Part shown: piece by piece, positions 1 through 34,634 of the stretch
How the letters are laid out: each line of letters opens with the position of its first letter
Position numbering within the stretch: the stretch's first letter is position 1
Assembly (NCBI GenBank): GCA_020720405.1
Contig: DYOS01000025.1
Span: 1-34,634, forward strand
Direction of reading: 5' to 3'
Source: Caldithrix sp.
GTDB lineage: Bacteria > Calditrichota > Calditrichia > Calditrichales > Calditrichaceae
DNA: 34,634 nucleotides
Notes under the pieces: generated by a model
What the model was told of the DNA's origin: nothing
What the model saw: the letters and a program-made list of their open reading frames with translations, nothing else
Database searches by the model: none
Program-made: the position numbers and the translations under genes

Positions 1-1
1 C

Positions 2-262
2 AAGATAAAATATGAGTATCTGCTTGGCTTGTTACAAGATTTGGAATTTATTGTCCTTGATGAAAATGGAACATTTGAAATCTCAAAAGTCGATTACATT
101 ATTCAGATAGTTTACATACAACCGAATAATCCTGACGGGCAAGATAATGTCATCACATTTCAAGAAATATCAGAAATGATTGAAAATCATGGAGACGAGT
201 TAAGTCTGCGTTTTTCAAAGTCCCTCTTAAAATGGACAGGCACAAAGGCTGGTGAAAAGTGA
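2..262 (+). CDS. C-terminal part of a hypothetical protein, cut by the window edge
   Basis: The reading frame is open from base 2 to the TGA at 260-262, so the gene begins outside the window and about 86 residues are visible. A TTG at 29 could be a start, but nothing resembling a ribosome binding site precedes it and the frame stays open upstream, so I treat it as 5'-truncated. The visible part is acidic and hydrophilic, with no membrane segment and no motif I recognise. Codon use is AT-rich, like the next two genes and unlike the rest of the window. The function is unknown. Confidence 0.5.
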   Translation, partial: KIKYEYLLGLLQDLEFIVLDENGTFEISKVDYIIQIVYIQPNNPDGQDNVITFQEISEMIENHGDELSLRFSKSLLKWTGTKAGEK

Positions 263-285
263 AAAGCCACCGGATAAAGCGTGCA

Positions 286-380
286 CCTGACGTGTGGGAT
301 CCTGCGGCATTTTCAAGCATTTTTCTGGCTTCGAGTTTTTTTCTGCTCCCAAGCATTGTCCACGCCCGCCCACACGCAGG
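286..380. repeat. Imperfect inverted repeat, attC-like, in a 253-base non-coding gap
   Basis: The arm at 286-298 (CCTGACGTGTGGG) pairs with the arm at 369-380 (CCCACACGCAGG), leaving one unpaired A at 290 and a spacer of about 70 bases. The spacer carries a direct repeat, CAAGCATT, at 314-321 and 350-357. A long imperfect hairpin with an extrahelical base, lying between small unrelated AT-rich genes, is the general form of integron attC recombination sites. The conserved GTTRRRY/RYYYAAC core boxes are not clearly present, so this would be a degenerate or divergent site. It could instead be a mobile intergenic repeat. I see no gene in 263-515. Confidence 0.4.
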
Positions 381-515
381 TTCGGAAGGGCGCAGGAAAA
401 AATGTCTGAAATTAACAGGGCGGGGCGATGGCAGAATGCACTTTTAAACCATAGCGCTATTATTTATATTATTCAGGATATTTGATTTTTAATCCTTTTG
501 CCAGGCAGCTTTTTT

Positions 516-1028
516 ATGGAAAAGACGATACAAGTTATTGAAAAGGCTCAAAATGCAGGCCTTTTTTCTTCTTATGCTATCGGTGGAGGAATTGCAGCGC
601 TTTTTTATATTGAGCCGGTTGTTACTTTCGATCTGGATATTTTCATAATCTTGCCTGAATCTTCAAGCCCGTTGATTTCTCTATCTCCAATTTATTCCTG
701 GTTTTCGGCTCGAGGCTACAAACCATCTCAAGAACAAATCGTTATTGAAGGAATCGCTGTTCAATTTATTCCAGTCTATAATGATCTTGTCAAAGACGGT
801 GTTTTAGATGCTGCTGAAAAAAAATACGGGAATACACCCACACGGGTTTTAAAGCCAGAATATCTGATCGCGTTAATGCTCCAAACCTACCGGTCAAAAG
901 ATAAAGAACGACTCAGCATGTTTTTACAAGAAACCACAATTGATTATCCATTGCTCGATTCTATTCTTCTGAAGTACAATCTGAAAACTGTTTTCGAAAC
1001 TTTCAAGGAGCAGTATTATGGCCGCTGA
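516..1028 (+). CDS. AbiEii/DUF6036-like nucleotidyltransferase, putative toxin-type
   Basis: The 170-residue protein opens with the nucleotidyltransferase-fold signature AIGGGIAALF, followed about 10 residues later by TFDLDIF. These are the GG loop and the two-aspartate metal site of the polymerase-beta-like superfamily. The next strand reads EGIAVQFIP and has no obvious third acidic residue, so catalytic competence is uncertain. Proteins of this family often act as toxins or abortive-infection factors, but that role is inferred here. An ATG at 516 with AGGC 10 bases upstream is preferred over the in-frame TTG at 498. The gene overlaps the next one by 11 bases, so the pair is probably co-translated. 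Base composition is AT-rich compared with the genes beyond 1.7 kb, consistent with transfer. No membrane segment or signal peptide is present. Confidence 0.7.
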   Translation: MEKTIQVIEKAQNAGLFSSYAIGGGIAALFYIEPVVTFDLDIFIILPESSSPLISLSPIYSWFSARGYKPSQEQIVIEGIAVQFIPVYNDLVKDGVLDAAEKKYGNTPTRVLKPEYLIALMLQTYRSKDKERLSMFLQETTIDYPLLDSILLKYNLKTVFETFKEQYYGR

Positions 1029-1230
1029 TCCGGAAAAATTCATTCAGTACAACAAAAATATGGTACAAGAGATTTTCAGGAAAAAAGAAGAATATCATCT
1101 TGCTCAGGCTCGTCTTCCCATTGAAGAAAAAGTCAAAATTCTGATTGAACTACAAAAGATGTCGTTGACAATTAGGCCTAAGCAGAACGAAACGGATAAA
1201 CGGCTTGTTTGGCAAATTGAGTGTAAATAA
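1018..1230 (+). CDS. Small protein paired with the nucleotidyltransferase
   Basis: This 70-residue, highly charged protein starts inside the end of the nucleotidyltransferase gene. It has a clear AAGGAG at 1005-1010, seven bases before its ATG. The middle reads LPIEEKVKILIELQKM, a predicted amphipathic helix. From memory, small proteins with an 'EEK..I...LQ' core occur next to nucleotidyltransferases of this type, but I know of no assigned function. The overlap and small size fit an antitoxin or accessory partner. That is inference from arrangement only, and no DNA-binding motif is visible. Confidence 0.65.
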   Translation: MAADPEKFIQYNKNMVQEIFRKKEEYHLAQARLPIEEKVKILIELQKMSLTIRPKQNETDKRLVWQIECK

Positions 1231-1377
1231 CCCCGCCCGAGAAATTACAAAAACTACACACAACAGCGCAGGGCGGTTCCAGGCTCAAAGCAGCCCCACC
1301 CAAATTGCCGGTTTGATGCCTCCGTCACTGTTTTCGCTTCGCTCGGGGCGTCATATCAGCAAAGAGGGCACGGGATA
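1231..1377. other. Non-coding stretch between the NTase pair and a relic antitoxin
   Basis: I see no credible reading frame here. CCCGCCCGAG near 1232-1241 can pair with CTCGGGGCG at 1342-1350 with one bulged base, a shape reminiscent of the repeat at 286-380 but shorter and weaker. If the downstream antitoxin once had a toxin partner immediately upstream, no trace of it is readable. Confidence 0.3.
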
Positions 1378-1620
1378 ATAAAATCGAAATCTATAAAGGC
1401 TGAAGATTTTGATGCCGCCTTTGAAAATAGCGTAGACATCACTGAGTTTATGGACTTATCAAAGGCAAAAAAACCTGGCCGGGAGCAAAAACGGGTCAAT
1501 GTTGATTTTCCCTTATGGATGATTCAATCCCCTGACCGGGAGGCAAAAAGACTCGGTGTAACCAGACAAGCGATCATAATAATATGGATGGCCGACCGAC
1601 TGAAACAACCCACAGCATAA
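1378..1620 (+). pseudogene. CopG/ribbon-helix-helix antitoxin relic lacking a start codon
   Basis: Frame 1 is open to the TAA at 1618-1620 and encodes about 80 residues. The part from KAEDFDAAFENSVDITEF through KRVNVDFPLWM to REAKRLGVTRQAIII matches the layout of CopG-type antitoxins of BrnT/BrnA-like systems: an acidic N-terminal segment, then an RVNVDFP beta strand, then the DREAKRLGVTRQ helix. There is no ATG, GTG or TTG where such proteins begin; the frame reads ATA-ATA-AAA there. The first in-frame ATG, at 1450, would give only 56 residues and lacks a ribosome binding site. No toxin gene is adjacent. I read it as a decayed orphan, although initiation at 1450 would keep most of the DNA-binding part. 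Confidence 0.6.
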
Positions 1621-1733
1621 TTTCGCATAACGCCGCAGACCAGCCTGATTTTGTTTATGCCCCAGGGCTTTTCATTCAAAAAAACCTGTATTTTTATATT
1701 TACCCTGTTTGGTTGGCAATTACCGGAATGAAT

Positions 1734-1763
1734 AAAAAAAAGGCTGCCCGCAGGCAGCCTTTT
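1734..1763 (-). terminator. Rho-independent terminator of the subtilisin gene
   Basis: An 11-base perfect stem (AAAAGGCTGCC at 1738-1748, GGCAGCCTTTT at 1753-1763) encloses a four-base loop. Read on the minus strand it is followed by a run of T, from the A tract at 1734-1740. It lies about 25 bases beyond the stop of the minus-strand protease gene. The plus side also ends in TTTT, so it may work in both directions. Confidence 0.85.
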
Positions 1764-1785
1764 AAATTTAAACACGCTCCACCAT

Positions 1786-4722
1786 TTACTTTTGTAATAA
1801 AATTTTCTGGCGGATGGTTTCTTTACCGTCAAAGGTGATCTGGAAGAAATAAACACCCGAGCTGACCTTGCTTCCGGATTCATCATCCGAATCCCAGCGG
1901 GTCACATTCATACCGGTTTGCGAAATACCTTCAAACACCGTCTTCACCTTCTGACCCAGCATATTATAAATTTCCACTTTTACACCAACCTGCTCCGGTG
2001 TATAGAAATTAATATTGGTTGTCGGGTTAAAAGGATTGGGAGCATTAAAGGCAAATTTTTCACCCGGCTCTGCCGTCATCCGGTCGGACGCACCATCGGC
2101 CATTTGCGATCCGGAAGCGGAATTACCGCACTCTTCCACATTGGCCGCAGGATCATATACATAACCCGATTTGCTGACATTGGTCACGCAGAAGGTGAAC
2201 TGGGCATTGGAAGCCGTGCTCCAGCCGGAATAGAAAGTTACCGTTCCCGAAGTACCCGTGGTTCCCTGCACATTACCGCTGGCATTACCCGACCAGGTAC
2301 CGTTAACCGTAGCACTGGCCACCTCCGTACCATTGGCATCCACAATTTTAACCGTGGCCACCCCGCGCGAGCGTTTCTTCAAAGTCTGTTTTGTTACGGT
2401 AACATCGGCCACATGAAGCGCAGGCTGGGTATTTTCATTTACCGTGATATAATTGGTTTTGACCTGCTCATCACTGCCACAGGCATTGGAAGCCGTCAAC
2501 GTAACCGTAAAAGTACCAGCTGCCGTGTAGGTATGGCTTGGATTCTGCGTCGTGGCAGAACCGCCGTCACCAAAATTCCAGCTCCACCCGGTTGGTGTAT
2601 TGCTGGAAAGATCGCTGAAATTTACAGCCAACGGCGCTGTTCCGCTGATTGGTGTGCCGCTGAAATCGGCAACCGGCGGATTGCAGACCGGTTCATTGAC
2701 CACCACATAATTAACCTTGGTTTCACCGTCACTGCCGCAGGCATTGGAGGCGGTTAAGGTTACCGTATAGGTTCCGGCAACCGTAAAGGTATGGCCCGGA
2801 TTCTGGACTGTCGCTGAACCGCCATCACCGAAATCCCAGCTCCAGCCGGTGGGCGTACCGGTCGATTGATCGGTAAAATTCACTGTCAACGGTGCATCTC
2901 CGCTCAGCGGGGTTCCGCTGAAAGCGGCCACTACCGTGGAATTTACCGTGATATAATTATTCTTGGTTTCGCCATCCGAGCCACCCGGACCAGTCACCGT
3001 CAGAGTTACGGTATAGGTTCCGGGCGTGGTATAATTATGCGCCGGATTCTGCGCCGTGGAAGAACCGCCGTCGCCAAAATCCCAGCTCCAGGAATCCACA
3101 TCACCGGTGGACTGATCGGTAAACTGAACGTTCAGGCTGCCGCAGCCGCTGGTTTGATTGGCCGTAAAATTAGCCGTTGGAGCCGATACCCCGCCGTCGT
3201 TCAGGGCATTGAACAGATTTACCCGGCCCGCACCCAGTTTTCCGGCAAAAGCGCTGTTACCGGGAATTCCGGAAATATCATCCGCGGTATCGAAGAGACG
3301 TTGTTTTACCTGCGCTGCTGACCAATCCGTATGTTTCGACCAGATAGAGGCGGCAACACCGGCCGAAAGCGGAGTAGCCATTGAAGTACCGCTGAGGGTA
3401 GCCACATAATCATTATTCGGATCATTGTGATCATGATAGGTGCTGACGATATCCGTGCCCGGCGCAGAAATGTCGACAAATGTGCCGTATGTCGAAAAAT
3501 CCGATTTCACATCATTCTGATCGGTCGAGGCAACACCAATAACATCGGCCCGGTCGAGCATATAATCAGAACCTTCATCGTTATCATTACCGGCAGCTTT
3601 GAAAACCAGTCCGCCGGAGGCCACAAAATAATCAATGGCATCTCCCAAACCGCCGCTGTTGGAAGAACCCCAGGAGCAAGAGGCGATTCTGGCACCATTA
3701 TTTGCGGCATAGGTAAAGGCACTGGCCGCAAAATCCATTTGAACATAACCGACTTCGTAGATAAACAGGCGACCGGAATAACCGATACGCATCGGCATAA
3801 TACTCACGCCGTTTCCAGCAGCCTGCTGACTGCCGTTCATCCAGCCGCCGGCCGGTGAGGCAACCGCATAATTATTATTATTGATGGCTCCGACGATACC
3901 GGCGCAATGCGTTCCATGGCCGTTAAAATCACGGGGATCATTATCCGGGGTGCTGACGTCTTCCCCTGTCCAGCCGGATACGCCGGTTACGAAATCCCAG
4001 CCGATCCAGTCGTCGGTAAAGCCGTTGCCATCGTCATCCACATTGGCAGCGCCGTTTTTCTCCGCCTGATTGATCCACATATTACCATCAGCGGCCGTCG
4101 TATTGCTCGATGAAGCATTGGCGCCACCCAAATCTTTATGGTAATAACGGACACCGGTATCCAGAATGGCAACAATAATCTGCGGATTACCGGTACCCAG
4201 ATCCCAGCCTTCCGGTGCATCAATATCGTGATCGTTAGCCTGGTTCAGATGCCACTGGCTGCTGTAACTTCCATCGTTCGGAGTACTGGCATAGACTTTA
4301 TGAATACCGATCGGCTGGGCGTCAGCCACACCGGATAAACGGCGGTATTCCCGGGCTACCGTTTCGGGATCAACATCCGCCGCATACTCAACAAGGAACC
4401 ACTGCTGCATATTGATTTCCCGGCCATTCAGAAAACGTAGCGGAGCATCCGGAAAACGCTGCTTCATAGCGGAAACAGCAAAACGCGAAGACAGGGCATC
4501 CAGGGCCTGAATTCCGCTGCGGCCCGAGCGCTCGGCATTTTTCAGTTGGATGGTCTGTAAAAATTCCTGATTGATCTTCAAAACAAACTGCTGCTTTGCA
4601 TAACCCTGAAAATTAGCTGAATTATCCTGAGCCTTTTGAACCTGAGCCACTTTCAGTTCAGTGGCCATGGCGGATAACAGCATCAGATTGATTAAAAAAA
4701 GCGTTAAAGCAATTCTTCTCAT
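1786..4722 (-). CDS. Secreted S8 subtilisin-like protease with three PKD domains and a C-terminal sorting domain
   Basis: Numbering from the chosen ATG (978 residues): signal peptide 1-20; inhibitor-I9-like propeptide about 40-145; S8 catalytic domain about 165-505. The triad is visible as Asp188 in VAILDTG, His269 in NGHGTH and Ser447 in SGTSMATP. Three PKD domains, each with a W-FGDGGS core, cover about 516-763, followed by a beta-rich segment. A FlgD/Ig-like sorting domain occupies about 885-978 (NAPNPFNPTT, YNMLGQKV, SSGVYFF). Such C-terminal domains direct export and surface attachment by a type IX-like route in FCB bacteria; applying that here is inference. The ATG at 4722 is preferred over 4767 because GGAGAA precedes it and a clean signal peptide follows. 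It is monocistronic, with its own terminator. The likely role is extracellular protein breakdown. Confidence 0.93.
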   Translation of the reverse strand: MRRIALTLFLINLMLLSAMATELKVAQVQKAQDNSANFQGYAKQQFVLKINQEFLQTIQLKNAERSGRSGIQALDALSSRFAVSAMKQRFPDAPLRFLNGREINMQQWFLVEYAADVDPETVAREYRRLSGVADAQPIGIHKVYASTPNDGSYSSQWHLNQANDHDIDAPEGWDLGTGNPQIIVAILDTGVRYYHKDLGGANASSSNTTAADGNMWINQAEKNGAANVDDDGNGFTDDWIGWDFVTGVSGWTGEDVSTPDNDPRDFNGHGTHCAGIVGAINNNNYAVASPAGGWMNGSQQAAGNGVSIMPMRIGYSGRLFIYEVGYVQMDFAASAFTYAANNGARIASCSWGSSNSGGLGDAIDYFVASGGLVFKAAGNDNDEGSDYMLDRADVIGVASTDQNDVKSDFSTYGTFVDISAPGTDIVSTYHDHNDPNNDYVATLSGTSMATPLSAGVAASIWSKHTDWSAAQVKQRLFDTADDISGIPGNSAFAGKLGAGRVNLFNALNDGGVSAPTANFTANQTSGCGSLNVQFTDQSTGDVDSWSWDFGDGGSSTAQNPAHNYTTPGTYTVTLTVTGPGGSDGETKNNYITVNSTVVAAFSGTPLSGDAPLTVNFTDQSTGTPTGWSWDFGDGGSATVQNPGHTFTVAGTYTVTLTASNACGSDGETKVNYVVVNEPVCNPPVADFSGTPISGTAPLAVNFSDLSSNTPTGWSWNFGDGGSATTQNPSHTYTAAGTFTVTLTASNACGSDEQVKTNYITVNENTQPALHVADVTVTKQTLKKRSRGVATVKIVDANGTEVASATVNGTWSGNASGNVQGTTGTSGTVTFYSGWSTASNAQFTFCVTNVSKSGYVYDPAANVEECGNSASGSQMADGASDRMTAEPGEKFAFNAPNPFNPTTNINFYTPEQVGVKVEIYNMLGQKVKTVFEGISQTGMNVTRWDSDDESGSKVSSGVYFFQITFDGKETIRQKILLQK
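2434..3177 (-). repeat. Three tandem PKD-domain repeats in the subtilisin gene
   Basis: Three consecutive units of about 80 codons share the W-FGDGGS...QNP.H.....GT.TVTLT pattern. Units two and three are nearly identical over long stretches (TPTGWSW, FGDGGSAT, TVTLTASNACGSD), while the first differs more. This points to a recent duplication of the second or third unit. Confidence 0.8.
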
Positions 4723-4839
4723 GTTTAATTCTCCATGCAATTTGTGTATTAGTCTTTTGTAAAACATTGCTGAAACATAATTATCTGCCAGACCCTCCCT
4801 TCTTTGATGCCGGATATTTTTACGGCACTGCGGTTCTGC

Positions 4840-5865
4840 TTAATCAGCCGTCAGATTATGTAACTGACTGTCGATTCTGAGTACCGGTTTTTTCAGACTT
4901 GTATCGCTTTGTATCTGGATAAATAGTTTAACAAGAGCCGGATCGAATTGTGTACCGGCATTTTTTTTAAGCTCATCCAGTGCAACCTCCGGGGTTTTCT
5001 TCTCCCGGTAAATACGGTTGGATACGATTGATTCATAAGCATCGGCAATGGTCAGTATTCTGGACATAAGCGGAATCGCATATCCGCTGAGCTGATCCGG
5101 GTAACCATTGCCATCAAATCTTTCATGGTGGTTGCGGATAATCAGGGCAACTTCCTTTAGTGCACCAATTTTCCCGACAATTTTACTGCCGATAACCGGG
5201 TGTTCTTTGGCGGTGCGGTATTCCTTCTCCAGCAGGGAACTGGATTTCTTCAGAATCTGATCGGGCATGCCTATTTTTCCTATATCATGCAAAATGGCGC
5301 TCAGCTCCAGGGTGAAAAGATCATCTTCATTAAAACTCAGGGCATGCCCGAGCATCATGGCGTACCGGGCTACCCGCACCGAATGGCCGGATGTATAACT
5401 GTCCTTCGCTTCCAGGGCCGCAATCAGAACGCGGATAGCTTCAGTCAAACCATGAATTTTAATCTGGTGGTCGTGGAGACGTTCCATGTGCTGCCGCTCC
5501 AGGTTGCGCTGGATAATGGTTGGCAAATTATGCAGATGAAATGGCTTGGAGATAAAATCATTGGCCCCGCTGCGCAGGGCGGTGGTGATCAGGCCGGGAT
5601 CATCTGACGAAGTAATAACGATAAAAGCGGTGTTCTTATCGGTGCGACGGATTTGCCGTAAAAAATCAAAACCATGTCCATCCGGCAAATTAAGGTCGCA
5701 GATCACCAGATTTATAACTTTTTCCTTGATAATTTCACCGGCCCCGGCCAGGGACACGGTATGATGGCAATGATAAAACCGGCTGTTCAGCGTTTCACAA
5801 ATTCCGGCTGCCGTTACCGGATCGTCCTCAACGACAAGAATTTCTATTGGGTCTATGGTGTTCAT
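4840..5865 (-). CDS. Response regulator with HD-GYP cyclic-di-GMP phosphodiesterase output domain
   Basis: The 341-residue protein has an N-terminal receiver domain (about 7-120) with acidic residues at EDD 13-15, phospho-acceptor Asp57 in VICDLNL and Lys107 in FISKPF. A linker helix follows, then an HD-GYP domain (about 145-320). Its metal and signature residues are visible: His161, HD at 193-194 in LHDIGKIG, HH at 246-247, the DGNGYP motif at 251-256 and Asp275 in IADAYES. It should hydrolyse cyclic-di-GMP when phosphorylated. No partner histidine kinase lies in the window. The ATG overlaps the stop of the acyl-CoA dehydrogenase gene as ATGA, so translation is probably coupled. I see no convincing terminator downstream. 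Confidence 0.92.
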   Translation of the reverse strand: MNTIDPIEILVVEDDPVTAAGICETLNSRFYHCHHTVSLAGAGEIIKEKVINLVICDLNLPDGHGFDFLRQIRRTDKNTAFIVITSSDDPGLITTALRSGANDFISKPFHLHNLPTIIQRNLERQHMERLHDHQIKIHGLTEAIRVLIAALEAKDSYTSGHSVRVARYAMMLGHALSFNEDDLFTLELSAILHDIGKIGMPDQILKKSSSLLEKEYRTAKEHPVIGSKIVGKIGALKEVALIIRNHHERFDGNGYPDQLSGYAIPLMSRILTIADAYESIVSNRIYREKKTPEVALDELKKNAGTQFDPALVKLFIQIQSDTSLKKPVLRIDSQLHNLTAD

Positions 5866-7025
5866 TTAAATGCACTAATTCCTGTAATATGTTCACCCAG
5901 TATCAGGGTATGAATGTCACGTGTGCCTTCGTAAGTAAGAACGGATTCAAGATTAAGCAGATGGCGGATGGTCTGGTATTCATCTGTAATACCGTTGGCT
6001 CCGAGAATGGTCCGCGCCTGTCTGGATGTAACCAGCGCCATATCAACATTATTTCGTTTGGCCATAGAAATATGAAAATGCCTGGCTTGGCCGGCATCTT
6101 TCAGCCGACCCAGCCGGTAGGCCAGCAACTGGGCTTTGGTTATTTCCGAAAGCATTTCGACCAGCTTATGCTGGGTTAACTGAAACGAGGCGATGGGCTG
6201 CCCGAATTGAATCCGCGTCCGGGCATATTGCAGTGCCTCATCATAGCAGGCCATGGCCGCACCAATCACCCCCCAGGCAATACCGTAACGGGCCTCATTC
6301 AGACAGGAAAGCGGCGCTTTAAGACCCAGGGCCAGTGGCAGACGGTTTTCTTCCGGCACGAAGCAATCCTGGAAGGAAAGCTCAGCGGTATCGGAAGCGC
6401 GCAGCGAAAATTTGCCTTTTATGGTATTGGCGGTAAAACCTTTAAAATCTTTTTCCACCAAGAAACCGTTGGTGCCCTGCGGGGTTTTGGCCCAAACCAC
6501 AGCCACATCGGCCAGAGTACCATTGGTGATCCACATTTTACTGCCATTCAGCAGCCAGCCGCCATCGGCCGGAACAGCCCGGGTTTCCATGCCTCCCGGA
6601 TCGGAGCCGTGATCAGCTTCGGTCAGGCCAAAACAACCGATTTTTTCTCCGGCTGCCAGTGCTGGCAGGAACTTCAGCTTTTGCATTTCTGAACCGTACT
6701 GATAAATCGGATACATAACCAGTGAACCCTGAACCGATGCAAACGAGCGCAGACCGCTATCTCCCCGTTCCAGTTCCTGCATGGCCAGGCCGTAAACCGT
6801 ATGGCTAAGCCCGGCTCCGCCGTATGCTTCAGGGATGGTTACACCAAGAACACCTAATTCGCCAAGCTGTGGGATGAGTTCTGTTGGGAAAAGACCCCGG
6901 CCGTGATATTCCCTGACCAGGGGCAGAAATTTATCTTCGACCCAGGTTCGCAGTGTATCCCGGATCATTCGTTCTTCAGGAGAAAACAAATCGGAGAGCT
7001 GATAAAAATCAATATCAGTGAACAT
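5862..7025 (-). CDS. Acyl-CoA dehydrogenase, glutaryl-CoA dehydrogenase-like
   Basis: This 387-residue flavoprotein has the usual N-terminal helical, middle beta and C-terminal helical domains. Resemblance to glutaryl-CoA dehydrogenase is close: ELERGDSGLRS carries the substrate-contacting Arg (about 93), followed by VQGSLVMYPIY. The C-terminal block has NGITDEYQ and LTYEGTRDIH with the catalytic Glu at about 366. The family oxidatively decarboxylates glutaryl-CoA to crotonyl-CoA in lysine and tryptophan breakdown, passing electrons to ETF. The ATG at 7025 is chosen because family members begin near MF..DF; the upstream ATG at 7064 adds 13 residues without a better binding site. It overlaps the HD-GYP regulator gene by four bases. 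No other lysine-degradation gene is nearby, so another short-chain acyl-CoA substrate is possible. Confidence 0.9.
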   Translation of the reverse strand: MFTDIDFYQLSDLFSPEERMIRDTLRTWVEDKFLPLVREYHGRGLFPTELIPQLGELGVLGVTIPEAYGGAGLSHTVYGLAMQELERGDSGLRSFASVQGSLVMYPIYQYGSEMQKLKFLPALAAGEKIGCFGLTEADHGSDPGGMETRAVPADGGWLLNGSKMWITNGTLADVAVVWAKTPQGTNGFLVEKDFKGFTANTIKGKFSLRASDTAELSFQDCFVPEENRLPLALGLKAPLSCLNEARYGIAWGVIGAAMACYDEALQYARTRIQFGQPIASFQLTQHKLVEMLSEITKAQLLAYRLGRLKDAGQARHFHISMAKRNNVDMALVTSRQARTILGANGITDEYQTIRHLLNLESVLTYEGTRDIHTLILGEHITGISAFK

Positions 7026-7139
7026 AATGCCCGTATCAGATTTTATTGTCAACAAATTAGGCATAGCCTAATGAACCATTGTGCTTCAGGTCTGAAATTT
7101 TTACTTCTTTTCCTGAAGCCTGAAAAATACAGCTCTTTT

Positions 7140-8879
7140 TTAAAATATCAAGTTTACTTCAAGCCCGTAAATCAAACCATTATACGATTCATTGCTGTTG
7201 AAATAGAGCGGACCATAATCCGGGTTGGCAATGATTTCTTTGGCGGTTTCCGGTGAATAGGCAAACTGCCGCTGGTTTGTACCGGCCAGGGCTTTGACGG
7301 AGAAATATGAGGTGAAGAAAAATTCCAGAGAAAGATCAGCAATAATCTGCTGATAATCGTTGAGCAGGTCTTTTGTACCACCGTTACCGGCATTGTTGAG
7401 AATTACACTGATGGTTGATTCAAAAGTGAGTTTTTGCGGCACTATATCCCAGCGGCTGGATTCATAAAGGTAAAGATTGGTATTGGTTTCGGGTTTGTCG
7501 TCCGAATTGCTCTCGGTAAGTTTAAGTGTGCTGTAAACCGCACCGCCGGAGATATTCAGAACCGAAGCCGGCCTGAAATACATATTTACAGTTCCAACCA
7601 TCTGGCTTGAGGACAAGGGATTCCCGGCACTGAGCACACTGTTATCATCCTGGCTTATATACAATCCGGAAACAGAAAAACGGTTTGAGCCAATATTGTG
7701 AGCGAGACGAACCTCCCCAGAGTTACTAACCTTTTTTGTCTGAATATCTTTATCATCTGCATCGGTTAGTTCATCACTCCGGTCACCCCGGCGGATATAT
7801 TTAAGGTGCATTTCCGGCCAGCCGGAGAATTGTGTGGTTACACTAAAAATACCGGAAAGGGTCTGCGTAGTCAGGGTATTCGAATCATCGTTGAGGTTAT
7901 TATGATACTGTTCCAGATCGAGGTTAAAAAGCAGACGACCCGGCCAGAGGTAACCACCGGATAGAAAAAAACCCTGCCGGTCATTGAGAAGATAGGGATA
8001 ACCGGCTGTAAAATAATCAAAACCGATACGCTGATACGTTGTATTCAGCCAGATCCGGCTCAATCTGAAATCAAGCCCGGTCTTGTAGCTGTTATCCCGG
8101 GCTGAACCGGCATTCAAGGTATCTTTGTTACTAATATAACCTTCTCCGAACAATTTCAGGCGGTTGCTGAACAGGGAAACCTGGGCCTCCCCGCCGCTGG
8201 CCCGGTTGCTGACCGGTGGATTATACGAGCTGCTGATGGAAGTACTGTCATCCCGGCCATAGAGGTAATTCAGGCTGAGCTGGTAACGACCCGTCTCGCC
8301 GCCCGTCAGGCGCGAATAGGCAAAATTCCGGCGATACAGACCAGACGTTTCATACTGTTTATATAAGCCGATCAGCCGGCTGTCCTGTTGGAAAGATTTC
8401 TGAACGATACCGGCCACGGAATGGGATTCTATAAAAGCTTTGGCATTCCAAAGATTTTCAAAATAGAGATGTACTTTCCCACCACGGACTTCCCGGCTTT
8501 GAATAAACATTTCAGAACCGGATTCAAAAAAATCTCCAAGGACGATTTCGTGCCGGTCAAAACGGGTGGTGAAGGAAAGGCGGTTGACCGTTTTCAGGTC
8601 TTTGATATCAAACCGGTTCCAGACATTATTGCTCAAATCGCCCAGCAGTGTCATATCAAGGCGGCTGGTTCGGGCAAAAATGGCCAGGTTAAAGTTTTCC
8701 TGCAAACCAGGAATCAGCGATGCTTTACTGTAATCCTCATCGGCAATGGAATCCGGCTTGATCTGCGAAGTTTCATTATACTGGGTTTGAGTGGTTCGTA
8801 CCGAAATTCTGCCGGTCACATCCAGTCCCTGAGCAATAAGCAATAGCGGCAGAAAAAGAAAGTACAGAATATGTTTCAT
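7140..8879 (-). CDS. Putative outer-membrane beta-barrel protein, function unknown
   Basis: A 579-residue protein with a signal peptide (MKHILYFLFLPLLLIAQG, cleavage about 18). The rest has alternating polar and aromatic residues typical of amphipathic transmembrane strands, with many Y, F, W, N and S residues and turn-rich spacers. It ends in a strand closing with Phe (GLEVNLIF), the classic terminal signature of outer-membrane barrels. It lacks a TonB box or plug domain and I recognise no specific family. It begins 16 bases after the FecR-domain gene, so it is very likely the third gene of the cluster starting at 16873. A pore or anchor for the secreted partner proteins is a reasonable inference only. 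Confidence 0.7.
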   Translation of the reverse strand: MKHILYFLFLPLLLIAQGLDVTGRISVRTTQTQYNETSQIKPDSIADEDYSKASLIPGLQENFNLAIFARTSRLDMTLLGDLSNNVWNRFDIKDLKTVNRLSFTTRFDRHEIVLGDFFESGSEMFIQSREVRGGKVHLYFENLWNAKAFIESHSVAGIVQKSFQQDSRLIGLYKQYETSGLYRRNFAYSRLTGGETGRYQLSLNYLYGRDDSTSISSSYNPPVSNRASGGEAQVSLFSNRLKLFGEGYISNKDTLNAGSARDNSYKTGLDFRLSRIWLNTTYQRIGFDYFTAGYPYLLNDRQGFFLSGGYLWPGRLLFNLDLEQYHNNLNDDSNTLTTQTLSGIFSVTTQFSGWPEMHLKYIRRGDRSDELTDADDKDIQTKKVSNSGEVRLAHNIGSNRFSVSGLYISQDDNSVLSAGNPLSSSQMVGTVNMYFRPASVLNISGGAVYSTLKLTESNSDDKPETNTNLYLYESSRWDIVPQKLTFESTISVILNNAGNGGTKDLLNDYQQIIADLSLEFFFTSYFSVKALAGTNQRQFAYSPETAKEIIANPDYGPLYFNSNESYNGLIYGLEVNLIF

Positions 8880-8895
8880 CTCAATCCCTTGATAT

Positions 8896-10344
8896 TTAGC
8901 GAATGGTGATTACCCGGTTGGTTTCCCGAACAATGTTTCCGGCCAGGTCCTCAGCCTGAATCAGAATCCGGTTTTCACCCCGCACCAACTGAATATCAGC
9001 TTCAAAACTGCCGTCGGTACGCGGTTTAACCGGTTGACCGTTGATGAGAATGCTTTTCAGACCGGAACTCGGCTCGGGGTCAATTATAATACCGCGGATT
9101 TCCTGAGTAAAGCGCTGATCCTTTAAATTTATAAATTTATCCGGCGGGGAGGGCGGTTCATTTCTGAGAAAATTCGGGTTGGCCGGTTGAGTGATGGTAA
9201 TAATTGGTTTTACCGTGTCCAGAAAAAGCACTTCGGATTTCTCCACCACATTCTCCGAGCGATCGACAGCTCTCAACTGGATGGTATTTTTACCCTCATT
9301 CAGAATGATCGTCCGGTTAAAACTGCCCCGGCCTTCGACATCAGCCACAATCTCACCATTAATAAAAACCCTTACTTTATCCTGTGGGGTAGGATCAAAA
9401 ATAGCGCCTGACAGGCTGTAATCCCGGCGATTCAGAATGCCGGCCACCAGCGGTGTCGAAAAGCGGATTTGCGGTTCCTGGGTATTTACAAAAAAGCCTA
9501 CCCGGTTTTGAGTAGTTTCACCGTTCAGCTCAGCAACCACGGTAAATTCATTTAAACCTTCCCGGGCCGGAAGAAAATCGCGGATATTACCATTGGCAGC
9601 AACCGCTAATTGTACACCGTCGGCGGTTACTTTGGCACCGGGAGAAGTTTGTCCGGTCAGTTCAATGCCCCGGCCGATAACGGACTGGTCGGTATAATGA
9701 CGCTGCAGCGGATTGAGTTGAAGGATCAGGGCTGATTGCTGGCGGTTTTGTTCCTGGGTTTCAAATTTTCTGGGCTGCGTCGGATTCTCACCGCTGCGGA
9801 CTTCGGTCTCCTGACTCGATTCAACCAGTACTTCGCCCTGTCCCAACTTACTGGTCACCGCCACCCGGCCTTCAAAGACGCGCACTGTGGTGGTTTGCTG
9901 TTCATTGACGACCATTTCCAGTTCTGTGCCGCGGATAGCGACAACAGCGCTGGGACTTTCAACTTTTCTGGATTGCCTGGTGTTGACGGCTTTGCTGAAT
10001 CTGGCCCACATATTTCCGGCCCACAGCGTAAAATTCATTTCATCACCGCTAGCATCATTTATCAACTTGCTGACATCAAATATACTGTTCTCATTCACCC
10101 GGATTACCGATTTGTCCGGCATTTCCAGTTCAACGCGGGAGGCCAGCCTGGTCCGGATACGGTCGCCCTGACGGACTTGTCCATTGAGGGCAATTTTATT
10201 CCAGGTTGTTTTTCCGTTTGGCAGAAGATCAGCATCACCAATCAGGAATTTCACCCGGGCGGTTTGCTCCTGAGCCATCACCTGCAAGACCAGGAACAGT
10301 AGTATGGGCAGAACCAAACCATTTTTTACTTTATGCAATAACAT
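8896..10344 (-). CDS. Secreted FecR-domain protein with Ig-like repeats
   Basis: The 482-residue protein has a signal peptide (to about residue 24, VMAQ). A FecR domain follows at about 55-170: GDRIRT, a SRVELEMPD segment, SPSAVVAIRGTELE and VRVFEGRVAV. Two or three Ig-like/beta-sandwich units then run from about 210 to 482, with INGxxV and GENxIxIxAxD patterns. FecR domains are best known from anti-sigma regulators, but here there is no cytoplasmic N-terminus and no ECF sigma gene nearby, so a regulatory role is unlikely. It probably acts in the periplasm or at the surface, perhaps binding glycan or scaffolding its neighbours. The ATG follows GGGAGC by about five bases and lies 10 bases beyond the preceding stop. 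Confidence 0.8.
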   Translation of the reverse strand: MLLHKVKNGLVLPILLFLVLQVMAQEQTARVKFLIGDADLLPNGKTTWNKIALNGQVRQGDRIRTRLASRVELEMPDKSVIRVNENSIFDVSKLINDASGDEMNFTLWAGNMWARFSKAVNTRQSRKVESPSAVVAIRGTELEMVVNEQQTTTVRVFEGRVAVTSKLGQGEVLVESSQETEVRSGENPTQPRKFETQEQNRQQSALILQLNPLQRHYTDQSVIGRGIELTGQTSPGAKVTADGVQLAVAANGNIRDFLPAREGLNEFTVVAELNGETTQNRVGFFVNTQEPQIRFSTPLVAGILNRRDYSLSGAIFDPTPQDKVRVFINGEIVADVEGRGSFNRTIILNEGKNTIQLRAVDRSENVVEKSEVLFLDTVKPIITITQPANPNFLRNEPPSPPDKFINLKDQRFTQEIRGIIIDPEPSSGLKSILINGQPVKPRTDGSFEADIQLVRGENRILIQAEDLAGNIVRETNRVITIR

Positions 10345-10354
10345 TTTCAGCTCC

Positions 10355-13300
10355 CTACCTGATTAGAACCATTTTCTTTGAAGCAACGAATGATCCGGAA
10401 ATCGCCCGGTAGAAATAGACACCGCTGGCCAGATTGAGACCATGATCATTCTTCCCGTCCCAGGTCAGTTCCAGGTAACCGCTTTCGGTAGATTTATCAT
10501 ACAGCCGGCGAACTTCCCGACCCAGAATATCATAAATCCTGACCTCCAGTTTCTGACCGGAAGCCTGCACCGGAACGGCAACCCGGATGGTGGTTTGTGG
10601 ATTGAACGGGTTTGGATAATTCTGGAATAATTCAAATTTCACCGGTAGAATTTCAGGTTCAAACTCAGGATTATTGCTCACGAACAATTTAAAATAATTG
10701 ACATCCAGATTGTTCTCGATACTGAAACTGCTTCTCCCGGAAAGGTCGAACCATTCACCGCTGTTAATATGATACAGGTAAAACCTGTACGAAGCCGGCA
10801 AAACCAGCACATCCCAGTTTAGCGTAATCTCCTTGTCCTCTTCTCCCCGTTCAACAACCAGCGTCCATTCCCGCTCATCAGCCAGAGGTGATTCACCGAA
10901 ATCGCTGCTCATCAGTTTATTATCCGATTTGCTGAACAGGCGCAGCCCGGGGATAATCGAAGGAGGCACCGGTCCGCTGCGGAAATGCAGCGGATAGGCA
11001 TCCACCGATTGGCAGGCGCCAAAATAATGCCCACCCGACTGCCACCGGCTGCCGATTGCTTCAATCCGGACCAGAACATCGTTCTGCTGCGAAGCCGGGC
11101 GATTTTCACGGCTGCCCGAAAATTCAATTAACTGTTCTTCGGTGGCCGGTTTCGGATTAAAGGTCATGACCAGTGCTTCATTGGCGAAAATCCAATAGGA
11201 ACGCATGGGCAAAAGCGTACTGCTGGAGTCACGGTAATAATCCATGCGCGGCAGATTCTGCCAGTGCTGTATCGTTGGCCCAAGCCGGCCATCATTCACC
11301 GCTCCGATAAAATCCACAGCCGGACCGGCATTGCCTTTGACCTGCACATCCTTCCAGCTGATCTTCCAGCCCCAGGGATTGCCGACCATATTCCAGCCTT
11401 TCTGCAGACTGATTTCTACCGGGTTAACCCAGGGATTCTGAGTCAGGTTATTCAAATCAACATTCAGGGAGGCATCACCTAACAGCCAGTAACCAGCACC
11501 GGGTTTTAATGAGTCTGGTGAAGTCTCAACATACCGTTCATCCTGCCAGCGTTTTATACTGCCCAGGGTGGATTCTTTTAATTTGACGGATAACTGACTA
11601 ATGCTACGTCCGGGGGTAACCATAGCCCAGAAATTTTTAACCAGCGGTATTTTCCCTGCCGCCAATTCCAGGGTTACCTCATCGGCTGCCGCCGTCCCGA
11701 TGGAACCATTCCCGGAGGTATCCAGCCCGGCCACCTGGAAATGGTAGCGCCCGTCGGCCAGCGGATAAAATTCGATGGTTGTCAGATTGGTGGTGCCGCT
11801 GTCAACCAGCGCTGTATTAACGTTATCCAGCTTTAACAGACGGTAACGGTAGCGAATCAGCTCGGGTGGTGTACCAACCGAGCTGGTCAGGGTATCATTG
11901 GCATCAAAAGTAAAACGCAGTAAAGCTTCATCCCGTACATCCGGGTAATTCCCGGTCAGTCGGGTCAAGGGCGACCGGCTGTCGATGTAGGAAACCAGCA
12001 TATCCACATCCAGCGGCTCAATAACCAGATTATCTTCCGCGGCAAAGAAATTAAGCTTATCATGGTAATGCGTGTCGCGGATCAGCCCCTCACCGGAAAA
12101 ACGCAGCGTGAAATTACCCTGGCTTCCGGTTGGGATCAACAATTCTGACGGTGTAATCGACAGCCACTCAGGCAGTATATCCGGCGGACGGACCGTTAAG
12201 GGCAGGGTGCCGGTATTGTTGACCCGGATGGGAATGCGCAGGGTATCCTCAAGCCCAACCTGAACACTAAGCTGGTGTGGCGTAAATTCAAAAAAACGGA
12301 CATCAACCCGGCGCAACTGAACCGGAGAATAACCGTTCACACCCCCCGAGCTGTCAACAAAAGCAGTTTTGTAAAAATAAGTTTGCCCAAAAACGATATT
12401 GGTATCACGCAGTGCCGGATTAAGCTTCTGATCGATAATGGCTACAATATTACTGCTGTCAGGAATAAAGTCCGGCAAAAGACCGCGGTGGACAACAAAA
12501 CCGCGGAACAGAGAGTCGAGTGCTGCGGCTGGTGTCAGCAGATCAATCTGAATGGCCGAATCAACCTCGCTCAAACTGAACTGCGGTATTTCGCCAAGCA
12601 TGAAGGGCGTACCGATGTTTCCAAACAGACCAATATCGGAGCGGCTGGCCGTGGTATTGACAACGGTTGAATCGCCGGCATCGATAAGCGGTGAACCGGC
12701 AGCAAGTTTGAAGCGGTCCGGATTACCAGCCTCATCCACAGCAAGAAAAGGCGGCTGGCCGTCAAATGGAAAATAATCCTGCACCAGCCGCGGATTGACA
12801 AACAGATTTGTCGGATGAACCTGAGCTGACAGTGGTTGATGCAGGTTGCGGTAAAAATTATTGAATTTCAAAGTAGATGACGGATCTGAATTACCACTGA
12901 AAACCCTTGAATTCTCATAGAAAATGGTATTGACAATCGAGGTCAAAGGTGTGCCGCTCAGTTCAAAAGCACCGCCGGCATCAGCATCATTTTTACCGTT
13001 ATGATAGAAAATGGTATTTTGCAATTTCACAGAACCACCATCGGCTGAAATGACAAAGCCCTGGTGATCCACCATAAATACATTTTGCAGATCAAGACTG
13101 CTGTTGTTCTCGCTGACAATACCGGTTATCGTACGCAGGGAACTGTCCGGATCACCTCCAGCCAGTCCGGCATATTGAAGTTTCAGACTGCCTTGATCGA
13201 CCCGGATGGCAACCTGTCCATTTCTCTCAAAGTCCTGAAAAGACAGGTCAGCTGTACTGTTGTTTTCCAGATGCAAACCACCGGCCCTCAGACTACTTTG

Positions 13301-16300
13301 TGTTTCACCATTCAGACGGAAAGAGCACTGGGTACCTTTCAGCTGCGCATTATTTAATAACACACCCGTTGTGAAATTGCCCTGAATCTGACTATTCCGG
13401 AAAGAAAGGCTGCTGTTCACCACATCCATGCCAGTACCAAAACCGAGAATACTGATGTTTTCCAGATGAAGACTGTCGGCATTGCTTATTTTCAATCCGG
13501 TCAGGGTGTTCATGGTCTGCTGACCGATCAGAGTCATATCCATCAGACGGCAGGAGTCTGCCCCCTCCCCGATGGTCAGAAGCGTGCTGCTAAAAGGCAT
13601 GGTCGGCGGGGGAAGCAGCTTGAAGTAGCCACGGAGTATGATCTTCTCATCAATGCTGATCATTTCCGGATAATCACCATTCGAAACCAGTACGCTGTCG
13701 CCGTCAAAGGCTCGGCTCAGCGCCTCATTCAGGGAATGAAACGGGCTGAGTTTGCTGCCGTCGCCTTTGAAGGAATGATTATCCACATACCAGTTGCGGG
13801 GCAGGCGGGCACCGTTCAGCAGAACGGTAAAATGCGTTGAATCCGCTGATTCGGATAAAAGCAGAAGATCGCTGTCTTCATCGTTATCAATATCGGATGA
13901 AAGGAGGGCGATAGCATTGGTTACCAGGCTTAGTTCAAGAGGCGCCTGCAAGCCGAAATCGGCAGACAAAAGTAATGATATTTTATTATTACTTTTCAGG
14001 ACAGCCAGATCCTGCCGGCCGTCGCCATTCCAGTCGCCATCCACTATATCAAGAATTTTCCAACCGAGCAGCACATTATGGGTGCTGTAAAGTGAGCCTT
14101 CGGCATCCACATTAAAAATCTGCAGACGGCCATCCAGCCCATCAGAACCAACGATAATATTATCCTGACCGCCAAAACCCTGTTCAGAAAAAACAAGCGC
14201 AGTCAAAACCACACCATTCATTAAGACACCGGTGAAATCGGTGATAATGCGCCGGAAACTGCCAAAACTGTTTTCCAGCAGAGCCAGGTTATTAAGGGCA
14301 GAACCGCTGGAGACCAGCATATCCCTCTGCCCGTTAAAATCAGCTTCCATCAGATGGAGCGAGCTGGCCTTCGCCGGAATGACATTAATCTGGGCTGTGC
14401 CCAGGTTATAACCGCCATCATCATAGGCCAGAAATACCCGGACTTCATCATTAAACAGGTCCTCCAGCAGGAGGGCCACATCGGGCAGACCATCATTGTC
14501 AAAATCGGCAACCTGCAGATCCTTGGCCGGACCCTGACCGGTGAACTGTGTGTTCCAACTGTCCAGTTCCTGACCCGTCTGCCAGTCAAAAGCCATAACC
14601 AGGGCCTCGTTGGCCAGAATTATTTCCGTGCTGCCATCGGCATTGATATCTGCCGGGCGGGCAAAAAGAAAATTATCGGAGAGGGAAAAAGTTAAAGGGG
14701 TGCCAAAGCTGCCGCCGGTGTTCAGAATAATACGGAGTTTATCCTGATCAATGTTGATCAGATCCGGCAAAGCATCGTTATTGAGGTGGACCAGCTGCCA
14801 GTCTCCCAACCCGTTGATGCTGAAGGCATCACCCGAATTCAGGTTTCCGCTGCCGCGGAAGGCACCGGTCATGAAATGCCACTGGAAACCACTGGCAAAG
14901 GCACTCCCATCGGCATAAAGCAGGTTCCTCGAAATCGTAACCGTAACATCGGCACCCGCCGGCAATTCCGGAACAGGATGCAGATAAAGCATCTGTTCAC
15001 CACCGGAATAACTGTAATTATAATTCAATGGCCGGCCGTCAAGCTGCAGAAGAACAGATTCCGGATCAAAACTGCTCATATCCAGCGGTTTTTCAAAATG
15101 AATATTGATAACCACATCTTTGGGCAATCCTGTCATCCCCGGTGCAGGATAGACCTTAAATAGAGTATCCAGTGACACACCGACGGCATAATTACCACTC
15201 TGCGGGTTTTCCAGATAAGACATAACTTTGCGCTGCCCGGTATCAACAGAGGATGGCAGTCTGACCCATTTCCCGCTGGTGGCTTCCAGATAAAAAATTT
15301 TCAGGCTGTCAGCCGGAGGATTGCCCAGTTCATTCAGCTCTTCAACGGTATAAGCCAGGTAAAGCTCACAACCCTGTCCGGGATTCAAACCATCGAAATA
15401 GATAGAAAAAGATTTGTTTATAAAACGGATAACTTCATCCGTTACAGCCAGTGTATCCAGATTAGTCAGTACTCTGATCTTCTTCTCGCCGGTCAGGCTG
15501 AGCGGCAATAAATGAAAGTTCAATTCACCGTCACCGAACCAATAACGGGCTTCCTGCTCCTGCAGAATCAGGTTTTCTTCAAAAGGTACCTGTATAAAAT
15601 CCTGCCAGGTTGAATTCAGATTGGGAATACTGATCTGGCTGAATATGGCCGCTGCATCGACCGATCCCCAGTAATTATATTGCAGATTATGGTTGGCCAC
15701 GCCATCCGGTGATTGCAGCGACTGTAAAAACGTACCGTTGTAGTTGTGGTAAAGATTATTCTGCAAATTCTGAGCACTGCCCAGTTCAAAAAGCCCGGTG
15801 TTCTCCAGGTAAACTGCACCGCCGCCCGAGCCGGAGAAATTTCCGGATATCTGGTTGGACCAGAAATTGGCATTGGCCTGCTGCAGACCAATCAGACAGA
15901 CCGCCCCACCATGCTGTTGGGCTTGATTAGCGATAAACTGATTACCGATCACAGTAACCTGACCGGTTTGTATAAAACAAGCCGCACCGCCATCGGCGCC
16001 GGCGGTGTTTTCGGCAAACGTATTATTGCTCAGGGAAAGCGAAAAACGGTTGCCCTGCACATATATACCTCCGCCATCACTAGTAGCGGAATTTGAATAA
16101 ATGCGGTTATTCTGGAGCGAGCTTGAAAATTGTAATGAGGTGCGGTTATCCATATAGATAGCTCCGCCCCGGCCGGATTGATTATGATGCAGGTTATTGT
16201 TGCTGATATTAAGGTTGTAGGCACCACGGAAAGCCAGGCCGCCGCCTTTGCCGCCCTGCGTTTCATTCTCAAAAATCCGGTTTCCACTGATTACAGCAGC

Positions 16301-16873
16301 AGAACTGTCAACCAGCAGAGCTGCGCCAAGCGGCGAATTATTGTGCATAAAACTATTGTTCCGAATCAATGGGATGTGGCTGGATGAAATCGACCGGATA
16401 TGCAGACCACCGCCGAGACTGTCGGTCGTAAAATTATTGAGAAAAACACAATTCTCGATCGTCGCGCTGTTGTCGACAATCAATAAACCAGTCCCTTCAA
16501 CCTGATCCATGTGGCTGAACCGAATACCACGGATAATGGTCTGACGGCTGAGATTCCCGCTCAGGGTCAAAGCAGGACCCGGCGATGGGGCGCTGATTTC
16601 CGGCGGATTATCTGTTATGCTGCCTGCCATGACAAAATCAAAATTAAAACCGGTTTGTACATTTTCGAAGTACATACCGGGATTCAATTTCAGGGTATCA
16701 CCACTGTCCATGCGGCTTAATCCGAAGTTGACCGTTGCAAATGGCGCAGCCTGTGTGCCGTCAGCATTATCATCCCCGGCCGGGTCAACCCAGAAAGTAT
16801 TTTCCTGGGCCTGAAGTCCGCTCAGGGCCAAGGCCAGGAAAGCGGATAGAAATAAATAAAGAAGCTTTTTCAT
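10355..16873 (-). CDS. Giant secreted protein: two beta-helix regions flanking an FG-GAP/VCBS propeller, with C-terminal sorting domain
   Basis: This 2172-residue protein has a signal peptide at 1-22. A DUF1565-like entry at about 26-70 (WVDPAGDDNADGTQAAPF) leads into a right-handed parallel beta-helix to about 410, rich in NN.F..N and GGG(I/L) rungs. An SbsA/Big_5-like Ig domain lies at about 571-670. FG-GAP/VCBS repeats with Asp-rich loops (ADINADG, ADFDNDGLPD, GDWNGDGRQD, SDIDNDED) cover about 690-1020 and should bind calcium. A second DUF1565-like entry at 1027-1070 and second beta-helix to about 1400 follow, then Ig/Fn3-like domains. The FlgD/Ig-like sorting domain is at about 2075-2172 (NYPNPFNPQTT, YDILGREV, ASGVYFYR). 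Beta-helices of this kind bind or cleave polysaccharide or serve as adhesins; no catalytic site can be named. It heads a cluster with the FecR and barrel genes. Confidence 0.88.
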   Translation of the reverse strand: MKKLLYLFLSAFLALALSGLQAQENTFWVDPAGDDNADGTQAAPFATVNFGLSRMDSGDTLKLNPGMYFENVQTGFNFDFVMAGSITDNPPEISAPSPGPALTLSGNLSRQTIIRGIRFSHMDQVEGTGLLIVDNSATIENCVFLNNFTTDSLGGGLHIRSISSSHIPLIRNNSFMHNNSPLGAALLVDSSAAVISGNRIFENETQGGKGGGLAFRGAYNLNISNNNLHHNQSGRGGAIYMDNRTSLQFSSSLQNNRIYSNSATSDGGGIYVQGNRFSLSLSNNTFAENTAGADGGAACFIQTGQVTVIGNQFIANQAQQHGGAVCLIGLQQANANFWSNQISGNFSGSGGGAVYLENTGLFELGSAQNLQNNLYHNYNGTFLQSLQSPDGVANHNLQYNYWGSVDAAAIFSQISIPNLNSTWQDFIQVPFEENLILQEQEARYWFGDGELNFHLLPLSLTGEKKIRVLTNLDTLAVTDEVIRFINKSFSIYFDGLNPGQGCELYLAYTVEELNELGNPPADSLKIFYLEATSGKWVRLPSSVDTGQRKVMSYLENPQSGNYAVGVSLDTLFKVYPAPGMTGLPKDVVINIHFEKPLDMSSFDPESVLLQLDGRPLNYNYSYSGGEQMLYLHPVPELPAGADVTVTISRNLLYADGSAFASGFQWHFMTGAFRGSGNLNSGDAFSINGLGDWQLVHLNNDALPDLINIDQDKLRIILNTGGSFGTPLTFSLSDNFLFARPADINADGSTEIILANEALVMAFDWQTGQELDSWNTQFTGQGPAKDLQVADFDNDGLPDVALLLEDLFNDEVRVFLAYDDGGYNLGTAQINVIPAKASSLHLMEADFNGQRDMLVSSGSALNNLALLENSFGSFRRIITDFTGVLMNGVVLTALVFSEQGFGGQDNIIVGSDGLDGRLQIFNVDAEGSLYSTHNVLLGWKILDIVDGDWNGDGRQDLAVLKSNNKISLLLSADFGLQAPLELSLVTNAIALLSSDIDNDEDSDLLLLSESADSTHFTVLLNGARLPRNWYVDNHSFKGDGSKLSPFHSLNEALSRAFDGDSVLVSNGDYPEMISIDEKIILRGYFKLLPPPTMPFSSTLLTIGEGADSCRLMDMTLIGQQTMNTLTGLKISNADSLHLENISILGFGTGMDVVNSSLSFRNSQIQGNFTTGVLLNNAQLKGTQCSFRLNGETQSSLRAGGLHLENNSTADLSFQDFERNGQVAIRVDQGSLKLQYAGLAGGDPDSSLRTITGIVSENNSSLDLQNVFMVDHQGFVISADGGSVKLQNTIFYHNGKNDADAGGAFELSGTPLTSIVNTIFYENSRVFSGNSDPSSTLKFNNFYRNLHQPLSAQVHPTNLFVNPRLVQDYFPFDGQPPFLAVDEAGNPDRFKLAAGSPLIDAGDSTVVNTTASRSDIGLFGNIGTPFMLGEIPQFSLSEVDSAIQIDLLTPAAALDSLFRGFVVHRGLLPDFIPDSSNIVAIIDQKLNPALRDTNIVFGQTYFYKTAFVDSSGGVNGYSPVQLRRVDVRFFEFTPHQLSVQVGLEDTLRIPIRVNNTGTLPLTVRPPDILPEWLSITPSELLIPTGSQGNFTLRFSGEGLIRDTHYHDKLNFFAAEDNLVIEPLDVDMLVSYIDSRSPLTRLTGNYPDVRDEALLRFTFDANDTLTSSVGTPPELIRYRYRLLKLDNVNTALVDSGTTNLTTIEFYPLADGRYHFQVAGLDTSGNGSIGTAAADEVTLELAAGKIPLVKNFWAMVTPGRSISQLSVKLKESTLGSIKRWQDERYVETSPDSLKPGAGYWLLGDASLNVDLNNLTQNPWVNPVEISLQKGWNMVGNPWGWKISWKDVQVKGNAGPAVDFIGAVNDGRLGPTIQHWQNLPRMDYYRDSSSTLLPMRSYWIFANEALVMTFNPKPATEEQLIEFSGSRENRPASQQNDVLVRIEAIGSRWQSGGHYFGACQSVDAYPLHFRSGPVPPSIIPGLRLFSKSDNKLMSSDFGESPLADEREWTLVVERGEEDKEITLNWDVLVLPASYRFYLYHINSGEWFDLSGRSSFSIENNLDVNYFKLFVSNNPEFEPEILPVKFELFQNYPNPFNPQTTIRVAVPVQASGQKLEVRIYDILGREVRRLYDKSTESGYLELTWDGKNDHGLNLASGVYFYRAISGSFVASKKMVLIR

Positions 16874-16969
16874 AATGGTAACCCTGCAGATGGTCTTTTA
16901 ACGGGAAAATATCGAGGCGGCAGGTGTTACCGGCAAATGACAATGATCACAGGGCAGGCCGGGCAATAA

Positions 16970-17695
16970 TTACAATAATCGTTGATAAACCTGATATAAA
17001 TGCCAGATATTGTCCACGTAATTTATCGTTTCATTGTAACCATTAAAATAACCATGTGGCGGCACACCGGAGGGCCATACTTCGAGGTGGAGCTGCCAGT
17101 CACTTTTTTTCAGAGTTGCCAGGTAAGGTTTAACCTGCTCCCAGTGATTGGCAGAACGGTTATAATGCCGGCTGATATCCTGGGCATCAAAAACACGGCC
17201 GATACCGGAATTATAACTGGCCAGGGCCAGCTTGATCCGGTTATCATAATCGGCAGCCGGAAACATACGGTATTGCTTCTTCAGATGATAAATTCCGGCT
17301 GTTATGTTTTCTCTGGGGTTCATAAAAATATAATCTATAGCCAGCTCGCGGCTCAGTTCCTGGGCCGTGCCGGGCATGATCTGCATCAGTCCTTTGGCGC
17401 CGACCCGGCTTTGGGCATCACTGCGGAAACCGGATTCCTGCACAATCTGAGCGGCAATCAGACGCCAGTCAAATCCATAATGCTTGGCATATTTTTTAAT
17501 CACCGGTTTATGGCGTTCCAGGGCCTGGCCAATACGGCTGTCATATAATTCCGCCTGCCTCAGCACAACGGCCGAGTCGGCCAGCCGGACGGATGAATCT
17601 GCCGCAGCGTTTTGGCGAACCGCCTGGGCAGTCGGTTCCGGACGGCAGGAAAACCACAATAAATTCAGCAGAAATATGAGAAAAAGTCTGGTCAT
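16970..17695 (-). CDS. Lytic transglycosylase lipoprotein, SLT domain
   Basis: This 241-residue protein has a lipoprotein signal: a hydrophobic stretch ending LWFSC, with the lipidated Cys at 17. After a low-complexity linker, the SLT/lysozyme-like domain covers about 65-200. It has catalytic Glu87 in VQESGF, then GAKGLMQIMPGTA and LASYNSGIGRV, all standard for the MltC/MltF-type C-terminal domain. It cleaves peptidoglycan glycan strands to 1,6-anhydro products. It lacks the N-terminal solute-binding domain of full MltF. Its ATG overlaps the stop of the DUF350 gene (TGATG), so the two are coupled. Confidence 0.92.
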   Translation of the reverse strand: MTRLFLIFLLNLLWFSCRPEPTAQAVRQNAAADSSVRLADSAVVLRQAELYDSRIGQALERHKPVIKKYAKHYGFDWRLIAAQIVQESGFRSDAQSRVGAKGLMQIMPGTAQELSRELAIDYIFMNPRENITAGIYHLKKQYRMFPAADYDNRIKLALASYNSGIGRVFDAQDISRHYNRSANHWEQVKPYLATLKKSDWQLHLEVWPSGVPPHGYFNGYNETINYVDNIWHLYQVYQRLL

Positions 17696-17931
17696 CAGTT
17701 CAGACTCATCCCAATAATCAGACCCACAATCAGACCAATCATAATAAAAATTCCACTGACCACCACACCAACGGCAAGGTTTCCCTTTTCTAATTCGTTG
17801 GGAATATCGAAGTTTGTGGTTTTATTGATCAGCTGATAGGTGCCGATGGAGGAAATAATGCCCACCAAAACACCTAAGATTGCATAAATAAAATTGCGCA
17901 TCATAACAAAATTAAGCCAATCATTGTCCAT
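17695..17931 (-). CDS. Small DUF350-like membrane protein
   Basis: The 78-residue protein has two predicted membrane helices (about 12-31 and 53-75) around a loop reading FDIPNELEKGNLAVGVV. This resembles the DUF350 core, in which 'E...GN.AVGIV.AG' precedes the second helix. The molecular function of that family is not established. A strong AAGGAGG lies upstream of the ATG, inside the end of the preceding gene, which it overlaps by 11 bases. It sits in a coupled trio with a four-helix membrane protein and a lytic transglycosylase, suggesting an envelope role. Confidence 0.75.
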   Translation of the reverse strand: MDNDWLNFVMMRNFIYAILGVLVGIISSIGTYQLINKTTNFDIPNELEKGNLAVGVVVSGIFIMIGLIVGLIIGMSLN

Positions 17932-18346
17932 GCCCTGCCCCCTCCTTATTAAAATTAAAACCGGTGCTTTTTATTAAATACTCAATACTAAAATAGCCTG
18001 AAAAAAACAAAACCAGAAACAAAACCTGCTGACCACGGAGCAGAGCCACCGTACCGGCACTAATCACCATAATCACCAAAACCACGGCCACCCTGATCTG
18101 CTCATCAGGGGTGGCAAAATACCAGTAGAGCAGGGCTGCTACCAAACTAAGCCCAACCAGCCACCAGACCGGAATGGTAAAAACCAGTCGGCTAAACAGA
18201 ACCAGAATTAAAAACGACAGCAGCCATAAACGCAGTGAACTCCGCTTTGACTCCGGAAAGGCCAGGGTCAGCCCGGTACTGAACAGAATCAGCAGAACAG
18301 ATTTGGTCAAACCAAAAATCAGCGGAAACAGTTGAGTAATATTCAT
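17921..18346 (-). CDS. Hypothetical inner-membrane protein with about four helices
   Basis: The 141-residue protein is mostly hydrophobic, with predicted helices at about 10-30, 38-57, 60-77 and 84-120 (possibly two close spans), and a short polar C-terminal tail. I do not recognise a family. It is likely co-transcribed with the DUF350 and transglycosylase genes it precedes, given the 11-base overlap, and with the DUF2851 gene 33 bases upstream. Confidence 0.65.
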   Translation of the reverse strand: MNITQLFPLIFGLTKSVLLILFSTGLTLAFPESKRSSLRLWLLSFLILVLFSRLVFTIPVWWLVGLSLVAALLYWYFATPDEQIRVAVVLVIMVISAGTVALLRGQQVLFLVLFFSGYFSIEYLIKSTGFNFNKEGAGHGQ

Positions 18347-18379
18347 AGTGGTTAAACCTATGGCAATTTAAAATTCAAG

Positions 18380-19648
18380 TCAATTTTCAGACTCGTCCTC
18401 TGCGGAAAAACTGCCGGCCAGCGGACAAACCCGGCAGAATTGCTGCTGGCAGTACTCTTTAAATAAATGAATAATACCCTGCACCGGCAGTTTTTCATGG
18501 TCCAGTCCGGGTTGGTTCAGCCAATAAAGCACCGCATTATAGGAAGAATAAATTTTTTGACGCGAAAAATAGATAAAAGCCTGTTCCAGATAGGCTTCAA
18601 AGCCGGCTCCGGATTGGGGTAGAGCCAACGCTGCCTGAAGCGGCACAAAAACATTGACCATAAATTCCCGGAAGCGCTGTTTTCCCCACAAATATTGACC
18701 GGCTCCGGGCTTTATCCCTGAACCGGGGTGCAGCGGAGCGGCTGATTTAAGCCGGAAACAGCGGTACATTTCCCGGTTTAACCAATAAAAAGGCTTTCTC
18801 TCACGGAGCAGCAGACCAAGTTCATTCCAGATCTGAGAATTCTGAGTACTAAGCCAGGCAGCCAGTGCAGCCAGACGGGGCAGCGGATAATTCGCCGGCC
18901 GGCCGACATTCTGCCAGCCGCTGATTTTGTTTCCGGGTAAACCAAGCAGTTGACTCAGGTATTCTCCCCGCCCGTTATCATGCCCGGCGGGGGCGGACAA
19001 ACCAGACTGAAACAGAAATAATGACAAAAAATCATCAAACCCGGAACCGAATAAAGTGCGCATTCTCTGCACCTCCTCCCAGGGCAGACGGATGGCCAGT
19101 TCCCGGAACGGAGCCTGGTTACGGGCATAACCGCAAACTTTCAGCAGCCCCTGATATAAAGCATTCTCTACCGAGAGACGCTGCAGTTCATTCTGCCAGT
19201 AGCGGGTCAGCTGGCGAAAACGGAGCAGTGCCAAATGGTTTAAGCGGACTGTTAAATCAGCGGGAATTTCAGCGAGCGGGCAGTTCAGGATGCCGGCAGG
19301 AGCCAGTTCTGTTAAAACAAAAGACGGAATTTCGCGCTGTGATAATTCGTGCCGGACCCAGGGTCGGCCTGTGTGGGGCGAGGTAATCAGGTGCAGCAAA
19401 ACATTCTGGTAAGCCGGATCAAAATGATGACCATGACGGTACCAGTCCGCTGCTTCACGGTGCATTTCCACATCACCCTGATAAACCACACCGTTCCAGA
19501 GAAACCGGGCACTGCGGAAATCCGGCCCGGCCTGGCGGTTTAACCGACCCGGATCAAGTATCTGAAGCTGACCGGCCGGGCCGGACAGAATGCGCCGGGC
19601 GCGATAGGCAGCCAGCCAGGTTTGATAAAGCAATTCCTCTTGTGGCAT
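18380..19648 (-). CDS. DUF2851 family protein
   Basis: The 422-residue soluble protein matches the N-terminal pattern of DUF2851: LDPGRLNRQAGPDF (I read I before LDPG), then YQGDVEMHREAADWYRHGH, then DPAYQNVLLHLI. The remainder is helical, and the C-terminus carries a small cysteine cluster (YCQQQFCRVCPLA) at about 400-412, possibly metal-binding. DUF2851 is widespread in Bacteroidota and relatives and has no assigned function. The conserved acidic and His residues in the GDVEMH/WYRHGHH block suggest an enzyme, but that is speculation. It is transcribed away from the XRE regulator across a 60-base AT-rich gap. Confidence 0.85.
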   Translation of the reverse strand: MPQEELLYQTWLAAYRARRILSGPAGQLQILDPGRLNRQAGPDFRSARFLWNGVVYQGDVEMHREAADWYRHGHHFDPAYQNVLLHLITSPHTGRPWVRHELSQREIPSFVLTELAPAGILNCPLAEIPADLTVRLNHLALLRFRQLTRYWQNELQRLSVENALYQGLLKVCGYARNQAPFRELAIRLPWEEVQRMRTLFGSGFDDFLSLFLFQSGLSAPAGHDNGRGEYLSQLLGLPGNKISGWQNVGRPANYPLPRLAALAAWLSTQNSQIWNELGLLLRERKPFYWLNREMYRCFRLKSAAPLHPGSGIKPGAGQYLWGKQRFREFMVNVFVPLQAALALPQSGAGFEAYLEQAFIYFSRQKIYSSYNAVLYWLNQPGLDHEKLPVQGIIHLFKEYCQQQFCRVCPLAGSFSAEDESEN

Positions 19649-19674
19649 AAACCAACCCGCTGTATATTACTTTT

Positions 19675-19688
19675 ATTATAAATATAAT
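19675..19688. promoter_or_regulatory. Candidate paired -10 boxes in a divergent intergenic region
   Basis: ATTATA-AA-TATAAT forms a perfect 6+6 inverted repeat in the 60-base gap between the DUF2851 gene and the XRE regulator. Each half reads TATAAT in the direction of the gene it would serve. No good -35 box is visible on either side. The repeat could also be an operator for the XRE protein. Confidence 0.35.
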
Positions 19689-19708
19689 CTTTGTTATGGT
19701 GGTTTTCA

Positions 19709-20053
19709 ATGGATACAAAACAAATTGCCCGGCGCATCGAACTGATTCAAAAACAATCAAAGCTTAGCCAGGCCGATCTGGCTGCCCTGTTAGGCGTCAC
19801 CCAGCCGGCGATTCACCATTATCTGCAGGGCCGTATTCCACCGGCCGGGGTCCTGCTCCGGCTGGCGCAGCTACAGGGCACCAGCATCGAATGGATTCTG
19901 ACCGGTCTGGAAAGAGCTGCCGAAATGGTCAGCGAACCCGTTCAGGGTTATCAAAGCGGAGAAACGGACAGCCTGTGCCGCAAATTGAATAAACTGACTC
20001 CTGAGCAGCGCCAGACTTTGGAAAATTTTATCGATACCCTGTTTTCCGGCTAA
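19709..20053 (+). CDS. XRE-family helix-turn-helix regulator
   Basis: The 114-residue protein begins with a Cro/C1-type HTH at about 5-62 (LSQADLAALLGVTQPAIHHY as recognition unit). An acidic linker follows, then a short C-terminal helical segment (LTPEQRQTLENFIDTL) that may mediate dimerisation. The ATG at 19709 is preferred over the in-frame TTG at 19691 because GGTGG precedes it and the HTH then starts normally. It is a lone regulator, divergent from DUF2851 and convergent with the NlpC/P60 gene, whose 3' end it overlaps by 26 bases. The target is unknown; self-control through the adjacent inverted repeat is possible. Confidence 0.85.
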   Translation: MDTKQIARRIELIQKQSKLSQADLAALLGVTQPAIHHYLQGRIPPAGVLLRLAQLQGTSIEWILTGLERAAEMVSEPVQGYQSGETDSLCRKLNKLTPEQRQTLENFIDTLFSG

Positions 20054-20507
20054 GCGGCCGGCGGATCGTAATCAGATGCTGTTGAAAATAGGGGTCGGTC
20101 AGGTTGGCCATAACCACCCCCTGACTGGAGGAAGCATGGATAAATCGATTGTGACCAAGATATAACCCGACATGATCGGTAAATACACCGCGCTGATTGC
20201 TGAAAAACAGCAGGTCACCGGGCTGCTGCCAGGGCTGCCGGACAAACGATCCGGTCAAAACCAGTTGCCCGGTGGTTCTGGGCAGATCCATTTGCCAGAC
20301 TTCCCGGTAAATAGCCTGCACCAGACCCGAGCAATCTATACCGCGGCGGTCGGTCCCGCCCAGGCGGTACGGTGTACCAACCCAGCTCAACGCCGTATTT
20401 TCCAGAATTTGATCTGCTTCCTGATTTTGTGGAGCACGTTTTAAAGAAGCAGATTGACAGGAATAAAAAAGAAAAAACGATAACAAAAAGATCAGCGGCT
20501 TTACCAC
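20028..20507 (-). CDS. NlpC/P60 cell-wall peptidase lipoprotein
   Basis: The 159-residue protein has a short lipoprotein signal with lipobox LFYSC (Cys17) and an NlpC/P60 domain. The domain shows GTPYRLGG, catalytic Cys59 in GIDCSG, His112 in DHVGLY and His124 in FIHASS. It should cleave peptide bonds in peptidoglycan stems. The GTG at 20507 is the best start: AGGAA lies about seven bases upstream and the signal peptide is then clean, whereas the ATG at 20555 would add 16 polar residues in front of it. The start overlaps the polyprenyl synthetase stop (GTGGTAA). Confidence 0.9.
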   Translation of the reverse strand: MVKPLIFLLSFFLFYSCQSASLKRAPQNQEADQILENTALSWVGTPYRLGGTDRRGIDCSGLVQAIYREVWQMDLPRTTGQLVLTGSFVRQPWQQPGDLLFFSNQRGVFTDHVGLYLGHNRFIHASSSQGVVMANLTDPYFQQHLITIRRPLSRKTGYR

Positions 20508-21442
20508 TGCCGGTTCCTGATTTGTCCAACCAGCCGGATAAAATATTCTTGCCATTCACCCGGGGCAAAGTATGTTAGTTGCTGCTCAGCAGTCTGGAAA
20601 TAGGAATCGGCCAGCTGCTGCACTTCTTCGATAATGCCCTTTTGCTGCAGAAGCGACCGAAAGTCAACAAATGCCTCGGGTAAAACATAACCCGGACCAA
20701 GGTGCCTGGCCAGCCGCAGATTAAGAATGGTCTGTTTATGACGGGACCAGTCGCTGCCTATTTTCTTGCCCAGTGCCGCCTGATCGGCCAGAACATCAAG
20801 CAGATCATCCTGTATCTGGAAACCCAGACCCAAAGCCCGCCCGGTTTGCCTCAGCCGTTCCAGCTCTGCCTCTCCGGCTCCGGCGGCCAATCCACCCAGT
20901 TCACAGGCCAATTCCAGCAAAGCGGCAGTTTTACTGTAAATCATCTCCATATAGGTGTTCTCTTCCACCGTCTGCCCGCTCTCAAACATTTTATCCAGTG
21001 CCTGTCCCTCACAAATGATAAGCATGGTATTGGTCATGCGCCGGGCCATTTCACCCGTCCCGGGATAAGTCAACTCAAATAATTTTTGAAAGGCCAGCCC
21101 CATCAAACCATCCCCGGCCAGAATCGCCGTTCCCAAATCCCATTTGACATGAACCGTGGGCAAGCCGCGGCGCAGTTCATCATTGTCCATAATATCATCG
21201 TGAACCAGGGTGAAATTATGGAGTAGTTCAACGGCTGCGGCTGCAGGAATAACTGATTCCGGACGGGCGCCGCAGATACCGGCCGAAAGCAGGGTCAGCA
21301 AGGGCCGGATCCGTTTACCCTGCAGACGGATAACATAGTCGATCGGGTCATAAAAAAGCGTTACCGGCAGACGGCGCGGATAAGTCTGCATGGACTGCTC
21401 AACCTGATTCAGCAGGTGCCGGAAACGGGGCTGATCTAACAT
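20501..21442 (-). CDS. Polyprenyl diphosphate synthase, trans-type
   Basis: The 313-residue protein has the two aspartate-rich motifs of trans-isoprenyl synthases: DDIMD at 82-86, followed by NDELRRG, and DDLLD at 212-216 in GFQIQDD. It also has the substrate-binding GKRIRP. It adds isopentenyl diphosphate units to an allylic primer. Product length cannot be fixed from sequence; the spacing after the first motif is that of GGPP or longer-chain enzymes, so quinone tails or carrier lipid precursors are likely. The ATG at 21442 is preferred over 21505 because AGGAA sits five bases upstream and it lies seven bases past the EIIA stop. Confidence 0.92.
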   Translation of the reverse strand: MLDQPRFRHLLNQVEQSMQTYPRRLPVTLFYDPIDYVIRLQGKRIRPLLTLLSAGICGARPESVIPAAAAVELLHNFTLVHDDIMDNDELRRGLPTVHVKWDLGTAILAGDGLMGLAFQKLFELTYPGTGEMARRMTNTMLIICEGQALDKMFESGQTVEENTYMEMIYSKTAALLELACELGGLAAGAGEAELERLRQTGRALGLGFQIQDDLLDVLADQAALGKKIGSDWSRHKQTILNLRLARHLGPGYVLPEAFVDFRSLLQQKGIIEEVQQLADSYFQTAEQQLTYFAPGEWQEYFIRLVGQIRNRQW

Positions 21443-21449
21443 AGAATTC

Positions 21450-21908
21450 CTAATTTTTAAAATCGGAGCGGAAAATCCGGGTAATTTCTTCCGCCGAAGC
21501 GGCATTTAACAAACTTTGCCTGATCCGGGCTTCTTTGAGATTGCGGCTGATCGCGGCCAGGGCCTGAATATGCGGCCCCGAACGGTCGCGGGGCGAGAGT
21601 ACCAGAAAAATCAGGTTGGCCGGTTTTCCGTCCAGTGCATCGAACTCGATTCCCTCCGGGATAGTGCCAAAGGCGATGGTCAGTTTATCGACCCCGTCGG
21701 TTTTGGCATGGGGGATGGCCAGACCGCTTTCCAATCCCGTGCTGAGATAAGCTTCACGGTTCAGTACATCGCTGAGTGTCGTCTCGCGATCCTGAATTTC
21801 TCCGCCTAAAACCAATAAATCCAACAGCTCTTCAATTACCTGGAATTTCGTTTTTCGGGTTAAACCCGCTTTAATATGGGTTTCCGGAAGAAGTTGATAC
21901 AGATTCAT
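21450..21908 (-). CDS. PTS EIIA (Ntr/fructose-type) phosphotransfer protein
   Basis: The 152-residue single-domain protein matches EIIA-Fru/Ntr: LNREAYLSTGLESGLAIPHA with phospho-acceptor His67, then FDALDGKPANLIFLVLSP and HIQALAAISR. No EIIB, EIIC, EI or HPr is nearby, so a regulatory rather than sugar-transport role is likely, as for PtsN. The ATG at 21908 has GGAGG five bases upstream; the GTG two codons earlier lies within that Shine-Dalgarno. It leads an operon with polyprenyl synthase and NlpC/P60, read from a good promoter at 21930-21958. Confidence 0.92.
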   Translation of the reverse strand: MNLYQLLPETHIKAGLTRKTKFQVIEELLDLLVLGGEIQDRETTLSDVLNREAYLSTGLESGLAIPHAKTDGVDKLTIAFGTIPEGIEFDALDGKPANLIFLVLSPRDRSGPHIQALAAISRNLKEARIRQSLLNAASAEEITRIFRSDFKN

Positions 21909-21929
21909 ATACACCTCCCTATCTGCTAA

Positions 21930-21958
21930 AATTTAGGTGCCGTCCAATTTTATGTCAA
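21930..21958 (-). promoter_or_regulatory. Sigma-70-like promoter for the EIIA operon
   Basis: On the minus strand a perfect TTGACA (21953-21958) is followed after 17 bases by TAAATT (21930-21935; four of six matches to TATAAT). The start codon is about 20 bases further on. Position, spacing and the AT-rich setting support it. Confidence 0.55.
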
Positions 21959-22027
21959 CGGTAAGAATTCTTTGCTAAGCTTTTATGAATCGTCTAAATT
22001 CGCAAAAATTGGAAGGAGTAATTTTCG

Positions 22028-22501
22028 ATGCGGTTATCCAATATTCTGCTTAAAAATCATATCAGCCTGCCGCTGCCGGCCAAAGATCGCGATTCAGCCA
22101 TCAGGGAACTGCTGACGTTGCTGGAAAAAGACAAATTACTGGCCAATTTTGATGAAACCTTCCAGGCCATTCTCAACCGCGAAAAAATTATGACCACCGG
22201 CGTTGGCAACGGCATTGCCATTCCGCACTGCAAACACAGCTCCTGTCCTAATTTTGCCGTGGCCATGGGTGTCCACAACAAAGGAATCGATTTTAGCAGT
22301 ATCGACAAGAAAAACGTGAATATCATCTTTCTTTTGGTCGGGCCGGAAAACAATCCCGGTCTGCACATCAAACTGCTCAGCCGGATTTCCCGACTGATGA
22401 GCAGCGACGATCTGCGGGACCAGGTTCTCGAAATTCAGTCGGCGGAAGAACTGCTGGCTTTACTCAGGGATGAGGAAGACTACCTGTTTGATCTCGATTA
22501 G
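22028..22501 (+). CDS. Second PTS EIIA-Ntr-type protein, divergent from the first
   Basis: The 157-residue protein has the same fold signatures: ILNREKIMTTGVGNGIAIPH with His67 as phospho-acceptor, then VNIIFLLVGPENNPGLHIKLLSRISRL in the same place as its divergent neighbour. The two proteins are clearly related but far from identical. It ends in an acidic tail (DEEDYLFDLD). AAGGAG lies 10 bases before the ATG. No transport components are present, so it is probably a phosphorylation-state regulator. Confidence 0.92.
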   Translation: MRLSNILLKNHISLPLPAKDRDSAIRELLTLLEKDKLLANFDETFQAILNREKIMTTGVGNGIAIPHCKHSSCPNFAVAMGVHNKGIDFSSIDKKNVNIIFLLVGPENNPGLHIKLLSRISRLMSSDDLRDQVLEIQSAEELLALLRDEEDYLFDLD

Positions 22502-22506
22502 AGGCA

Positions 22507-22540
22507 CCGGGCTGATCAACCCGGCCGGTTAATTAACCGG
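22507..22540 (+). terminator. Tandem hairpins after the second EIIA gene, possible terminator
   Basis: CCGGG...CCCGG (22507-22524, eight-base loop) is followed directly by the perfect 16-base palindrome CCGGTTAATTAACCGG (22525-22540). A CCCTTTT run follows about 10 bases later, too far for a textbook rho-independent site. It could be a terminator, a transcript-stabilising structure, or a binding site for a dimeric regulator. No other structure is evident between here and the kinase start. Confidence 0.4.
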
Positions 22541-22648
22541 AGTTTGGTCCCTTTTAATCACGGATATTCACCCCATGTTCAACCCTGATCAGTTTTATAT
22601 TTAGCCCTCTATGTATTTTAATAATTACCCGCCAGCCGGATCTGATCT

Positions 22649-24124
22649 ATGCTGCCCCTGAAAGCCAACGATTTTATCGGTAATTACCGGATTATTGAAA
22701 AAATCGGCGAGGGCGGTATGGCCCTGATCTACAAAGCCCACCAGCCGGCCCTGAAACGTAATGTGGTCATCAAAAAGCTAAAAGACCCGAACCGGGAAAT
22801 TATCAACCGTTTCAAAAAAGAAGCCCTGATCAGCGCCTCCATGCACCAGGAAAATCTGGCCGCCATCTACGATTTTATTTATGCCCAGCGCTCCTATTTT
22901 CTGGTGATGGAGTATATCGACGGCGAAGACCTGCGCACCCTGACCGACTACCTGGCCCCGCTTTCCCCGATGCAGGCGGCCATCATTATCATGGATATCG
23001 CCCGCGGTCTGGAACATATTCATGCCCGGGGTATTATTCACCGCGATATCAAACCAAGCAATATTATCATCTCCCGGGATGGCGAGGTTAAGCTGATCGA
23101 TTTTGGCGTGGCCAAAGACAAGATATCAACCCGGCTGACCATGACCGGAATGATTGTCGGTACACCGGCTTATATGTCGCCCGAGCAGGCCAATGGCGAT
23201 AACCTGACCACGCAAAGCGATCTGTTTTCACTGGGCATTTTATTTTATGAATTGCTAACCGGGGTTAAACCGTTTTATGGTGTAAAAAACACCGATGTCC
23301 TGGCTCGTATTGTCCGGGCTGAATATATCCCGGCTGAGGTCATCAATCCGCAGATCCCGCGCCGGCTGCGTCATATTCTCAAAAAAACCCTGCAGCGTTC
23401 AACCGGCCGGCGCTACCAATCGGCTACCGAACTTATTTTCGATCTGGAACGGGCTGTGCCGCTGCGCTTCCGGGTGCGGAAAAAAGAACTGCTGACCCGG
23501 CTGATGAACCGGCTGGACAAAAACGGTCAGCCGCCGCCCGATTCCAGTGTTCATATCAGCGCCTTCAATAATGACCGGTACAAATACTGGAACTGGCTGA
23601 ATGTTCTGATTGTTGCCGGCGGCATTTATGCGGCTTTATTTTTAGGCCGCCAGTTTGCCACAACCCAAACCGGCTATGTCGGATTAAGGCAGGTTCTGCC
23701 CGGTTCGGAAATCCGCTCCGGCCGCCAGACCATCCGGGCCGCGCATAACCGGCTGATCACGGCCGGGCCTTTTTTACAGGGCAGCCGGGCGGTAACCATC
23801 ACCTATCCCGGTCAAAGTATGATTCACCTGGCCCAGGTTCAGGTTGCAGCCCGTGATACTGTTTTTATCAACGCACCGCCGCTGCTGCCCGGGAGGATGA
23901 GCCAGGTCAGGTTTGAAACAAAACCGGCCCAGGCTGAAATATGGCTGGATAAACAAAAGATTGGTTTAAGCCCGGTCGATGAATTTTACCTGCAGCCTGG
24001 TATGCACCGCCTGATGTTCCGGAAGAACGGTTTTCGTGATTTTGTCCTGCCCGAACTGGAAGTCGGTCAGCAGCCGGTCTCGATCCGGGCCGAGCTGGTG
24101 CCAAGCGAAACCAAAACCGACTAA
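22649..24124 (+). CDS. Membrane-anchored Ser/Thr protein kinase with PEGA domain
   Basis: This 491-residue Hanks-type kinase has all core motifs: GEGGMA at 20-25, Lys42 in VVIKKL, HRDIKPSN at 131-138 (catalytic Asp133), DFG at 151-153, and GTPAYMSPEQ at 171-180. A single membrane helix covers about 317-334, and a PEGA domain (about 425-485; ETKPAQAEIWLDKQKIG) lies outside the cytoplasm. PEGA domains are thought to bind surface or wall components, so this is a candidate envelope sensor. Upstream is a palindromic region; downstream, 64 bases away, is hisS. No cognate phosphatase is seen in the window. Confidence 0.93.
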   Translation: MLPLKANDFIGNYRIIEKIGEGGMALIYKAHQPALKRNVVIKKLKDPNREIINRFKKEALISASMHQENLAAIYDFIYAQRSYFLVMEYIDGEDLRTLTDYLAPLSPMQAAIIIMDIARGLEHIHARGIIHRDIKPSNIIISRDGEVKLIDFGVAKDKISTRLTMTGMIVGTPAYMSPEQANGDNLTTQSDLFSLGILFYELLTGVKPFYGVKNTDVLARIVRAEYIPAEVINPQIPRRLRHILKKTLQRSTGRRYQSATELIFDLERAVPLRFRVRKKELLTRLMNRLDKNGQPPPDSSVHISAFNNDRYKYWNWLNVLIVAGGIYAALFLGRQFATTQTGYVGLRQVLPGSEIRSGRQTIRAAHNRLITAGPFLQGSRAVTITYPGQSMIHLAQVQVAARDTVFINAPPLLPGRMSQVRFETKPAQAEIWLDKQKIGLSPVDEFYLQPGMHRLMFRKNGFRDFVLPELEVGQQPVSIRAELVPSETKTD

Positions 24125-24188
24125 CCATCATTCATCTGCTACCCGGTGTAGATCCGCCCGGCGGATGATAAATCAAAGGAAGATATTT

Positions 24189-25472
24189 TTGAAAGAATTA
24201 CAACGCATCAAGGGTACCCAGGATATTTTACCAGAGGAAAGCTATAAATGGCAGTTTGTTGAGGCCATAACCCGCCGGGTCATGCACCGCTATCACTACC
24301 TGGAAATGCGCACCCCGGTTTTTGAAATGACCGAGCTTTTCGCCCGCGGTATCGGCCAACTGACCGATATCGTATCCAAGGAAATGTACACTTTCGCCGA
24401 CCGCGGTAAAAAATCGCTGACCCTTAAGCCGGAAATGACCGCAGCCATCATGCGCGCCTTTATCGAGCATAAAATGTATGCCCGGCAGCCGGTCAGTAAA
24501 TTTTATTATATCGCCCCACTCTTCCGCCAGGAAAATCCACAGGCCGGACGGCAGCGCCAGTTTCATCAGTTTGGTGCCGAGCTGATCGGCAGTTCCGATG
24601 CCCGGGCCGATGCTGAAATTATTGATCTGGCCATGCAAATTTTTACTGAAATCGGTTTGAACCAGTTGCAGCTCCGGCTGAACTCGGTCGGCGACGCCGA
24701 CAGCCGGAAAGCTTACCGGGAAATTCTGAAAGACTATATCCGGCCCCGGCTGGATCAATACTGTCCCGATTGCCAGCGCCGTTTTGAGGACAACCCGATG
24801 CGCATCCTGGACTGCAAAGTGGAAACCTGCACCGGGCTGAACCAGGAGGCGCCAAAAATAACGTACCATCTGAACCAGGCCAGCCAGGCACATTACAGCC
24901 AGGTCAAAGATCAGCTGACCCGGCTCGGTATTCCTTTCACCGAAGACAGCAGCCTGGTGCGCGGTCTTGATTATTATACCCATACCGTATTTGAAGTAAC
25001 CAGCGGCGCGCTTGGCGCACAAAATGCCATCTGCGGCGGCGGACGATACGACTTGCTGGCTGAAGAACTTGGCGGGCAGCCGGCGCCGGCCGTCGGTTTT
25101 GCCGCCGGGATGGAACGAACGATTATGGTGGCCGAAGCACAGGGTTTGAGCCTCGGTCGGATACCGGCTGTGGATGTTTTCCTGGCTGCACTGGGTGAAC
25201 AGGCCCAGAACGAGGCCTTGATCTGGCTGAAGAAACTGCGGGCCACAGGTCTGCATGCCGAAACCGATTTCCAAAACCGCAGTGTTAAAGCCCAGATGCG
25301 TGAAGCCAACCGGCTCGAAGCGCGGTTTGTTATCCTGATGGGTGATAATGAATTAGAGCGCGGTGTTCTGACCATTAAAGATATGCAGCAATCCAGTCAG
25401 GAAGAGATTGCCGCCGCCGATGTGCCCGGCTACCTGCAGCAAAAAACAGGCAACGGAGACGATAGAGCATGA
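24189..25472 (+). CDS. hisS: Histidyl-tRNA synthetase
   Basis: This 427-residue class II synthetase charges tRNA-His. Visible motifs are KGTQDILPEES at the N-terminus, motif 1 around RTPVFE (41-46), motif 2 FRQENPQAGRQRQFHQFG (112-129), the His-specific RGLDYYTHTVFE (258-269), and motif 3 AVGFAAGMER (301-310), followed by an anticodon-binding domain. The Cys-rich insertion (YCPDC...DCKVETC) is common in this family. A TTG start at 24189 is chosen: AAGGAAG lies six bases upstream and the protein then begins MKELQRIKGT, as in homologues. The ATG at 24165 has a poor binding site. Its TGA overlaps the next ATG (ATGA). Confidence 0.95.
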   Translation: MKELQRIKGTQDILPEESYKWQFVEAITRRVMHRYHYLEMRTPVFEMTELFARGIGQLTDIVSKEMYTFADRGKKSLTLKPEMTAAIMRAFIEHKMYARQPVSKFYYIAPLFRQENPQAGRQRQFHQFGAELIGSSDARADAEIIDLAMQIFTEIGLNQLQLRLNSVGDADSRKAYREILKDYIRPRLDQYCPDCQRRFEDNPMRILDCKVETCTGLNQEAPKITYHLNQASQAHYSQVKDQLTRLGIPFTEDSSLVRGLDYYTHTVFEVTSGALGAQNAICGGGRYDLLAEELGGQPAPAVGFAAGMERTIMVAEAQGLSLGRIPAVDVFLAALGEQAQNEALIWLKKLRATGLHAETDFQNRSVKAQMREANRLEARFVILMGDNELERGVLTIKDMQQSSQEEIAAADVPGYLQQKTGNGDDRA

Positions 25473-26245
25473 ATCCGGAACTCTCCCCCCTGAGCAATGC
25501 CCGGTTAAAGGAAATTGTCAAACTTCAGCAGAAGAAATACCGGGATGTCCGGAACCGGTTTATAGTCAGCGGAGTGACAACCTGCCAGGCCTTTGTGGCC
25601 GGGAGCCAGGCCAGACCTGAATATTTTATTATCAACCCCGAATTATCAGGCACTTTGCCGGACTGGGTTAACTGCCCAACGCTGATTACCACGGATGAAA
25701 ACCTGGCCCGCATCACCGGGGAACCTCAGCCACAGGGCATGGTTCTGATTTCAGAAAAACCCGGCGCGGTTGAAACCAGACCGGCCAATCATATTATCTA
25801 TCTGCACCAGATCAACGATCCCGGCAACCTTGGCACCATTATACGCAGCGCGGTCCATTTCGGGCTGAATGAAATCTGGCTGGCCCCGGAAAGCTGCGAT
25901 CCCTTTCAGCTGAAGGCAGTACGCAGCTCCTCTGGCTATATTTCACATTGCCGGCTGCGCCAGCAGGTTACGGTAACCCAATTGCAGGAAGCCGCCGCTT
26001 CCGGTTATCAGTTGACGGCGCTGCAGCCCGATGGTGAAACAGCGCTATCCGCCTGGCAACAGCCACCCAAAACGATTTTCTGTTTCGGGTCGGAGGCACA
26101 TGGTCTACCGCCGGAAATCAGCCGTTTGTGCCGGCAGCGGGTGCGGATCGAAGGCAGCGGAACGGTCGAATCACTAAATCTGGGCATATCGGCTGCCCTT
26201 GTTTTTTACCGCTTTTTTAATTTAACCAGGCAGGGAAAAGAATGA
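25469..26245 (+). CDS. SpoU/TrmH-family 2'-O-ribose RNA methyltransferase
   Basis: The 258-residue protein has an N-terminal RNA-binding segment (LKEIVKLQQKKYRDVRNRF, the 'substrate-binding' L30e-like fold). It also has the three SpoU/SPOUT motifs: NDPGNLGTIIRSA (116-128), FGSEAHGLP (206-214) and ESLNLGISAAL (234-244), which form the knotted S-adenosylmethionine site. It methylates a ribose in rRNA or tRNA; the target cannot be read from sequence. It overlaps hisS at its start and the CPBP gene at its end by ATGA, so the three are a translation-coupled unit. Confidence 0.92.
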   Translation: MNPELSPLSNARLKEIVKLQQKKYRDVRNRFIVSGVTTCQAFVAGSQARPEYFIINPELSGTLPDWVNCPTLITTDENLARITGEPQPQGMVLISEKPGAVETRPANHIIYLHQINDPGNLGTIIRSAVHFGLNEIWLAPESCDPFQLKAVRSSSGYISHCRLRQQVTVTQLQEAAASGYQLTALQPDGETALSAWQQPPKTIFCFGSEAHGLPPEISRLCRQRVRIEGSGTVESLNLGISAALVFYRFFNLTRQGKE

Positions 26246-27054
26246 ATCTGAAGCGCAATTTTCCGGAGCCGGTTGAGGCTTTGTTACTGATTATAACCAT
26301 CTTTGGTCTGATCATCCTGCTCTCCTCACTGATTATTCTCGGGCGGGACGGGGCCTTATCAGGGCAGGTCAATACCGATGAAACTTTGCGCCTGTTCTTT
26401 GTTTTTGGCGGACTTTTTTTCCTGCTTTTACCGCTGCTTTACGCCGGTTATAAAAAATACCCTCTGCAGCCGTTGTTCCGTTTTCAGAGCGTGCCGCTGC
26501 GGGTCATCCTGTACAGTCTTGTTCTCGGTCTGAGCGTGACCATTCTCAGTGATGAACTGGACCGCCTGATCAACCTGATTTTTCCGATCCCGGACTGGAT
26601 GCTGGAAAGTATGCAGCCATTGAAAGTGCAAACACCGCTGGAATGGGTGATGGTTATTTTCGGCGCCGTTGTCATAGCCGCCCTGTCCGAGGAAGCTTTG
26701 TTCCGCGGCTTTCTGCAGAACAGCCTGGAAGCAAAAGGCGATGTCAACCGGGCCGTGGTTCTCAGTTCGGTCAGCTGGACCATGATTCACATGAATCCGT
26801 ACTGGGCGATTCAGATTTTTATTACCGGGATGATTTTGGGTTTTCTGGCCTGGCGCACCGATTCCATCATACCGGGAACGATTGTTCACGGTTTGAATAA
26901 TCTGCTGGCCATTTTGTTTTTTAACCTGAAATTGGATGAGTTAATGCGCTTCTATGAATTTAAAGGGCATGTGGCGCCGGCCCTGCTGGTTATCTGTGCG
27001 GCGTTGCTGGTTTACTCGCTGCGCGGTATTCAGAAAGTTTATCAAAGGGGTTGA
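26242..27054 (+). CDS. CPBP-family intramembrane metalloprotease
   Basis: The 270-residue membrane protein has about eight helices and the CPBP/Abi motifs: SEEALFRG (Glu150, Glu151, Arg155), WTMIH (His183) and VHGLNN (His216, Asn220). Members are glutamate-type intramembrane proteases related to CAAX Rce1; bacterial ones act in bacteriocin immunity or protein maturation, with unknown substrates here. It is the last gene of the hisS unit and overlaps the convergent SatD-like gene by 13 bases. Confidence 0.92.
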   Translation: MNLKRNFPEPVEALLLIITIFGLIILLSSLIILGRDGALSGQVNTDETLRLFFVFGGLFFLLLPLLYAGYKKYPLQPLFRFQSVPLRVILYSLVLGLSVTILSDELDRLINLIFPIPDWMLESMQPLKVQTPLEWVMVIFGAVVIAALSEEALFRGFLQNSLEAKGDVNRAVVLSSVSWTMIHMNPYWAIQIFITGMILGFLAWRTDSIIPGTIVHGLNNLLAILFFNLKLDELMRFYEFKGHVAPALLVICAALLVYSLRGIQKVYQRG

Positions 27055-27683
27055 AGCTGCAATTGTTTTAACAAACCATGAATGCGCTGTTCAGCCTGAA
27101 TCACTTCAATGGCATTGGCATTGCGCAGTGAATCCCAGACGGCCTGAACGGTCACGTTTTCTTCCCCGGCTACTTTTTCGTAGGTCTTAAATTCTTTATA
27201 AAGCCAATACCTTTTATAAGTTGTATCGCTCCAGCGTTTTTTTATGGCGGCAATCAGAGCCATAATGGTGTTCAGGAATTCGGCCTGCTCTTCCAGGTGC
27301 AGGCTAAACATCATGCCGGTTTTTCTTTTTTTGGCCAGGTTAAGCGCATCATTGGCCCGGTGAAAGGCTGGTCCGTCCATTTCGATGGGAATATTACTGC
27401 CCATTTTCTGAATGGAACCGAAACCGATGCCGTAACGCAGCTTGAGGGGAAAAATCAGCCGTTCAAAACCCATGGCAATCTGGAAGGCATCGGGCAGAGT
27501 GCGGATAACGCCCTGAAACTCATCGCCTTTGGTGATCATGAGCTGGGCTTCAATACAGGATTGATAATCCTCATTCATCTGAACGATGGCCGATTTAAGA
27601 AAGAGCTGCCATTCATGACGCTCGCGCTCGGACATTTTGCGCGACTGGCGCATGTCGGCAATGATGACTGCAAAATCGCTCAT
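27042..27683 (-). CDS. SatD-like protein
   Basis: The 213-residue soluble protein resembles the SatD family: FAVIIADMRQSRKM at the N-terminus, ITKGDEFQGVI at about 50-60, LRYGIGFGSI at about 82-92, and DGPAFHRANDAL at about 103-114. The layout of GDEFQG and GIGFG is reminiscent of nucleotide-cyclase folds, but family function is not well defined; the name comes from a streptococcal acid-tolerance operon. The start at 27683 overlaps the preceding stop (TAATG); an ATG four codons upstream, inside that gene, is an alternative. It ends the six-gene minus-strand run. Confidence 0.75.
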   Translation of the reverse strand: MSDFAVIIADMRQSRKMSERERHEWQLFLKSAIVQMNEDYQSCIEAQLMITKGDEFQGVIRTLPDAFQIAMGFERLIFPLKLRYGIGFGSIQKMGSNIPIEMDGPAFHRANDALNLAKKRKTGMMFSLHLEEQAEFLNTIMALIAAIKKRWSDTTYKRYWLYKEFKTYEKVAGEENVTVQAVWDSLRNANAIEVIQAEQRIHGLLKQLQLQPL

Positions 27684-28234
27684 TAACCGGCCCATTCCAG
27701 AATAAATTCTATCGAAAACTCGCCTTTACCCTGTATGGTATAGCTTACCGGACCGGCACCACAAATCTGAACGCCGCCGGCCAGAAATCCGATCTCGCTG
27801 AGCAAAACCGATTCCAGGTACGGCTGACCATAATTGAGATGGATAAAAACCGAAGTGTTGTTCAGCTGACCCACTTCCAGTTCACCCAACCCGATCAGGA
27901 AGCGCCGGGTGCGGGCCATCTGCTGCAGAAATCCCTGCGGGTTTTTATCATCGGCATATAGCTGAAAATAACGGCTGACCACAGCCGCTGCGCTGGCCAC
28001 ACCAAGGTCAAAAAACCGGCTAACCTGGTTATCAAAATACTCATTTAACAACTGCTCATCGACCGCCTTGAGCAGGGCTTCCGGGTAATCTTTGGAAATT
28101 CCAACCGGCTGCATCAGTTGGCTCGGCCAGTTTTTTTCAAGACTGACCGTCATGGATTTCAGCGCTTCCCGGCCGAAAAAGCGGTCCACATAATCGAAGC
28201 GGGTCAGCAGAACAATACCTTTAATGCCAATCAT
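27683..28234 (-). CDS. Hypothetical protein with possible V4R/TIGR02265-like layout
   Basis: This 183-residue soluble protein begins MIGIKGIVLLTRFDYVDRFF. That opening, and a C-terminal strand ending in EFILEW after a GAGPVSY turn, resemble small alpha/beta ligand-binding proteins of the V4R/heme-NO-binding or TIGR02265 kind. The usual paired C-terminal cysteines are missing, with a single Cys in QICGAG. I would not assign a function. AAGGA lies seven bases before the ATG. The stop is shared with the SatD-like start, so the two are produced together and may work together. Confidence 0.6.
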   Translation of the reverse strand: MIGIKGIVLLTRFDYVDRFFGREALKSMTVSLEKNWPSQLMQPVGISKDYPEALLKAVDEQLLNEYFDNQVSRFFDLGVASAAAVVSRYFQLYADDKNPQGFLQQMARTRRFLIGLGELEVGQLNNTSVFIHLNYGQPYLESVLLSEIGFLAGGVQICGAGPVSYTIQGKGEFSIEFILEWAG

Positions 28235-28257
28235 ATCAAGTCCTTTGTTTCAGCATA

Positions 28258-29436
28258 TTATTCAAGAGGCAAAAACCGGCTGAGGGCTTTTTTTATCAAC
28301 GCCGGGTCGCTTATTTCCAGCCGGCCGCGGGCCAGCCCATCCCGTCCCCCGCCGCGCAAACCTAAGGAATCACGGCTGTATTTCAAAAAACCATCCAGGT
28401 CAAATAAACGGCTGGCCTGCAAAACAAATTGCTGACCGGAGAGGATAAAAACAGTTTGCCCGGTTTTTCCGGAAAGCCTTTCCGCCAGAGACAGAGCCAG
28501 GGTTTCCCGGCCTTCCGCCACCTGGTAAAAAATAAAACCGGTTAACGGTACGCTGAGAATTTCGCGGCCCAACAACCCGGCAATTTCATTTTCCAGATTT
28601 TCGTTCTGGCGCTGTAAATGACGAAGTTGACCGGTTAAAGCCTGGAGACGAGCCGGAAATTCAGGCAGACCGGTGTTGAAAAGGGTTTTTAGCTCCGCTT
28701 CAAGGCCGGTTAATTGTCTGACCCGGTGATAAGCCGCCGCTCCGCTTAGAAAACGAAGTCGGGAGTGACCGCGGATTTTTTCCTGATCCAGATAAAGAAT
28801 CAAACCAATCTCCGATGTTTTCTGCACATGGGTTCCACCACAGGCGATCAGATCATAGCCTTCAATTTCAACCAGGCGGTAAGCATCAAAGGTTCCGGCT
28901 TCACGGCGCAGTTGGATTTGTTTCATCTCTTCCGGACTCAGCCAGCGGTCAGAAACCGGGCCGGCTTCGCCGACCGCCTGATTGGCCGCGGCCGTAACCC
29001 GGTCAATCACCTGTTCGTCAGCAATAACCCGGTCCAGTTCAATCATCAGGTAATCACTGCCCAGATGAACCGAGGTGGTGGCCAGCCCTTGCCGGTCAAG
29101 CAAGGCTGAAAGCAGGTGCTGGGCGGTATGCTGCTGCATATTGGCATAACGGAATTTCCAGTCGATGGCCAGGTGCAGTTCCGATCCGCCTTCAGCGGGC
29201 AGCTTATTTTCCAGCACATGCCAAAGCCGGCCGTCCTCATTAACCAGCTTGAGAACAGTACTGCCATTAACCGTGCCACAATCAGCCTGCTGTCCGCCGC
29301 CGCCGGGATAAAAAACTGTCGCCTCGGGCAAAACGAAATAACCGCTTTCCCGAGGCTGTATTTCCAGGGCTTTGGTGTAAATTTCAGCAAGGTAGGGCTT
29401 CCCGTAATAGGTGCGGATGGTTTTGGGGAAAGACAT
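28258..29436 (-). CDS. AlaX-type alanyl-tRNA editing protein with DHHA1-like C-terminus
   Basis: The 392-residue protein matches the editing part of alanyl-tRNA synthetase without the catalytic aminoacylation core. It has FYPGGGGQQADCG at about 42-54, the zinc site HTAQH (His103, His107), and CGGTH (Cys199, His203). After a coiled segment (about 255-290) a DHHA1-like domain ends in GLRGGGRDGLARG. It should hydrolyse mischarged Ser- or Gly-tRNA-Ala. The size places it with long AlaX proteins. The ATG overlaps the preceding stop as TGATG. Confidence 0.92.
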   Translation of the reverse strand: MSFPKTIRTYYGKPYLAEIYTKALEIQPRESGYFVLPEATVFYPGGGGQQADCGTVNGSTVLKLVNEDGRLWHVLENKLPAEGGSELHLAIDWKFRYANMQQHTAQHLLSALLDRQGLATTSVHLGSDYLMIELDRVIADEQVIDRVTAAANQAVGEAGPVSDRWLSPEEMKQIQLRREAGTFDAYRLVEIEGYDLIACGGTHVQKTSEIGLILYLDQEKIRGHSRLRFLSGAAAYHRVRQLTGLEAELKTLFNTGLPEFPARLQALTGQLRHLQRQNENLENEIAGLLGREILSVPLTGFIFYQVAEGRETLALSLAERLSGKTGQTVFILSGQQFVLQASRLFDLDGFLKYSRDSLGLRGGGRDGLARGRLEISDPALIKKALSRFLPLE

Positions 29437-30014
29437 CAGTTACTGGTCAGACCCTGTGTTTTTACAATGTACAGTATCAGGAACAGGCCAAAGGCCAGAA
29501 AAGTGCTCCGTTCAGAGCGGAAAGCCTTACGCAAATTGGGAGTTACCGGATTTTCAGACTGGTATGGTTTCAAATTCGGGATAAAGCGCGGCACAGCCAA
29601 ACTGTAACGGGTATATTCTCCGCCAAACAGCTCGGTCAGCCGGGCTTCCTCAGCCCGGATAATAACCTGATACTGCAGGCTGAACCAGGCCAGAACAACC
29701 AGGGGAAACCAGGCCAGCGGAACATTAGCCAGCACCGCGGCGCCGGTATAAATAAGGATATTGCCGGTGTAAAGCGGGTTGCGGATAAAAGCGAAAGGGC
29801 CATTGGTGACCAGGAAATTACCACCGACATTGCGGGTTCTGGTCATCCCGCCGGCATAGCTGACGCCCCACAGGCGGATCAGTTCACCGCCGGTCATCAT
29901 GATCAGGCCGATTACCGCAGGAAGCGGTTTGAAGCGGGCAAAATACAAACCCCCGAGCAGCCAGGGCAGCGGTGCAAAACCGCGGATTTTAAAAAGCAAT
30001 CTTGGAAAGGTCAT
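29436..30014 (-). CDS. Isoprenylcysteine methyltransferase-like membrane protein
   Basis: This 192-residue protein has four to five predicted helices and the ICMT/PEMT-like core: VTNGPFAFIRNPLYTGN at about 69-85, and EEARLTELFGGEYTRY at about 121-136, which binds S-adenosylmethionine at the membrane. Bacterial members methylate small or lipid substrates, and specific reactions are mostly unknown. It is joined by shared-base junctions to the oxidoreductase before it (TAATG) and the editing protein after it (TGATG). Confidence 0.85.
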   Translation of the reverse strand: MTFPRLLFKIRGFAPLPWLLGGLYFARFKPLPAVIGLIMMTGGELIRLWGVSYAGGMTRTRNVGGNFLVTNGPFAFIRNPLYTGNILIYTGAAVLANVPLAWFPLVVLAWFSLQYQVIIRAEEARLTELFGGEYTRYSLAVPRFIPNLKPYQSENPVTPNLRKAFRSERSTFLAFGLFLILYIVKTQGLTSN

Positions 30015-31027
30015 TATCTTGCAGCTTCCATTCTTTTTTGGTGTTGATTGATTTTATCCATTATCTCAAAAGCCAGACGAAGGGCCAGCAAGCCGTCGCG
30101 GCCGCTGACGTAGTCCTGATGCCGGCCGAAAATGACATCCCGGAAACAGGCCAGTTCCAAACCAATCGGGTTGACACCGGGGTTGCCCAGACGGCTGTAG
30201 CGGATATGTCTCGGCTGTTCGGCCAAATCGATTTCGCCCAGGGAAATGGCCGGTGCGGCATGCATCGGAAAGCCGGGCTGATCTTCAGGTATAAAGAAAA
30301 TTTCGGATTCACCGCTGTCGAAATCCATAGAAATATAAGCGCCCTTCTGGAACAGCCGCATCTTGCGCATTTTATGGGCCGAAATGCGGCTGGCGGTAAT
30401 ATTAGCCACGGCTCCGTTCTCAAATTCAATGCGGGCGTTGGCGATGTCGGCATGTTTGGAAACCACATTTACCCCGCTTGCTTCCACCGAGCGCCACGGG
30501 CTGCGCACCATATGCAGAATCAGGTCCAGATCGTGGATCATCAGATCCAGAATTACGGCCACATCGGTGCCGCGCGGTTTAAACGAGGCCAGACGGTGCG
30601 CTTCGATAAAGACCGGGTCAAGGTGCAGACCGGAAACCGCAAGAAAGGCCGGGTTATAACGCTCAACATGACCAACCTGTAAAACAAGCTGCTGTTCGGC
30701 GGCCAGGGCAATCAGTTGTTCGGCTTCGGTCAGTTCTGCGGTCAGCGGTTTTTCGACAAAAACATGTTTGCCGCAGGCCAGCGCCTGGCGGGTGATTTCA
30801 AAATGACTGGCCGTCGGGGTGGCAATGACCAGTGCCTGACAGGAGTCGATAAGCTCATCCAGCCCCGGGAAAAATGTAATGCCGGTTTCGGCGGTATAGA
30901 CCAGGCTTTTTTCCCGGTCGATATCAAAGAAACCGGTCAGGTTAACCTGCTCCAGCCCCTTTAATAACCGGGCATGGATTTTCCCAAGATGGCCAATGCC
31001 GATCAGACCGATTTTTAGTTCAGACAA
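30014..31027 (-). CDS. Gfo/Idh/MocA-family NAD(P)-dependent oxidoreductase
   Basis: The 337-residue protein has an N-terminal Rossmann domain (GLIGIGHLGKIHA, GxGxxG at about 10-15), the signature VEKPLT with Glu92-Lys93-Pro94, and the alpha/beta C-terminal substrate domain (MIHDLDLILHM). It oxidises or reduces a sugar, sugar nucleotide or cyclitol; the substrate cannot be named. The start is TTG, six bases after the GWxTD gene stop; no ATG fits as well. It is the second gene of the six-gene run. Confidence 0.9.
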   Translation of the reverse strand: MSELKIGLIGIGHLGKIHARLLKGLEQVNLTGFFDIDREKSLVYTAETGITFFPGLDELIDSCQALVIATPTASHFEITRQALACGKHVFVEKPLTAELTEAEQLIALAAEQQLVLQVGHVERYNPAFLAVSGLHLDPVFIEAHRLASFKPRGTDVAVILDLMIHDLDLILHMVRSPWRSVEASGVNVVSKHADIANARIEFENGAVANITASRISAHKMRKMRLFQKGAYISMDFDSGESEIFFIPEDQPGFPMHAAPAISLGEIDLAEQPRHIRYSRLGNPGVNPIGLELACFRDVIFGRHQDYVSGRDGLLALRLAFEIMDKINQHQKRMEAAR

Positions 31028-31033
31028 AATAGC

Positions 31034-32326
31034 TCACTCTTCGATAAGTTGAAAATCACCGTCGCGGTCGGGATCGGTAAACACAAAGACCAGATTTTCT
31101 TCATCATAATACCAGGTAATGGATGGCGAATCCTGAAGGGCGTAAACTTCGTTTTCAATCCGCTTCGGTTCCCCGTAAAGTACAAAAATTTTACCCCGGT
31201 CGGTCTCCCAGCCTTCCTTAAAGCGGGTTGAAAAACGGCGGATGGCCTCATCCACCCGGGAATAGTACTCGAACAGCAATTCATTGTAAATCGTTGCCGC
31301 AGAGGGATCGCGCTTTTCCCAGTAGGATTTAAGCCAGGCAGTCATTTTATCCAGCGCCAAATTCCGCACTTTTTTGAATTCACTTTCTTCCAGAAGATAA
31401 ACCAGAGGCCGTACAGCCAGATCGGGCTTATAAAGATAGTGCGGTTTTTCAAACCATAACACCTGAAATTCCTTATCGGCTGTAAATCGGCTGGCGCCCA
31501 TTTCGGCGCTGATTGAAACCTGGTACAGGCCTTCAGCCAGAGAATCGCCGCTGAGTGGAAATTTCAGATTATTCCAACCGCTGTCGACCGCCATTTCGGT
31601 AAAGCTTTGCAGAAAAAGCTCCTGATCTTCCGGCCGCTTTTTATAAAGACGCAGATTAGTTTTCCACAATCCGCTGTCCGCACTAAAAAAGCGAAGAAAG
31701 AAAAAGTGGTTTTTGTTGAATTCGACTGCATCCGCCGCGCCCTCCAGCGGAAGGGGCCGGCCGGGTTCAGGCTCAGCCCGGAGCATGGTCAGCTCGGTCA
31801 CCGGAACAGCATGGCCCATCGAATCCGCCGGCGGAAGAACCCGGAAACTGCGCTTGCTGAGAAAAACCTGATTCACCGAGAGATCGATCAGCTCGAAATA
31901 GCAGGTATAGTCGCCGGCGCTGAGCAAATCCGGCGCAAGAGAAAGGGGCACATCCTCAATCTGGTAAGCAAAACGGTCATTGGTTTTTTCAAAATCGGAA
32001 ACCGTAACCGAATAATCGAAGCTGGCCTGAAAAGGCGTGGTGTCATCGGTTTTCAGGGCAATATTCAGGCGGTAGCGGGCCAGGTACTGCTGCTCATGTT
32101 TCTCGAAAGTCAGGGCATCATTCTGCACCTTGGAAGTCAGGTGCAGGGCGGGCTGGCCCGGGTTTTCAGGATAATCGGCAAAGATATTAAAATTGACTGC
32201 CGGGCGGCGGTTTACTTCAAATCCGTAGCGATTCATCCGTTTATCGACATCCTGCTGGTCCAGTGTTTTTTCCTGTCCGAAAAGAAAAAAAACAGGCAAA
32301 AGCAGGAGAAAAATCTGGTTTTTCAT
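31034..32326 (-). CDS. Secreted GWxTD-domain protein
   Basis: The 430-residue protein has a signal peptide (MKNQIFLLLLPVFFLFGQ). A central beta-rich region follows, and the GWxTD domain sits at the C-terminus (about 372-430): GWETDRGKIFVLYGEP, then WYYDEENLVFVF. GWxTD proteins occur in FCB bacteria, Acidobacteriota and relatives and are believed to act at the envelope; function is unproven. The ATG at 32326 has GGAG eight bases upstream and gives a clean signal; the upstream start at 32389 does not. It is first in the run ending with the SatD-like gene. Confidence 0.88.
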   Translation of the reverse strand: MKNQIFLLLLPVFFLFGQEKTLDQQDVDKRMNRYGFEVNRRPAVNFNIFADYPENPGQPALHLTSKVQNDALTFEKHEQQYLARYRLNIALKTDDTTPFQASFDYSVTVSDFEKTNDRFAYQIEDVPLSLAPDLLSAGDYTCYFELIDLSVNQVFLSKRSFRVLPPADSMGHAVPVTELTMLRAEPEPGRPLPLEGAADAVEFNKNHFFFLRFFSADSGLWKTNLRLYKKRPEDQELFLQSFTEMAVDSGWNNLKFPLSGDSLAEGLYQVSISAEMGASRFTADKEFQVLWFEKPHYLYKPDLAVRPLVYLLEESEFKKVRNLALDKMTAWLKSYWEKRDPSAATIYNELLFEYYSRVDEAIRRFSTRFKEGWETDRGKIFVLYGEPKRIENEVYALQDSPSITWYYDEENLVFVFTDPDRDGDFQLIEE

Positions 32327-32346
32327 GAAATTTTCTCCAAAGGTGA

Positions 32347-32375
32347 AATTTAGTTTGGGCAAATTTTTAATGCAA
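32347..32375 (-). promoter_or_regulatory. Weak candidate promoter for the GWxTD operon
   Basis: On the minus strand TTGCAT (32370-32375) is followed after 17 bases by TAAATT (32347-32352), about 20 bases before the ATG. The -10 hexamer and its distance to the start match the stronger promoter at 21930-21958. The -35 box matches TTGACA at only three positions. The 200-base divergent gap otherwise shows no clear element. Confidence 0.3.
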
Positions 32376-32526
32376 GCAGCACAGGGCAAGTTTAACTATT
32401 ACCTGCGCCCGGCACTCTTTACTTTATCCGCCGGCCCGGGTATCTTTAATTTCACTACCTGGAAAACCTTACCAGACCAGGTTAAAATCTGCATCACTTT
32501 TATAACCCGGGGAAGAAACAAAATAT

Positions 32527-34407
32527 ATGCAACGGATATTGCTGCTATTTTTATTTTTAGTTCAGCTTCTGCCCGCCCAATCCCTGCACAACGGCCAGCC
32601 GTTTTACCTGACCGGGATTGAATACACGCTGCAGGTAACCGGCAGCGACTCTGTGCAGGTTCAGGAATTTACACTTTACGATTCCCGGGATAGAACGGTT
32701 CAATCATTTAAATTTGACACAGTCTCGGCCGGATATTCCCTGCCGGTCACTTTTCCACACCCGGGAAATTATAAACTCAAGTCCGGACAGCGCATACTGT
32801 CCAAAGTGCGGATTATACCGGGCTGGCTGAGTATTATTCCGCCGCTGCTGGCTATTTTTCTGGCTCTGCTCCTGCGCCAGGTTCTTGTGGCCCTGTTCGC
32901 CGGCATCTGGATCGGGGCAACTATCATTTTTAATTATAATCCATTCAGCGGGTTTTTCCTCAGTCTCTCGGAATATATCGGCCGGGCTATTGCCGATCCG
33001 GAGCGGGCCTCGATTCTGATTTTCAGCCTGGCCCTGGGCGGTATGGTCGGGGTGATCAGTAAATCCGGCGGAACACTGGGTATTGTGGAAAAACTGTCCC
33101 GCTTTGCCTCGAACCGGAAACGCGGTCAACTGGTGACCTGGTTTTTGGGTCTGCTTGTTTTTTTTGATGATTACGCTAATACGCTGATTGTCGGCAATAC
33201 CATGCGCCCGCTGACCGACCGCCTGAAAATTTCCCGGGAAAAACTTTCTTATCTTGTAGATTCGACCGCAGCACCTGTGGCTAACCTGGCTGTCATTTCC
33301 ACCTGGATTGGCTACGAGCTCGGGTTGATCAGCGACTCCCTGCAGCATCTCGGTTTGAGTTATAACAGTTACATTATTTTTTTTCAGACTATTCCCTTCA
33401 ATTTTTACCCCATTCTGACCCTGGTGCTCGGATTGGTAATCGCCCTGAGCGGACGGGATTTCGGTGCCATGTACAAAGCTGAAAAACGGGCTGTTGATGA
33501 GGGTCAGGTGATTCGACCCGGTGCAGTGCCACTGGCCGACCTGAACAGCAAAGAACTAAGCGCCGCCGAAGGTGTTCCGTTGCGCTGGTACAATGCCCTG
33601 ATCCCAATTCTGATGGTCATCTTCACCACCCTGGCCGGTTTGTGGATTACCGGCTGGCAGTCCACGGATTTTTTAGCAATGAATTTTGACAGTATGACCC
33701 TGCTGCAGAAAATCAGCACGGTGATCGGCAATGCCGATTCCTTTGCCGTTCTGATGTGGTCATCTTTTTCCGGGGGATTAGCGGCAATTCTTCTGGCCGT
33801 CGGGCAAAAAATTCTTAAACTGGAGGAGGCGCTGGAAGCCTGGGTCAGCGGGATTAAAGCCATGGTTATGGCCGCCCTGATTTTGACCATGGCCTGGAGT
33901 ATAGGGAATATCTGCCATGATCTGCAGACAGCAGAATATGTTATTGCGGCGACAAAAGGCATTCTTTCGGCACACTGGCTGCCGGTGCTTACTTTTACTA
34001 TTGCGGCGGTGATTTCTTTCAGCACCGGAACATCCTGGGGTACCATGGCGATTCTGACCCCAATCGTGATCCCGCTGGCTTACCAGCTCCCGCTAAGCGA
34101 CACGGCGATCAGCCAGAGCGGGGCCTGGACCATTTTTATTTCATCCATTGCGGCGATTCTGGCCGGTTCCACCTTCGGTGACCACTGTTCGCCCATTTCC
34201 GATACAACCATTATGTCATCAATGGCCAGCGGCTCTGACCATATAGACCATGTCCGGACTCAGTTACCATATGCCCTGTTTGCCGCTTTGCTCAGTGTGG
34301 TTACCGGTTACATTCCGGCCGGTTATGGTCTGCCGGGTTATATCTCACTGCTCGCCGGAACGGCGGTCATGATTTTATTACTGTGGTGGAGAGGCCGTAA
34401 GGTGTGA
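32527..34407 (+). CDS. NhaC-type Na+/H+ antiporter with an N-terminal extracytoplasmic domain
   Basis: The 626-residue protein begins with a hydrophobic signal-like segment (1-18, ending LLPAQS). About 75 residues of beta-rich, membrane-free sequence follow (20-95; YTLQV, QEFTLYDSRD, HPGNYKLKSG). The NhaC-type membrane domain then fills 100-620 with 10 or more helices. Transporter motifs are VFFDDYANTLIVGNTMRPLTDR (about 211-232, split helix) and STFGDHCSPISDTT (548-561), typical of NhaC and related ion/amino-acid carriers. It probably exchanges Na+ for H+; an amino-acid or dicarboxylate substrate is possible. Ordinary NhaC proteins are about 450-530 residues, so the front domain is an addition. 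GGGGAAG lies about 11 bases upstream of the ATG. Confidence 0.9.
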   Translation: MQRILLLFLFLVQLLPAQSLHNGQPFYLTGIEYTLQVTGSDSVQVQEFTLYDSRDRTVQSFKFDTVSAGYSLPVTFPHPGNYKLKSGQRILSKVRIIPGWLSIIPPLLAIFLALLLRQVLVALFAGIWIGATIIFNYNPFSGFFLSLSEYIGRAIADPERASILIFSLALGGMVGVISKSGGTLGIVEKLSRFASNRKRGQLVTWFLGLLVFFDDYANTLIVGNTMRPLTDRLKISREKLSYLVDSTAAPVANLAVISTWIGYELGLISDSLQHLGLSYNSYIIFFQTIPFNFYPILTLVLGLVIALSGRDFGAMYKAEKRAVDEGQVIRPGAVPLADLNSKELSAAEGVPLRWYNALIPILMVIFTTLAGLWITGWQSTDFLAMNFDSMTLLQKISTVIGNADSFAVLMWSSFSGGLAAILLAVGQKILKLEEALEAWVSGIKAMVMAALILTMAWSIGNICHDLQTAEYVIAATKGILSAHWLPVLTFTIAAVISFSTGTSWGTMAILTPIVIPLAYQLPLSDTAISQSGAWTIFISSIAAILAGSTFGDHCSPISDTTIMSSMASGSDHIDHVRTQLPYALFAALLSVVTGYIPAGYGLPGYISLLAGTAVMILLLWWRGRKV

Positions 34408-34520
34408 AGCAAGGTTTTTCCCTGGCCTGAGGAAGGTCGGCAATCCCGCATGAGCAGTCGAGGCTATCAGTGAATTAGAGAATGCACCGGCGCCTCACAT
34501 GACGAGCAGGAATTCTTTCA

Positions 34521-34536
34521 ATCCTGTTATCCTGTC
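34521..34536. repeat. Two tandem 8-base units (ATCCTGTT/ATCCTGTC)
   Basis: ATCCTGTT and ATCCTGTC lie head to tail. They are the first part of a repeat cluster in the gene-free tail after the antiporter (34408-34634), in which I see no coding frame. Confidence 0.5.
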
Positions 34537-34550
34537 AATATTCTTTTCAG

Positions 34551-34580
34551 CCACCGATTGACACCGATATACACCGATTG
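34551..34580. repeat. Three tandem 10-base units (CCACCGATTG/ACACCGATAT/ACACCGATTG)
   Basis: Three imperfect direct copies of a 10-base unit with a CACCGAT core. Similar short intergenic strings ('cacagattaacacagatt'-like) are familiar from many FCB and candidate-phylum contigs; that comparison is from memory. Confidence 0.6.
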
Positions 34581-34612
34581 GAATTTGGAATTGAAGAACC
34601 CCTGAGTCGTCA

Positions 34613-34628
34613 TCCCGCCGGAGCGGGA
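34613..34628. repeat. REP-like hairpin
   Basis: TCCCGC and GCGGGA pair perfectly around a four-base CGGA loop, in the context GTCATCCCGC...GCGGGAC that recalls widespread REP-like 'gtcatcccg' elements. It runs close to the window edge, so the element may be truncated. Confidence 0.5.
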
Positions 34629-34634
34629 CAAGTC

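Follow-up and report, generated by a model that had tools for sequence, protein, structure and literature searches.

What do three closely spaced envelope-protein genes in a Caldithrix sp. genome do together? The genes lie on contig DYOS01000025.1 of assembly GCA_020720405.1, and the window analysed here is that whole stretch of 34,634 nucleotides. The initial annotation had read them as one machine without a named counterpart, composed of an exported beta-helix protein, a FecR/Ig scaffold and an outer-membrane barrel. The three open reading frames run from ATG to stop on the minus strand and are separated by intergenic gaps of 10 and 16 bases, exactly as first described. Together with their neighbours they are:

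10355..16873, minus strand: helix gene, 2172 aa, type IX secretion system (T9SS) cargo, optional member of the unit
8896..10344, minus strand: FecR-Ig gene, 482 aa, periplasmic, Sec leader, no lipobox
7140..8879, minus strand: barrel gene, 579 aa, 26-strand outer-membrane beta-barrel (model), Sec leader, C-terminal Phe
16970..17695, minus strand: SLT lytic transglycosylase, conserved upstream neighbour, outside the unit
5862..7064, minus strand: acyl-CoA dehydrogenase (ACAD), conserved downstream neighbour, outside the unit
4840..5865, minus strand: response regulator with an HD-GYP-type domain, 4-base overlap with the ACAD gene, independent

All three products begin with a hydrophobic leader that, by eye, ends in an AQ-type site and has no lipobox cysteine, in agreement with the export signals assigned to them at the outset. 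FecR-Ig and the barrel contain no cysteine at all in the source genome, thus neither is a lipoprotein. The FecR-Ig protein matches the Pfam FecR domain (PF04773, 57.2 bits) at residues about 61-161 and continues with about three Ig-like/Glucodextran_B domains (residues about 205-482). In its structure model (pTM 0.44, with the relative orientation of the domains uncertain) part of the FecR domain is poorly predicted (residues 96-140) and the Ig-like domains that follow are confident. No Pfam or NCBIfam match was obtained for the 579-residue barrel. Its structure model (alignment with 18 relatives, pLDDT 84, pTM 0.74) nevertheless folds as a barrel of 26 strands, as had been anticipated, and the protein ends in Phe, a C-terminal residue common to outer-membrane proteins.

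We surveyed 40 Calditrichota genomes and found the 579-type barrel in 22 of them. FecR-Ig is the immediate upstream neighbour of the barrel in all 22 (in genome G014 the pair is divided by a contig end), usually with a gap of -4 to 17 bases. The conserved-neighbour search proposed earlier therefore came out positive for these two genes, and to this extent the trio is more than a chance assembly. The typical gene order is EIIA, polyprenyl synthase, NlpC, DUF2851, SLT, helix (where present), FecR, barrel, ACAD and HD-GYP regulator. SLT, ACAD and the HD-GYP regulator were considered as partners of the pair and rejected, since they occur in pair-less genomes or away from the pair: SLT is present in 39 of the 40 genomes, pair-less ones included, and lies on another contig in G017 and G020; in G022 it directly adjoins ACAD with none of the helix, FecR or barrel genes between them; and orthologues of the HD-GYP regulator are found phylum-wide, including in genomes without the FecR-barrel pair. 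The HD-GYP gene is followed in many, not all, relatives by a gene for a PKD-repeat subtilase that carries a T9SS tail (1786-4767 in the window).

When 84,980 species genomes were scanned with a pattern-based search, the 579-type barrel turned up only in Calditrichota-group records, one of which is titled Caldisericaceae. This record (L139, JAGHBR010000261.1) carries a Calditrichota-type FecR-barrel pair, and the same contig (G012) is placed within the family of the window, so its title is probably a mislabel. Plasmid searches with the 579-type and the 800-aa barrels described below gave no match, PDB sequence searches with the barrel and FecR profiles gave zero matches, and a viral fold library queried with the barrel returned generic barrel matches only.

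Searching with the 579-type barrel additionally brought up another barrel, about 800 aa long (barrel800). Profile comparison of the two (hhalign) gave a probability of 99.1% and an E value of 5e-19 over 307 columns, and by this measure they are homologous. Barrel800 belongs to an operon that nearly all Calditrichota have and that encodes, in order, a protein of approximately 380 aa without a Pfam match, a 230-aa FecR protein (FecR230), barrel800 and a CHASE2 adenylate/guanylate cyclase. The FecR gene stands before barrel800, and the cyclase lies at most 500 bases from barrel800 in 34 of the 38 Calditrichota genomes that have this barrel; the exceptions include G036, with a distance of about 620 bases, and G014, where the contig ends. 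Four-gene operons of this kind are located at:

L147:4309-10808 (source genome, contig C81)
L118:6375-12851
L166:6039-12502
L167, L169 and L170

In the source genome, barrel800 (L147:6467-8964) is read in two overlapping frames, which reflects either an assembly frameshift or a pseudogene. The full FecR-barrel-CHASE2 order was also detected in other lineages (G046, G084, G093 and G179); in G045 the genes are spread across contig ends, and G092 has the barrel and the cyclase.

The window pair shares with this operon a homologous barrel and a FecR-domain protein directly upstream of it. It differs in having neither the cyclase nor the upstream gene of approximately 380 aa, in a barrel that lacks the approximately 270-aa N-terminal (periplasmic) part, and in a FecR protein with additional Ig-like domains. 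Similarity between the 482-aa FecR protein and FecR230 is weak (27%) and confined to the widespread FecR domain. That the Ig part moved from the barrel to FecR is no more than an impression: comparison of the N-terminal segment of barrel800 with the Ig-like part of the 482-aa protein (hhalign) gave nothing significant (probability 0.3%). No CHASE2 cyclase is encoded in the window, and the CHASE2 genes of the source genome are on contigs C81 and C59. The orphan cyclase on C59 is not supported as the output of the pair, as most pair-less genomes also have a second one. The barrel800 operon is dispensable for the pair, as it was not detected in genome G006 (98% complete), which has the window-type pair.

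Several related loci were seen alongside these families. Related barrels of a third class, about 525-580 aa long (L150:7557-11447, L151:3-3586, L175:1269-4915 and L176:2105-3844), are in two cases encoded beside a TPR or fn3 protein and not FecR. A separate FecR family of approximately 700-770 aa has no barrel of the same family adjacent (L155:9901-12084, L156:8868-11027 and L122:9131-11446). In Azospirillum sp. B510 (L180:5220-9809), a CHASE2 cyclase gene is directly followed by one for an outer-membrane barrel of the ShlB/FhaC type, and a short hypothetical exported protein is encoded in front.

Arrangements that combine FecR, a barrel and a CHASE2 cyclase are already known. In Sinorhizobium meliloti, NsrA is an outer-membrane receptor with a barrel at residues 600-1200, and the CHASE2 cyclase CyaK needs NsrA to respond to a protein signal (PMC7529298, PMC13001267); in Campylobacterota, a FecR-domain outer-membrane protein is encoded in gene clusters with CHASE2 cyclases (PMC9239204). 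On pSymB of S. meliloti we found a gene for a protein of 1218 aa with FecR, TPR and a barrel-like C-terminus, and the next gene downstream encodes a CHASE2 cyclase; the size, barrel position and neighbour of the former indicate that it is probably nsrA. The pSymB barrel has no detectable sequence homology to the Calditrichota barrels, thus the parallel is one of architecture. In both cases a FecR domain and an outer-membrane barrel would make up the outer half of an envelope-spanning unit, but in the window these are two separate proteins, with Ig-like domains instead of TPR and no cyclase at the locus. An exported FecR-domain protein and, next to it, a barrel of the family are present in the window; as no CHASE2 cyclase lies in the same cluster, we file the pair as a paralogue, not a member, of the NsrA-like system. 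The earlier statement that no named system has this composition thus holds in part: the literature searched contained no paper that names the Calditrichota form, whereas its barrel is homologous to, and its FecR protein shares a domain with, parts of the FecR-barrel-CHASE2 system; NsrA/CyaK is probably the example of this system that has been studied. The pair is a conserved variant of this receptor kind that is not described in that literature.

The predicted barrel itself gives a hint of how the two proteins could work together. When strand faces are assigned by hydrophobicity, conservation is higher at lumen-facing than at lipid-facing positions (1.05 versus 1.55 bits), and charged residues are more frequent there (30% versus 14%). 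The width of the modelled barrel, its conserved lumen and its lack of a plug domain suggest that something sits inside, and FecR-Ig would be the candidate occupant.

We therefore propose, with a probability of about 0.5, that the functional core of the locus is the two-gene FecR-Ig/barrel pair rather than the trio, and that this pair is a divergent, cyclase-less and rearranged paralogue of the FecR and barrel half of a FecR-barrel-CHASE2 (NsrA-like) receptor, with a plug or relay role. The barrel would be a 26-strand outer-membrane pore lined by conserved, charged residues, and FecR-Ig would be its soluble partner in the periplasm, capping or plugging it and relaying its state inward to a further partner. 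The helix protein would be a surface protein exported by T9SS whose gene shares the transcription unit of the pair in some lineages, where it may serve as a ligand or a passenger. Observed are the adjacency of the two genes, the homology of the barrels, the modelled barrel fold, the optional helix gene and the presence of sprA; contact between FecR-Ig and the barrel, plugging, sensing, the output route and any connection with the helix protein are inferred. Several findings speak against the proposal: the window pair has no linked transducer, cyclase or otherwise, the HD-GYP, SLT and ACAD genes occurring independently; G006 has the pair without a detected barrel800 operon; the Sinorhizobium barrel shows no detectable homology; the similarity between the FecR proteins is weak; and the pTM of the FecR-Ig model is low. 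A more far-reaching version, which we regard as rather unlikely, would make the pair a distinct class of outer-membrane receptor with NsrA-like cyclase receptors as kin. Its 26-strand barrel and its FecR relay with Ig-like domains would feed another inner-membrane output encoded elsewhere, and in some lineages would sense their own T9SS-exported helix protein as a surface ligand.

The main rival to the receptor-paralogue reading is an envelope scaffold or a channel for large solutes. Here the barrel would serve as a structural porin or a large constitutive pore, with FecR-Ig acting in the periplasm as its plug or as a spacer, and no signalling would be involved. A plug within a barrel is exemplified by LptE in LptD, and the closest PDB fold to the barrel model is MtrB (6r2q_B, TM 0.59), likewise a 26-strand barrel and one that sheathes another protein. 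The 26 predicted strands, the want of a recognisable plug domain, the conserved lumen and the lack of an output gene linked to the pair all speak for such a role. The linkage of the homologous barrel800 to a CHASE2 sensor cyclase, in most Calditrichota that have it and in other lineages, speaks against it, as does the lack of transport or biosynthesis genes linked to the pair, and we consider a scaffold or channel somewhat unlikely. The resemblance to MtrB, a component of the extracellular electron conduit MtrCAB, does not extend further: the window barrel has no MtrB_PioB Pfam match, and no CxxCH motif was found in any ORF of the window or in the helix, FecR and barrel families, so that an MtrB-like electron conduit was rejected for lack of haem motifs.

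The reading originally put forward, a single machine whose barrel and FecR-Ig parts would anchor the giant helix protein or display it, turns on whether the helix gene is a constant member of the set. The helix gene precedes FecR, within the SLT-FecR interval or directly before FecR, in 10 genomes (G000, G001, G006, G015-G020 and G024), the encoded proteins being 28-38% identical; the gaps to FecR are 9-100 bases, and where all three genes are present they probably form one transcription unit. No helix gene without the FecR-barrel pair was seen at this locus. The distances between helix proteins correlate with those between FecR proteins (0.87, ACAD-corrected), as would be expected of a shared history, but this value comes from 28 non-independent pairs and from adjacent genes, and is weak as evidence. 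Nine genomes (G003, G005, G007-G010, G013, G014 and G026) have SLT followed directly by FecR, 96-334 bases apart, with FecR and the barrel retained and no helix gene; G004, G011 and G012 were left out of this count because their contigs end there. On the FecR and barrel tree, the well-supported (starred) branches force at least four gains or losses of the helix gene, and elsewhere in the helix-less genomes the matches listed cover only the C-terminal third of the helix protein. This is the separation of FecR and barrel from beta-helix genes that the initial annotation had named as grounds for giving up its proposal, and the fixed three-part machine is not upheld; the description of surface and envelope proteins that include a barrel and have no sigma partner stands.

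The helix protein also has its own export route. It comprises a beta-helix, Big_5, FG-GAP repeats, a DUF1565 beta-helix, Y_Y_Y and a C-terminal sorting domain (FlgD-like/Por_Secre_tail end), and it is, as noted from the start, the only one of the three products with a sorting domain above the T9SS tail cut-offs (TIGR04183, 36.3 bits versus 23; PF18962, 31.1 versus 27). The source genome encodes SprA (344 bits, contig C227); the helix protein thus combines a C-terminal type A sorting domain with a T9SS in the same genome, as expected for type IX secretion cargo, and needs no separate exporter. With the helix gene optional and T9SS as its export route, a dedicated display machine appears improbable.

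Classical FecI/FecR/FecA transcriptional signalling, with FecR as anti-sigma factor and the barrel as TonB-type receptor, would likewise place a periplasmic FecR domain opposite an outer-membrane barrel, but it is contradicted: FecR-Ig starts with a Sec leader, has no cytoplasmic N-terminal domain and does not span the membrane, none of the 11 sigma-70 region-2 matches in the genome is on the contig of the window (C78), which confirms the lack of a sigma partner reported initially, no TonB-dependent receptor plug or STN Pfam domain was found in 20 barrel homologues, and the barrel has 26 strands, not 22. Exported FecR domains without a sigma partner also occur in the LipL45/Lsa-type proteins of Leptospira; LipL45 is a lipoprotein, unlike the window FecR-Ig, which scores 62.9 bits against NF033165, far below the family cut-off of 350.

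Our results turn what had been described as a surface cluster into a testable unit. FecR-barrel pairs emerge as a family with two forms: one linked to a cyclase and spread over several lineages, the other lacking a cyclase and to date known only from Calditrichota. Should the pair act as a sensor or relay, an outer-membrane barrel would be able to signal through a periplasmic FecR protein without any sigma factor, and the way in which NsrA-like receptors reach CHASE2 cyclases could be studied in a broader family.
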